Assembly: GCA_020912385.1 (NCBI GenBank)
Contig: CP087211.1
Coordinates: 1,798,001-1,862,000, forward strand
Reading direction: 5' to 3'
Length of the DNA stretch: 64,000 nucleotides
Origin: Neofusicoccum parvum
Lineage: Eukaryota > Ascomycota > Dothideomycetes > Botryosphaeriales > Botryosphaeriaceae
Shown here piece after piece: positions 1 through 64,000 of the stretch. The translations under genes and the position numbers were made by a program. Under the pieces are notes generated by a model, which was not told the origin of the DNA, searched no databases, and saw nothing but the letters and a program-made list of their open reading frames with translations. Every line of letters begins with the position of its first letter. Positions within the stretch are counted from its first letter, which is position 1.

Positions 1-2843
1 GGGACTGGAGTGGCATTGCCATCGGCGCCTCCATTGGCTCCTCCTACTCCGGCTTCGAGGCCTCGGGCCTGACCTGCACCAACAACTTCGGCAAGCGTGA
101 CCCGCTGACGAAGCGCACCTTCGGCAGCAAGTGTGCCTCTGGTACCATCACCAAGAACACCAGCAGCAACCCCAAGATCGAGTGCTCTGGCAGCCAGAAG
201 GACAAGGGTTTCTCCGTTGGCGAGTTCCAGGTTTCCACCAGCGTCGACACTGATGTCGAGTTCCACTACGGCATGCCCGACGGCTCCACCTGCAAGCACA
301 CTGCTTCCTGCAGCTCCAGCGGCACGACCGTCAAGAACGAGCAGTGCGGTGGTGCTACCTCCGTCACCTGGAAGATCCCCGACAACAGCGACAACGAGGA
401 CTGCGACTTTGGCATTCACAGCATCGGCTGGGAGTGCGGCTCCAACGGCCAGTCGAGCACCTCTGAGGCCTACAGCAGCGCTACCACCGTTTCCGGCGGC
501 TTCGAGGCTTCGACTCTCATCAGTGTTCCTGCTGTGAGCACTCCTGATGTCTACACCCCGTCTTTCGTTTTCCCGTCTGGCGGCTCTCCCAGCGTTGTCA
601 ACAGCGTTGCGACCCCCGGCTTCCCCGGCGGCGATGTCAGCACTCCCGGTGTCCCCGTTATCACGACCCCCGCGGCCCCTGTTTCTTCCGAGGTCAGCGG
701 CGGCGCCAGTAGCAGCCTGAGCGTCCCCTTCTCGTTCAACGGCACTGGCCCCACCGGCTCCATCCCCGCCGGCTACACTGCTTCCACCGTTTACGCCACC
801 TCGGTTTACACCGTGACTTCGTGCGCGCCTACCGTCACCAACTGCCCCGCCACCTCCGGAACTCCCGCTGTCGTCACCTCGATCGTTGCCATCTCCACCA
901 CGATCTGCCCCGTCTCTGAGACCGGTGTCGCTTCCGTCCCTGCTGGCTCTGCTCCCTACGGCTCTTCCCCGTCTGCCCCCATCAGCAGCGGTGTCAGCGG
1001 TGAGGCTTCTACTCCCGCCGGCTCGTACCCTGGTGTCTCTACTCCTGGCTACAACGGTTTCCCCTCGGGCTCTACCGTCGTTTCTTCCGGTGTTGCTTCG
1101 TCGACTTCTGCTGCCCCCTCTGCCAACTGCCCCGGTGTTCTGCCCAAGTGCTTGAACTCTTGGATCACCAAGGTTGGCTGCAAGAGCAACACTGACTACG
1201 ACTGCTACTGCAAGGAGGCCGACTTCACCAAGAAGGTCATTGAGTGCGTTGACGCCTGGGGTGCGACTGACTCTGAGATCTCTGAGGCTCTCTCTTACCT
1301 CACTGGTATCTGCGCTGCCTACGTTCCTGAGAACCCCGGTCTGATCACCAACGTTCCCACCACCGTCACTCTTGGTGTCCCTTCGACCACCCCTGCTGCT
1401 TCGCAGACTCCCGCCATCTCCAGCGGCGTTAGCGGTGAGGTTTCCACCCCTGCCGGCTCGATCGTTTCGTACTCGACTTCGACTGTCTACGCTACTTCCC
1501 TGTACACCGTTACTTCGTGCGCCCCTGAGGTTACCAACTGCCCGGCCTCCAGCGGAACTCCCGCTGTTGTCACCTCGATTGTTGCCATCTCTACGACCGT
1601 CTGCCCCGTCACCGCCACTGAGACTCCCGCGGCCTCTGCTCCCGCTGGCTCTGCCCCTGCTGGTTCTGCCCCTGCTGGTTCTGCCCCTGCTGGCTCCCCC
1701 TCTGCCCCGATTTCCAGCGGCGTCGAGGGCGCGGCTAGCACCCCCACCCCGGCTGCCACTACTTCGTTCTCTACTTCGACCATCTACAGCACTGCTGTTT
1801 CCACTGCCGTGACCACCGATGAGAGTGGCAGCACCTCCGAGGTTGTCGTCACCCAGACTATCTCTGTTGGCACCACCATCTGCCCCGTCACCGCTACCGA
1901 GACTCCTGAGGCTTCGGCCCCTGCTGGTAGCGCCCCGGCTGGCAGCGCCCCTGTTGCTTCTCAGACTCCCGCCATCAGCAGCGGTGTTGAGGGCGAGGCC
2001 TCCACCCCCGTCGCTTCCGTCCCGGTCACTGAGGCTACTTCGTACTCGACTTCGACCATCTACAGCACTGCCGTTTCCACCGCCGTGACTACTGATGTGT
2101 CTGGCAGCACCTCGGAGGTCGTCGTTACCCAGACCGTCTCCGTTGGCACTACCATCTGCCCCGTCACCGCCACCGAGACCCCTGCGGGCTCCGCGCCGGC
2201 CTCTTCTGCTCCCGTTTCTAGCGGTGTCGAGGGTGAGGCTTCTTCTTCCGCTCCCTCTGCTCCGGCCTCTGCTGGTGTGACCCCTGCCCCGTCTGCTCCC
2301 GCCGCTGGCAGCAGCGCCCCGGTCCCCGTCGCCTCGTCTGGCGTCGAGGGCGTGACCAGCGCTCCCGCTGTCTCGCAGCCCGCCGGTGGCTCTACCCCCG
2401 TCACCACGATCTCGATCGTCCAGACCGTCACCGTGCCGTGCACCTACACCGTCGGCGAGTCGTCTGGCTCCGCTATCCCCAGCAGCAGCACCACCACCGT
2501 CCTGTCGACCGCCGTCACCGTCCCGCAGGTCGCCTTCACGACCTCGACCGTCACCGTCAGCGGTGTTCCCACCGTCCAGACCGGCCTTGCCCAGGGTACG
2601 CCCGCCTCTGCCTCTGCCACTGCCACCCCCGCCGTCACCTCGACTGCGGGCGTCGCTGGCGGCTACGGCACGCTCAGCTCCGTCTACGTGCCCCCGGCCA
2701 CCAACACGGTCGTTGGCACGCCCGTTGGCACCCCCGCTGGCACTCCAGTCAGCACTCCTCCTGCCTTCACTGGCGCGGCCTCGAGCCTCAAGGCCGGCTC
2801 CATGGTCGGTGCTGGCTTCGTCGCTGCTCTGTTCATGCTTTAA
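1..2843 (+). CDS. GPI-anchored CFEM-like cell-wall protein, 5' end missing
   Basis: The frame is open from base 3, so the N-terminus and any signal peptide lie before the window; at least 946 residues remain. A Cys-containing N-terminal region (about nt 60-450) is followed by long Ser/Thr/Pro/Ala-rich stretches typical of heavily O-glycosylated wall proteins. A cysteine cluster at about nt 1129-1320 has the CFEM layout, including the DYDCYC core in which an acidic residue precedes a Cys pair; CFEM domains can bind haem or act at the cell surface. The last 20 or so residues (small residues, then a hydrophobic run ending FVAALFML) fit a GPI-attachment signal, so I infer plasma-membrane or wall anchoring. 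Two kinds of internal module are duplicated. Codon use is strongly biased to C- and T-ending codons, as in highly expressed genes. An adhesin-like role is possible but not shown. Confidence 0.85.
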   Translation, partial: DWSGIAIGASIGSSYSGFEASGLTCTNNFGKRDPLTKRTFGSKCASGTITKNTSSNPKIECSGSQKDKGFSVGEFQVSTSVDTDVEFHYGMPDGSTCKHTASCSSSGTTVKNEQCGGATSVTWKIPDNSDNEDCDFGIHSIGWECGSNGQSSTSEAYSSATTVSGGFEASTLISVPAVSTPDVYTPSFVFPSGGSPSVVNSVATPGFPGGDVSTPGVPVITTPAAPVSSEVSGGASSSLSVPFSFNGTGPTGSIPAGYTASTVYATSVYTVTSCAPTVTNCPATSGTPAVVTSIVAISTTICPVSETGVASVPAGSAPYGSSPSAPISSGVSGEASTPAGSYPGVSTPGYNGFPSGSTVVSSGVASSTSAAPSANCPGVLPKCLNSWITKVGCKSNTDYDCYCKEADFTKKVIECVDAWGATDSEISEALSYLTGICAAYVPENPGLITNVPTTVTLGVPSTTPAASQTPAISSGVSGEVSTPAGSIVSYSTSTVYATSLYTVTSCAPEVTNCPASSGTPAVVTSIVAISTTVCPVTATETPAASAPAGSAPAGSAPAGSAPAGSPSAPISSGVEGAASTPTPAATTSFSTSTIYSTAVSTAVTTDESGSTSEVVVTQTISVGTTICPVTATETPEASAPAGSAPAGSAPVASQTPAISSGVEGEASTPVASVPVTEATSYSTSTIYSTAVSTAVTTDVSGSTSEVVVTQTVSVGTTICPVTATETPAGSAPASSAPVSSGVEGEASSSAPSAPASAGVTPAPSAPAAGSSAPVPVASSGVEGVTSAPAVSQPAGGSTPVTTISIVQTVTVPCTYTVGESSGSAIPSSSTTTVLSTAVTVPQVAFTTSTVTVSGVPTVQTGLAQGTPASASATATPAVTSTAGVAGGYGTLSSVYVPPATNTVVGTPVGTPAGTPVSTPPAFTGAASSLKAGSMVGAGFVAALFML
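783..2181 (+). repeat. Duplicated modules and SAPAG tandem repeats in the wall-protein gene
   Basis: A module of about 48 codons beginning STVYATS and ending near ICPV occurs at about 783-923 and again at about 1478-1626. A second module beginning STSTIYSTAVST and ending ICPVTATETP occurs at about 1764-1905 and 2039-2181. Between them are 15-base repeats coding for SAPAG (about 1633-1692, with more copies near 1917-1955). These are in-frame coding repeats, of a sort that often vary in copy number between strains. Confidence 0.8.
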
Positions 2844-5840
2844 GCGAGCGTGTGTTTTTTTCCTGAAAGCGTGTTTCCTCACTGAATGTGTAATGTGTAT
2901 CTGGAATACCACGTCTCTCGAACACATCATATTTCCTTTATTTTTCAACTGTGCATATCACCATCTCTCATTTTAGTCTACTGGGGAAAAGGAAAGCGAG
3001 TTGCAAACAAGACTTGACTGTCTGTTGCAAAGAGTGTAGCGGCAATACAGCTTATTAGCTGCTTATTGACCCGGGTAATAATCTACTGGAAAGGGTCATA
3101 GCGACATCTGGATCAAAAGAAATTTAGATCTCTATCTCCCAAAAACTTGAAGTCTTTCTCTGCTTGACTGTGATTGGTGCCTGCCGTCTGTTTCGTTGAC
3201 TGCTAAAAACAGACACTTCATTGGGGCTGAGTCGTCCAGCACCAGCGGATGTGTCTTGCGCAGCCAGATTAAAGGGCGGGTGGATGGTGTTTCGGCGTTT
3301 GACCTCTTTTGGCACACAATGCGACGCGGCGCTAACGCTCTATACGAGTGGCGGTGATGAGCCAAGGATCGCGCACCCCGGCAGCTTTTCTGACCGGTCG
3401 CCGTCCATAAACAGCATTATGGGTATGGTACTATTGACAAGGATTTGCGTGGGAATCGTGGCTGTGTTGGCAATACTGGCAGGCTCGATGTGTGCTAAGG
3501 AAAGACAACAGGCAGGGAACGCGGAAGAACCTCAAACGTGGCCTGCGATTAAGGATACGGGACCAAGGACATGTGTTCTGCTTCAATGCCTGGTCGCTGA
3601 GATCCGACGGGCCTGCTAGAACCGGGATCAGGGTTTTGGCGAGAGGGAACGCTGACCGCATTTTTCTCTTCTGACCCTCGGATGACGCGGCACTGCTTGA
3701 GAGAATAATGCGCGCACGCTGGGTCCCTGAGGGAACTTAGTGAAGTCAAGAGGTGAGACCTATTCAGTCATGGGCAGGCATCTCCCATGAAATTTAATTT
3801 GCAGTGTGGCGCGGTGACAATATACAGAGGCCAGCCCTACCTCTCGCAATAGGGCCTGCGGTGCGGGTGAAGATCGAAGAGCTGAATGGAACCGACATGG
3901 TTGTCTAAATCGGGTGGTTCGTGACTAATGTCTCCATTCATGTCTTTCCCTGCTTGTGACAGGTTGCAACGGGTGTTGTGATCATTGCGGATGCCGGAAG
4001 ATGGCCACCATCACCGCTGCATGAGCGTTGCATGTCTTGCTGCTCTTTTGCAGGGCATGAATCACAACTTCAACGAACGCAGCAAGCTTGTTATAATCAG
4101 CGGGCTGAGCCTGGCGCCTGACATGCCTTCTAGACCTGCGGCACGTATGGCAGTCTACGCGTGTGAACGCAATCTTGTCTTAGCCAATGGAATTGCAGAG
4201 GATAGTATGACGTGGACGTTCTGATGGGAGTGCAATCCAAGAGGCCAGTGTCCGTAATCCAGCCTGACTGCTTGTTCTGTTTCGATTCTAAGAACTGTGG
4301 AACTTCGTCGAGCATATCGCCGTGGGGCTTCATATGCCAAACCAGCGCCACTTTATCCTCATTCGAGAGCTTGGTGGGCTATTCTCCTGCTCAGGACTTA
4401 CCTGACACTATGTCATTGCAGCTGTGAGGAAGGCTGCGGTTTTCTGCATGGCCATCACGCTGCAACGCATCTCAACAGCTGTTGATAGGATAGTCTCAAG
4501 GATGGCAATAAGTTTGGCGATGAGTGGGGAGCTGGTCTATGATGGTTTCAATGATGGGGTTCGCCCAGGTCACACAGCAATGGATGGCGGGTACCTCACA
4601 GCACTGAAAAGTCCTTTCTCGACATGAGGACTAGTTGAAGTCCGCCAATGATAATGTCAAGCTTGCGAGGGACGTGATGATCGAGGCATTTCCCAAGCAC
4701 TTTCAAGAAGGTTGCAGTACGGTGAATACTGGGGTGGAAAGATTGCTTCAAATGAAGCCTCCAAACACACGTATCTCCGCAAATCATATTGAAGAGTGAG
4801 CGGCTTACGAAACCAAAGCAACTTATACAGCGATTTGGCGCAGCTCTGATTGGGCGAAGGCCTTGCAGGCGTTTTGTCAATGCGCAACCAGGTCAGATGA
4901 CCGATGCGCCTGCATCGAGGATGGCGGTGAGGTTCCCTGGCTCGACGATATAAGGGGCGTTTGAGCGCTCTCGTTCCAGGCGTTAAAGGCCACCAAAAGG
5001 GGCTTATACAGACTGGCCAGCGGTGACCGGGGTTGGCCCGAAAGAGTAGGGAACACCTCCCAAATGAACGGAGCAGATCCGCACGTGACCGGGGAATGTT
5101 GGTCGGTGTAACTGCAGCGGCGATCGGAAACGTGGGGTTAGGCTCCAGCCCTACAGCATGCGGCCCGTCGCGGCGGAGCACGTCATCGCGAGCCTGCGCG
5201 GCCGGCCACGCTGGCGACGGCGAGGCGAGGAAGCGCAGGTGGAGGCCGCGATGGAGTCTGGGGCGAGGAGGCTCTTGACGGGCGGAGGCTTGGCCCCGGG
5301 CCGCGGGAAGCCGCCAGTCGATCCTTGCCCGCGCTTGTCCAAGGCCTACAATGAAACTTATTTGCGACCTCGACTTTTGCGCCCGTCGTTCTCTCACCCG
5401 CACACCCAACCACGACCACACCCACGGCCTCCGGATTCGGGCCCGGCACCGCACTGCGACCACAGTCACCCCGTCACCCGCCTCGATTTTCTGCTCTATG
5501 GGATCTTCCTGCGACAACACGACCGCCTTCTTCGTTTCGCGCTCCGCCGCGACTGCCCTCAACGCCGCCCCTGCTGACGCCCACGGCCCGGGACTCTCCA
5601 AGACTGAGGCGAGCTTCGCTTCGTTGCTTTGGCTAGTGGCGCTAGGTCCGCCTTGAAGGGCGGACGGTAAACGCTGAGAGGTGACGGAAGGGTGCGCGCG
5701 GCCTGAATGAACACATTTTGGGTTTCGCAGCTGACACCCGCCTTCGCGTAGCGTACCTGGAGCCACCGCCCGTGGATGGCTGCGTGAGACCTCCCACCCT
5801 CTTGTACGAACCGAACAGAATCCCCCAACCCCCCGCGACA
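2844..5840. other. 3-kb intergenic spacer
   Basis: It holds the 3' flank of the wall-protein gene, then sequence without recognisable genes, and from about 5340 a C-rich stretch that looks like promoter and leader of the downstream kinase. A 101-codon frame starts with ATG at 5351 and could be an upstream ORF if the transcript begins before it. A 1.2-kb open frame on the minus strand (4657-5841) has low-complexity, arginine-rich content and no recognisable domain; I do not call it a gene. Confidence 0.6.
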
Positions 5841-7676
5841 ATGGTTTTCGCCTTCGACGAGCACGACCAGCACCTGCCGCAGCCGCCTCAGGCTCAGGCC
5901 CCGACGAGCGCGCCGCATAATCCCGCGCATGCCGCTATCGACGGAGTCTTGAACGGCGACACTCCTGCGGTCACGATCGCTGCGCCCATGGACGCTGAGC
6001 CTGGCCTCCGCCTTGCGCGCAACATCACCCGCTCGCCGCCCATGAAGGTCATGTCGCAGTCACCCCACCGACAGTCCTCGGCGAACCCTACAATGCACGC
6101 GCAGATGCTCGGCGAGAAGCTCAACTTCGAGAAGGCCAAGAGCAACGCCGCGAAGAAGAAGAAAAAGAAGCGCGCAAACAGGCCCACTCCGGCCGCGCCT
6201 GCCATGCAGACCATTCGCGGATTCCAGACTCCTGTCACCTCGGAGTGTGAGGAGACCGATATTTCGGCTTCCAACACGCCCATGCTCGGCCCCGTCAAGT
6301 CGCGCGACCTTCCCAGCGTCACGAGCAGCCCTGCGCTCCGCCCGACTTCCTCGAGCAGCGGCATCAGCTCCATGAAGGCCCAACTGGAGAGACTCAACCT
6401 CAGCTCGCCTATGCCGAACCCGGTGACCTCTATGATTGCTGCGTCGAGTAACGTCAGTGTCATTTCCGACTTGTCAAGCAATAGCGACAAGACCGAAATG
6501 GAGACGTACGAAGTCGAGATCGACGAGGATTTTGCCAGTGTCGATGTCCGGGAGAGTGTTTTCGAGGATACCACCGATTCCCGTATCGGTTCTCTTACTC
6601 GCAAGATGACTGCCGACGACTTCGAGCCCATGCGTTGCCTCGGCAAGGGCTCTTATGGGACCGTGCTCCTCGTCAAGCATAAGGCCACCGGACGCCTCTT
6701 TGCGCAGAAGCAGCTGCGGAAGGCTTCTCTGACTGTCCACAAGAAGCTGGTGGAGCAGACCAAGACTGAGCGTGTCATTCTGGAGAACGTCAACCGCCAC
6801 CCGTTCGTGGTCAAGCTTTACTACGCCTTCCAGGACCATGAGAAGCTCTACCTCATTCTGGAGTACGCGCAGGGTGGAGAGCTGTTCCATCACCTGGCTA
6901 TGGAGCGTATGTTCACCGAGGAGGTTGCTGCGTTCTACATGGCTGAGATGGTCCTCGCCCTGGAGCATCTCCACCGCAGCGTTGGCGTTGTCTACAGGGA
7001 CCTTAAGCCTGAGAACTGTCTTCTGGATTCCGAAGGCCATCTTCTTCTCACTGACTTTGGTCTCTCCAAGGTCGCTGTGGACGAGAACGACACTTGCAAC
7101 TCGATGCTGGGCACCGCCGAGTACATGGCTCCTGAGGTGATCCAGGGCAAGGAGTACGGCTTCCCGGTTGACTGGTGGTCGCTCGGCGCGCTGGGTGTCG
7201 ATCTCTTGACAGGCTCCCCGCCCTTCACCGCCAACAACAACGCCAAAGTCCAGGAGAAGATCGTTAAGCAGAAGCTCCAGCTACCTTACTTCCTCAGCCC
7301 AGACGCGAAGGACCTCCTCACGCGCCTGCTGCGCAAGGAGCCAAACAAGCGTCTCGGCGCCAACATGCCAAAGGACCTCACCACCATCAAGGCGCACCGC
7401 TTCTTCCGCAAGATCGACTGGAAGAAGCTGGCCAAGCGCGAGCTCGAGCCGCCCATCGTGCCCCTCATCACCGATCCGGAGCTCGCGGAGAATTTCTCGA
7501 GGGAGTTCACGGACCTGGCCGTCAGCCCGGTCGTGTCGATGCACCGCAGCGAGATCCTCTGCGGCAGTGATGTGGACAGCGCGGACGCGTCGGCGCATGC
7601 GGAGGCGGAGTTGTTTGGCGGGTTCAGCTTCGTGGCAAGCTCGAGCTTGTTGGAGTGTGGGGATTGGGCGTTTTGA
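5841..7676 (+). CDS. psk1: AGC-family protein kinase, Psk1/S6-kinase type
   Basis: The 611-residue product has a Ser/Pro-rich, Lys-patch N-terminus, then a kinase domain at about 261-519: glycine loop GKGSYGTV, ATP-anchoring Lys290, catalytic Asp387 in YRDLKPEN, and metal-binding DFG at 405-407. The AGC tail ends with a hydrophobic motif, FGGFSF, close to the C-terminus. In fission yeast Psk1 is the S6 kinase phosphorylated by TORC1 on such a motif, so a role downstream of TOR is inferred. The activation loop reads NSMLGTAEYMAPE; the Ser is the likely PDK1 site, with Met-Leu where Phe-Cys is usual. The frame extends 41 codons upstream, but ATG 5841 (context gacaATGg) is the best start, since the extension lacks kinase-like sequence. 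No introns. Other AGC kinases (Sck, Ypk) are possible but less likely. Confidence 0.88.
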   Translation: MVFAFDEHDQHLPQPPQAQAPTSAPHNPAHAAIDGVLNGDTPAVTIAAPMDAEPGLRLARNITRSPPMKVMSQSPHRQSSANPTMHAQMLGEKLNFEKAKSNAAKKKKKKRANRPTPAAPAMQTIRGFQTPVTSECEETDISASNTPMLGPVKSRDLPSVTSSPALRPTSSSSGISSMKAQLERLNLSSPMPNPVTSMIAASSNVSVISDLSSNSDKTEMETYEVEIDEDFASVDVRESVFEDTTDSRIGSLTRKMTADDFEPMRCLGKGSYGTVLLVKHKATGRLFAQKQLRKASLTVHKKLVEQTKTERVILENVNRHPFVVKLYYAFQDHEKLYLILEYAQGGELFHHLAMERMFTEEVAAFYMAEMVLALEHLHRSVGVVYRDLKPENCLLDSEGHLLLTDFGLSKVAVDENDTCNSMLGTAEYMAPEVIQGKEYGFPVDWWSLGALGVDLLTGSPPFTANNNAKVQEKIVKQKLQLPYFLSPDAKDLLTRLLRKEPNKRLGANMPKDLTTIKAHRFFRKIDWKKLAKRELEPPIVPLITDPELAENFSREFTDLAVSPVVSMHRSEILCGSDVDSADASAHAEAELFGGFSFVASSSLLECGDWAF

Positions 7677-8464
7677 CTAGCTGGAATCTTCTGGTCTGTC
7701 TCGGTGGTTGGATATGTGGAGGTAGAGGTGGTGGTAGAGAAGGGCATAGAGGGAGAGTGGTGCGAAAGAGGGTCTTTTGGTTATTCATTGCTCTACCGCA
7801 TTGCTTCCATGGCATTTCTGTGCTGCGCTGCTTTTGCGGTGTTTGCAGATCGCGTGCTTTTGGGTCTTAGTCATAGTGTTGCAGTGTTATTGAATTCTAT
7901 CATTGCTATCTTTAGCTTCTCTTCTGAAGACCGTGACAGCTTCGTCATTCTCATCTCTTCGAACTATCTATGGATACGCCATCGACAAGAACACATGGCT
8001 TGTGCGGGAAGCACAACAAGAGACAGGAATACCTGCAAGAGGGATTTGAAGCACTCATCAGTATAGTTGCTTCGTCGCCTGGCTGGATCTCGTAGTCGCC
8101 GATTGTTTCGTTCGAATGCTGTTTTCTTCACTCCAGTTGTCAGCAACCACCATATGTACACTTGTTCTACGTTGACAGTTCTTAAATAGCCTGCATAGAA
8201 GAGAATTCACAACACGAAGTTGCCAACAACTGTGAGCAGAATGCTTGCCCACTTAGTCTACCCAAGATGTGGAGACACGAAGCTACGGGAGACATCAAGG
8301 AAAGCTCACGCTACCATATAACAAAACGCTCAAAAACTCCCTTATTTAGCGCTCTTAATCTCTTGTTTCACGACTGTCATTCCTCAGCTGCTGTCCTATC
8401 CATCTGCATATCCGCCTAAATCCTTTAAATAGCTCACACCAGCCTCTCACCTCATGCTTCCCCC
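7677..8464. other. Convergent intergenic region
   Basis: This is the space between the 3' ends of the kinase gene and the minus-strand membrane-protein gene. It should contain both 3' UTRs. I see no gene, RNA or repeat in it. Confidence 0.7.
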
Positions 8465-9737
8465 TCAGCAGTCCCCACCCCAACCATCCGGATCCCCACC
8501 CATGCCCCGCTGGATAGCATTCCAACCGGCCATGCCCGCCTGGACGAACCCGACGGCCTGATTCACATGGGCATTACCCGACTCAAACCTCGCATTCCGG
8601 CCATCCGGCAGCTCATCCTCCAGGTCAAACTGCGAGGCATCGCCCTGATGGCCGTCCATGACGAGCCGCCTGATCAGGTTCCTGTGCTTCGCGAACCACT
8701 GCTCCTCGGACAGGGTGGCGTAGCGCTTGCGCTGGTTGGGGTCGTTGGCGGCGGGCGGCAGCGAGAAGGGCCAGTTGACGGTGTAGACGGACCAGCGGGC
8801 GGTCAGGAGGTAGAGGAGCGGCCAGGTGAAGAGCCACAGGAAGGACAGGTAGAAGACCCAGCGGATCCAGGTCGTCGTGCGCCAGCGGTTGACGGCATGC
8901 GGCGAGTACACGTCGACGGCGCGGTTCTCGAGCGGGAACGAGATCAGGATGTGGCCGCGGTACTGCGTCGACCGGATCAGGGCCTCGACGCGCTGGCGGA
9001 TGAGCGCCTCGTCGAGCCCGGAGACGGTGCGGGAGACGCGGAAGCTGGGTGGCGGTGAGCGGTGGGGATCGTGTGAGGGGCGAGGGTGCGTTTGCTTACA
9101 TCTTGAGCTTGGAGGTCGAGGCGCAGTATTCCTGGCACCACTCCTTCAGGTCCGGCTTCGTCTCGCCGACTTCGAGCTCGCGCTGGTAGCCCTTGACGCG
9201 CGTCTTGCGGAAGCCGCCGCGGCGGGCGGGCTCGCCGTTCTCGACGGTGCGGTCCTGCCACCAGTCTTCGTCGAGAGGCTTGCCGAGGAAATGCTGTAAG
9301 GAGAGCATGATGTCGAAGTCTACGACCTGCTTCTTCTCTTTCTTGTTGCCATTGCGCGTGGTCTGCATGTGGTAGCCATGGATCTGGACGACAGGGCGGG
9401 GCGGAAGCAGGCGCAGATAGCCGGTGATGTAGTCGTGTAGGTGGTCCGCATTGGTGAGACGCTCATCCATGCGGATGGTGATTGCGCGGCGGTTGATTGG
9501 CTTGCCGAAAGCGTAGTAACGGCCACTGCGCTCAATAACAGCGTACTCATCTGAGTGTGATGGGATGCCATTGGCGGGAGCGGCTGTCGAACCTTCGCCG
9601 CTTACGCTGTCGGTGTAGGTGGGCGGCTGGTCACCGAGCTGGGGGGCGTCGTCGTACTCATAGTCGCTGCGGGTGGTGTGCATGGACACGGCATCTGGGT
9701 CATCGCGATAGGCGGGAGCAGGGGTTGGTTTGCCCAT
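8465..9737 (-). CDS. Conserved fungal membrane-anchored protein of unknown function with a PPxY motif
   Basis: Two exons, 9737-9100 and 9044-8465, flank a 55-nt intron (donor GTAAGC, acceptor CAG); joining them restores the frame (LKIFRVSRT) and gives 405 residues. The N-terminal 60 residues are acidic and disordered-looking and include PPTY at 38-41, a possible ligand for WW domains of Rsp5/Nedd4 ubiquitin ligases. The middle is a mixed soluble region. One strong hydrophobic segment, or a hairpin of two, follows the intron (WVFYLSFLWLFTWPLLYLL), and the tail is Gly-rich and acidic. I do not recognise a named domain; similar fungal proteins have been labelled ABC transporter, but no Walker motifs are present, so that label is unsupported. 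ATG 9737 (AAAATGG) is the first ATG in frame. It is divergent from TRM1. Confidence 0.75.
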
Positions 9738-10297
9738 TTTCAAAGATGGTCTCACAGCACAAGACGTAGAGACGAAGCGCAGTCGGGCTGGGGTTTGACG
9801 GAGGGGAATAGGCGAGGCTTTGTCCTGGCGGTGGATTTAAGAGGCGCCAGAAGGATTGTGTCGGGGTAGTTAGACTAGGCGGCAACGACGCCTATCAAGC
9901 TAGACCGGACGGCTGAATCCTTTACGCAGGGGAGAGTGGGTCTAAAAATACCCCCGAAACGAGATTTCAATACTCGGAAGGTGCCAGCACCAATCAGACG
10001 AGCGCTGGCCACCGGCACGCAGGGTCGGGCCAGTAAAGGCCGTGGGAGGAGGCGGTGGTGGATGAACAACGCGGTGGACGTGGGAGACGCGCCGATGGCA
10101 GCACGAGTCACGGTGCAGCGGGACGCGACCGACAGCGCAAAGGCACAAAGGGCCCGAGAAATAAGCTCGAGCGCCAAGCATTTGCTAGCGCGGCGAGTCC
10201 CGAGGAATTTCCGCGCGGCCAAAATTTTTGGAGCGCAGATGCGTCACCAAGCTCGCGCTCCCGCTCCCGCTCTCGCTCTGCGCCCAGCGGAGTCTTG
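9738..10297. promoter_or_regulatory. Divergent promoter region, membrane protein gene / TRM1
   Basis: The 560-bp gap between the two divergent starts must hold both promoters and leaders. CG-rich alternating CTCGCTCCCG-like sequence precedes TRM1. No TATA box or known factor site is convincing. Confidence 0.5.
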
Positions 10298-12633
10298 ATG
10301 CGACTCTTCTTCGCTCTGACTCTCGCCCGCTCTCGTCCGCGCGTCTCCGTCCCTCTCGCTGCCGTGCACGTAGCATGGCGCATCGACTCTAGCACTCCAG
10401 CAAGACGCTTCCACCCCGCAAAGCCCGCAATGGCCGACACGACCGCCGCGACCAGCGACGCGCCTGCCTCGCTCGCCGACCCGCCCCGCGCTGCCCAGCT
10501 CGTCTTGCATGATGGCAAGAAATATAACACCGTGAAGGAGGGCAAGGCCTACATCCTCGTGCCCCCGAACACTGCCACCTCCACCGATCCCAAGAAACAG
10601 GGCAAGCACGACGACGACGAGCAGAAGCAGGCTGTCTTCTACAACCCCATTCAGCAATTCAACCGTGATCTCAGTGTGCTGGCCATCCGCGCCTATGGCG
10701 AAGATGCGCTGGCCACCAAGACGCGGAAATACAACCAAGAACAATTAAGAGAGAAGAAGCGCCGCGACAGGAAGAGGAAGGCTCGCTCGGAGCAGGAGGG
10801 TAAAGACAGCAAGAAACCGCGGGTCGAAAATGGCGCTGAGACTGGTGCAGCAGAGAAGACTGAGCCAGGTGCTGACGTAAAGGCTGAGGATGCACCGGCA
10901 GAGACGAATGCCGGCTCCAGCGGCCATGAGGCTGCGAAAGACGAGAGCACTACGTTTGATGACTCGAAGCTGAGCGAGGACTTGCGCGCTTTGGATGAGG
11001 AGGCCAAGCAGAACGGCTCGTCCAAGGGCCCCAAGTTCCGCATCCTCGACGCCCTCTCAGCCACCGGCCTTCGTGCTCTCCGCTACGCTCACGAGATCCC
11101 CTTCGTGACCTCCGTCACTGGCAACGATCTTTCTCCCTCAGCCGTAGAAGCGATGAAGCTCAACATCAAGCACAACAGACTGGAGGACAAGATCACACCC
11201 GTCATTGGAAATGCTGTCGCACACATGTATCAGTTCGTGGGGCAGGAAGGGATTGGTGGTCCAGGACAGAAGTACGACGTGATTGACTTGGATCCCTATG
11301 GAACTGCTGTGCCGTTCCTTGACGGAGCAATCCAGGCTGTCACTGATGGCGGTCTCCTGTGTGTTACTTGCACCGATGCTGGTGTGTTCGCATCGACGGG
11401 CTACCTCGAGAAGACTTACAGTCAATACGGCGGACTGCCGCTGAAGGGGCTCCATTCCCACGAAGGAGGCCTGCGTTTGATTCTGCACGCGATCGCAACA
11501 ACGGCCGCGAAGTATGGTATCGCCATTGAGCCCTTACTTAGCTTGTCTATCGACTTCTACGCGCGCGTGTTCGTAAGAGTCCGGAAGAGCCCTGCTGAAG
11601 TCAAGTTCCTTGCCGGTAAACAGATGCTTGTGTATAACTGCGACTCCGGTTGTGGGGCATGGACAACCCAGTTTCTCGCAAGGAATTCGGTGCAGGAGGG
11701 CAAGAAGGGAACACAGTTCTTCAAGCACAGCTTCGCTCAAGGTCCTTCCGCACCGCCTCATTGCCCTCACTGTGGGTTCAAGACCCATGTAAGTTTTCTT
11801 TTTCGCCTCTTATCTATGTGCAGACTAGCAATGATAATAACAGCATCTAGCTTGCCGGGCCCATGTGGGGTGGACCTATCCACAACCCAGCCTTCATCGA
11901 AAAGGTCCTCAGCTACCTCCCAACTGTCGATAAAGACACCTACCACACCACTGAGCGCATTGAAGGCATGCTCCGCACCGCCCACGACGAGCTCCTCTTC
12001 GAAACCTCCTCCCCATACGCCCGCCCCACCTCCGAAAACCCCTTGCCATCGTCCGATGACATCAAAGACGCCCCTATTCCAAAGATTGACCCAGTCCTCA
12101 TTGACCACCACCCCTTCTTTCTCAATGTCTCCCACCTAGCAAAGATTCTGCACTGCCAGGCACCTCCCGAAGCGGCGTTCAAGGGTGCATTGAAGAGGCT
12201 GGGATATAGGACCACGCGCTCACACTGCAAGCCGGCCATGGTCAAGACAGATGCGCCGTGGGAGGCAATTTGGGAAGTAATGAGGGAATGGGTGCGTCAA
12301 AGAAGCCCGGTAAAGGAGGAGAAGTACAGGCTCAACACGCCGGGCGCGGGGATATGGGCAAAAAGGAGAGTCGTTGAAGATGTGGAAATGACGGAGAACA
12401 AGGAGGTAGAGAGCGCGGATAAAGAAAAGCAGACAGAGGAGAGTGGTGGTTCGGAGGGAGAAGGCGAAGTGGAGAGGACGAAAGTGTGGTTCCCGGATAA
12501 TGGTTTGGAGAAACTGCAGAAGTTGGACATTGTCTTCGATGAGAAGTTGGGCAAGGACAAGGAGGGCAAGAAGTTGGTGCGGTATCAGATGAACCCGAGG
12601 GCTAATTGGGGCCCGATGAACAGGGCGAAGTAG
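10298..12633 (+). CDS. trm1: tRNA (guanine26-N2)-dimethyltransferase Trm1
   Basis: Trm1 uses S-adenosylmethionine to dimethylate G26 of cytosolic and mitochondrial tRNAs. Two exons, 10298-11788 and 11851-12633, flank a 62-nt intron (GTAAGT...TAG); the join reads KTHLAGPMWGG. From ATG 10430 the protein has 713 residues; from ATG 10298 it gains 44 residues (MRLFFALTLARSRPRVS...), Arg-rich and lacking acidic residues for the first half, which look like a mitochondrial targeting sequence. Landmarks, numbered from 10430: FYNPIQQFNRDLSV near the N-terminus, SAM-binding ALSATGLRALRYA, catalytic-region DPYG at 288-291, and Cys pairs 404/408 and 445/448 of the zinc-binding region. A Lys/Glu-rich insert of about 100 residues follows the first motif, and an acidic insert sits near the C-terminus. 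Start choice is discussed in the findings. Confidence 0.93.
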
Positions 12634-14939
12634 GATATGCATGTTGGATATTTTTTGGGGGGCTGGCATTGCGGTTCGGTATGCGATATTGGCATTTGAC
12701 GGCGTTAAAAGACACTCCGAAGCTTTGGAAATGTGGAAGGATGCATCAACTCGAGGGGAAATTAAAAGACAATTGATCATATTTGTATGTTCATGGATAT
12801 CGGGTGGCATTGTAGTTAGGTTGAGTAGAACGGAAGCCTACATCAGCACTGCCGATCCCGTTACCAATGGTGTTTTCCACCTTGCCATGAACCACTACGT
12901 TTTGTATCACGACCGGACAAGAACTCATGGAGTAAATCCCTCTTTTTTTTTTTTTTGTATACCAAGTTAGTCGCAACACGAAACGAACGAAAACACACCG
13001 CACGTTGGATATACCTCCCTCATCCCATCCCCTCTCTTTGACGGCAGAGGCGGCACCGGCTACTGCCTCGTGGGCGGCAGTAGCATTGGTTCTGGCTGTT
13101 ACTTACTACAGGCTCTTGTCTCCATACGATTTTACCATCAATCGCTTGCGCTTTCCTGGCCTCCCGAGCAATTTTCTCTGCAATAAATAGCAGCCATTTG
13201 CATTGAGAGACTCTTACTATTTCCACTCATACGCATGGGTGGCGAATGACCGCTCCTCGGGCGCGAACTGTCCAGATTCTCCAGAGGTTGCCATGACCTG
13301 CTCCATGCCTGGATGGTTGAACGCATCACAAGATGCGGGGTGCAGATGTTCGCACTGACACTGCCTTTCCAATTCAATTCAACCACCTGCATATGGCTCG
13401 CAGTGCTCTCGTTGAGTGGAGCAGTGGCAGGGCAAATCGTGGATCATGGCTAATCACCCACGATCCTGCGTGCTCAGATATGATGGACAGGAACGTGAGA
13501 ATCAGGTAGTATCTACCCGTAATTTCCGAGAAGCGAGAAAAAGAGGGAATGGTAACGTCTATGGCATTCGAAATGCCAATGGTGAGTCATACTAAATCTT
13601 GTTCGATGCTCCACGCCGTGCCGGACGCGATGTTATTTCACAGAAAAGCTATACTTACTGCAACAGCGCATGGCCCAGTGTCTCTCGTGGTCGCACCATG
13701 GAGATGAACAGCGATAGCCCCTCCTCCCGGTCGTGGTCCTGTCTCGTCAACGGAAGTGCGGGTGCGATCGGGCTGAGACTCTAGAACAACATCAACACGT
13801 GGCACGCTCCACTGCGCCAGCCTTGCCAACCGCCAGTGGACACGCACAGCCCCCTTCAGCCCTCTTCGGCCGAGGGAACGCAGAAACTTCTAGCAAAGCC
13901 TTGTGTAATCAAATCCAACTGGCAATCTACTCGTGGCTCGCGCAACCGCGTGTTGGCAGGACGTGAATCCAAATCTTCTACACTAGCCGACGCAACACGG
14001 GGAAACGCGTGTGAATGAAACGAGACGGCACTTGCAGCTTGGGGCAGGCGTCGAGCTGCCTCTGGTGGCAGGTCGCGTACTGGCTGCGAACGGGGCGCTT
14101 GTAGCTGCGAAGTGACGCGCCAGCGCATCCTTGTCACGTTCGTGTGAGGCATTCGGATCACCTGCATGAGCGCGTATAAGAGCGGGGCAGAAGAATCGAA
14201 CCGGATCGTCAAGCTTTATCATAAGCATTTCGTCGCTTTAGCCCGAGTAAAGAAAAAAGACAGATAATCCACGCTGGTCGACGACTACAACATGCTTCTT
14301 CGCTGTTGAAATTGGTAAGAAAGGGGTGGAATAATCCAGCGGTTTGCCGGCAAGAATGTCTCCATAGCTCAAGGAATTGCATACAATGGGGAAGAAAAGA
14401 TTCATGTCGCTAAAGCATTACTAAAGTAATATGCCGCGGTGTCGTTGGAGGGGAAACACGATAGCTACATAGGGGACTCTCGTACGTCGTACATACGTTG
14501 GGCGGGATGCCGAGAGGCTGTGAAGCACATCAATTTTCATTGATCGACTCACAGACCGCAAATGCGGATGAGACTGAGCATCGACTTCTGGCCTGGGTTT
14601 CTTCCTGGAGCGCGGATGGACGGGAAGTAGAAATATAGAAATTGGTAGCTCGCAGGCGCACTTAAAGCTGAAAGGGGGAAAAGCGAAGCGATGAAATACG
14701 CGACGTATATGTCCGTTTCAATCTATCACCTACGCCCTCATTCTACACCACCAGCCGGCACTCATACCAATATATCATAAGCCATTCTCTCACTATCCAC
14801 TACTTGTCGTTCAACCCACCCTCCACCGATGTCATCCAAGAACATATCCACCCCTAAACGCATTGGTATCGTAGAAACGCGCAATCGTACAAGAGGAAAG
14901 AAGTCCCCCTCCCTTTATACCTCCCCCCCTCTCACCTGC
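12634..14939. other. 2.3-kb convergent intergenic region
   Basis: It lies between the 3' ends of TRM1 and ATG11. A run of 14 T residues sits at 12943-12956. I find no gene, tRNA or structured repeat; the short open frames are unremarkable. Confidence 0.6.
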
Positions 14940-17900
14940 TTACTCCTTCGCCTTTCCCCTCTCGTAACTAATATCCAGCTGCCACAACGAATCAAAGAAC
15001 CCCGACTTCCTTGGCTGATGTCCCGGCTGCTTCGCCGCCGACGGCGACATCGGCCTGTCATCCTTGCCATTGCTCATCGACGTCGGTGGTAGACCACCGC
15101 CAGCAGCGGCGATCCTCTGTGATGAAGAAGAGCCACCGGCGGCGGCAGCCGCGAGTGCCGACGCCGCCTTGCTCGGGGCAACCGACGAGGGCGGCGTGTC
15201 GCCGTTGCTGCTGTTCGAGACGGGCGAAGCGATGGTCGCCTTTGGTGGAGCCTGTTCACAGCGCACCAGGAAGAGTGTCAGCAGGATTGAGGTTGGGGAA
15301 GAAGGAAAGAAAAAAAGACACGGAGGGCAAAGAGAGGTTGTGGCTTTACCATCCTCTCTTTCCCCATTCACTCTACTGGACGGGTGCTCTGACCTCTTCG
15401 CCCGCAGCGCTGGGGCGGGCAGTGTTGTTGCTCTCTGCTGACGCCTCGCCGTTGTTTTGCTGGTCCGCTGCCGCCGCTGACGAGCCGGCGGCCTTGTTGT
15501 TGACGGTCATGCTGCGCTTGGAGCCGGCGCTGCTGCGGCGGCTGTCCAAGCTCTTGTTGAGGGTCTTGCTGGCATCATTGCCGATGAGACTTTTCTTCAT
15601 GCGGATGCTGCCTTTGGCGTCGATCTTGGTGCTGTCGACGGTGCTCTTGCCAAGGCCAGGCGTCAGCGGCGCGCCGACCTTCTCCTCGGCCGCTTCGACC
15701 AGGTGCCAGCGCAAGCCGTCTGATAACTCGAACGGGTTGTCGTCTTCGTACGAAAAGCCACTGCGTTCGCTGGTGATGGAGCGTCCATCACTACCACGGT
15801 TGGTGTCCATCGACTTGGACAGGTCGACCACACGCTCCTCGACCTTGGTGATGCGCGCCACCAACCATTCCTTGCTGTGCAACCGGTGCGATTCTTGCTC
15901 GCGGAGGAAATAGTGCGGCGCGCCAACGTTGAATGCTGCCCAAGGTCGCGTAGCTTGGTTTCGCGTGGGAAGGAAGAGAGCGAGATCGCCCTCCTTGAAG
16001 CCACGGATGGCAATCTTCTCGTGCGCTTCACTCTGGTACCGGTGTGACTTGTCGCGGTACGTGCGGGCTTCCCGCTGCCACTTCCGTGCAGTATGCTCCA
16101 TGTCTCTCATCCGCTTCGTGATGGCCTCGCTGAAGGTCTCGATATCGAAGCGGCTGATGTTGGCCATGAATTCTGCGAACTGCACCGCTTCGACATCGGC
16201 GTTCTCTTGCTCCGTCCACTTGAGCGCTTTGAGAATCTGAGAGTTCTCAAGGGGTTTCTTGGACGGCGGTGGGGACGACACGCTGCGGGTCATGCCTGCT
16301 GCACTCTCACCCGGAAGAATAGCGCTTTGACCAGCAACCCTGGAAGCACGCTGGATGACCATCTGGTTGCCTTGCTGTGTGATGGCGAACCCAAGCGTCT
16401 CCAGCAGTCTGTGCAACCGATCGTTGTTCGCAAGCAGTCTCTCCGACAAGTCCCTCGCACGCTTCGCCTGCTGTTCGGATCTTGACTCGCCGCTGGTTGA
16501 GTTGGCTTGCAGCGTGCTGTACTTCTCCTGCAGATCGGCCAGAGACTTTTGAATGTTGGCCACCTGCGCCTTCGCCTCTGCAAGTTCTGTAGAGAGGCGT
16601 TCAACCTTCGTCTCCTCTTCGGTGACACGCTGGCGCAGAGCCTCCGCACCGGTCTCTCCTTCGGCGAACTTTGCGCGCAGATCCTCAAGGTGGCTGCGCT
16701 CATCCTTCAACTCTGCAGCCAGAGCATCAGCCCTGGCACTCTCGGTTGCAAGCTCTTCGCTCTTCTTTGTGATCTCCGATTCGTGCGTCTTGATCTGTGT
16801 CTCGAACTCATTCCTCTGCTTTGCGGCAGCAGAAGTGAGGGCCTCGTTCTCTGACTTGGCCTTCTCGACAGCTTCGGCAAGCTCGCGGGCATACTCCTTG
16901 GATCTCTGTGCAAGCCGCTCGAGCTCGGTTGCCAACTCTGTGCTGTTCTCCGGCAGAGCTTCGCCCTTTGCAAGCGAGGAAAACGCGCTTTGCATCGTGA
17001 TCTTCCGCTCCGACTGAGCAGCTTCGTGCTCCTGAATGGTACGCTCGGCAGCCTCGGCGCGCTCCTTCTCCCGTTGAACTTCCTCCTCGGCCTCCTTGCG
17101 GATCTGATCGAGTTCAGCTTCCAGTGCTTGTTTCTTCTCATCATAATCAGCCCTCTCGTGGTCGCGACTTCCGAGGTTCCTGTCAAGCTCCTCTTCGAGC
17201 TCTTCATTTCTGTAGCGAAGCTTCTTGATCTCTGCCTCAAGAGATCTGCGCTCCTCGGACCAGTCTTTCTGCATCGCCTCCATGTTCTCCATGAGATCCT
17301 TATTAGTAGAGACTCGCTCTTCAACGTGACGCTGAAGATCGTTGACGGCATCAGTGCGTGCGGAATGCTCTTTCTCCAGATTCACCCTCGCGTCCCTTTC
17401 GGCCCTCAACTCATTCTCGAGTTGCACGATTCGCTGAGCTAGAGCTCGCTCCTCGGCGCTCTTGTTGGCAGAATACCTTCGAGATGAGATGGACGAGTGC
17501 CGAGAAAGATTTTCTTGGGGTCTCGGGGAGGCAACGCTGGGGTATTGGTCCATCGTGGGCGTCTCGGGCATTTGAGAGGTAGGCGGCGCGACTCCACTTC
17601 CGATAGACATGCGGCTGATGTGACTTTGGCGGTGAAGTAGATCCTCCAGCTTCCGAACCCTGCTTTTCGAACTCTTCAACTCCTCCTCCATCTTAGACAT
17701 TGACTCTCTGAGGACCCGTGTCTCGTCTTCTCCACGGAGTAACAGTGATCCTTTGCCTAGACCGCCCTCATGCGCGCTTCCCGTCTTGAAACCCTTCGCA
17801 TGCTTGATTTGTTGTCTAGTTGGACGGTCGAGATCCTTGAATGCCTGCGCAAGCGGTTCCACGATAGGATCCAGCCCGCCGATACTGTTCAAAAGGTGCA

Positions 17901-19458
17901 AATACTCCTGAAAATCTTGGCGAGTGACCTGAGGCCATCCTGCATCTTGACCATTAATGTTGATATCAATGCCGAGCGCGTTGTCGTGTGCGGCATCTAT
18001 GTTGATGACGTCGCCATTGTTTTTCAGCCACCTCTTCCTTCTACGCTCTTCCTCCTCACGGTATCCTGCTATTTCCTCTGCTAAAGACGACGAGTCCCTC
18101 TTTAACTTTTCCGCCCATTCGTTCCTTCTCGCGGCTTCAATCAAGAGAATACCATAGATATAAGGCATCTTCGATATGACTGACAGCGCCTCCAACGCAT
18201 CCTGGCTCTCGGGTGAAATCTCGATCGACGCGATAGCGGCATTCGCACCCGCAAGGGTTGATTCTATGGACGCAATTGTTTGGAGATGCTCGACCGCGAG
18301 GTGAACTGCCGTGTTCTTTCGTTCCACTGAGTGCTTGAGCAGATCGCTCATCTCAAGAGTGTAGTCTCTGAGAGAAGGCAGGAAGTTCCGGGTGTGGAGT
18401 AGTGCCATTTTCGAAGCCTGTGCGATGGATGATTTGGATTGCGCCGGAAGCCCGAGGACGTGCTCGTAGTCCGAGTCGACCTTCTTCGCTATGGCCTCGA
18501 TCTCCTCGAACAAGCGTATGGGCTCCTCTTGGTAGTTGTACGAAGAGTGCATCTGGCTCTGATCCACAGCATTCTGTAGATCATTGTACACCGCCCGAAT
18601 CTTCTCGATCTGCTTGTCCATCTCGACTATACGTCCCTCTAACTCATCCAGAACAGAGTTGCTAACCGCTGCCGCCTTCTTTGCCTTGTCCGCATTTACG
18701 AAAGTATCGAGCGTCGTGCGGGCGTCGCTGTTCTTTCTGGACGGCTTGCGCGGAGTATCATTGCCGAGGGTGGAGATGAAGCGGCGGAACTGCTGGCTGG
18801 CAGGTATGGAACTAAGACGCTGAAGATCGGCCTCCCACGACTGCACGCACTCCTCCTGCTCCTTAGCGACAGCGTTGAACCAGTCGCGTGCTTCGGCCTG
18901 CTTCTGCTCCAGCGTGCGAATGTGTGTCTCGTGATTGCTGGTGGCGACGCGCACGCCGCGCTCGACGACGGCCTGCTCGCCCAGGCGCTCGCGGGCAGCG
19001 GCGGCCATGGAGCGGCACTGCTCCTGCAGGCCCAGCGTCCAGTCGCGGCGCGCCTTGAACAGGTTCTGCCATGCTGCGAGATCGTTCTGGTTGGAGAGAG
19101 TGTCCGGCGGCTTTCCAGGCTGAAAGGCTTTAGGGAGCGGCTCGGGCGGTACGAGGTGGTCGAGGTTCTCCGGCGCCGGGAGGGCGAAGAGGTCGCGGTC
19201 GTAGAGAAAGATCTCCTTCTGTAGCGGCGCGGTCAGAGCTAGTTTGCGGAGGTTTCACGGGGGCGAGAGATCTCTTACCTCGGTCAGGAGAGTCTGCAGC
19301 TTGACGTGCTTGCCGCGCGGGGTGAGCAGGATCTGGTCCTGCGGCGGGATCTTGGTCGCATTGTTAATCCAGGCCTTGAGGGCGTCGAGAGAGCTGAAGA
19401 CGACGGGGTCGGCGTCGAGCCGCTTGCCCGCGTGGGCGACGAAGACTGACAGCGACAT
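14940..19458 (-). CDS. atg11: Autophagy-related protein 11 (selective autophagy scaffold)
   Basis: Atg11 links cargo receptors to the phagophore assembly site and activates Atg1. Three exons fit: 19458-19279, 19218-15394 and 15251-14940 (introns of 60 and 142 nt), giving 1438 residues. Exon 1 encodes the ubiquitin-like start (MSLSVFVAHAGKRLD...). The long middle exon is mostly coiled coil, especially about residues 560-950. The Atg11 C-terminal domain lies at about 1075-1200, with PWAAFNVGAPHYFL and KEWLVARITKVEERVVDLS. The last exon is Ser/Ala-rich and closes with GFFDSLWQLDISYE, a motif I associate with this family's C-terminus. The second donor (GTCAGA at 15393) is weak; it is chosen because it keeps frame with the conserved last exon, and without splicing the frame stops at 15373. 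The gene is divergent from CENP-H. Confidence 0.9.
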
Positions 19459-19925
19459 GCGCCTGCCGGCCGTCTATGCGGGTGGTGGAGGGAAAAGGTG
19501 TTGTCGCAGCGACATGCCCTCGCGGAGCGTGCGCTGCGGTTAGGCGGTGATGATGATGGCGCTCCGGCCGGTGCACAGCTCAAATGACCGGCAACGCCCT
19601 AGCTCCAGCCACAGCGACCACGGGACTGCCGGGATATCCTAGTGTGGGCCGGTGTACAAGACCAGCTCGACGCTCTTCTGGGTGGCGTGCGTGCTGCCTG
19701 GAGCGGGCCCTGGGTCCCAATCCTCACGCGGAGGCAGCCTGGCATTCGTTGGGCACCGTGACGTGGCTGACGAGGCTCTTCGCGGCGAAGAATGGTCGAC
19801 TAGCGGCAACGAATTCCCCGGAGCTGTGGCTGCGCGCGGCTGCCGTCGCGGCGCGTCTCCCGAGACAACACCAACACGCGCGCCTCGTTCCTCGCGGCAC
19901 ATGTCACGCGTGCCTCTCGACGACC
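19459..19925. promoter_or_regulatory. Divergent promoter region, ATG11 / CENP-H
   Basis: 467 bp separate the two start codons. The CENP-H frame stays open upstream to about 19584, but that part has no family-like sequence and is read as leader. No specific factor site is identified. Confidence 0.5.
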
Positions 19926-20990
19926 ATGGATGACGCCAGCCATCAGCCGACGGGGCCCAGCCCGTCACAGGAACCCGGAGACGACCTTATGAACACCCCG
20001 GATGCCGATGCCCTGGTACTAAGCGACCCCGAGAAGCTCGTGCTGCAGCTTTATCAGCAAGTGCGCGAGCTAGAGCTCGAGCGCGCCCTGGTCGAGGCAC
20101 AGCAGAGCGGTACGTTCACCCTGTTTGGACGACTCCAAGCGCCAGGAAAGGCCCATCTGCCCGTTAAAGACAACCACAACTATCTGTATCTTCATCCACG
20201 TGCATTCCATCTTAGCAAATACCATCAATCTAGTCACTCTCAGCTGCACGAAGTATTGACCATGCGTCACTCTAACACCACCCAGATGCCCCATCCCCCT
20301 CATCAGACGAAACCCTCTCAGATGACGAGGTAGCTCAGCAGCTACTTGTTGCCGAGCGCGAAGCCATGGAAGCACGAGCGTCGTACCTATTGCGCAACAA
20401 GATCGTCGAGCAAGTCCTCATCACCGATCCCGTCATCAGAGCCGTACACGCCGGCTCGAATGCTTCATTTGATGAGAGGTCGGTCTTGCTCCCATCCAAA
20501 AAAAAAGAAAAAAAATACGATCTCTCCCCCATCTCATCCCATCCGCTCTCAACACCAACAGCAAAACTCGACCCCACTAACGCGAACCACCAGACGGCTC
20601 CTCCCCCACCTCCACACCCGCGACGTCCTCTCCATGTACCTCTCTTCCCTCATCGCTAACCTCACTACCACAACCTCCTCCCTCACCACTGCCACCAAAG
20701 CCCTCACCGCCGCCAACGCCAAAAACACCTCCCTCGCAACCACCCTCCTCTCCCTCGCCAAACCGCCCGCTTCCTCCGTCGCCGCAGCCGACGAGATCAC
20801 GGACGCGAACCTGCGCGCCCAGCTGCTCGAGGCCGAGAAGGACGCGACGGCAGCGCGGCGGCGGTGGCGCAGCGTCAAGGGCGTGGCTGCCGGGGTGGTC
20901 GTGGGCAGCGGGGTGGACTGGGCGGGCGAGGAGGGGTTGCGGAGGTTGGTGATGGAGGATGAGGAGGATGTCGTGGGCGAGCGGGATTAA
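19926..20990 (+). CDS. Kinetochore protein CENP-H (Fta3-like)
   Basis: A subunit of the inner-kinetochore CCAN complex, pairing with CENP-K and CENP-I in known systems. Three exons, 19926-20109, 20286-20478 and 20594-20990 (introns 176 and 115 nt), give 257 residues. The diagnostic stretch is in exons 2-3: ARASYLLRNKIVEQVLITDP, then VIRAVHAGSNAS and a long helical region. The close WRSVKGVAAGVVVGSGVDWA also matches fungal CENP-H as I remember it. Residues 35-60 form a short leucine-rich coiled coil (KLVLQLYQQVRELELE). Donor 1 is GTACGT; donor 2 is GTCGGT, with an A-rich intron body. An upstream extension of the frame to 19584 is not family-like, so ATG 19926 is chosen. Exon 3 is unusually rich in Thr, Ala and Ser. 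Confidence 0.85.
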
Positions 20991-21702
20991 GGGTTGAGGG
21001 AGGAGACTTGAGGAAGGGGGCAAAGGGGAAAAGAAGACAGAGGTGTTTTTGAGCGATGGTGGCGAGGGTGGCGATTAGGCGAGAATGTGGGAGATGCAGG
21101 GGACTTAAAGGCGGCTCTTTATCCCGCGGCTCTTTTAGCTTGGGACATAAGATCTGCACGGATCAAGGATAAGAAATCGAAAGACGAATGTCAATGAATT
21201 ACCTACGCGAGGTAAAGGGTTTAAAACAAATAATAGCCTCAGGCGGTTGAAAATCATCAGAGTTTAAATCACGCTTATTTTTTCCTGCCGTTACGAGGTA
21301 TCAGACTTGATAATACATACAGCCGAGAAGGAGGAGAGCCTTCTGTTCCGCAAAAGCATCAGAAATATAAGAACTAGAAATTAACGCCCGTATCATGCCG
21401 CTGAGCCACCCCACTAATCGAATAAAAATCAGGCAAAAAGAAGACCAATCATTAACCCCCGGCCCCTAACCCATGGAACGCAATGAAAATAGAATGTCAG
21501 CAGTGGGTGATGAGCGTTCCCCCAGGCCACGCCATCCATGATGCTTGCCAGCCGTTGAAGAAAGAAGGAAAAGGGAAGTGAGAAGTCAAGTGTATGTTGA
21601 AAACCACGCAGGACAAACATGCAAGCATGCACTCTCGAAGAGAAAGGAAAAAGACAGAAAGAACCTTGTCCACCGCCCCATCTTTCCCACAGTTCGCCAT
21701 TT
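20991..21702. other. Convergent intergenic region CENP-H / TOR
   Basis: It contains two 3' flanks. It is relatively AT-rich around 21180-21430. No gene or RNA is seen. Confidence 0.65.
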
Positions 21703-24700
21703 TCACCAGAAACTGCACCAGCCGATATAATGCTGGCACAAATTCTCCAGATTCGTCGCCTCACGAATGAGGCGATCGACTTGCGCGTTGACATTGAGCT
21801 CCTCCTGCGGCTTGAAATCGCGCCCAGTCAACTTCTGCTTAACACGCGACAGCACCTGCAGCGCGCGCGCATTCTGCTCCTCCTTGGCCTCCGGCTCATT
21901 GGGGCCACCGGCGCCAGGCGGCGCGATGCTTGACCGGTGACGCGGCCGGAAGGAGGATTCGGGGCGTTCGCCGGGCGCAACATCGACGCCGATGATGGAG
22001 GCACGGCGTTGCGAGGTGAAGGATGGCTCTGGGGGAGATTCGCGGTTGCCGAGGCGCCAATTGAGGAGAGGGTCGTGGATAAACTGCAGTGAAAGTTGGG
22101 TCAATATCATAGGCGTTCTTGGCTGATGGGTAGATAGTGTGAGAACTTACAGCTTCGAGCACGGCCATGACGGACTCCTTGTTGCTCCTCAACACACGCA
22201 TGACATGTTCACAGGTCGTGCGGTAACTACCTTCGATGTTGCTGACTTCCATGGCGTATGTCAACATCCTCGTCAGGCGGAACGGTACGCGCTCGGGGTA
22301 CTTCTCGCGATGCATGGCAACCTCGAAGCAGTCACCGAAATCGATATGGATAATCTTGCCCGTAACCTTGTCGAGCATCAGGTTGGACGGGTGACGATCA
22401 CCAAGACCCAAGATGTAGCCGACCATCGACATGACTGCCAGAGACCGAGTGTAGTTGGTACGGCGGTCGAGCCAAGCTTCAGAGCTCTTGCTCTTGAGCC
22501 AGAGCACGCGGTAGAGATCTTGGCCGGTGGTGTTGTCCAGGGCGTACCCGAACACCTCGACCTTCTGCATCAAAGTTAAACAGTCGTAGTCTGGAGCCAT
22601 CTGTAACATGATCCGGTGTTCGATGTTGAGTAGAATCTTGCGGCTCTCGCGGTACTCACGGATGAGCACGTGGAGGGTATCACTGTTCGGCACCCATCCG
22701 AGCAGACCGGACTGGGTCGAGAGAGGAATGGCGGGATAACCTTGGATATTGAGATGACGCTTGCGGCTCTCGGCGTCATGCTCAAGCAGTGTGTTGACCA
22801 GACCGAAAAGTTGCATGACACGCTCATCCTGCCGTATATCCTCATGACCCTTGAGAGCGTACATGTAATTGACACCATCACTTCCCTTGATCTGCAATCT
22901 CCTGGGTCTCTGCTTGGACTGGATGACCGTAGAGACCGGGTCAAATGACTGAATGCGAATGATGGGCTTTCCACTCTGGTAGGTTCCTGGAACAGCAAGG
23001 TCGAGGTCGTGCACGGCCTTCAACTTGGGCGACACGTATTGAAGCTCGAGAGTCATCAGTGAAGGTAGTTGACGAGCAATCTTTCGGAAGACTTGGTAGT
23101 AGAGATCCCATGCTTGGTTCAAGTCTCCTTCCTCGCCAGAATTACGGAAAGTCTGGCACCAGTCGCGTGCTTCTTGCAGCTCACGGCCGAACGATTGGAT
23201 GAACGAGATTTCGCGAAGAGTCTCGGGACCCTTATCGAGCATTGCATGCAGTGGCGCAAGCGTTGCAAACATGCCCTCGATATTACGGTCGCCGAAGTAA
23301 AGTCTTGAGGCTTCTTCCAGACCCTCGTGCCATTGTTCGTGCCAGAGGACAGCAATACGGATAAGCTCGTGACTGACCAAGTCAGCCTGATCGACAAGCC
23401 TGGCAGAATGTTGCCGCATAGCATCCATGAGGGCTGAGGCCGAACGTGACCGGCGGGTGGTGTCTGATTTCATTGAGACTGTGAGAGGGAACACCAATGC
23501 TTGAGGGTGAGCACGCCCGACTTCAGACAGTAGGTTGTGAATCGACTGCCGCACTCGGACGTTCGGCTGATTAATACGTGCTAGAAGCTGCGGAATAACC
23601 TCCAGCCAAGTGTCAATGCTAACAGTACCGACACCCTCGGTGACGGCTGTGTTGACCTCGGAATGACCTCCATGGGCGAACCAAAGAGTGAGAAGACGAA
23701 GAGTATCTTGAAGGGAACTCGTCGAGGAAAGTGAAATCGACTTGAAGAAGCCATGGATGGCAGGAACGATGTGCTCGTGAACAGCACTCGGGGGAAGGTC
23801 TGGTGTCGATCTGTCGGCCTGTGGCGTCATGGCGTTGACAACCTCGAAGTTGGCCAATGCCCACGCATGCCATGCTTTGTACCAGTTCTGGTTGTATCGA
23901 GTGGCGGCAGCGTAAGCAGATAGAATCTCATGCACGTGCTCGTGCGCCCAGTCGCCGTGGTGCAGATGCGTTTGCCATTCTCCCTGCTTAAGGTAGCATT
24001 TGGCGAGGAGCTTCTGAGTTTCCGCCAAGTCAAACTGGGCAGCGCCCGGATTTTGACTTGTGCCATTGACCATCCCAGAACCGTTCATGGTCAATCCACT
24101 CATACCGTTTACGAGACTGTTGAAGCCACCATGGACGCCATTGACACCATGGTGGCCATTGATTCCATTCGGCATGGTGCCATTTTGACCCATGGCGTCT
24201 TTCGATCTGATCTGAAGATCATCTGCAACTCGGGCCGTGAAGTCTTTCAGAAGATCTAGAGCCTCCTCATTGCGATCTGAAGACCACATGAACTTGAAGA
24301 CAGCGTACGAGATCGGGTGGGGAATTTCGTGAGCATGGTTGCGGACGTAACCGAAGATGTCCTCGTGTGTGCCACCCAGCAAGGAGCGCAGCGACTTCTC
24401 TGCGAGACCAACTCTCTGGTTTTTCCGGCAGAGGTTGGTGAACTTGATCCACATGTGCAAGTTATCTCTCGGAGAAATGACCAGAGCGCGAACTTTGAGC
24501 ATTCTCTGCCAGATCTCGGGATTTGGCTGGCAGCCAAGCAGGCGTTTCGTCCAAGTCGCACGCATGCTTGCCTGCTTCTCAGGATTGTTGCTGTTCTGCT
24601 TGTAGGTGATGATTTCCTCAAGCTCAGCAAGCATCTGAGCACGCACAAGCGGAACGTAGGCACGCTGGTACGACTCGCCGAAGACGGCGCTGAGTTGCGT

Positions 24701-27700
24701 GTCGAGACCATCGCGTGTCTTGGCGATATGCTTCTGGGCCTCCTCGAATTGGTTCCGATGGATGGCCAGAATAGCGCCAAAGAACGACCAATCCGGGGAT
24801 GATGATTTCATCACTGACAAGTACTGGTCCATGAGCTCCCATTGTCCCAGACCCCAAGCAGCAGCGGCAGCCAAGGGAGCAATAGATCTCCGGTACTCTT
24901 GCGGAGCGTGGATCCACTTGTCCTGGGCCAGTGTCGACAAGACGTCCCATTCACCTAAGGCGTGCAAACATTTCATCTTGCCCATGGTGATCTCGAATGA
25001 GTCGGGTTCATCCCTCTCACGTCTTTGGTAGGACTTGAGAGCCTCTTCCCACTTCTCAAGCTTTTCAAACCAGGTTTCTTTCAGCTCAACGTCCTGGTAG
25101 TTCTGAGCTTTTCTGAGAATACCGAATGCGGCATCAGTCTGCTGTAGCTGGTTATTGATACTGATGAGAGCTTCAACAGCACGAGCATTCTGTTCTGCAT
25201 TGAACTCAAGCTCTTTATAATGCAGAGCCTTCGCGTATGCATGGCATCTGGCAGCGTACATGCCAAGCGTGCGGACATCGATTGGAAGTGCCTTATCATC
25301 ATGCTCCATGAACTCAGCGAGGTTGAGAAGGATTTGAAGGATTTCTGGAGGGATGTTTGGCGATGCAAGCGCGATTTCGATTGATCGCACAAGCTCTTCT
25401 TGATACTGGTCGTACAGCTCAGTCCAACAAGAAACGAAAGCTGAATTGAACAAGCTCTTAGCGATGGGGTTGTAGACACTCGCAAGAGGCGTGCAGGCAC
25501 GGAGAGCCTGTTGAGGGGATTCTCGCAACAGTTCGACGCTAAAGCGCCTCATCCACTCGATCCAATCCTCGCGAGTGGTCTTCTGAGTAGCATCCCAGGC
25601 ATTCTTGAGATGCTGCTGATTGACCGCAAGCTTCTTCGTCGATATCTCAGTAGCGTTGAGGTCCTCGTCATCGTCACCATACCGCTCATCTGGACTAAGA
25701 TCCTGAGGGAGAGGCTCTCCCCTCTGCAGCTTGGATACGATCAGGGCGTAGTTGGAATGAGGTACTTTGTGCGTAATAAGAATTTTGTTGATTGTAGGAA
25801 TGAAGTGGATGTAATCAGGACCGAGTTGGAATATCAAAGCGGATAGCGTATCAAGGGCGGTCTGTTTGAGCGCGATGTCGCTTCCGGCGAGTACTCTCGA
25901 GAGCGGATGGATGATCATGGCAGCGAATTCGGAGATGTTCACTTGCCTAGATAGGCGGCCGATTGTTTCAATGGCCGACTTACGCAGGCCATGGGGCTGT
26001 CCAGGCTTATCGAACATCCGAACGATGACAGGAATGATCAGATGCATGTACTCCTCTGCGCTTGACCCAAAAATTAGGAATGCATGGAGGACACGCTCTG
26101 AGGGCAGACGTTTGACGGATGTGTCCTGGTCCAAGACACCTAACATCAATGGGAGAACGTTGGCGAGGTATATCTTGAACTCTCCTTCTAGAGAGCGTGC
26201 AATCGCCTCGATGAGAGAAAGTATGGTGGCTTGCAACTGAATGCCACCACTCCAGAACTCTTGCACTGTCTCGAGAATTGACGGAAGGAAAGGCCTAATG
26301 TGTTGGCGCACGATTCTCACGAGCTGACTCAACTGGTTGAAGTAGCCCTCGACACGCCCTGCCGGGGCTCCACGAATGACACCAAGGAAACCAGGAACAA
26401 CCTGCGGCAAGAAAGGCACGCACTTCAGCCCCATAGTCGCGTAGATGTTCATCACGGCGTCAACAACAGCAGAGTGGTATTGTGCCAATGAGGTGTCCTT
26501 TAGAAGTCCCATGAGAGTGTTTATGACGACAGTCGGATAGAATTCTTCGTTCGATGGAGTGATTCCGCTCATGATCAAGGAGACATCGGTGACAGCCTGC
26601 GCCTCAGCCTGCAAGTTGTGTTCAGGTGACTTCTCGACGATCTTCTGGTACTCATTGGGGTCTAGAGCTCCGAGCACACCCATGAGCTTGACGGTCTCTT
26701 TCCGCAGAGTGTTTGCTGGCTCAGTTCTGACGATGTTTATGAGAATGGTAAGAAGCTCCGAGTGCTCCTTGTAGGGTTCAATAACGTAGCCTGCATTAGA
26801 AGCCAGTTGACTCAACGCAATCAAGGCGGCCATGCGTTTCGATTCGGAACTGAGATCCTGGAGGTTCTCGATGATGATGTCCATCAACTCGTTGATGTAC
26901 TGCCTCATGTCCTCGCCACCCACCGTCGCAAGATCACCGATGGCTTTCAGGGTGGATGAGGCGACTTCAGGATTGCTGTCTCGGGCCTTAGGCAGTAGAA
27001 CAGTGATCATGGGGTCGACGTAGGGCTTAATCAGCTTTGGTGAGGCACCAACCAAGTTGCTGATAAGTCTTGCACTCTGTTCCTTGTCGCGAGCACTGTT
27101 CGAGTATTCTATTTCGGTCAAGAGCTGGACTAGGACCTTGCGTAGTGAGGGGAAGACGTATGCAGGATTGACAGAAGTCAGGCGGCCGATGATAGATATC
27201 GCAGCCTCTCGAATCTCGAAAACCTCATCGTTCAGAGCCAGGAATAGGCTTCGAACGTTCTCTGCTTTGCCCAGATGGCGATCGAACCGGTAGTCAAGTG
27301 CCCTGAGCACTGTATGACGGATGTCTGGGTCCACATCCGCAACACCACAGGTAAGAAGTTTCTCGATGACATCGCCCACGACCTGGATTGCGTGCTGGCT
27401 TGTTTGTGTGACGATGGGATCACCAATGAACAGTTGGCAGGCGGTGAGCGCGGCGGCCTTCCGGATCTCTCGGTTGTCAGCCTCGACGTATTTGATGGCG
27501 ACGTCTCGAACAAATTCGTTCAGCACATGGCCAGAAAAGTTGAACTCGCCAAGAGTCTTGAGTGCCAGGGCGATTTCACCCTCCTTCTGCCTGATGATCT
27601 CCGGAGGTTTATGATCACGAGTCCAGATTTGCGGAGGCGGGGCGTTGTGATGTTGCGGGCTGCCCATGCCTATGAACGGACGACCGCACAAGACCTGACT

Positions 27701-29097
27701 CAGAAGGTCCAGGAGACGCTCTTGGATAGCCGCTCTACTCGATGGGACGTAGTGGGCCATGTCGACGAGACACTGAGTGAGGGGATCGCTCAACCCGCAA
27801 GAGAACATAGGGTCCAAAAGGGAGTCCACGTGCTTGCTCAGTGCCTGCTCAACCGCTATTGACAGCATACTGAGACATTCGAATATTGCTGGTTCTTCCT
27901 GCGCGCGGTAGCGCGTCTTCCGAATGAGAGTGTTTTTGATGACCGTCAACGTGCCGTCGATGTACTTTCCGAAATGGCTTCCGACCGCTCCAGCGATCTT
28001 CCCCACGACTATGAAAGCCGCACTCCGATCTCTGTTCTCTTCCCTGAGAAGGCCCTGCAAGTGAAGCATGCATGTGTGGAGGTAGTGCTGGGAGAAATCA
28101 TTTGGTGAGTACGCTGCCAGTAGTGGTATTGTGACAATGACTTCCTGCCTGATCAGCGCATCGCGGTGATCCTTGTAGCGCAGCACATTGTTGCAGGCTT
28201 CGATGTACCTGGATCCATGCATAAACATGGCACCCCTTCGGAGAAGCTCCTTCATGGCCAATATCGCGCCGTGTATCGACTCCACCGTATTCACCGTAAA
28301 TCCAGTCAAAACTTGATCGTACACTTTGCCGAAGAAGTGATTCCGCATTTGCTGGTCACGCGCCGAGATAATCTCCAAGCAAGAGCTGATGGCCTCCGCG
28401 GCAGCCTGGCGAATGCGCACCTTCGGATCCCGCAGCGCATACCATATGACCTCGAAGATCTGGGGGACCCATTGGTACATGAGTGTGGGGGAGTTCTTTG
28501 CAAGCTCCCTCAGGTTGGACACGGCGGCGAAGCGTCGGTTTTCCTGGCGGTCCATTTGCAGCCATTCCAGCGCGCTCTTCACCTCGGCCTCGACAAGCTC
28601 CGCGGTGAGGGTGCCGCCGGGCTTCGCCAGTCTTCCCAGGGCGTGTGACGCTGCGTCGATTGCGGCATTGTCGTTTCCCTGTGATATGGCGCGCAGGTAG
28701 CTCGCGAATCGCGTCGTCTTCTGGCCGGCGTCGTCGCCTTTGAAATCTATGAGCTGATCTAGTGCTTGAATGCCTCCAAGGCGCTCGTTCGTCTCGTTTC
28801 CTTGCACGACAAGGGCGTTTATGCGGTTGCATACGCGGTCGTAGTAGTTCGCAAACTGGCCCGGTGGCAACTCTGTGAGGGGCGTGAGCGCGGTGCTTGT
28901 TGGGCGTTAGCCGGTGCGACGACTGACCTCTGTGAGCGGCCTCAAGGCTTTGGCGCAGTGCCTTTGCGGCATTCTCTCTGACGTCGGCATTCCTGCTGGT
29001 GTCAGCGTGGAGCTGCAGGTGAGATCGGGGCGCGCAGCTACCTTGACTTCAGCTCGTTAAACAGCCGGTCGACGGTCTCGGGCGAAGCTGTCGCCAT
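21703..29097 (-). CDS. tor: TOR serine/threonine kinase (target of rapamycin)
   Basis: The catalytic subunit of TORC1/TORC2, the central nutrient-responsive growth kinase. Four exons: 29097-29042, 28992-28928, 28872-22151 and 22083-21703 (introns 49, 55 and 67 nt), giving 2407 residues, the usual family size. HEAT repeats fill roughly residues 1-1200 and the FAT domain about 1250-1800. The FRB domain at about 1873-1965 (ELIRIAVLWHEQWHEGLEEA) keeps the Ser in EISF and the Trp and Phe of QAWDLYYQVF that contact FKBP-rapamycin, so rapamycin sensitivity is predicted. In the PI3K-like kinase domain (about 2010-2290), GLGDRHPSNL and HIDFGDCFE are intact. FATC ends HYIGWCSFW. The two tiny first exons are inferred from splice sites and frame; the AG used to start exon 2 could be 3 nt earlier. 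Only one TOR gene is visible here. Confidence 0.96.
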
Positions 29098-29610
29098 GTT
29101 GACGGGGCCGACGGGCCGTTCAGTATCGCGGGGTGAGGGCAGAAGCTGCCATACGAGGAGGGCGGAGGATAGGTCGAGGCCGGAAGGACGAGCCACGGAA
29201 GTTCAAGGGGAGGTCTCGCAACGGCGCGCGCGATGAGCTGTGATGTCTCGCAATCAAGGTTACCTTCGGGCAGCTCAGGTTCACCGTCCCGCGCCCGCGC
29301 ACATGCGTTGGCGTCAACTGCCGGAGTTTCCCCGAGGTGAGTGGTAGCAGTAGCACAGCACACAGCTGCGCCGAGCACGATGCTGATGGTCCTGGCTTTT
29401 GTGAAGAGATCCTGGCGCATGGGTCACGGCTGAAGGATTTGTTTCGTGCGACTATACCAGTTCGGCCGCTTCGGTTGTGGTCATGCGTCAGAAACGCGCG
29501 ACTACTTCATTTGCCATGTATCTAAGCCTGCCTTCGCGGCAAACAAACCCCGTGTAAGCAGTCGCTGCGGCCACCGTGATTCTTTGCACGAATTGGCGGC
29601 CGCCACCTGC
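29098..29610. promoter_or_regulatory. TOR promoter region and 3' flank of the SR140-like gene
   Basis: About 510 bp between the TOR start and the stop of the tandem upstream gene. It must contain the TOR promoter and leader. No clear motif is recognised. Confidence 0.5.
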
Positions 29611-32022
29611 TCACTCATCTTCTGAGTCTGCAAACATATCCTCCGCCCTCGGGCGCCGTTTGCGAGCCTTTGCCGCCTCAGTCTCACCGGCGGCGTTATT
29701 GCTGCCTTTCGGCTCGCTCGGTGCCACCAAGCCCGGTGAACCTGACGGCCTCTCCTCCTCCATCGGCTCACCGTTGGCGTCCTCACCGGCGGCCTTTTCA
29801 TCCTTAATGTCCTCCATTGGCTCACCGTCGACATCCTCATCCATGGGATCGCCGTCGACATCCCCGTTATCCAATGGTTCCTCGTCTACATCTTCCGCCA
29901 TGGGATCGCCATCAACATCATCTTTTTTGCTGTCTGCGCTACCGGCAGCCGGCGACTTCTTGTTTTCACCCTGCTTGACCTCGGCCTGGACCTCGACCGG
30001 CTTCCACTTCGACTTCGCCGCAGCTCTGGCGGCCTCCTGTTCCGCCTTCTCGACTGCTTGCTTCTCTGCCTCTGAAAGTGGTGGGTTATTGAATACCTCC
30101 ACAAAGTGAGTTTGGGCTGCAGGTGAGAAGACGTTTCCGCTATCCCACATGCCGAGTATGGTGTTGATGCTCCGCTTCCATTTCTCTGCCCGCAGACGAC
30201 CCCATTGGAGATCCTTGTCGAGCCGTCCGAGATGCTCGAACAACTTGCGCCTCTTGAACGCCGCTTCGAACCACTCGCGGTATCGCCAGGCCTGACGTAC
30301 GCCGGAAGTGCCGCATGATGCGAAAATGTCTGAAATGATGTAGAGACCAATCAATTTTGCCGATGAAGGGTCCTCCTTCTCGGTCTTCTTGTCCGCATCT
30401 TCCTCCTCTGCTTCATCCTCATGCTTTTGACGATCGGGATTCGCGCTTGTGAATGCGAATGGTTTTACGATGTTTGTGACAAGCATGTTGACAATTTCGT
30501 CGGCGCCCTTGTCCGCGTGGTTGATCGCGAACGACGAGACTCGCGCAACATCGCCCCTGCGAAGTCTAGCGGTCGACGTCGGTAAGCGGGCCAGCAGGTG
30601 GGTGAGCTTCGATTTCTTCAAAGGGCTCAGATAGGATTTCAGCGCATCTTCTGTGTCGAAACTAGGCTCAGGCGGCCCTCCAGAGACGTGTTGTTGACGC
30701 CGCGGACCTTCGTCATCTGAAGCCTCCTCATCCGAAGAGTCGTACTCAGGGTCTGACACGAATTCCTCAAATTTCGTGGTGTATTCGAATGGTAGCGGCT
30801 GCTCCGGCGCAATCCAGGGTGCGCTGTCGTAGAAGATCCGTTGCTCCAAAGACTTGAAGCGATTGCGCGTATCTGGGTTCATCTCTGCGCCGGTGATGGT
30901 CTGCCACAATTTCCAACGGTACCAAACGCCTCCTGGAGACCGCGCGTTCCACAACCACTCCCATTTTTGGTCTCTTTGCACCTCCGGCCGGTTCATGAGT
31001 AATGCCTCAAATTCGGGTCCGTTGTTTAGCAATGATTCGATAGTCCTGTTGATGAGCTTGAGTTGCTTAATGTCAGACGGGGGTTTGACAGTGATCTGTG
31101 TCGGCACCGTTCCGCGTCCGTACTGAGTTGTCATAGATCCATACTGCGAAGGAAATTGCTGATTGCCACGCAACGAAGCCGGAGGAGGAGCGCGGCTCAT
31201 GGACTGGCCTTGGGCTCCGGGAATCGACTTTGCACCAAACGGGAGAGATGAAGACATTGTATTGGTGAGCCCCGCTCCAGAGGCGTCCAGAGATGCTGAT
31301 GACAGGTGCCGAGAGATTGATAGGTTGAACCCGAATCCTAAGTAGCGCTTCTCTAATGCATTCACAACCGCATCGATGTCCTTTGCCGGTGTGTTTTGCG
31401 CGAGTGTGACTATTGCCGACGTGGATTTCCTATCACGGGCTCTAGTGTCGAAGTTTTTACTTATGTTGACGGCTTCCACGGTCAGCGTCGACGGAATCAT
31501 GCTTTTGATCTCTGCCGGGGTGATACTGGGAGGAAGGGAGGATAGGCGCATGGTAGGTTTGGGGATTGCCTTCTCCACTCCCTTCGAGCCAGCAACATGA
31601 TCATCCTCATCATCTGAGTCTCGGAATGCTGTAGCTGCATCGAGCGGCCCCGAGTTGCTAAAGGCAAACAGGCCTTGGTCCCTGTCCTTCTGCGAGCCAT
31701 CAAGCGCTCGCTTCCTGGACAGAGAAGGCGGTGCCGGTCCTAAGCTCCCGGGCCCGCTATTGCCCCTAGGTCCCCTCGGTGCGAAGTGTCTTACGGTTCC
31801 TATCCTTGCAGGGGCAGAATCGTTGGGCCTCAGATCGTCGTCGTCATCCTCTACCCCGAGAGACTTCTGGAAGTCTTTGAGGGCTGCCTTAGCTTCCTCT
31901 TCCTCGCGCTTACGCTTCGCCTCCGCTTCCTCTCTCTGTCGCTCACGCAGAGATTTCTTGGCTGGAGCACTGAGCTTCTCCGAGAGATCGAAGAAATCCT
32001 TAACACCAGAAGCCTTATCCAT
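29611..32022 (-). CDS. U2 snRNP-associated splicing factor, SR140/U2SURP-like
   Basis: A single-exon gene for 803 residues. An N-terminal charged coiled coil (about 20-55) is followed by a degenerate RRM at about 165-255 (TMRLSSLPPSITPAEIKSMI). A SURP module lies at about 320-375 (LKLINRTIESLLNNGPEFEA, then WEWLW and VWYRWKLWQ). A CID-type domain lies at about 450-645 (LSPLKKSKLTHLLARLPTST). This RRM-SURP-CID order is that of SR140, a U2 snRNP-associated protein in pre-mRNA splicing. The tail is acidic with repeated DVDGDPM/DVDGEPM units (nt about 29935-29750). The frame runs 48 codons further upstream, but MDKASGVKDFFDLSEKL at 32022 looks like the native start. It is divergent from the next gene. 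Confidence 0.85.
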   Translation of the reverse strand: MDKASGVKDFFDLSEKLSAPAKKSLRERQREEAEAKRKREEEEAKAALKDFQKSLGVEDDDDDLRPNDSAPARIGTVRHFAPRGPRGNSGPGSLGPAPPSLSRKRALDGSQKDRDQGLFAFSNSGPLDAATAFRDSDDEDDHVAGSKGVEKAIPKPTMRLSSLPPSITPAEIKSMIPSTLTVEAVNISKNFDTRARDRKSTSAIVTLAQNTPAKDIDAVVNALEKRYLGFGFNLSISRHLSSASLDASGAGLTNTMSSSLPFGAKSIPGAQGQSMSRAPPPASLRGNQQFPSQYGSMTTQYGRGTVPTQITVKPPSDIKQLKLINRTIESLLNNGPEFEALLMNRPEVQRDQKWEWLWNARSPGGVWYRWKLWQTITGAEMNPDTRNRFKSLEQRIFYDSAPWIAPEQPLPFEYTTKFEEFVSDPEYDSSDEEASDDEGPRRQQHVSGGPPEPSFDTEDALKSYLSPLKKSKLTHLLARLPTSTARLRRGDVARVSSFAINHADKGADEIVNMLVTNIVKPFAFTSANPDRQKHEDEAEEEDADKKTEKEDPSSAKLIGLYIISDIFASCGTSGVRQAWRYREWFEAAFKRRKLFEHLGRLDKDLQWGRLRAEKWKRSINTILGMWDSGNVFSPAAQTHFVEVFNNPPLSEAEKQAVEKAEQEAARAAAKSKWKPVEVQAEVKQGENKKSPAAGSADSKKDDVDGDPMAEDVDEEPLDNGDVDGDPMDEDVDGEPMEDIKDEKAAGEDANGEPMEEERPSGSPGLVAPSEPKGSNNAAGETEAAKARKRRPRAEDMFADSEDE

Positions 32023-32522
32023 GGCGGGCAACGAGGGCAGAGGGCGGTACGGTGGGTGCTTTGGTGTCCAAGGAATTGTGGGATAATGCAGACGAATGCG
32101 CGACCGACTAAATTCAAACGAGATGGCAGAGACTATTAAGATTAGAACGTCTTTCATTCGAAGCAACAGCTATCTCAAGTGGGTGCAGTGGCCACAAAGT
32201 GAGACCGCGTCGCATCCTCGCTGCGCATTGTCGGGTGGTACTCACAATCGCACTGAAGTACGCCCGGCCAGGCGCCGGCGGTGCTCTTTTGCCCGCGTCG
32301 TGGAGGTCCAAAGGAAAGAGTGTCGCGGAGTTGGGGCTGTCGGAGGTCGTTTGGGCGGCACGCAACAGCTGCGACGAGGCCTAGCTCGCTCGCGCCGATC
32401 CATTACGCACGGACACATGTCCCTCATGTGAGCACGTGGCTACGCGACGGCGAGAACGCGCCGTGGCAACCTAATCCGCGCAGCTCTCACCACTACCCCA
32501 CCTTGATCCACACACTCCAGCC
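32023..32522. promoter_or_regulatory. Divergent promoter region, SR140-like / unknown fungal gene
   Basis: 500 bp between opposed starts. Several CG-rich tracts are present, but no site that I can name. Confidence 0.45.
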
Positions 32523-33807
32523 ATGTCGTCGGCGACTGACATCCAAGCGCTTCTGCGCTTTCTATCCAAGGACGCGAAAGTCCCGCTTGCTACTGCCATG
32601 GGCAAAGTCAAGGACCTCCAACAGGCTGGTCTCGGAAGGTATGACGCAATCGGCTTGTCTTTGGGCACGTTGAATGAATTCCGTTCATCAAGGTCGCGCC
32701 GAGCTAGTTGCAAGCACAATATGAAGCAACTCCTAGCTAGCCATTTCCCAACCTCCCAAATCAAGCCTTCACGTGGTTCCTCAACGCTAACAGGGACGCA
32801 GCCCAGACAGCATGTCAAAGTCAAACCTGCAAGACGTGCAGAAGGTATTCACAGATGAGAAACTGGCAAAGCAAGTCTTCAACGCTGCCAAGCGTGTCAG
32901 CAAGAAGAGAACATCCACAACCTCCGACGATACGCTGAATGCGCCTGCGGTAAAGAAGTCGCGCATAGGAGCCAGTGAGCCGGGAACACCAGCAGCGTTC
33001 GAAGAGTCACTAGCACTCCCAGAACCAAACCATGACGAGAAGTCAATTCGTGATGCAAAGATTGTCACCAACCGAGCGCCATTGGTACTTGCATTCGCGG
33101 TTCAACTGTTGAAGTACACCATGCCCGAGCAACCCTTGTCCAGCCGGCTTAGCCTGGCTCAGGCGGTGGTGAGCGCGAATAGTCGAAGTAAAGCAGTCAG
33201 CATTGGTATTGAGAGTGGGAAGAGTGCAGATGAGGAGGGCTGGGGCGAAGGCCAGCCAACCGTCAAGGTCATGGGCAGAGAGATCCGAGTGATGAAGAGG
33301 TGGGGGTATGAGTGGAAGGAGCAAGATCAAAGCAAAGAAGAACCGCCAGAACTAGACTCTCAGCAGACGCTGCAGGGAGATGCAGAGCCCCCACATGAGC
33401 AGCAGCCGCCACTGTGGGGCCTCGACCTGGAAGCATTGAAGAAGAAAAATGGCTCCTCACACCACGTCAATTCGGCCACCGGCGGGCTCCCCATCTACAC
33501 GGCACAATCCGCCCGCTCGTATCTTCTAAGGTCATTTGACTCGGTGCCAGCAGGGGAGGAGACGAAGCCGGCAAAGAAGCAATCCAGCACAGCAAAGCAA
33601 GGAGAAAAGGATCGCAATCTCGGAATGCTGCTAGGCGCGTTAGACCTTCTTTACCAATCTTGGGCGCACGTCCTAGACAAAAACGAGCTTGACAAGAGGG
33701 CCTGGAGTTGGTACGTTGCTGTGCGACCTGACGTTGCTGCTGGAGCCGCTGGATGGGGTGAGAAGAACCAAGTCAACTTGGGAGCAATTTTTGATTTGAG
33801 GAGGTAG
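32523..33807 (+). CDS. Conserved fungal protein of unknown function
   Basis: Two exons, 32523-32638 and 32802-33807, flank a 163-nt intron (GTATGA...GCAG); the join reads QAGLGSPDSMSKSNLQDVQK and the product has 373 residues. The first 75 residues form an all-helical module resembling a helix-hairpin-helix fold (LLRFLSKDAKVPLATAMGKV, then DVQKVFTDEKLAKQV), followed by a basic patch (KRVSKKR). A second conserved-looking block lies at about 125-200 (AFAVQLLKYTMPEQPLSSRL, ending VKVMGREIRVMKRWGYEW), and a C-terminal block contains GMLLGALDLLYQSW. A nucleic-acid-associated nuclear role is a guess from the HhH-like start and basic patch. No named family is recognised. The splice site is chosen because only the acceptor at 32801 restores frame. 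Confidence 0.75.
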
Positions 33808-36170
33808 CTCCGATCGTCTCAACCAAAGCCTTCCGTCATAGCACAGAGCCGATCACTATCAAGCCGATCTCACTGTTCCTTGTTCATCGGTGCAATCAGT
33901 GCAGAAGTGTCCCTTGCTCTGAAATACTTGTTTGATCTCTTCGTCCGTCTGAATTGAAGAAGACGTCTGGAAAATCCACTAGCATATTTGCGCTAGGAGG
34001 TGGACTCGGGTAGCTACGTCACTCTCTCTTCCAAGTGTCTGAACGAACCACCACCCCACAGTATTGTCTGATTTTTTTAGGCCGAGCTCTTTGAATTTTT
34101 CGAGGAACGTGTTTGATTGCGCCACTGGGCCGCGTCCGATATCGTCGGCACCAAGCTCTGCAGAAAATACGGATTCTCCGCCCTGCTCACGTGGACCCTT
34201 GGACGTGCGCACGACACCAAAATCTGATCTTAAGGGTCGAAGATCTTGCGGGGGCAGTGACCGCATTGCGCAGCCGCCGAGCGTCTGGGCCAGAATCGTT
34301 TCACCTTAAAAAAAAGCCGAGCGAGGGGAGGGAAAGATTGACCCAGCCGCTTGCGTGCTCACTTACTCTGACGGGAAGCTGATTGGGTGCGAAAGTTTTC
34401 CATTCGGGCCTGCAATAGTGTGATCCCGTAATTAGTGCAGCGCGCTGACTCTCCCGACGAGGCTTCGCCGGAGAGCAAGGAACGCAAAGATCACGCCGGG
34501 AGTGGGTCGAGACCGGAAATCTGCGCATGCCTCTTCGAGCGGCCAACAGCATTTGGCGGCGCGTCTATGCAGGCGGCGATGCTGCGACGGGCCGCTGGGG
34601 TCAAAGGTGAGGTCGCCAGACAGCGCAGACGCAGGGAGCCTCACACCGCCTGTTCGCGCAACTGCAGCCAAGGGCCGCTGCCGCTGCCGCTGCCTTACCC
34701 TAGCAGCCGCGATCCAGGATGCTGCACGGGGCAGGGCTCGGGTAAAGAAAAAGCGAGTGCTCATCGTCAGGGCCTCTGGTTGCCACTTTCTTGCTCGGAA
34801 ACGGAGGACGCTCATTCAGCCGGAGGCGAGGGCCAGGAGGCCAGGTGGGTGTCCCCCGAGCGCACGCACGTCAACAGCCTCATCAGCAGCGCAGCGCTGC
34901 GAATTGCACAGGTGGGGCGCGAGGCCTAGCGTGGGCGGCCATTGGCCAACGGCAGCATCTCCACACGTCTGCCCCAGAGCGCATCTTGGAGTCAGACAGA
35001 GTTTCAGCGCGTGTGCTACCGCCAATGGCTGCATATCAGCACCGGCGTGGCCCTCAGGCGCGGGCTGACGGTGGTGCATCAAATGCAAGATGTGGGATCC
35101 GGGAGGCGGCAGGCCGCGCAGGAGTCAGCAGGCGGCCAGCGCTGATTGGACCCCGTTTCTGAGCCGGCCCTTTTGGGGATGACCCGCGGTCCGCCGGTGG
35201 TCGTCGTTGGGCGGAGAGGCGAGGCACCTGGGAACTTTTTTTTCGCGGAGTCAAACGGTCGCGCCGCCGCGGGCAAGCCGGTGCCTCCGCCGCGGCCGCG
35301 GCTGCTGGGCCCGGCAGGCCCGCGCAGTGCAGCGCTGCGCGCGCGATCGGGGCCGCCATGCAGAGGCAGCGGCGCGGGCGGATTGCACAACAATGAAGCC
35401 AGCAGGCCAGCAGGGCGACGCAGAGCTGGCTCCTGCTGCATGCGCACTGCAATCCTTGCGGGCAGATCAGAGGAACCCACGTCGAGTTGGGCCGTGTGCC
35501 GCGCCATTGCACACTGACCGCTTACCATGCTTGCCTAGCGCCGACCGGGGCCTGGCTCTCAAAATGTTCTACCACCCTCCGCTTCCTTTCTTCTCTCTCA
35601 CCAGCCCAACAACCCACCCAGACAACGAAGTCGCCCATACCCTTTCCCAAGGACCACATACACCGCTGCCACACCATCTTCGTCGAGAAACATGCCGCAG
35701 GCTGTCGCTGAGCTGTAAATCCCCCACTGGAGGGCGTGCGTCCTGCGCGCCCTCCAGTCCGGCAGCCCACCGAGAATTCCAACGACTCTACGACGATACT
35801 TCGCACTCGACTGCTTCGAGCAAGCCCTTGCTTGAAGTTCAACACCATAGACCCAAGTCTATCGGAGTACCCGCAGAGTTCCACTACAGCGGCATCGTTT
35901 CCCGTCCGGCCACCCCTCGGACTCGACGAATCTACGGCTTGGACCCGGCCAACTGGCCTTTCAAGTCTCGAAGTCTACCAAAGAATTACACCAGATCGTC
36001 CGCAGGCGACTTCCTCTACTCTCTGACAGCGCTCTCCTTCTACCTCCCGCGCCCTCAACCCTCCTTCTCTTCTTCTTCTCACACATCACTGTGCACCTCA
36101 ATCAACTCACCTTTTGAGTTACGAACCTCAACAGCACAAACAAGACGAAAATCCCGACCCATTGAGAACC
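33808..36170. other. 2.4-kb intergenic region with long GC-rich upstream sequence
   Basis: It begins with a 3' flank. From about 34430 to 35500 it is GC-rich, with short repeats such as GCCGCT near 34675-34693. From about 35570 it becomes pyrimidine-rich (especially 36000-36110), as expected of a leader before ATG 36171. A 392-codon open frame at 35207-36385 crosses into the gene in another frame and looks non-coding. Confidence 0.55.
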
Positions 36171-38357
36171 ATGGCGGCCATTCAGACCAGCAAAACGATC
36201 GGTCTCATGACCAACGATGTGGGCTCGCCCGAGCTCAGGAGCCCCCACGCACCGACAAAGTCTGGGAGCTCCAAACAACCAGCCCGCAAGCACATCTCCG
36301 GAAAAGGAGCCAAGCGCAGTCTGGGCACAACATCAGACGAGACTCTCGGCAACGAGGAGGACAACAGCGCCGACGAGGCGGATGAGGAGGAAGACGATGA
36401 GCCAAACGAAGATGCCCCGTCCGGCGGTTTCGGCATGGGCAGAGGCAAGAGGCCTGCCATTCACATTGAGCCTGCCGATAACGAAAAACTTGAGCGCCGC
36501 GGGACGGGGCCAAATCAGGAGGGCCTCCTCACTCCTCTCCCCAAGAAGCGCTCCTTGAGCAACACTGGCATATTCGCCATGTTTGACGAGGACGCAGCTA
36601 GCGGGAACGAGAAAGACACCCCAACAGCTTATCCGCGCAAGAAGACGGACAGGAAGCTGAGCAACAATGTCAACGGGTTACTGACCTATGAGGGCGTTCG
36701 CAAGGGTAGCACTGCCTTTGAGGATGCTCCTCCAGTCGTACCTGAGAACGCCATCGACTCATCTGATGACGATGAGATCTACAATGCTGTTGAGGACATC
36801 GACGAGTCGGACAACGATGAATACATTGACGAGAATCTGGAGGAGAAGGCTTTGCGAGAAGCGTTGAGTACATCCGACAACGAAAGCGACGCTGGCGATG
36901 GACCGGATGTCTCGATGCTGCTTGACAGCGGTTATCTTGAGGGCAATCTCCTCGACATGGACAATGATCAACTTCTCGGGCTCTCATCTGAGCACTGGGG
37001 TGCGATGGAAGAACTTGCCCCTACCCAATCAAACACTTCCACGAGGCGTGTACGCTTCGACGACAATGTCCACACCGTATCTGATGTCGACAGTGATACT
37101 TCTTCTGAGGACCTCAACAGCTTCTTCCCCGATCTCTTCCACAAGGAGAACCATCTCCTACCGAGCTTTAGGCATAGCCAGGATTTGGACGAGATGGACT
37201 ATCTCGACGAATCAACGGCCAGCGACAGTGAGAGATCTTACTGGGACTTCGGCGACGAGAAGGAGCTCTCTAGCAATTCGAGTGACCGAGACCACGACGT
37301 CCACACAGAGTCAGGCTCTGAGTCAGAGGCGGGCTCCAGTGGCTACGAGAGTATGGCTCACATTTGTTTGCTCCAATATTTGCCATGTGAAAGCTGACAC
37401 GATATAGCCGATGAGGGTGACACTACTGACGAGGACTTGCCCCCGCCACCCACCATTCACAAGCCATCACGTGTCCATCGTGACTCATCCTCCTCCGCCG
37501 GCTCCGCCACTCCGAAGCCCTCCCCACGGTCCAAGAGGCAGCCACCAGCTAAATCCTCCAAGCGGAAAGGTCCGATGAAGGGCTTTTTCACCCTCGATCC
37601 GAGGAGGGCCATCGCTATTCTGGACAGCAGTGGTAAGCGCATGGTTCTGAGGCCTGCTCGCCTGCCGGACAATCAGTTCTGGACTGCCAGCACTGCCAGC
37701 AGCACTGCAAACAATAGCCCTCGCAGTGAATTGCAGAACCTAAACGGGGATGACAGCGACTTCAGTGATGGGAATACGAACTTCGCAGACATTATGCTCA
37801 GCGGCATCTATGGAGCGGCTGGTGGTCTCAACAACTTCCCCGTCGGGCCACCTGAGGCCTTCTATCCTTTCGTCGGGATTGATGCTGACGGAACGATGGA
37901 CTTCGATGACGAGGACGAAGACGACATGGAGGATATGCTCGATGTCAACGATTTCATCGACTTCGGAAATGAGAGCGACACCGATGAGGGTGATGAGACG
38001 GACGTGCCAACAGCAGTCAACTCCCCTACGAAGGTTCACGCTGGCCACACTCCTGCGAGGGCCGGTCTCTCCGCGGCTCATGAGATGAGTCAAAAAATGC
38101 TCCAGCATTTCGACCGCGCCAACGTCAACTCGTTCAGAAGAAATCAGAACCGCTACCGCGATGTTGCTCGACTCCCAGACGACCCCACTGCTCGCGCGCA
38201 GGCGTCCAAACCCGTGCGCACGGGAGCATCTGCCGATGCAATCATCACCCCCATGCGTAAGAAGAAAAGATCAGCCAACACTGGTGTTCCTCGCGCCAGC
38301 CCTCTCGCTAAGAAGTCTGGCCCAATTGCCGGTGGCTTTACACCCCGTCGCCATTGA
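36171..38357 (+). CDS. Acidic nuclear protein, candidate Ifh1/Crf1-like transcription coactivator
   Basis: Two exons, 36171-37350 and 37408-38357, flank a 57-nt intron (GTATGG...TAG), giving 709 residues. The protein is acidic and Ser-rich, with clusters such as ADEADEEEDDEPNED and SDDDEIYNAVEDIDESDND, and basic nuclear-localisation-like stretches (TPLPKKR, RSKRQPPAKSSKRK, MRKKKR). The join creates SGYETDEGDTTDEDLPPPP, an arrangement I associate with the forkhead-binding domain of yeast Ifh1/Crf1, TOR-regulated coactivators of ribosomal-protein genes. Conserved-looking blocks FFTLDPRRAIAILDSSGKRM and NTNFADIMLSGIYG follow. The Ifh1/Crf1 link is from memory of motif style only; a generic acidic chromatin protein is the alternative. 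ATG 36171 is the first ATG in frame. Confidence 0.7.
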
Positions 38358-39368
38358 GCCAGTCTTTCTCATTTGTGTTCGACAGCTCTGAAATCTCACG
38401 AATGCTCGCACGCAGCAAGTTTCTGTGCGTTGAAGTTCGTCGAGTGAGTGTAAGTTGATGGAGCGTGCATGGTTGTCAAGCTTTTGACGATCATCACGCG
38501 GTCACGACTTTAACGACGTTACGGCCTTAGGATTCATCCAAAACAGGGGCTTATTCCGGATAATTTCTTAAAAGCTTTCTTTTTGGGAGAAGGAACAGAC
38601 CTTTCAACGGGCGATGCAGTGTACGATGTGACAAGCTTCTACCCACTTTTCTGCGCTCCGCTCTTGGAATACAGATGTTCGGCACAGAGTTTGGGCGGTT
38701 CAGCAATCGCTCCGCTGGAAGGCATGCACCGCTTAATGTCTAGCTTCCTCCCTATTCGACTATCCATTACTGGCCTATCATTTCTTTCATATCCTGCGTT
38801 GTGTAGTTTTCTTCTCGTGTGTTTTCCCTTCCTTTCGACGGTAGCTGGGGTTTGGTTCTGGTGCTTAAGGTGCTCTCTCTTCGATTTGCGATACCAACGA
38901 CTCACATAGTTCCCCTTCTCATGGACTGGATCTGGGTTGGGGACGGTCTCTGGGGGTTCTTTCGGGAGGTCTGATTTCTTCACCAGGGCGGGATGCCGGA
39001 GCAACATGCGTTGGGAAAATGTGGTAAATGGCTTTGTGTAGGAATATTATTCGATGGAGCAATTCAATGATAACCCCAAAACGCGTGCCTTTGACTGCGA
39101 GACAACAGATTGGAGTCAGGTAGCAGTTGCCACCCAATCATTCATTGCAACTGCATCCATGCCATGTCAAGATCGTGTCGCTTCACTTCCGGATTGGTTA
39201 TCTGTAGTCTTTCGCCAGCCAAATTCACGTGATCGTTCTTGTCGATCCTAACTTAGAACGACCTTGAACGTCGCTACCGTCCCGTCCGTCTACCTGCCAT
39301 CGACAGCCTCCACAGAACGGCCATTACCCCTCTTGATTTCGTCCCTGTTTCTCGCAGCCGAACGACAA
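38358..39368. other. Intergenic region of 1 kb
   Basis: It is AT-richer than its surroundings and carries the 3' flank of the acidic nuclear protein gene and the promoter of the HAD-like gene. No gene or RNA is recognised. Confidence 0.6.
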
Positions 39369-40785
39369 ATGCCCACCCCTAAACCATCGCAGAAAAACTT
39401 GTTAATAGCCTTTGACGCGTTCGGCACGCTCTTCACTCCCCGCGCCCCAATCGGCACGCAGTACGGCGAGATTGCGCGCAAGCATAGCATCTGCAAGGAT
39501 GTCTCAGACGATGAGATCATGAACAGCTTCAAGAAAGGTTCGTCCATTGTTGCATTATGATGTCTTTTCCTCATTGTTGCGCTCTCGTGCTATTCCTACA
39601 TTTCGCCCGGATTTATTTACTTCCCGCACCATTTTCTAAAGGCTGTGATTGAGTGAGGCTTGGTATCTCATTCTCGTACTCTTGAAAATCGTTATCGTAA
39701 AATTTTTTTTCTTCTTTTTGTAAGAAGACGTGGGGTTGAAGAAGAGGGCTCCAGGCTGACGCAGAGACAAAAATGACAGCATTCAAACTCAACGCCAAAG
39801 AGAGACCGAATTACGGGAAAGAAGTTGGCATGGACCCGACGGCATGGTGGAGCAGTGTATGTAACACCTTCCCTTCATTTCGTTAACACCATTTCCTCGC
39901 ACCACCGCGCTGGAATCTTTCCCATTCTTCCTTCGATCTGAATCTGCAAGGCCGGGCCGGGGGCGGACGCGGCGGGCGTGACCGACGCGACATGGGTGCT
40001 GCGCAACCATTGCAACGAGCGATGGCCGCAGCCCTCTGGGCTCTGGCACGAAGCTTGGCTGTTGGAAAGTGCATTTCAATCTGCTTTCATCGCTTGCTGA
40101 CGGGCCCCCGCCACAGATCATAACCCAGACCTTCACCCCGTTCCTCCCGTCCCCCGCCCACCCCCTCCCCGCCCGCCTCGTCCCCGCCCTCCTCGCCCGC
40201 TTCGCCTCCCGCTCCGGCTACACCCTCTACCCCGACGTCGTCCCGCTCTTCGCCTCCCTCCGCGCCCTCAGAAACGCCGCCGCGGGGCGCAGGATCGTCA
40301 CCGCCGTCGTCACCAACTCCGACGACCGCGTCGCCGGCATCCTGCGCTCCTTCGGCCTGCGCGTCGGGCACGTGCCGTATCCGCTCGGTGGCTCGGTGGC
40401 GGAGCAGGGGGAGGGGTGGGCGGATAACGATGTCGATTTCGTGCTCACGTCGTATGATTGCGGGTGCGAGAAGCCGCAGCGGGGCATCTTTGATGCAGCG
40501 GTGGAGGTGGCCGGAGCGCGGTTTGGGGGTGGTGGTGGTGGCGGCGGCGGCGAGAGGTGGGATACCGTGTATGTAGGGGACGAGGTTGACAAGGACGTTG
40601 TCGGGGCGGAGGGGGCGGGGTGGGATGCGGCATTTTTGGTGAATCGGGAGGGGGTGGTGGAGAAGGAGGGAGATGGTGTAGTTGTGGTGAGGAGGAATGA
40701 TTTGGGTGGGCAGGGGGAGGAGGAGGTGCGGGTGTTGAGAGACCTGAGAAACTTGAGCGGGTATGTTGGTGGTGCGAACGGTTGA
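39369..40785 (+). CDS. HAD-superfamily (haloacid dehalogenase-like) hydrolase
   Basis: Three exons, 39369-39537, 39765-39856 and 40117-40785, with long introns of 227 and 260 nt, give 309 residues. HAD motifs are in order: motif I FDAFGTLF with nucleophile Asp16; motif II VTNSDDR; motif III Lys in GCEKPQRGIFDAA; motif IV VYVGDEVDKDVVGA. The second Asp of the phosphatase-type DxDx(T/V) motif is replaced by Phe, as Tyr or Phe is in 2-haloacid-dehalogenase-like members, so phosphatase activity should not be assumed. The substrate is unknown; a HDHD3-like fold is likely. A run of nine Gly codons (about 40527-40553) precedes motif IV, probably a disordered loop. The exon 2 boundaries rest on frame and on a family-like segment, ERPNYGKEVGMDPTAWW. 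Confidence 0.82.
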
Positions 40786-41221
40786 GGTGGCCTAGATGAC
40801 GATGGCGTTCTTGCATTACTTTTGGCAGCATGTTGTCACTGGCGTAGAAGAAGCCTCCCGATCTGGCTGTGATAGAGAAAAACTACCCATGAAATTCCCC
40901 CGCCCATGCCGAACTGATGAAACCATTTCGTCCGAAAAGGAAATGAAAAGAACCCGGGAAAAGCAGCCGCAGCAACTTAGCAAGCAACCATGCCGGGTAT
41001 CCATACGTCATCGCTAAACCTCATATCATAGCAAAATTAAAGCAGTCCCGAACACTAAACGACATTCAACAGCCGAAACCTGAATGGAATCCGTTGCGCC
41101 GAGCCCTGTGATGAAGGAAATTTTAATCCGGTCGGGAGTGTTTTTTTTTGGGGGTCGGAAGTTGCTGTGAAAACTTGTCGAAAGTTTTGTAGCTTGGTGA
41201 GAACAGACGCGTGCGACATTC
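40786..41221. other. Convergent intergenic region
   Basis: It contains 3' flanks of the HAD-like and PARP-type zinc-finger genes. Nothing else is seen. Confidence 0.6.
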
Positions 41222-42706
41222 TCAGGCCTTAGCCTTCCTGCCACTACACGTAGTCAGTAAACATGCCATGATTGGATTCGGTTTGAAGTCCAGGGTACGC
41301 ACCGCTTCTGTGGAGCAGACTTAGCCTTGGGAGCTTCCTCGACAACCTCCTCATCGGTTCCGTTCTCCTCGGCCACAGGGGCGGCCTTGGCCTTGGCCTT
41401 CCTACCTTTCGCAGCAGGCTTTGGCTCCTCTTCGCCATCGACAGCGCCCTTCGCGGCTTTCTTGCCACGGGCCTTCTTGGGCTTAGGGGCGGGAACAGGC
41501 TCCTCGTCCTCTTCAGCGGCGAGTTCATCCTGGTCATCCTCGGGAGTCGGAGCCTTAGGGGCTTTCTTCGTCGCCCTGGCTTTCTTGGGCTTGACGGGAG
41601 CTTCCTCGACCTCCTCATTCTCTTCATCGGGTTTGGCTGTCTTGGTGGCCTTCTTGGCCCTGGCCTTCTTGGGAGCAGGAGCCTCATCCTCTTCAACATC
41701 AGCGGGCTCCTCGTTCTTGACAGCCTTAGCACCCTTCTTGCCGCGAGCCTTCTTGGGGGCCGGGGCCTCCTCTTCCTCTCCCTCATCTTCGTCATCGGCG
41801 GCCTTGCGAGAACGCTTCTTGGTCTTGCTTCCACCACCCTCATCCTGCGGCTGTCAGAGGTGAACTGTATTGTCTATACAAGGGTGGGTGCTTACGTCGT
41901 CAATGCCCAACCTCTTCTTGTCAGCCTTGGTAAGACGCATGCCGTTCTGGCCAGGGCGGTTCTTCTCAACATCCTTAATTGGAATTAGCCGTGGAATTCG
42001 ACCAAAGCACGAACTTGCACATGGAAATAGGCTATAGTGTGAGTGAAAAGAGCAATGTACTTACACCCTTCCAGTCTTCGTCGTCAACGTGGCCCTGCGC
42101 GAAAGCCGTGTCGAGCTTGGCCTGCATGTCCTCGGGCAAGTCCTCGTAGCCATCAATCATAGTGAGATCGCCATCAATGAATTCCTTAACATTGGCGATG
42201 ACCTTGGGAGTGGTGCAGCCCCTGGGCACGTCAGCACTTGCGTAGCGGAGGGGCTCTTGAAGAAAGGTACCAGTGCTTGTAGGCCCAGGACTGCTGCTCC
42301 TGGATGGTGACCATGGTGGCAAAGCGAAGCTCGCCCTTCTGGATCTTGATGCCGGCGTTCTTGCATTCGGAGTTCTTACAGCCGGCACGTTTGTTGGGCG
42401 ACACCTCTGTGAGTTTGTCAGACAAGAAATGTCATGTGAAGAGCACCGCGCATAGTAATCAGTAGCGCGGCGCATCAGGAAGCAAGCAAGCAGAAGATGA
42501 TTCCGCTGAATGCCATGGGTGCGTAAGGATAATGGCCATGCCCGGGCGAAGGTTTCGGGCGCATGGCAGCAGACAACGTTGCAGCAGCGGGGTCGCGTGT
42601 TGACAGGTGACGTTGCAGGCGATTGTGCGACGGCGAAGAACACTCGAGGGAGCGGAAGCGGAGGGAGTGAGGAAGCAGACTTACCGACGCGGTATCCAGA
42701 CGGCAT
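41222..42706 (-). CDS. PARP-type zinc-finger protein with histone-H1-like tail
   Basis: Six exons: 42706-42685, 42406-42271, 42221-42065, 41973-41896, 41844-41303 and 41243-41222. The introns are 278, 49, 91, 51 and 59 nt, and the product has 318 residues. Residues 1-80 form a PARP-type zinc finger (MPSGYRVEVSPNKRAGCKN, then SEC, ELRFATM, and the KHWGC ligand motif); in PARP1 such fingers bind DNA breaks. No ADP-ribosyltransferase domain follows. The rest is a tail of alternating acidic blocks and basic APxPKKARxKK units, like histone H1 tails or AT-hook proteins. The last intron (donor GTGCGT) is inferred because splicing ends the protein in GRKAKA, matching the repeat style; unspliced it would end RCVPWTSNRIQSWHVY. 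I infer a chromatin or DNA-damage-associated role. Confidence 0.85.
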
Positions 42707-43434
42707 GGTTGCGGCGAGATCTCGGTGGGTCACTGCGATGGGTTGCTAGTCAGAGAAAGGCCGGCGGGTGCAGGTAAGCAGCGCGGGGAGCTGCAAATTG
42801 CGGCGCGGCGCGGCGTGGAGGGCGAGGGTACCTGGGCGGGCAGACGCTGTCAAGCCGGCAAGGTGTCGCGATGGCACAAAAAAGAGCGGACGACGGAGGC
42901 GCGGGTGAGGGTGGTTGGGCGAGGCAGCAGGTAGTTATTGTTTCGGCGAGCTGGACATGGCGTCGCGCGACCCCCAGCCGCGCTTGGACCGCTCCGACCT
43001 CCACCAGGCTGCCTTCCTTCTTCCCACGCCCGCGCGCTTCTGCCTGTCCAAGTGCTGCTCTTCTGCGGCCCATTGGCGCTGCCGTCGTCCTCGACGCGCC
43101 AGCAGCGGGCCGGAGTCGAGCGCGCATTCTGGGCGGTTTGCGTGGCTTCTGAAAGGCACCGCGCGCGGCCCATCACGCGCGAGAACCAGGGCAATGTCGC
43201 ATGCACGCCGTCAAGCTCCAATTGGATCTGAGACACCATGAGCACTCTTTGAGCCGCGAACTGTCTGGCGTCTGGCCCTGGACCGAGCTCTCCCGAGCTT
43301 CTGTCTTGGTGGCGTTCGGCGGCGACCAGCTCTGTCGCGGACGTCATCCCGAACTTTTTTCCTCGACCCGTCGCCCGCACCCGCACCCGCACCCGCAGGC
43401 CGCCTCGCTCCTCTGCGCGCCCTGCTTTCTCCTC
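42707..43434. promoter_or_regulatory. Divergent promoter region, PARP-type finger gene / mitochondrial protein gene
   Basis: About 730 bp of GC-rich sequence between opposed starts. The plus-strand frame is open from 43201, but the segment before 43435 lacks protein-like content. It includes four copies of CCCGCA at 43374-43397. Confidence 0.5.
43374..43397 (+). repeat. Hexamer tandem repeat (CCCGCA)x4
   Basis: Four perfect 6-base units lie about 40 bp before the chosen start codon of the downstream gene, within its likely leader. Confidence 0.85.
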
Positions 43435-46400
43435 ATGCACACGAGCTTTCAGACCGTGCTTAGTCGAACCTTCCGGCAGCAGCCCAGCGCCGCGTCTGCC
43501 GGATACTCCACGGTAGCAGCATGGCTCGCCCCGGCTGCCACAGCTGCGGCGCGACCGCCGCGCCGCCAATTCTCCCAGACTCGACGAAGGCGCGCTCAAC
43601 CGCTTGACGCCCCCCACGAGTCTTCACACGTCTCGCAGCCGCTTCCCTCGATCCCTAAGAGGCTCCGCGTTCCCGGCCCCGCACGGGAACACAGCGTCGA
43701 AGCCTGGGTCGAGCGCCTCGAGCCGTGGCTCCCGCCGCATCTCAGTTCATCGCCCGTCCACGCGCCCGTAATTCCGAATACAGGTCCCGAGAGGACAGAC
43801 TACATACAAAGCATTGTTTGGTTCGTGTCGCAATCCTGGAAACACAGAGGTGTCGACATACTCAGTTACTTGGCTCTGGAACAAGGAAGATGGGACGTTG
43901 TCAAGTGGCTCGTTGGGACGGTCGTCGAGTCATCTGCACGGAGAAAAGGGCGGCTGGAGGATCTGGTCGTCTTTGATACTGTGAAATGGGACGGCGGCCA
44001 TGGATCGTTGCAAGAAGCTACCAATGAGCCCATAACTGCCCAGAAGATCGGCACGAGCCCGCCATTTCAGCAGACAATCGTTCAATTGACAGACTTCGAG
44101 GAAGTTTTGACCGACGGAAGTACTCACCGTAAATCAGCACTCGGTATCATATGGAGAGGCTTGGGAAACATGATTTTGACTGCTGTCGGGGAACGTCCAC
44201 AAGACAAGGACACGATCATGGCCAACGTCCTCGAGATCCTCGCCCACCTCCACCATTCCGGTATCATTCCCGAGTCGGTGTACCAGTACGAGCCTCCAAA
44301 AGATTCGCATTCTCTTCAGCAGCCACCCACACTGTATCTCCTCTCCTCGAGGATCATGACAGCCCTCTCAGACGCGGCCTGGCGAGCACATGAGTCGGCA
44401 GTGGCGTCTGCACACAAATCAAATGCACAGTACACTTTCCTCGGCCACGAAATCCCAGGCTCAAGGTACAAGGTCCGCACGCCCGAGCTCGGCTCAGAAG
44501 TCTGGCTGGAGCTCATACTCTGGTCATGTCTTCACGGCGGTTGGGCTATTGACGGCGCTACCATACTCGAAAAACTCAGAAATTACAAGGGTAACTCGAG
44601 ATGGTCGGTCCTTTCATGGAGGAACATCCTTCAAGACCAGGATGGATCGTCTTTTCGCAACATGACTTGGACCGATATATGGTCATTTGCAAGGGCTCGC
44701 GGCACGCAAGCAAATTCACCTGATCGTTTCATTGTCGAACGTACCGTCAGCAGTGAGGTGATTGCAGCGTTCATAGACCGGTTTCTCAACTTGGTCGACA
44801 CAGGTGTTGGCAGTCGTGGCCTGCCCTTCTTGGATGTCTACAAATTTGTCACCAATCTCAAGGATCTCCTCAACCGTGAAAATCTCGGTCTCGGAAGTGC
44901 CACATGGGAATCGGTTTTGGTCCGTTTCTTAGAGAGCGGCGCGTTCGATTTCAATACGGAAGCTCGCCTGGTCTCCAAAATGTTGTATTTCACATCCAAA
45001 TATGACAGAGAACATGACTATCACAACGCCCCTCAAAAGGATGGAAACAACCCAGGATCGCACTCCTACATCTTGGAGCCATCAGCAATCTCACTGGGTA
45101 TCCTGCATCAAACTTTGCGCATTCACATTAACGACGGGAACCTGAGAGCGGCCGCCAGGGTGACATGGCAATTGCACGCACTGACGGACGAGAATAAAAA
45201 ACGGTCTATTCAAAGGTTCTTTGAAAAGCTCAACCGCCCGTCGGACAAACCCTCGACCCTTCAGGAATCATTTTCCAGCAACACTTCCCATTTCCACTAT
45301 CCCGCTTATTCCCCACAGATACCGATTCCTCTATTGGCTGGCCTTCTAAGGTTAGCAACGAAGAGCCAGGAGTACGATTTCGCCAGGAAACTGTTGTATT
45401 CCGACAACTACGACGGCCCACTCATCCCATACGAACTTTACTCGCGTAGTGCTATCGCGGCCGCTCTCATTGAGTATGCAGTCGCGGCAGACGACAGACC
45501 TCTGATCGCTCGTCTCGTTGAATCTCACCAAACCAAACCTGGAATGTCACTCAGAGTCTCCGAAGTCATGATGGAGAACCAGATGCGGATCAACAACTGG
45601 GACTCCGTGGAGAAAATCATTTACGCTCTGGCGAGCAAAAATGAAGGAGCACTGGCGGCCAATGCGGGTGCACTCATCGCAAAGCATCTTCTCATACTGC
45701 AGGGGGCACAAGCAAAGTCGACAAAAGAAGTCACGGAGCACGACCCCATCGCAAAGGCTGCCTCTATGCTTCGAAGACTGGCAAAAGCCAAATTCGGTAA
45801 TAGCGACCGAGAACGCCTCAACCGTTTCCACGGAATCCTCTGCGTCTTGCTGTCAGTCGGACCGGAGTGGCACAGCTTCTGCTCAAAATTAATCTTCTAC
45901 CACGGCACTCGGAAGCTCGAAATTTCACTTTTAGAACAAGACTTTGCACAGTTGCTACAAGGCGTCACGGAGAGCCGTGGCGCCTACGCAGGCATGCAGC
46001 TCATGGTCAAGTGGTGCAAGGACGTCTCGCACGCCCGACCCCTAGAGCCACAGTCTCATCGCTTGGAGTCATCCAGGTCAGAATATGTGCTCAGGTTTGC
46101 AAACCTGGACGTGGAGAAGGTATCTGTCACGAAGGCTGACGGATCCAAACTCGTCCTCCGCGGCCAGCGTCTCCAGCCAAGGCTTCCTCTCATGCGCACA
46201 GTCTACCGAGCTGCCCTGGCGAGCATCGAAAACGGGTCAGAGTCGCCTTTTGCATGGCGGACTGGAAAGACGCAAGAGGTTCTAGAATGGGCGTTGCGAG
46301 GTCTCGAGGCGATGGGGCTTAGCAGACGGGATATCGGGTACGAGCTGCGTGGCATCTATTCCTTGAAAATCCTGAATCGGAAAGCGAAGACGGCAGAGAA

Positions 46401-46497
46401 AAGAATTCGGAGGAAGGAGGAGAAGGCAAAAGAGCTTGCTGAAGGTCATGAGCCGCCCCAGGAGAGCGAAGGAGAAGAACACGATGATCTGGATTGA
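43435..46497 (+). CDS. Large putative mitochondrial protein, function unknown
   Basis: A single-exon gene for 1020 residues. The N-terminus from ATG 43435 (MHTSFQTVLSRTFRQQPSAA, then Ala-rich sequence and RPPRRQFSQTRRRR) has the composition of a mitochondrial presequence: Arg, Ser and Ala, no acidic residues. The body is largely alpha-helical, as in pentatricopeptide-like or other helical-repeat organellar RNA proteins, but I cannot mark clear PPR units. The C-terminus is a basic coiled segment (RKAKTAEKRIRRKEEKAKE) ending in acidic residues. The frame is open from 43201, but that segment is not presequence-like. Candidate roles are organellar gene expression or respiratory-complex assembly; neither is shown. 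It is divergent from the PARP-type finger gene. Confidence 0.8.
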   Translation: MHTSFQTVLSRTFRQQPSAASAGYSTVAAWLAPAATAAARPPRRQFSQTRRRRAQPLDAPHESSHVSQPLPSIPKRLRVPGPAREHSVEAWVERLEPWLPPHLSSSPVHAPVIPNTGPERTDYIQSIVWFVSQSWKHRGVDILSYLALEQGRWDVVKWLVGTVVESSARRKGRLEDLVVFDTVKWDGGHGSLQEATNEPITAQKIGTSPPFQQTIVQLTDFEEVLTDGSTHRKSALGIIWRGLGNMILTAVGERPQDKDTIMANVLEILAHLHHSGIIPESVYQYEPPKDSHSLQQPPTLYLLSSRIMTALSDAAWRAHESAVASAHKSNAQYTFLGHEIPGSRYKVRTPELGSEVWLELILWSCLHGGWAIDGATILEKLRNYKGNSRWSVLSWRNILQDQDGSSFRNMTWTDIWSFARARGTQANSPDRFIVERTVSSEVIAAFIDRFLNLVDTGVGSRGLPFLDVYKFVTNLKDLLNRENLGLGSATWESVLVRFLESGAFDFNTEARLVSKMLYFTSKYDREHDYHNAPQKDGNNPGSHSYILEPSAISLGILHQTLRIHINDGNLRAAARVTWQLHALTDENKKRSIQRFFEKLNRPSDKPSTLQESFSSNTSHFHYPAYSPQIPIPLLAGLLRLATKSQEYDFARKLLYSDNYDGPLIPYELYSRSAIAAALIEYAVAADDRPLIARLVESHQTKPGMSLRVSEVMMENQMRINNWDSVEKIIYALASKNEGALAANAGALIAKHLLILQGAQAKSTKEVTEHDPIAKAASMLRRLAKAKFGNSDRERLNRFHGILCVLLSVGPEWHSFCSKLIFYHGTRKLEISLLEQDFAQLLQGVTESRGAYAGMQLMVKWCKDVSHARPLEPQSHRLESSRSEYVLRFANLDVEKVSVTKADGSKLVLRGQRLQPRLPLMRTVYRAALASIENGSESPFAWRTGKTQEVLEWALRGLEAMGLSRRDIGYELRGIYSLKILNRKAKTAEKRIRRKEEKAKELAEGHEPPQESEGEEHDDLD

Positions 46498-47526
46498 TAT
46501 TTCTTGCACGCCAGAAAGACAGATGAGGGTAACTGTACAACACACAACCACCTGTAGATAACCATTTCTCTCTCTTCCTGTATGTACTTAGAAATAGAGT
46601 ATAGACATTTGCTCTTCCCGAAGCAGTAGGCGGTGATAATCCACACATGCCCACGCTCGTTCCAATTCGATGCACATGGCAGCGCTCAGATTGACAAACA
46701 GGCGTCTGTCGCAACAATGATAGAAACCATGCTAATGCTCCGATTCGGATCTACTTTGATCCTCCGGACGCGCTTCAGCTATAACGACATCATCACTCTC
46801 ACTCACCCACTCGATCGCGTCGTCACAGGTCTTCGCGTCAGCGCCATCTACCATCGATTACCCCGTACACTCCAGATGGGCGAGATCTGGTGGCTTACAG
46901 ATCGAATGCACAGAATGAACGTGGCTGGCAAGCTGGGGGAGAGCGGAAGCCGCCGTTCCTGGCGCTAGCCTGGATGGACCGAGTGTTGACGTGCACCACG
47001 CGGCGCCATGGTCACAGCAATGGCATTAGGATCAGCCGTACCTGTCAATCTTTTGCTCCTCTGCGCTTCTGCGCTTGTCATTCTGTGCGTCGCGCCGACT
47101 AGCCGCCTGCTCTTCCGACTTGGCGACCCCGGCCTTTGCTTATTGCCTTTTTAGTCACGATTCGGCGTGAGGTCATGGCCTTTCTGCCCACGTCTAAACC
47201 TCTGTAGGCCAGGCTGATTGTGGGATGGCTGTCTTCCTTCCTGCCGCGCATAATGACCAGCTAGTATTGCCCGGAGCAGGAATGGTTTCGGATACGCCGT
47301 GTAGCAATCGTACACGCCATGAAGTGACATCAGGACCCATTCACAGTGACGTTCCCAGCCCTCCCGCGCTTGCTTACCGCTATACACCTTCGAGTACATA
47401 TAATGCGCTGGAGTGCGCCCAGAGTAATCGTACATCCATAAGCAAACAGCTCCTTCTTCCCTACCAACTTTCAAAAACGCTCGCCAACCAAATCAACCAC
47501 TTCTACGTCAACAAACACACATCAAT
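46498..47526. promoter_or_regulatory. Intergenic region with promoter of the CHZ-domain gene
   Basis: About 1 kb. A TATA-like CATATAAT at about 47397-47404 lies some 125 bp before ATG 47527, and the sequence after about 47450 is C/A-rich like a leader. The first half holds the 3' flank of the upstream gene. No further gene is seen. Confidence 0.5.
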
Positions 47527-47893
47527 ATGTCCAACTACGAGCAGCAGGATATCTCGTCCGGCAACGCCGGTGACAACGACTACATCAGCCGCTCCGGCCA
47601 GTACCAAGTTCCCGTCCAGAAGGACGAGGCGCCTGTCGACGACCCCATCGATAGCGCGACTGCGGACAGCGATGAGCAGTTAGGTAAGCAAATTGGTCCA
47701 AATCTCTGTCTCGATTCCTACTTGCTGACCTCAATAACCAGCTCGCGACGAGAAGGAAGCTATCGACGAAGACAACATTGTGTCCAGCCGCACACGCGGT
47801 GCGGCCAAGAAAGCTGGCACGTATGCTGAGCCAGGTGATGAGGAGGGTCTGCCCGGTCCTGAGGATGGAACGAGCCAAGGTGCTGCTCGATAA
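47527..47893 (+). CDS. Small CHZ-domain protein (putative H2A.Z-H2B histone chaperone)
   Basis: Two exons, 47527-47683 and 47742-47893, flank a 58-nt intron (GTAAGC...CAG), giving 102 residues. The acidic protein carries DSDEQLARDEKEAIDEDNIV directly followed by SSRTRGAAKKAG; an acidic block, then an IDxxNI segment and RTRG is the CHZ motif of the yeast chaperone Chz1, which delivers H2A.Z-H2B to the SWR1 remodeller. The C-terminus (TYAEPGDEEGLPGPEDGTS) is Gly/Pro/acidic. The gene is short, but the splice restores a clean frame across the motif. Other small stress-induced acidic proteins look similar, so function is less sure than the gene itself. Confidence 0.8.
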
Positions 47894-48270
47894 ATGATTG
47901 TCACATATATAAGACACCCATGTTGTTGATATGTTTTCCCTTAAATCTATGAGTAGCGGGGGCGTAGTTTTAACTTCTTGTATCTCCGCGCTATCGATCA
48001 CATTAACTCAACACCACACCATGTAGCCCCTTATTATGAAGTGACGATTTCGAAGAAATTACACGTGTGAATAAGATATTTGGAAGGAAGTTGTGACTTG
48101 TGGTATGCATCACACCATTTGCAACTTTGCTCACTGGCTATGCCTATCTTTTCACAGTTATATCTGGTAAAGTGTCCGATTCCCACCCGACATAAATAGC
48201 AAGAAAATGGCGCGAAAACGGTCGGGTATATAGACAGTAGGTCTCAGTAAAATTCTACAAAACTTCTTGT
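47894..48270. other. Convergent intergenic region
   Basis: AT-rich 3' flanks of the CHZ-domain and SSF1 genes. No feature is recognised. Confidence 0.6.
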
Positions 48271-49718
48271 TCAACCTTCTTCATCCTCCATATCCTCATC
48301 TTCATCATCCTCGACGTCGCCCGCTCCTTCGTCATCCAGACCTTCGCTATCCCACTCGTCAGACATATCCTCGTCATAGTCTTGCTCATCGTCTTCTTCG
48401 TCGACCTCCTCGCCTCTTGCTTTTTTCTCCGCCTTTTCTTTCTTCTTTTTCTCGACATTTTCCTTTTGGATGCGTTTCCTCTCCTCCTTCTCGCTCCTTC
48501 GCTTCTCCCACATCTTGTCCATTGCCTTGATCTCCTCGGCGGTCTTGGTGATGCTCTCATGCCACATGACCTTCCCACCACACAGCCCCTCCTCGACCTT
48601 CTGCAGACGCAGCCGCATCCGCGGGCCCAGCTCGACCAGCTTCACAGCCTTCTTCTCGACATTGGTGCTCCGCCCACCAGCGCCAGCATTCGCGCCGGCC
48701 TCGCGTGCAGCGGCGGCACGCTGCTTGTCCTTGCGGTTCAGAACCTTGCGCGTGGTCTCCAGCACCTCGACCTCTGCGTCCGTCTCAACCTCGCTCTCGC
48801 TGGCGCTGGTGTAGCCGCCGCCGGCGTCCGGGTCGAGCAGGTAGTCGGCCGCGTCCTCCAGCTTGCCGAGATTCGGCAGACCGCGCCGCTTCTTGTCCTT
48901 GACCGAGCTATCCAGCCGGCGGAGGCTTTTGGGCATGTCCTTGGTCACGGTTTTCGTCGTGATGGCGTAGTGCCGCAGGTTGATGACGTACGAGTTCGAG
49001 TCCGAGGGCGACGGCTCGCGGTTCAGGAGGAGGACGCGCCGGATCGAGGTGAGTGGCGTGGCTTGCGGGGAGATCGGGGGGAAGAGCGATTGGAACATGG
49101 TGGTTGTGAGGCTCTCGAGGTGCTTCGGGACGGGGTTGTCCGCGGTCGAGGCTTGGGAGCTCGTGAAGTTGTTCATGACAAGCTACGTGGAGAATCATAT
49201 TAGAACAGCCCTGGGGGGGGAAGAACGAGCTGTGAACGCACCAGAGGAGCAGTGTGGTATTCGTGACCTCCAGTCCTGGGGTGCTTTTGAGCGCGCTGGA
49301 CGTCCTTGCACAACGAGTATTTCTCGACGCGGAAATGAAGGGTAGGACCACGCGGGGTCTTTGCGAGGCGCAGGTTGGTGTTTCCAGAGGCCGACTTGGA
49401 GAACAGCATAAGGTGGGTAACGCCCAGAGGACCGGCCATTGTGGTGTAATCGCGAAGTTTGTTCGATTTCCTCTCCTGTTTCAATGGTTAGATAAGCCAT
49501 ATCGGGACGCTTCAACAAGCGCGTACCTTCAACCTCGTGGCTGTGCCAGGCTCCATGACCAGTCTCATGTCCTTGACCAGCTGCGAGACACTGGAACCGA
49601 CTTCTCCAGCTCCCACACGGATGACCATGCTCTTGGGCGAGCCATCGTTGGGCTTCTGTGCGTTCTTGGGCACGGCAGCACCGACGTGCGTGCGCTTCTT
49701 GACTCTTCGCTTGGCCAT
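48271..49718 (-). CDS. ssf1: Ribosome biogenesis protein Ssf1 (Brix domain; Peter Pan family)
   Basis: Ssf1 binds 27S pre-rRNA with Rrp14/Rrp15 during early 60S assembly in the nucleolus. Three exons, 49718-49527, 49475-49242 and 49182-48271 (introns 51 and 59 nt), give 445 residues, close to the yeast length. A basic start (MAKRRVKKRTHV) precedes the Brix domain at about 28-270, with MRLVMEPGTATRLKERKSNK, DYTTMAGPLGVTHLM and, across intron 2, APLLVMNNF; the domain closes near LVELGPRMRLRLQKVEEGL. The C-terminus is a Lys/Glu coiled coil, then an acidic tail (DEEDDEQDYDEDMSDEWDSE). It shares a very short promoter with RRP3, another ribosome biogenesis gene. Confidence 0.94.
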
Positions 49719-49880
49719 GGCGGGTTCTTGTGTGAGAGGGTTGCAGTTGTGGGATGGTGGTCTTGGGTTGCGGCGGAGACCTGCGCGAGAAAAATCCCGG
49801 AATGCGCTTATCGATAAGCAGCCAATTTTCCAACGCCGCGATCCCAAACACCTTTGCGCCACTGCCTTGCACCACCAAAA
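49719..49880. promoter_or_regulatory. 162-bp bidirectional promoter SSF1 / RRP3
   Basis: Only 162 bp separate the two start codons, so both transcripts and leaders arise here. A perfect 14-base palindrome GCTTATCGATAAGC lies at 49806-49819 and CCAATTTTCC at 49822-49831 directly beside it. Both genes serve pre-rRNA processing, so shared control is expected. Confidence 0.75.
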
Positions 49881-51365
49881 ATGCCCGCCGTCAAGAAGCG
49901 CAAGATCAGCCGTGAGCCTGTGGCTGCAAAGCCCAAGGCGACCGCTTCCTCCACCCGCGGCACCCCTGCCGAGAAGTCGACGGCCGAGCCTACGAAGCCT
50001 GTCGAGCCCACCTCCGACGATGCGCAAAGCGACGCCGAAGAGCCGTCCGCCGAGGGACAAACAGCAGAGGATGGACAGACACGCAAGAGCTTTAGGGACT
50101 TGGGAATCATAGAAGAGCTTTGCAACAGCTGCGAGGCTTTGGGATACAAGCACCCGACTCCCATTCAGGTCGAGTCCATTCCGCTGGCTCTCCAAGGACG
50201 CGACCTGATCGGCCTGGCCGAGACTGGTTCAGGAAAGACCGCAGCCTTTGCGCTGCCCATCCTCCAGGATCTGATGGAGAGGCAACAGAAGCTTTTCGGT
50301 CTCGTCATGGCACCCACCCGTGAATTGGCCTACCAGATCTCCCAGCAGTTCGAGGCCCTCGGTAGCTTGATAGGCGTCAAGTGCGCCGTTCTTGTCGGAG
50401 GCATGGATATGACCCCCCAGCAAATTGCTCTCGGCAAGAATCCGCACATCATCGTGGCCACTCCCGGACGTCTGCTTGACCATTTGGAGAACACGAAGGG
50501 GTTCTCCCTAAAGCAGCTGAAGTACCTCGTCATGGACGAAGCCGACAGACTGCTCGACCTCGACTTCGGCCCCATTATCGACAAAATCCTGAAAGTCTTG
50601 CCGAAGGAGGGTAGGCGGACATATCTCTTCTCTGCCACCATGAGCTCCAAGGTCGAGAGCCTGCAAAGAGCTAGTTTGAGCAACCCGCTCCGCGTCTCTA
50701 TCTCCAGCTCTTCCCACCAAACGGTCTCTACGCTCATCCAGCACTACATATTCATCCCCCATAAACATAAGGATCTCTACCTCATCCATCTGCTCAACGA
50801 CATGATCGGCCACCCGACCATCATCTTCACAAGAACTGTCAACGAGACTCAAAGAATCGCAATCCTCCTCCGGGCACTCGGGTTCGGCGCTATCCCTCTA
50901 CACGGCCAACTCTCGCAGTCTGCAAGATTAGGCGCTCTCGGCAAATTCAAGGCGAAGTCGCGAGACATCCTCGTGGCTACCGACGTGGCCGCCCGCGGTC
51001 TCGATATCCCGAGCGTCTCGTACGTCATCAACTATGACCTTCCCCCGGACTCCAAGACGTACGTTCACCGAGTCGGGCGTACGGCCCGTGCTGGAAAATC
51101 TGGCAAGGCTCTTTCTCTTGTCACGCAATATGACGTCGAGATTTGGTTGCGGATTGAGACGGCGTTGGGGAAGAAGCTGTCAGAGGAATCGGTGGTAAAG
51201 GAGGAGGTTATGGTGCTTGCTGAGCGTGTTGGCGAGGCACAAAGAGCTGCGGTCAAGGAGATGAAGGATCTACACGAGAACAGGGGCAAGAAGGGAAGTG
51301 TTCTCCGTGGACGGAGAGGTGCTGGCAAGAGGGGCCGGGATGACATGGACCATGAGGAGGGTTGA
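49881..51365 (+). CDS. rrp3: ATP-dependent rRNA helicase Rrp3 (DDX47 family)
   Basis: A nucleolar DEAD-box helicase for early 18S pre-rRNA processing. Single exon, 494 residues. A charged, Pro/Ser-rich N-terminus of about 70 residues (KKRKISRE start) is followed by the Q motif ([20 protein letters not shown] ... PTPIQ), Walker A AETGSGKT at 113-120, PTREL, TPGRLL, DEAD at 219-222, SATMS, and the second domain with [23 protein letters not shown] and [10 protein letters not shown]. The short C-terminal tail is basic and Gly/Arg-rich ([12 protein letters not shown]). The overall layout and length fit Rrp3 rather than other DEAD-box proteins such as Dbp8. ATG 49881 (context aaaaATGc) is the first in frame. 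Head-to-head with SSF1. Confidence 0.93.
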
Positions 51366-51847
51366 GTTATCATGCCGAATTGGGCTGTGGAATGAGGGAG
51401 CGGCAAAAATTTGGCGTCTTTGGCGTAGCTTATACCGATTGCAGCTTTAGATTTCTTGCTCTTTGTCCTAATAGTACCATGCGCTTGTTGCTGGGCTGAA
51501 GAGTGCATGTCGTGAGCAGATACCTGCAGCCGCGCCCCACAAATTGGCTACAGTCAAGTCAGCTGAGGATTATGACTTGAAAGGATGCGGAGAAATAGGA
51601 TAAGCACAATCAGTCATTGAAAGTGAGTCAAATAATGTCAAATGCGCTGCACAAGGCATCAGTAGGCAAAATTTCGGTCACGTGCCCACACATGCGCACA
51701 GACGCTTGAAAATGCGGTGCGTTCGCTTCAACCGCGAAATGCGGTGCAGGCCCCTCCAACGGCAAAATAATCATCGCGACACCCACGCGCTCCACAGCCT
51801 CACATCCACGCGACACCGACCCCGCAGGCCCCGGATCTGCCGCCACG
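51366..51847. promoter_or_regulatory. Intergenic region with eIF3c promoter
   Basis: About 480 bp in tandem orientation. It includes the RRP3 3' flank and a C-rich leader before ATG 51848. No named site is recognised. Confidence 0.5.
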
Positions 51848-54523
51848 ATGTCTCGTTTCTTTACCGCGGTCGACAGCTCCAGCGAGAGCAGCTCCGATGA
51901 GGAGGAGCTTTACTCTGGCTCGGAAGAAGAAGAACAGTCGGAGGAGGAAAGCTCTGAGGAGGAGGAGGAGTCGGACGATGACTCCAGCGATAGCGACGAT
52001 GGAAAGACTGGTGCAGGACGCTTCTTGAGGGATGTGTCCGATGACGAGGGAAGTGACGAGGAGGAGCGCGTCACCGTTGTCAAGAGTGCGAAGGACAAAC
52101 GGTTCGAGGAACTCGAGGCCACCATCAAGGCGATCGAGAACGCGGAGAAGATCAACGACTGGGTCGTCATCTCCACAGGTAAGCCTGGAACTGCGCATAC
52201 GCTTCTATGCGGTTGCATACTGACGGCGCCCCCGCAGAGTTCGATAAGATGAACCGCCAAGTGCCCGCGCTCATCAGGCAAAACGATGGCAAGACGCCCA
52301 AGCCGTACATCAAGGCCGTTGCCGAGCTGGAGACCACCATGCTCGAGACCATCGAGAAGCAGAAGGTTACGCCCAAGAAGATGAACGCCACCAACACCCG
52401 CGGACTGAACGCCGTGCGCCAGCGCTTGCGCAAGCTGAAGCAGGACTACGCTTCCGAGATTGAGAAGTTCAAGGCCGACCCGGAGAAGTTCATGCAGGAT
52501 GAGGTCGTTGAGGAGGTTGTCCAGACCCCTAAGAGGAAGACGCAAAAGCAGCTCCTCGCCCTGGCCGACCAGGCCGGCGAGGGTGACGATGAAGGTTTCA
52601 CAACGGTTGGCCCCAGTGGCAAGGCTATGGTGTACACTCCCGAGAGCATCCTCAAGCACCTCCGGACTATCGTCGAGGCCCGTGGCCGCAAGAACACCGA
52701 CCGTCTGGAGCAGATCCGCACCATGGAGAAGCTGTACGAGGTGGCTGCCAACGATTACCAGAAGCTCCGCGTTCTCTTGACCTTGATCTCCACCCGGTTC
52801 GACCTCACCACCGGTACTGCGAACCAGATGGCCCAGGAGCAGTGGAAGATGTACGTAGATCGAAGCAAACTGACGGAATATGCACTGACACGTGTTTAGG
52901 GCTGAGGGTGAACTCCGCAAGCTCCTCGAGGTTCTCGAGAACAACCGGAGTATCATTGTTATCGAGGGTGCCGAGGAATGGGAGGATGATGAGAAGCTTC
53001 CCGTGATCAACGAAGGCGAAATCTTCAAGGTCCCCGGCAGCGTCACCTCGTTTGTCGAGCGCCTCGATGATGAGCTCACCCGTGCTCTTCAGCACATCGA
53101 CCCGCACACCGCTGACTACGTTGAGAGACTTACGGATGAGACCACGCTCTACACCAGCATCGTACGCACTCAGCTGTACGTTGAATGGCTCGTGGAGAAA
53201 CACGGCGCCGCCCAGGAGAGCTCGAACCGCGTCATCATACGCCGTCTTGAGCACCTTTACTTCAAGCCCTCGCAGGTCATCACAATTCTCGAGGAGAACT
53301 CCTGGAAGGCCATCCCCACAGGACTCACTTCTACCATTACCCCCCGCGACGCCACCTCCGACCCTACCACCCTCATCGCAACTCTCTGCACCTACCTGTT
53401 CAAGCACAGCGAGGGTATCATTCGGGCTCGTGCCATGCTCTGCGAGATCTACCACCTGGGCCTGCACGACCACTACTACAAGGCTCGTGACATGATGCTC
53501 ATGTCCCATCTGCAGGAGACTATCTCCAACTTCGACGTCAACACCCAAATCCTGTTCAACCGGACTCTGGTGCAGGTCGGTCTGTGTGCTTTCAGGGCAG
53601 GTCTCGTCTACGAAGCGCAGACGTCTCTGCAGGAGATCTGCGGTAGTAACAGGCAGAAGGAGCTCCTCGCCCAGGGTCTCCAGATGCAGCGCTACTCCCA
53701 GATCTCGCCTGAGCAGGAGCGGTTGGAGAGGCAGCGCCAGCTGCCGTTCCACATGCACATCAACCTCGAACTGCTTGAGTGCGTCTACCTGACTTGCTCC
53801 ATGCTTCTCGAGATCCCCCTGCTCGCCCAGGTCGGCTCTTCGCCCGATATCCGGAAGAGGGTCATCAGCAAGACCTACCGCAGGCTGCTAGAGTACCATG
53901 AGCGCCAGATTTTCACTGGCCCCCCGGAGAACACTCGCGACCACGTCATGCAGGCCTCGAAAGCACTTGCTGCGGGCGAGTGGAAGAAGTCGGCTGACTT
54001 CATCAACTCGATCAAGATCTGGGACCTCATGTCGCAGTCGGACAAGATCAAGGTCATGCTTTCCGAGCAGATCCAGGAGGAGGGTCTTAGGACGTACCTC
54101 TTCACCTACGCACCTTTCTACGATACCCTTGCGATCAGCACCTTGGCCTCGATGTTCGAGCTCCCTGACCGCAAGGTCTCTGCTGTCGTCAGCAAGATGA
54201 TTTCTCACGAGGAGCTTGCGGCAGCACTTGACCAGGTCAACCACGCCATCATCTTCCGCAAGGGTGTTGAGCTCTCGCGTCTGCAGAGCCTGGCTCTTAC
54301 GCTCAGCGACAAGGCCAGCGGTCTCATCGAGTCCAACGAGAAGACTCTGGAGCAGCGGACACAGGGCATGGCCAATGCTTTCGAGAGACAAGGAGGCCAA
54401 GGAGGACGTGGTGGCCGCGGTGGCCGTGGAGGCGGCCGTGGCAGGGGCAGGGGTGGATCGAGCGGCGTTCCCCGTGGTCAGCAGTTCACTGGCGGTGCGC
54501 TGGGACGGGCCATTCAGGCATGA
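51848..54523 (+). CDS. nip1: Translation initiation factor eIF3 subunit c (Nip1)
   Basis: A core eIF3 subunit that binds eIF1, eIF5 and the 40S subunit. Three exons, 51848-52178, 52238-52850 and 52900-54523 (introns 59 and 49 nt), give 855 residues, the usual size. The start [20 protein letters not shown] begins an acidic Ser/Glu tract that is a family hallmark. The helical middle includes [20 protein letters not shown] and the [18 protein letters not shown] block. A PCI domain lies at about 600-790 ([34 protein letters not shown]). The tail after about residue 812 is an RGG-like glycine/arginine repeat, often arginine-methylated. Both joins restore conserved frame ([13 protein letters not shown] and [13 protein letters not shown]). 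Confidence 0.96.
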
Positions 54524-54672
54524 GCGTGAAAAGAACAGTTTCTTTGATTTGGCATTAGGGGTTTTTATGCTTTTTTTCTAATGGCTCATGGGAGATGCAA
54601 AATGCGTCATGCGCTTCATGGGTATCAGACTACGGGGTAGAGGAATCAAAAAAGTCGTGACAACGTAAAGCA

Positions 54673-55551
54673 TTAATCCCCCTCCTTCGCTGGCGCGTCC
54701 GTGATAAAGGTTGGAGACCAATACTCGGTCTCTTCTGTCTGTTTGTCTACCCACAACAGCGAATCGGCCAGGAGATCCTCAATGGCGGCGACTGCTCTAG
54801 CGCGCTCCCAGGTCAAGTTGATCTGCAGCATGGATACAGTGACGTATCCCATCACTTGTATAGCTTCGAGCACGGCCGATTGATCTGTGTTGAGCTCCTT
54901 CGGGATCGATCGGATCATTTGCTTGTGGCCGAGCTTCACGATGGTGAAGCCCGAGCCCAACGGCTCGAGCGACTTGACGGCCCGCAAGACATCGTCACTG
55001 CACAACACAGTGAGTAGCTGAACACGATACCATTTGTAACGATAGCACAACAAGGGGCCTACATACTCAGACACCTCCATCCCACCACCGAAGCCCCTCC
55101 CCTTCTGTACCCGCTGCCTGACCTCGTTCAGCGCAATCATGCCGCCGTTCTCAGCCCGCGTCTCCCGGCACACCTCAACCACGCGCACCGCCAGCTCGAA
55201 GTAGAAGTCGTTGACGCTGCCGCCCAGCATCTGCGCCCAGATGCTCCCTCCTCCCTTCCCATCACTGCTGGCGCCGCCGCCGCCGCCTTTGCGGTTGGAC
55301 GAGGCGAGCGGGTCCACGCCGATGGCGTTGCACATGCGCGCGAACTCGGCGCGGAAGGTAGGGTTGGAGCGGATGTCCTTGGCGTGCGTGATGCTGAACT
55401 GGTGCAGCAGCGACTGGAAGACGGAAAGCTGGGTCTCGAGCGAGGCGGCCTGCTGGGTGCGGAGGTTGTTGCCGTGCGAGGCGTACTGGGCGGACGTGAT
55501 GGTGTGACGGTCGAAGGCCGAGAGGCCGACGCCACGGCGGTTGGAGGACAT
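54673..55551 (-). CDS. snf8: ESCRT-II subunit Snf8/Vps22
   Basis: Snf8 forms the ESCRT-II core with Vps25 and Vps36, sorting ubiquitinated cargo at endosomes. Two exons, 55551-55067 and 54997-54673, give 269 residues. The start MSSNRRGVGLSAFDRHTI resembles the conserved R-x-VG-x-x-AF opening of the family. A long helix (LETQLSVFQSLLHQFSITHA) and FARMCNAIGVDPLAS follow, with a Gly-rich loop, then DFYFELAVRVVEVC. The winged-helix core follows the join (VSDDDVLRAVKSLEPLGSGF). The 69-nt intron (GTATGT...CAG) has no in-frame stop, so an unspliced message would read through with 23 extra residues; the spliced form matches the family. The gene is divergent from RPL7. Confidence 0.93.
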   Translation of the reverse strand: MSSNRRGVGLSAFDRHTITSAQYASHGNNLRTQQAASLETQLSVFQSLLHQFSITHAKDIRSNPTFRAEFARMCNAIGVDPLASSNRKGGGGGASSDGKGGGSIWAQMLGGSVNDFYFELAVRVVEVCRETRAENGGMIALNEVRQRVQKGRGFGGGMEVSEYVGPLLCYRYKWYRVQLLTVLCSDDVLRAVKSLEPLGSGFTIVKLGHKQMIRSIPKELNTDQSAVLEAIQVMGYVTVSMLQINLTWERARAVAAIEDLLADSLLWVDKQTEETEYWSPTFITDAPAKEGD

Positions 55552-55811
55552 GGTGGGGCTGTGTGCTTCGACTAGGCGTTGGGCGCAGATATCGTGGAGT
55601 AGATGCTTCGGAGGGGTGAACGGCGTTGGAGCTCATGCGGGCAGCTGCGATGTCTTGGCGCGATCTCGCGCACGGGCCATCTGCACGGGCCCGCTCGCAA
55701 GCGAGGCCGCACCCAATTTTCCCTCCCGCGACTTCTTCTGAAAAAGACCAGACGTCCACGACCCTCCGTCCACCACTAACATCCAGCAGCACCGCCGGAA
55801 AGCTCTCGCAA
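55552..55811. promoter_or_regulatory. 260-bp divergent promoter SNF8 / RPL7
   Basis: The gap between the two start codons holds both promoters. CCAATTTTCC at 55713-55722 matches ten bases next to the palindrome of the SSF1/RRP3 promoter. The last 80 bp before RPL7 are C/A-rich, like a ribosomal-protein leader. Confidence 0.6.
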
Positions 55812-57262
55812 TGGCCGTTGTCAAGTCGTACGTCCTCCTCCGCCGCCCGCTCGGCTGAACCCAAGACGAGAATGCAGCTGGTCGTGGTTTTTCCTCGCTG
55901 GAGAAGGCTGCCGTTGCGCACCGCCCAGCTCGATACACACTCTTCCTCCCGGTCCTCGGTCCTCACTTGGTCGCGCGCGGCTTTTGAGAATGCGAGGCTG
56001 GGGTTTTGGGGCTGAAGACGATCGTCTTCTCCCTTAAATCGAAATTGCCGTACACAGTCGTGCAGCTGGGTGATTCCACGCTCGCATTGAGTACGCGCAC
56101 TTCTTCTCGAGCGCTCTGCTCGAGGTGTTGTCGATTGAGATCACACAGTCTACTGCGCATTGCCGCGGTGGACTGCTCATCGATCAAAGAAAAGTTCGCC
56201 GTCGAGTCCAATCTTCAGTCGGGAATGCCGCACTTGCTGCAGTTCTCGTCTGGGAGCAAGCCTTTGCTGCTCTGCTCACCACCACCCACCAGACTGCTGA
56301 CATTCTCTCTTGGGTGATATAGTACCGTTCCCACCAAGGACCAGGTCCTGGTCCCTGAGACCCTGCTCAAGAAGCGCAAGACTCAGCAGAAGGACCACGA
56401 GAGCCGTGCTGCCGACCTCCAGAAGAAGCGCGACGTAAGTACAGTCCTTCTCCATTGTTTGGGTATTCCGGAGAAGCAGGGATCTAGTGATGATAGCAAC
56501 CAACCAAGACGACTAGACTTTCGGGTCGATGCTGTCTCTACGTTAACCATCTTTCGGGACTGATTATGTCCTCTTCTCCGGGATATTCTAAGCGCAGTCG
56601 ACATCTGTTCAGCAAGCTAACAGCACTCTGCACAGGCCAACAAGAAGAAGCGCGAGGTCATCTTCAAGCGCGCCGAGTCCTACGTCAAGGAGTACCGCGA
56701 TGCTGAGCGCGAGAAGGTCCGCCTTCAGCGCGTCGCCAAGCAGGAGGGCTCCTTCTACGTCCCGGCCGAGCCCAAGCTTGCCTTCGTCGTGCGCATCAAG
56801 GGTATCAACAAGATCGACCCCAAGAAGCGCAAGACCCTCCAGCTTCTCCGCCTGCTCCAGATCAACAACGGCATCTTCGTCAAGCTTACCAAGGCTACCA
56901 CTGAGATGCTGAAGATCGTCGAGCCCTACATCGCCTACGGTTACCCCAACCTCAAGTCCGTCCGCGAGCTTGTGTACAAGCGCGGTTACGGCAAGATCAA
57001 CAAGCAGCGCATCCCGCTGACCGACAACGCCATCATCGAGGAGCACCTCGGCAAGTTCGGCATTGTCTGCATTGAGGACCTGATCCACGAGATCTACACC
57101 GTTGGCCCCAACTTCAAGCAGGCCAGCAACTTCCTCTGGCCCTTCAAGCTGTCCAACCCCACTGGTGGCTTCCGCCCCAGGAAGTTCAAGCACTTCATCG
57201 AGGGTGGTGACCTTGGCAACCGTGAGGACCACATCAACGCCCTCATCAGGCAGATGAACTAA
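55812..57262 (+). CDS. rpl7: 60S ribosomal protein L7 (uL30)
   Basis: Three exons, 55812-55828, 56323-56434 and 56636-57262, with introns of 494 and 201 nt, encode 251 residues. The 17-nt first exon gives MAVVKS, joined to [19 protein letters not shown], the standard fungal L7 start. The rest holds the L30-like core ([60 protein letters not shown]) and ends [14 protein letters not shown]. Both introns interrupt the N-terminal extension, as in yeast RPL7 genes. Intron 2 contains a box C/D snoRNA. Intron 1 is long for this genome and carries a 16-base perfect palindrome at 56014-56029. Codon use is biased towards C-ending codons, as expected for high expression. Confidence 0.97.
56465..56584 (+). 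ncRNA. Intronic box C/D snoRNA (snR39/snR59/snR39b-like) in RPL7 intron 2
   Basis: Box C GTGATGA at 56487-56493 and box D CTGA at 56560-56563 are 66 nt apart. A 12-bp external stem (56465-56476 with 56573-56584; one G-U pair) brings them together. Immediately upstream of box D, ACCATCTTTCGGG (56546-56558) is complementary over 13 nt to the universally conserved CCCGAAAGATGGT segment of 25S/28S rRNA. By the D+5 rule it would direct 2'-O-methylation of the G in CCCG, which I place at yeast 25S G805. Yeast RPL7A and RPL7B introns host snR39 and snR59, whose target (A807) lies in the same segment, so the host-guide association appears conserved. Core about 56484-56566; exact ends not determined. 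Confidence 0.88.
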
Positions 57263-60200
57263 GCGGGCTACGGCTCTGCTGGAAATGGTCGTCGGTGGAT
57301 CTCAAAAAAAGTTTCTTCACGCGGATGGGTTAATGACGGGCATGGCGTCTCTGTATCGTAGGTAGCTGGCTGAAATACCATGGGAGCCGCACAGCCGCTC
57401 ATCCTTCAACGTTGGCGTTCTGGCGTAACCGCGAATCGAGTGGTTCACATTTCTCTCATTCCTCGTGCAACATGTTTCTACCTGTCTGTCGTGCACAATC
57501 GTTCGACACGAGCCATGATGCGTGACACGCCACGCGGTGCTGGCCTCCTCCTTTCCAATGTGAGACATGCCAGCTGGAAAGTTCCTCATCAAACAATGAC
57601 CCATCGTGGCGGTGACGCGAAACGACGTCGATCAGGCAGCCGCGTTTCGCGTAAACGCGTCTTTTTCCTGTACTCTCGTGTTCCTCTTCCGCTGGTTCCA
57701 ACCGAATCTCTTGATGACTCTTTTGTTCCTTGAGATGGCACGACCGCCTCGTTGCCTCCCCCAAACTTGCGCGTTCCCTGATGTCTCGTGCCGGGCGGGA
57801 AGATTGGACGTTACCGTCTCGTGTTTCCGCGTATGGGTTAGTTTTTTTTTTATCTTCTCTTTTTCTCCTCCTCGCGTGGCACAAGCAGGGAAGGTGGCAA
57901 AGGGAAGGCAGGGGGTTGGTGGGCCTACCTGCCAAGAGGGGCAGGCAGAGGGAGCGTTGGGCATTGGGCGATCGTGCAACGTGTGGGTAGCTACGCATCG
58001 TCTCAGATGTTCAAGATCTATCGATTCTTCTGTTTGGGGCAGGCGGTATGCAGTCAGGAGACGTGGTGCTTGTCTGGCCAGACCACCTCGTCTGTTCTCT
58101 TTGGCGTTTTCTCTCCGGTTTCGAGCCGTGGCAATAAGTCACGGTTATCGGGACTTTGTGTGGAGACTGTGTGCTTGTGGTGACATCCTCTACGTGACGA
58201 TGGAGTTGGTGAGGTGAGGTGAGGTTGTGGTGGTTGGGGCCTCAGGAACTGGTAATGATGCGGGTTTTTGCGGGTAACGCGGTTCCTGGCTATACGGTTT
58301 ATTTTCCGGTACGCTATCGGTTCCGCCGGAGTGGGTAGGGCATGTCCTAGTTCGACTGGCACAACTACGTTCCAACATATATCCCTTGTTGATCCCAGAG
58401 CAACGAAGGAAGGAGAGTCTGGAAGAGTCGACGAGTCCCTTGCACTAGTATGGGCCCGGAAAACACGTCGCCATGCCCGAAGCTATTATCGGGACCCAGG
58501 CAGATGAGCGTTCGCCTAACGGCACCAGCGGTGTTCTCGTGAGACTGGTTAACTCGGGCGTGAAGGGCAATAGCCGGCACCGCAAATGATCTTACCAAAA
58601 GGGCTCTCTCTTCGCTATTTCAACACGCGCCTTTCTCTAAAGAGCAGAAGATGAGCGGTCGTCGTTGATAGCCCTTTTAAATGTTTGGTGAGTACCAGAA
58701 AATGCCAGGCCCTCTGAGTCAGGTTGTACTGGACCGTAATCACATGTCGAAGTCCTCGCCGTTGTGGATTTGTTCGAACCACAGGTACAGTCATCGGCCG
58801 TTGGATCCATGGCATTGAGTGGCATCAGTAGCTCGTGGCCTAGATGTTCGACGGAACCTGGCCTACGACAGCCGCAGAGACATGTGAATGCCAGTGTCGG
58901 AAATACTAAACCATAGCACACTCAGTGCTATCCATACAAGAACTTCCTGGAGTGTTCATGCGCACCGAGACTATCGCGGACTACCTGAGTCTTGACGACA
59001 GCCTCCCACGCCAGAGTCGCCGTACAGATATCCAAACCTCTTGGTGCGTCCAAAAGCTGATTACACCAGGACTTTGCGGTACAACGTCGTCACTGTCGGA
59101 TACAGGCCTGAATACTTTCTTATCGACGCGATCTGAGGTACAAGAGTATGCTCTGTTTTCACATGCTCTGTTTCCATGGTAGTATAACTTTCTATCGGTA
59201 TGGGTTCCAGCCCCCTGGATCGCTGTATATGGTTGGGTTCTTACAAACCTCGTTCCAATATCGATGGGAACAGTGCGGTAGTAGCCTTTCGTCCTCGATC
59301 GCAGAAAGACTCTTCAATTGATTCATGCCTTAGCATTGTTATGGAATCCGTAATACGTATTGGGGCACAGTCGAGAAGGGCCTGGCTGGAGGTTACGGCG
59401 CAGGCTGATGCGGCTCTCTGCTTCGCGTGCCCCATTTCCCGCCTTCTCTAGCGCACAGAGGCTGTGCATTACACGAACGGGCGTCGCAAGACGAGCTGAC
59501 CGTTGTCGTGAAGTCCGGGTCCACCACAGTGGCAAGGGATGTCCGTTCGGGGAAGGCACAGTGCACTCAATATCCCGTAGTGAGTTTCGGAGGGGCGTCG
59601 AACGTTACCCCAACGGAACGGAACTGGGGGCCGTTATTGCTTGTCGCGTTCGGCGTTCGGAGGACGGGAAGGTCGCGGGTTGAGGGAGGCGTGAAACTCT
59701 TCGCACTTTCTGGATTCGAGCAAGCACGCTGGCCACGGGAGCTGAAACGATGGACACCTCGACAGCCGCCTGTGCGCTGCCGTTCTTGCTAGGAGCGATG
59801 GCCTGTGGTCTGTTCGTCCCCTGGCCTGTTGGCACTGCCTGGGCATGTTGGCCCGGGGCTGAAGGGCTCTGGCCTAGCTCCTCGCAGAGCCTCGGTTGAC
59901 GTCTGCCTGTTCTGGGATGCTTGGAGGTGAGCTCGTGTTGCTGTGGCCTCCACGTCACAGACGATGATACGTGTAACCTACAACGGCGTCTGCGTGATCT
60001 TCGCCAGCTCTCCTACCAGGTGAGTTTTGAGGGTGTTGGAGCAGTCATCGGGGCGGGCATGATCAGCTTTCACGCCGCAGATGCGCGTGCGGATGCCTGC
60101 TCCAGCTCTGCATCCGTCGCAGTGCGTGCACAGAACGCTCCAGTCAGTCGCCCTCCAGCCGCGCGTGCTTCGCGAATGCGAACGCATCATGGTGGCAAGA

Positions 60201-62209
60201 CTCAGCTTATGGAAGGAATGATGGGCGGGCGCCGGACCACGCGCCGCGGCTGCTTGAGGTCAGCTGTACGGCCGCACATCGTCGGTGCACCGTGGCCGCT
60301 CCGTCCTCCCGGAAAGCGCGCGTCAGGCCGGCAACGACTACTACGTCCGCACGATGCAGGGCCGCCTCGTCGCAACGCCCCGCCCGTACCACCTACCGGT
60401 TCGCACTAAATTGGTCCTCGAATTTTCTTGTCCTTGGGCCGGGATGGCGAATGAAGGGCGGAGGACGGAATGCAGTCAGAAGTCAGCGGACCCCTGGTGA
60501 GTAGCCTCCTATGTATACCAGTAGGCGGCCTTTCGGGGTGTAGTGGATGTGCTTTGTCGGCGACCGCGGTCGCGCCTCATCAGCTTACACAGCCGCTGTG
60601 GTTTATTTTTCTTGCGTTCCGCAGGTGCCTGCCCAACCGCATCCGTCCTGCTTGGTCCGATGCTCCCGATCCCCTGTTTGCACGGCCGATTGGGCTGGTT
60701 GCCGTTGCCTGCGCTGCCGCGTTTTTACGGGGCTGCGCAGGCTGCGGACTGCGGGCTGCGGGCTGCGGGCTGCGGGCTGCGTGTTGCGGCACGCCATCGC
60801 CACCAGAAGGCAGCTAGAAGCTCTTTCCGTGTCTGGGGGGGAAATGTCTCACGGCGGCTGGGGCTGGGGAAAGGGAAGGAGGGGCAGGAGCTCCGCCTTC
60901 CCGCTCGGGGCGGCGCTGATGGTGTGGGTGGAAAGTGCGAGTGAGTAAATGCGAGTGAGTAGCGTGCAAACGGCCTAGCGCAGCTTGTCCATAAGGGGCC
61001 ATGTGTGTGGGATGCAGAATTTAGCAACACGGGATCGGGGCTTGGGAGGGGCTTGGGGATTCGCTCTTGCTTCTCCTGCAAGCGAGAGTCACTCGCAACA
61101 CGTGGGAGATTATTGGCAGGGATTGTGGCGACTGCAGTGGTGTTCTTTCCTTTCTTTGGCCGCCGGAGTCATTGCTATGCTGGATCTTTCGCCAGCTAGG
61201 CGCCGGCCGTCCGGATGCGAAGGGTGTCTCCGTGGGGAAAGAATGGTTGGGTGTGGTCAGCTGTCGCGGGGGGAGAAAGATGGAGTTGGCCTGCCTCTTG
61301 GTCGGCGGGATATGCTTCACGCTCTCCACCTTCACCGGTTTGGCCGGGCGGCGGCCCTCGTGATTGATGTTTCGCGCGGTTTCTCGCAGGTACGCACCGC
61401 CGGCGTGCGGAGAATAAGAGGAGTTCACGGAATTCCGCTTATGCTCGGCAGTGCCGGCAGCTGGTTTGGCACGGCTCGCATCATGCATCGCTCATATGCA
61501 GGCCATGCCATGACGCGCCCGTCGGGATGATGCTGATGGCGACGCTGATGACTTCTCGAAGATTTCCCGGCGGCAGGGAACCGGAGACGACGCTCGGGCA
61601 TGCGGCCAGGAATGGCGCGTGGAGCCACGGAGCCGTTTTGTTTTGGCTGCGCGCGGAGACTCAGACTCATCACAGGGTCCGCGCCACCTCCAGAAACGCG
61701 CTACTGTCGTCGCGGAAACGAAGTTACGAAGTTACGAACTCCCCTTGCCGCGCGCAAGCAGGAATTCGCGGTGGCTCTTGTCGGCCACTCTACTTACTGC
61801 ACCCTTCATCTAACAGTCCAATCCGGGATGACGTGCGCCAGCAATGGGAACGAGCAGACGCGGGCCCGGCACCCCGTCATCCCGCTATCCCCGGTCGCTC
61901 GCCCTCTAAAAAAAGCCGAGAGGTGGGTGACCTGGGCCCCGACATGGCGGTCGAGAGCGAGAGAAAAATGGGGTGGGCGGTTGGCGCAGGCGAGAGCTCA
62001 ACGGGCCCATGTTACATTCTTCTGGCGGTCGGATGTTGGCTGTTCATGCTTGCGGCTGTTGACCGTTCCAACGACGCACACCCAACACCGTCCAGGCATG
62101 GCTCGCGGCGGGCGTGTCGATGGAGGGCATGTGGACAGATGAGGGTGATCAAACGAAAGGCTGCTTAGTGCCAGAACTATAGGGGTGGACGACGGCCAGC
62201 CGCTAGCTA
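57263..62209. other. Gene-poor region, first part (4.9 kb)
   Basis: After the RPL7 3' flank I find no frame with family-like content on either strand, and no tRNA or rRNA. Open frames reach about 200 codons but have shadow-like Arg/Ser/Pro composition. It contains short GAGGT repeats near 58208-58226 and a heptamer array at 60741. No transposase or reverse-transcriptase motif is visible, and there is no AT-rich block of the kind left by RIP. Confidence 0.5.
60741..60789 (+). repeat. Heptamer tandem repeat, seven units of GCTGCGG-like sequence
   Basis: Seven consecutive 7-base units; four are exactly GCTGCGG and the rest differ by a single base. It lies in non-coding sequence. Confidence 0.9.
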
Positions 62210-62534
62210 AATTACCGTGGTAGCGGTAATTGCCGGTAATCTCGTTGCCAGCCAGGCTCTAGAGGGGCCCCGTATGCGGCTTAGCTTCTCGCAGTCCAGC
62301 CCACCTGATCCAGATTGTCTTCCACACGTCGGAACGAAGGCAGTGTAGGTAGTGCAGCAGAACAAGACAGGAGTAGGAGTGCGGTGCCCGGAAGGTTCTC
62401 GAGAGCGCAAAAAACACCGACTTTGAGAGTCTGCGCAGGCGACAGTATGTACTCAAGAGTCTCAGACCGGCACAGAAAATTACCAAGTGGTATTTTATAG
62501 CCATCATTACCGGAAGTACCGCTGGCTGGTAATT
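62210..62534. mobile_element. 325-bp MITE-like element with terminal inverted repeats
   Basis: The left end (62210-62240) and the reverse complement of the right end (62506-62534) share three blocks in the same order: AATTACC, AGCGGTA and CCGGTAAT, with 3-5 base spacers differing slightly. That is 22 identical bases in arms of 31 and 29. The left arm also folds on itself (AATTACCG and CGGTAATT around 6 bases). The interior has no credible ORF, so it would be non-autonomous. I see no clear target-site duplication (flanks ...GCTAGCTA and GCCTCGGC...) and no second copy in the window, so the mobile-element reading is tentative. Confidence 0.5.
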
Positions 62535-64000
62535 GCCTCGGCCACCCCTGGGCGGAATGCAACGCTGACTATTGCTGCGAGCCCAGGCCGCAGAATTCCA
62601 GCCGGTGCGGCGGCAGCGGGCCCGACAAAGACGTCAACTGTGGAAGATCATGCCCGAATGAGCACTCCGTGCGTGCCCTGCGTGCCCTTCGATCTTTCCA
62701 TGGGGGCTTCCGGTCTGTTCCTTCGCGCGCTGGGCGAGACCGTGTAGCTCAGATCACCATACCGCTGTTCCTGTCGACAGGGCATTTTTCTGATCCGGGG
62801 TCGATGGGACGGGACATCGCGATGCAATTTGTACGGACGTAAGCCAGTAATTTGGCTGGGCTGGCAGGCGCCAAACGCGCGCGGCCAGCAGCAGCAGGCT
62901 GCGACACGTCCAGCAGAGTCATCTCCGTGCCGTCTGCGCTGCCAGCGCGGTCTCAACAGGTGTTCGTTCTGGAGTTATGAAGCAGGGCCACCTCCACGAG
63001 CACGAGCACTGGCACTGGCACTGGCACGGCGCGCTTGGGCCGTCGCTCGTGGATCGCGGATAAAAAATCAATAATCTCAGCCACGAGGGGTCCACGGCGA
63101 ATGAAACATCAGTGGAGGCGCGTCTGCCCAACAGCTGTCACGTTAGCGGTCTTGCATGGAGATAATATGACGAAGGCCACTTTTCTGCTGCTGGGGACGC
63201 GGAAGCGGCCGGTACGGGTCAAGTGATTCCTCGCCACCACCGCGCGAGCGGCGGCCTTGGTTCTGCGTGCGCAGCCCCGAGCGAGGAGGGTGTGCAACTA
63301 AGCCCGGCGTGTATGACGCTGCCCCCGCGGTCTGATCTTCTGAGCGCGTGGTAGGCCGCCTGCATCGCCCGCCGCCGGCCAACGGAAGAAGCCTGGCGGG
63401 ATCCAGCACAGCCGGCAGGCCCAAGGCGGTGTCATGCAGCCACGACTCTCTGACGCCGCTCTACGCGTGCTCCTTGCCGCCGGCGCCCACGGCAGGCTTC
63501 GAGGCGCGGGTGATTTCGCATCTGAACCTGAGACGATGCGCCCACGGCTGCGGCGCCTCGCATCTCCGGGCCTGCCCAGCGAGGGCGCCGCGCTGCCAGC
63601 CGGCCGTCGACGAAGGAGTCTGGTCCTGCGCAATCTGCTGCACGCCCGGCGGGCGGGCCGACTCAGTAATGCGTGCACAAAGGCAAATAATTGTGAGTGT
63701 GAGCGAAAATGAGCGAGGCCGGGCGGGCTGGCGCCGACGTGGCGCGCCAAAGCGGCAACGAGCGGCGGCTGCAGTCGTCTGGGCTCCGGCGGACGAGGAT
63801 TGGCTATTGGGGCGCCCGCTCAGGCGGTCGCTTGGGGTCGTCACCGGCCAGCGGCCTGCGGATCCACCCCTTGAACGAGGCCGTATGCGTTGCGCCCTGG
63901 CCGCCGGCCCTTGGCCCTGCTCATTCTTACACTCCAACCCAGCCCGACTCCTCTCCTCCCATCACCATTTCCCTTTTCGCCTCCATTCCCTCCTACGCGC
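62535..64000. other. Gene-poor region, last part, ending in a probable leader
   Basis: No supported gene. The final 80 bases or so (about 63920-64000) are strongly pyrimidine-rich (CTCCTCTCCTCCCATC and similar), the composition seen just before start codons elsewhere in this window, so a plus-strand gene probably begins shortly after the end. Confidence 0.45.
62995..63030 (+). repeat. Hexamer tandem array (CACGAG/CACTGG)
   Basis: Six consecutive hexamers: two CACGAG, three CACTGG, one CACGGC. It is a small non-coding microsatellite-like array. Confidence 0.85.

What the first reader, a model, noticed from the sequence alone, without database searches (positions are those of the whole stretch)
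56465..56584. RPL7 intron 2 encodes an rRNA 2'-O-methylation guide with a 12-bp external stem
Box C, box D, a 13-nt antisense element against the conserved CCCGAAAGATGGT of large-subunit rRNA, and a long closing stem all fall inside one 201-nt intron. The D+5 rule predicts the G of CCCG (yeast G805 as I recall, the snR39b site) rather than A807, the site of the yeast RPL7-intron snoRNAs. If right, the host-intron relation is kept while the methylated base differs. Upstream, CTTTCGGGTC (56518-56527) is a second 10-nt complement to the overlapping GACCCGAAAG, so a D'-linked guide may act two ways on one site.
Basis: partly seen in the sequence, partly recalled or inferred. Interest (0 to 1): 0.75.

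Follow-up and report, generated by a model that had tools for sequence, protein, structure and literature searches.

The report
RPL7-intron methylation-guide snoRNA, ordinary
An intron of a fungal ribosomal-protein gene very probably encodes a small guide RNA that marks one base of the large ribosomal RNA; this pairing of gene and guide is already known in fungi, so the find is a useful annotation rather than a surprise.

Summary
Intron 2 (56435-56635, 201 nt) of a complete RPL7 gene contains box C (56487-56493), a 13-nt antisense element (56546-56558), box D (56560-56563) and a flanking stem of 16 contiguous pairs rather than 12. Rfam snR39 aligns end to end, below its gathering score (28.4 of 40 bits). 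D+5 points to the base equal to yeast 25S G805. Printed Entamoeba sequences support the register: the G805-type guide has the same spacing, the A807-type guide is two nucleotides shorter. "Kept host, shifted target" is not clearly new: N. crassa CD47 (intronic, D guide, 16/0) is published for Gm785, equal to yeast Gm805; the Rfam snR39 consensus carries the G805 spacing; and the RPL7 intron position, tied to snR59/39, is published as kept in 82% of fungal species. The "second guide" CTTTCGGGTC lies in a predicted hairpin with no D' box directly 3', so I do not read it as a guide, though shuffles rarely give such a match (13 of 20000). A weak candidate with A807 spacing lies elsewhere in the genome. 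Expression, methylation and relatives' DNA could not be tested. A new, ordinary member of a known kind.

The parts
55811..57262 (+). RPL7 (uL30) gene: exons 55811-55827, 56323-56434, 56636-57262
   Evidence: Open 251-aa reading frame over three exons; Pfam Ribosomal_L30_N and Ribosomal_L30 over cut-off; best PDB chains named 60S L7, best E 4.8e-135
56435..56635 (+). RPL7 intron 2, host of the snoRNA
   Evidence: GTAAGT...CTAAC...CAG, 201 nt, frame kept across the junction
56461..56476 (+). 5' arm of external stem
   Evidence: 16 contiguous pairs with 56573-56588
56573..56588 (+). 3' arm of external stem
56487..56493 (+). box C GTGATGA
   Evidence: aligned to box C of Rfam snR39
56511..56516 (+). 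GACTAG, putative D' region
   Evidence: aligned to the GACUAG block of the Rfam snR39 consensus; the D' assignment is inferred
56516..56527 (+). GACTTTCGGGTC, hairpin-forming stretch holding the 10-nt second complement (56518-56527)
   Evidence: local hairpins predicted; no CUGA-like box directly 3'
56527..56532 (+). CGATGC, putative degenerate C' box
   Evidence: aligned to GCaAUGUUGU of Rfam snR39; the C' assignment is inferred
56546..56558 (+). D-linked antisense element ACCATCTTTCGGG, register of yeast G805
56560..56563 (+). box D CTGA
56617..56621 (+). branch-point-like CTAAC; branch A 57 nt downstream of box D

Best explanation
RPL7 intron 2 encodes a box C/D snoRNA of about 77-90 nt. 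Shown by sequence: the host intron, boxes C and D, a 13-nt antisense element one base upstream of box D, and a 16-pair external stem, with no good terminal stem next to the boxes. Inferred: after splicing and debranching the external stem holds boxes C and D together so that the core proteins can assemble, exonucleases trim the ends, and the D guide pairs with the CCCGAAAGATGGT segment of the large-subunit rRNA and directs 2'-O-methylation of the base equal to yeast 25S G805 (N. crassa G785). The second complement most likely belongs to the internal hairpin between D' and C' and is not a working guide.
For: Full-length alignment to Rfam snR39 (28.4 bits; E 0.017 on 1.6 kb, 0.0021 on the intron). 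Guide and box D letters identical to the Rfam SNORD2 consensus over CAUCUUUCGGGACUGA. Register: the C that pairs with G805 lies at D+5, as in the printed G805-type Entamoeba snoRNA and unlike its A807-type one. N. crassa CD47: intronic, D guide, Gm785, 16/0. RPL7 intron position kept in 82% of fungal species and tied to snR59/snR39 (PMC8476143). First base of the intron to box C is 52 nt; 41-60 nt is reported as the usual distance from 5' splice site to snoRNA in N. crassa. External stem rare in shuffles.
Against: Below the Rfam gathering score (28.4 of 40), no match at gathering threshold in the window, and the whole-genome search with RF01197 at E 0.001 did not report it. Likeness to snR39 outside box C and guide is modest: 95 of 5000 shuffles score as high locally and 199 of 5000 globally. 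The snoRNA body folds no better than shuffles (z 0.79, 154 of 200 as good). rRNA target not readable in this assembly. The literature assigns the yeast RPL7-intron snoRNAs to A807. Orthologs of snR39 and snR59 were not found in three Candida-clade species (PMC5033589), so the association is not universal in fungi.
Confidence: 0.85

Rival explanations
1. The intronic RNA guides the base equal to yeast A807, as the literature says for the yeast RPL7-intron snoRNAs snR39 and snR59, and the D+5 count misleads here.
For: Yeast snR39/snR59 are assigned to A807, and the Rfam snR39 consensus has the same spacing as this RNA, so if that consensus reflects the yeast RNA and the yeast assignment is right, this one could act likewise.
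Against: The printed A807-type guide of Entamoeba is two nucleotides shorter before the box, while its G805-type guide has exactly this spacing. N. crassa CD47 is assigned to Gm785, the G805 equivalent.
Confidence: 0.07
2. Both halves of the snoRNA guide the same region: a D'-linked CTTTCGGGTC and the D-linked ACCATCTTTCGGG.
For: 10 contiguous pairs with the target; only 13 of 20000 shuffles of the interior do as well. With an irregular D' box CGAT its fifth base would also face G805.
Against: No CUGA-like box directly follows (GATG does). In the Rfam alignment it lies between the D'-like GACUAG and C'-like AUGUUGU blocks. It forms predicted local hairpins. The two guides would compete for one site.
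Confidence: 0.08
3. The 16-pair stem is an RNase III substrate: cleavage frees the snoRNA before splicing and lowers RPL7 mRNA, coupling guide RNA and protein levels. This would add to the guide function, not replace it.
For: A review passage says that in S. cerevisiae Rnt1p matures snR39 and snR59 from the RPL7A and RPL7B introns and that this prevents splicing (PMC8708148). The stem here is long and rare in shuffles.
Against: The loop it closes is the whole snoRNA, not the short tetraloop of usual Rnt1 substrates (recalled). An external stem is also the known aid for snoRNAs without a terminal stem (Darzacq and Kiss 2000, title seen in a reference list, paper not read). In Fusarium, intronic SnR39 falls when the debranching enzyme is deleted, which fits splicing-dependent release.
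Confidence: 0.15
4. Chance assembly or a decayed snoRNA without function.
For: Rfam score below gathering; no expression data.
Against: Guide plus box D plus box C plus external stem in the RPL7 intron, where other fungi carry an snR39/59-type snoRNA.
Confidence: 0.03

Closest known systems
N. crassa snoRNA Nc CD47 (26S Gm785; homolog snR39b)
   Same: Box C/D, intronic, D-linked guide, target equal to yeast G805; 75 nt and 16/0 match as printed
   Different: Its host gene and letters were not seen. The table marks it N, R (northern, reverse transcription) but its asterisk footnote says annotated before and not detected by experimental methods
Yeast snR39 / snR59 (Rfam RF01197), second intron of RPL7A / RPL7B
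   Same: Host gene and intron number; Rfam consensus aligns from box C to box D with the same guide and spacing
   Different: Below gathering score; literature target A807, D+5 target here G805; yeast sequences themselves not seen
snR39b / SNORD2 (Rfam RF01299), Gm805 / human Gm1509
   Same: Guide plus box D letters and predicted base
   Different: 17.9 bits against a cut-off of 37, and the alignment runs out of the snoRNA, so the layout is not that of SNORD2
Intronic box C/D snoRNAs that lack a terminal stem and use an external stem (Darzacq and Kiss 2000, recalled)
   Same: Weak terminal pairing, strong intron-borne stem
   Different: Processing not tested here

Membership tests
Box C/D methylation-guide snoRNA | box C RUGAUGA and box D CUGA in order and spacing | tested here: met
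   56487-56493 and 56560-56563, 77 nt overall
Box C/D methylation-guide snoRNA | antisense element of 10-21 bp directly upstream of D or D' | tested here: met
   13 pairs against a recalled conserved LSU segment; own rDNA not found in the assembly
Box C/D methylation-guide snoRNA | terminal stem next to boxes C and D (usual, not obligatory: 60% in Entamoeba) | tested here: not met
   No terminal stem in the fold of 56483-56568; an external stem 56461-56476/56573-56588 is present instead
Box C/D methylation-guide snoRNA | expressed stable RNA bound by the core snoRNP proteins | not testable with these tools
   needs small-RNA sequencing or pull-down
snR39 (RF01197) | score over the gathering cut-off of 40 bits | tested here: not met
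   28.4 bits, E 0.017 and 0.0021, model 1-95 of 95
snR39 (RF01197) | position in the second intron of RPL7 | tested here: met
   yeast host introns
snR39 (RF01197) | sequence likeness outside box C and guide | tested here: inconclusive
   local score reached by 95 of 5000 shuffles and 82 of 4987 window pieces; global score by 199 of 5000 and 82 of 4986
snR39 (RF01197) | methylates A807 | tested here: inconclusive
   D+5 predicts the G805 equivalent, but the RF01197 consensus gives the same prediction, and methylation was not measured
snR39b / SNORD2 (RF01299) | guide register for G805 | tested here: met
snR39b / SNORD2 (RF01299) | score over the gathering cut-off of 37 bits with the family layout | tested here: not met
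   17.9 bits, span 56530-56614 leaves the snoRNA

The most novel reading that the evidence does not exclude
The RPL7-intron snoRNA lineage is at root a Gm805 guide, and the guide for A807 is a separate gene in this fungus (candidate at G000:C6:1680920-1681009, apparently intergenic, A807 spacing). That would be the reverse of the yeast arrangement as the literature gives it, or would mean that the A807 assignment of yeast snR39/snR59 needs a direct test, because the Rfam snR39 consensus also has the G805 spacing.
Probability: 0.2. Interest if true: 0.4.

Novelty: new member of a known kind. Interest (0 to 1): 0.2.

Why it matters
It adds a probable snoRNA to this genome and fits the published view that RPL7 and an intronic guide RNA stay together over long times. 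It also points at a small, testable inconsistency: the guide spacing of the Rfam snR39 consensus predicts G805, whereas the yeast RPL7-intron snoRNAs are assigned to A807.

Tried and rejected
Rfam at gathering threshold over the whole window: 0 matches. Whole-genome searches with RF01197 and RF01299: no report at E 0.001; nothing rang in the control genomes either, so these say nothing about absence. Other guides to this site in the genome: CATCTTTCGNNTGA 6 places (control 2), CTTTCGGGNCTGA 7 places (control 2), two box-C-anchored patterns 7 places (control 7) and 6 places (control 3). I read all of these in context; apart from the RPL7 intron, only L088 has an exact box C, the guide core and a CTGA next to it. 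L088 was missed because its gap (69 nt) exceeds that pattern's. L088 has no snoRNA match in Rfam, no terminal stem, no fold signal (z -0.04, 88 of 200 as good) and only 9 Watson-Crick pairs, so it stays a weak candidate. DNA of relatives: RPL7 in viral contigs gave 13 pattern stretches, none confirmed. The guide pattern gave 5 stretches in viral contigs and 79 in genome contigs, taken as background and not opened. One search translated exon 3 in a wrong frame; the gene model is. Full-text search for the guide letters listed 10 papers; of these I opened one, the Entamoeba paper. The fungal snoRNAome paper (PMC5824354) is not held. A search asking for 4 of snR39b, snoRNA, A807, G805, guide found 0 papers, but papers often write Am807 and Gm805, so it was largely blind.

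Full report
What is there. The window holds a complete RPL7 (uL30) gene on the + strand: exons 55811-55827, 56323-56434 and 56636-57262, giving a 251-aa protein with both Pfam L30 domains over cut-off. Its closest chains in the PDB are 7r81 and 7olc, named 60S L7 proteins, which I recall as N. crassa and Chaetomium ribosomes; the genome, 44 Mb in 18 contigs, is therefore probably that of a filamentous ascomycete. Intron 2 is 56435-56635, 201 nt, with GTAAGT, a CTAAC branch site and CAG.

Anatomy of the intron. Box C GTGATGA is at 56487-56493, the antisense element ACCATCTTTCGGG at 56546-56558, and box D CTGA at 56560-56563, 77 nt from box to box. Of 2000 shuffles of the two flanks, 2 gave 14 or more contiguous pairs, 18 gave 12 or more, and 2 gave as stable a duplex. 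The stem-bounded element folds better than its shuffles (z -2.62, 2 of 200 as good), while the snoRNA body alone does not (z 0.79, 154 of 200 as good) and 56436-56637, nearly the whole intron, only mildly (z -1.22, 21 of 200). That fits a C/D RNA whose ends are held by an intron stem. Box C starts 52 nt after the intron's first base and box D ends 72 nt before the intron's end; the N. crassa paper reports 41-60 nt as the usual distance between 5' splice site and snoRNA (passages read).

Is it more than chance? The pattern CCATCTTTCGGGNCTGA occurred in 79 stretches of 257 billion bases of prokaryote genomes, about 0.014 expected per 44 Mb by my arithmetic. In this genome 7 places match the shorter CTTTCGGGNCTGA (2 for the reversed control), and only the RPL7 one has an exact RTGATGA in the 130 nt upstream. 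The Rfam snR39 model aligns over its full length, 28.4 bits, E 0.017 on 1.6 kb and 0.0021 on the intron, below its gathering score of 40; the whole-genome search with the same model did not report it at E 0.001. Likeness to the snR39 consensus outside box C and guide is modest (95 of 5000 shuffles as good locally, 199 of 5000 globally; 82 of 4987 and 82 of 4986 window pieces), so orthology rests mainly on guide, boxes and host intron.

Which base? In the guide ...CATCTTTCGGGA|CTGA the fifth base before box D is the C that pairs with the G of CCCG. That this spacing belongs to the G805 class was checked against sequences printed in PMC3542256 (passages read): the Entamoeba RNA listed for G926 (yeast G805, snR39b) reads CATCTTTCGGGT|CTGA, the same spacing, and the one listed for A928 (yeast A807, snR39) reads CCATCTTTCGT|CTGA, two nucleotides shorter. 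A script applied the same count to the six sequences compared. The prediction is therefore the G805 equivalent. The target could not be read in this genome. Exact searches for the LSU segment gave 0; one-mismatch searches gave 2 places for the LSU segment (control 2) and 1 for a universal 18S segment (control 2); these three loci hold no rRNA family at gathering threshold, and the LSU family search did not complete. rDNA is missing from the assembly or withheld.

Is the shift of target new? Not clearly. The N. crassa paper (PMC2780460, Background section with Table 1 read; other passages) lists Nc CD47, intronic, D guide, 26S Gm785, 16 pairs and no mismatch, homolog snR39b; Am797 in the same table is listed as homolog of snR60 (yeast Am817), so G785 equals G805. 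Four box C/D RNAs bear an asterisk (CD38, CD42, CD47, CD48) and four Rfam annotations are named in the text (snR39, snR52, snR60, snR61), so CD47 is very probably the RNA that Rfam called snR39; that is my inference. The footnote says that asterisked RNAs were annotated before but not detected by experiment, while the table marks CD47 as N, R. Its host gene was not seen. No guide for Am787, the A807 equivalent, is in that table. PMC8476143 (passages read) reports the RPL7 intron position in 82% of fungal species and links it to snR59/snR39. PMC9606315 (passages read) reports an intronic SnR39 in Fusarium that falls when the debranching enzyme is deleted; its host gene is not named in those passages. 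Against universality, PMC5033589 (passages read) failed to find snR39 and snR59 in three Candida-clade species. PMC5295604, PMC5199042 and PMC2806949 (passages read) give A807 for yeast snR39/snR59 and, in the last two, G805 for snR39b.

A small puzzle. The Rfam snR39 consensus reads CATCTTTCGGGG|CTGA, the G805 spacing, although the literature gives A807 for yeast snR39. I could not see the yeast letters or the Rfam seed, so this stays open. In this genome a separate candidate with A807 spacing lies at G000:C6:1680920-1681009 (L099 3921-4010): GTGATGA, then after 69 nt the guide core CATCTTTCG, then A and CTGA. I took it as intergenic from the open frames around it without testing for a gene. 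It has no snoRNA match in Rfam, no fold signal (z -0.04, 88 of 200 as good), and by my arithmetic such an arrangement would arise by chance with a probability of one or two percent. It is a lead, not a result.

The second complement. CTTTCGGGTC (56518-56527) does match ten bases of the target region, and only 13 of 20000 shuffles of the interior do so, so it deserves a test. Against a guide role: it is followed by GATG and not by a CUGA-like box; in the Rfam alignment it lies between the blocks that I read as D' and C'; and it forms predicted local hairpins (-1.3 to -5.5 kcal/mol depending on the ends).

Mechanism. Shown: host gene, intron, boxes, guide, stem. Inferred from known C/D snoRNA biology: splicing, debranching, assembly of the core snoRNP on boxes C and D held together by the external stem, exonucleolytic trimming, pairing with 25S rRNA and methylation of the G805 equivalent by fibrillarin/Nop1. 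A role of RNase III, as a review states for yeast snR39/snR59 (PMC8708148, one passage read), is possible in addition.

Verdict. A probable, ordinary intronic box C/D snoRNA: by prediction it works like snR39b and sits where snR39/59 sits. It is not filed as a formal member of either Rfam family because the gathering scores are not met. Interest is low to modest.

Noticed in passing
L099:3921-4010 (G000:C6:1680920-1681009, outside the window): Apparently intergenic candidate box C/D RNA with GTGATGA, guide core CATCTTTCG, A and CTGA, in the register of an A807 guide; weak.
   Followed up: partly
window 56483-56565: The Rfam snR39 (RF01197) consensus has a guide spacing that predicts G805 by D+5, although yeast snR39/59 are assigned to A807.
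   Followed up: partly
window 55811-56322: The first RPL7 exon is only 17 nt and is followed by a 495-nt intron with no Rfam match at gathering threshold.
   Followed up: no
G000 (whole assembly): No rDNA was found with a conserved LSU segment or a universal SSU segment; it seems to be missing or withheld.
   Followed up: partly
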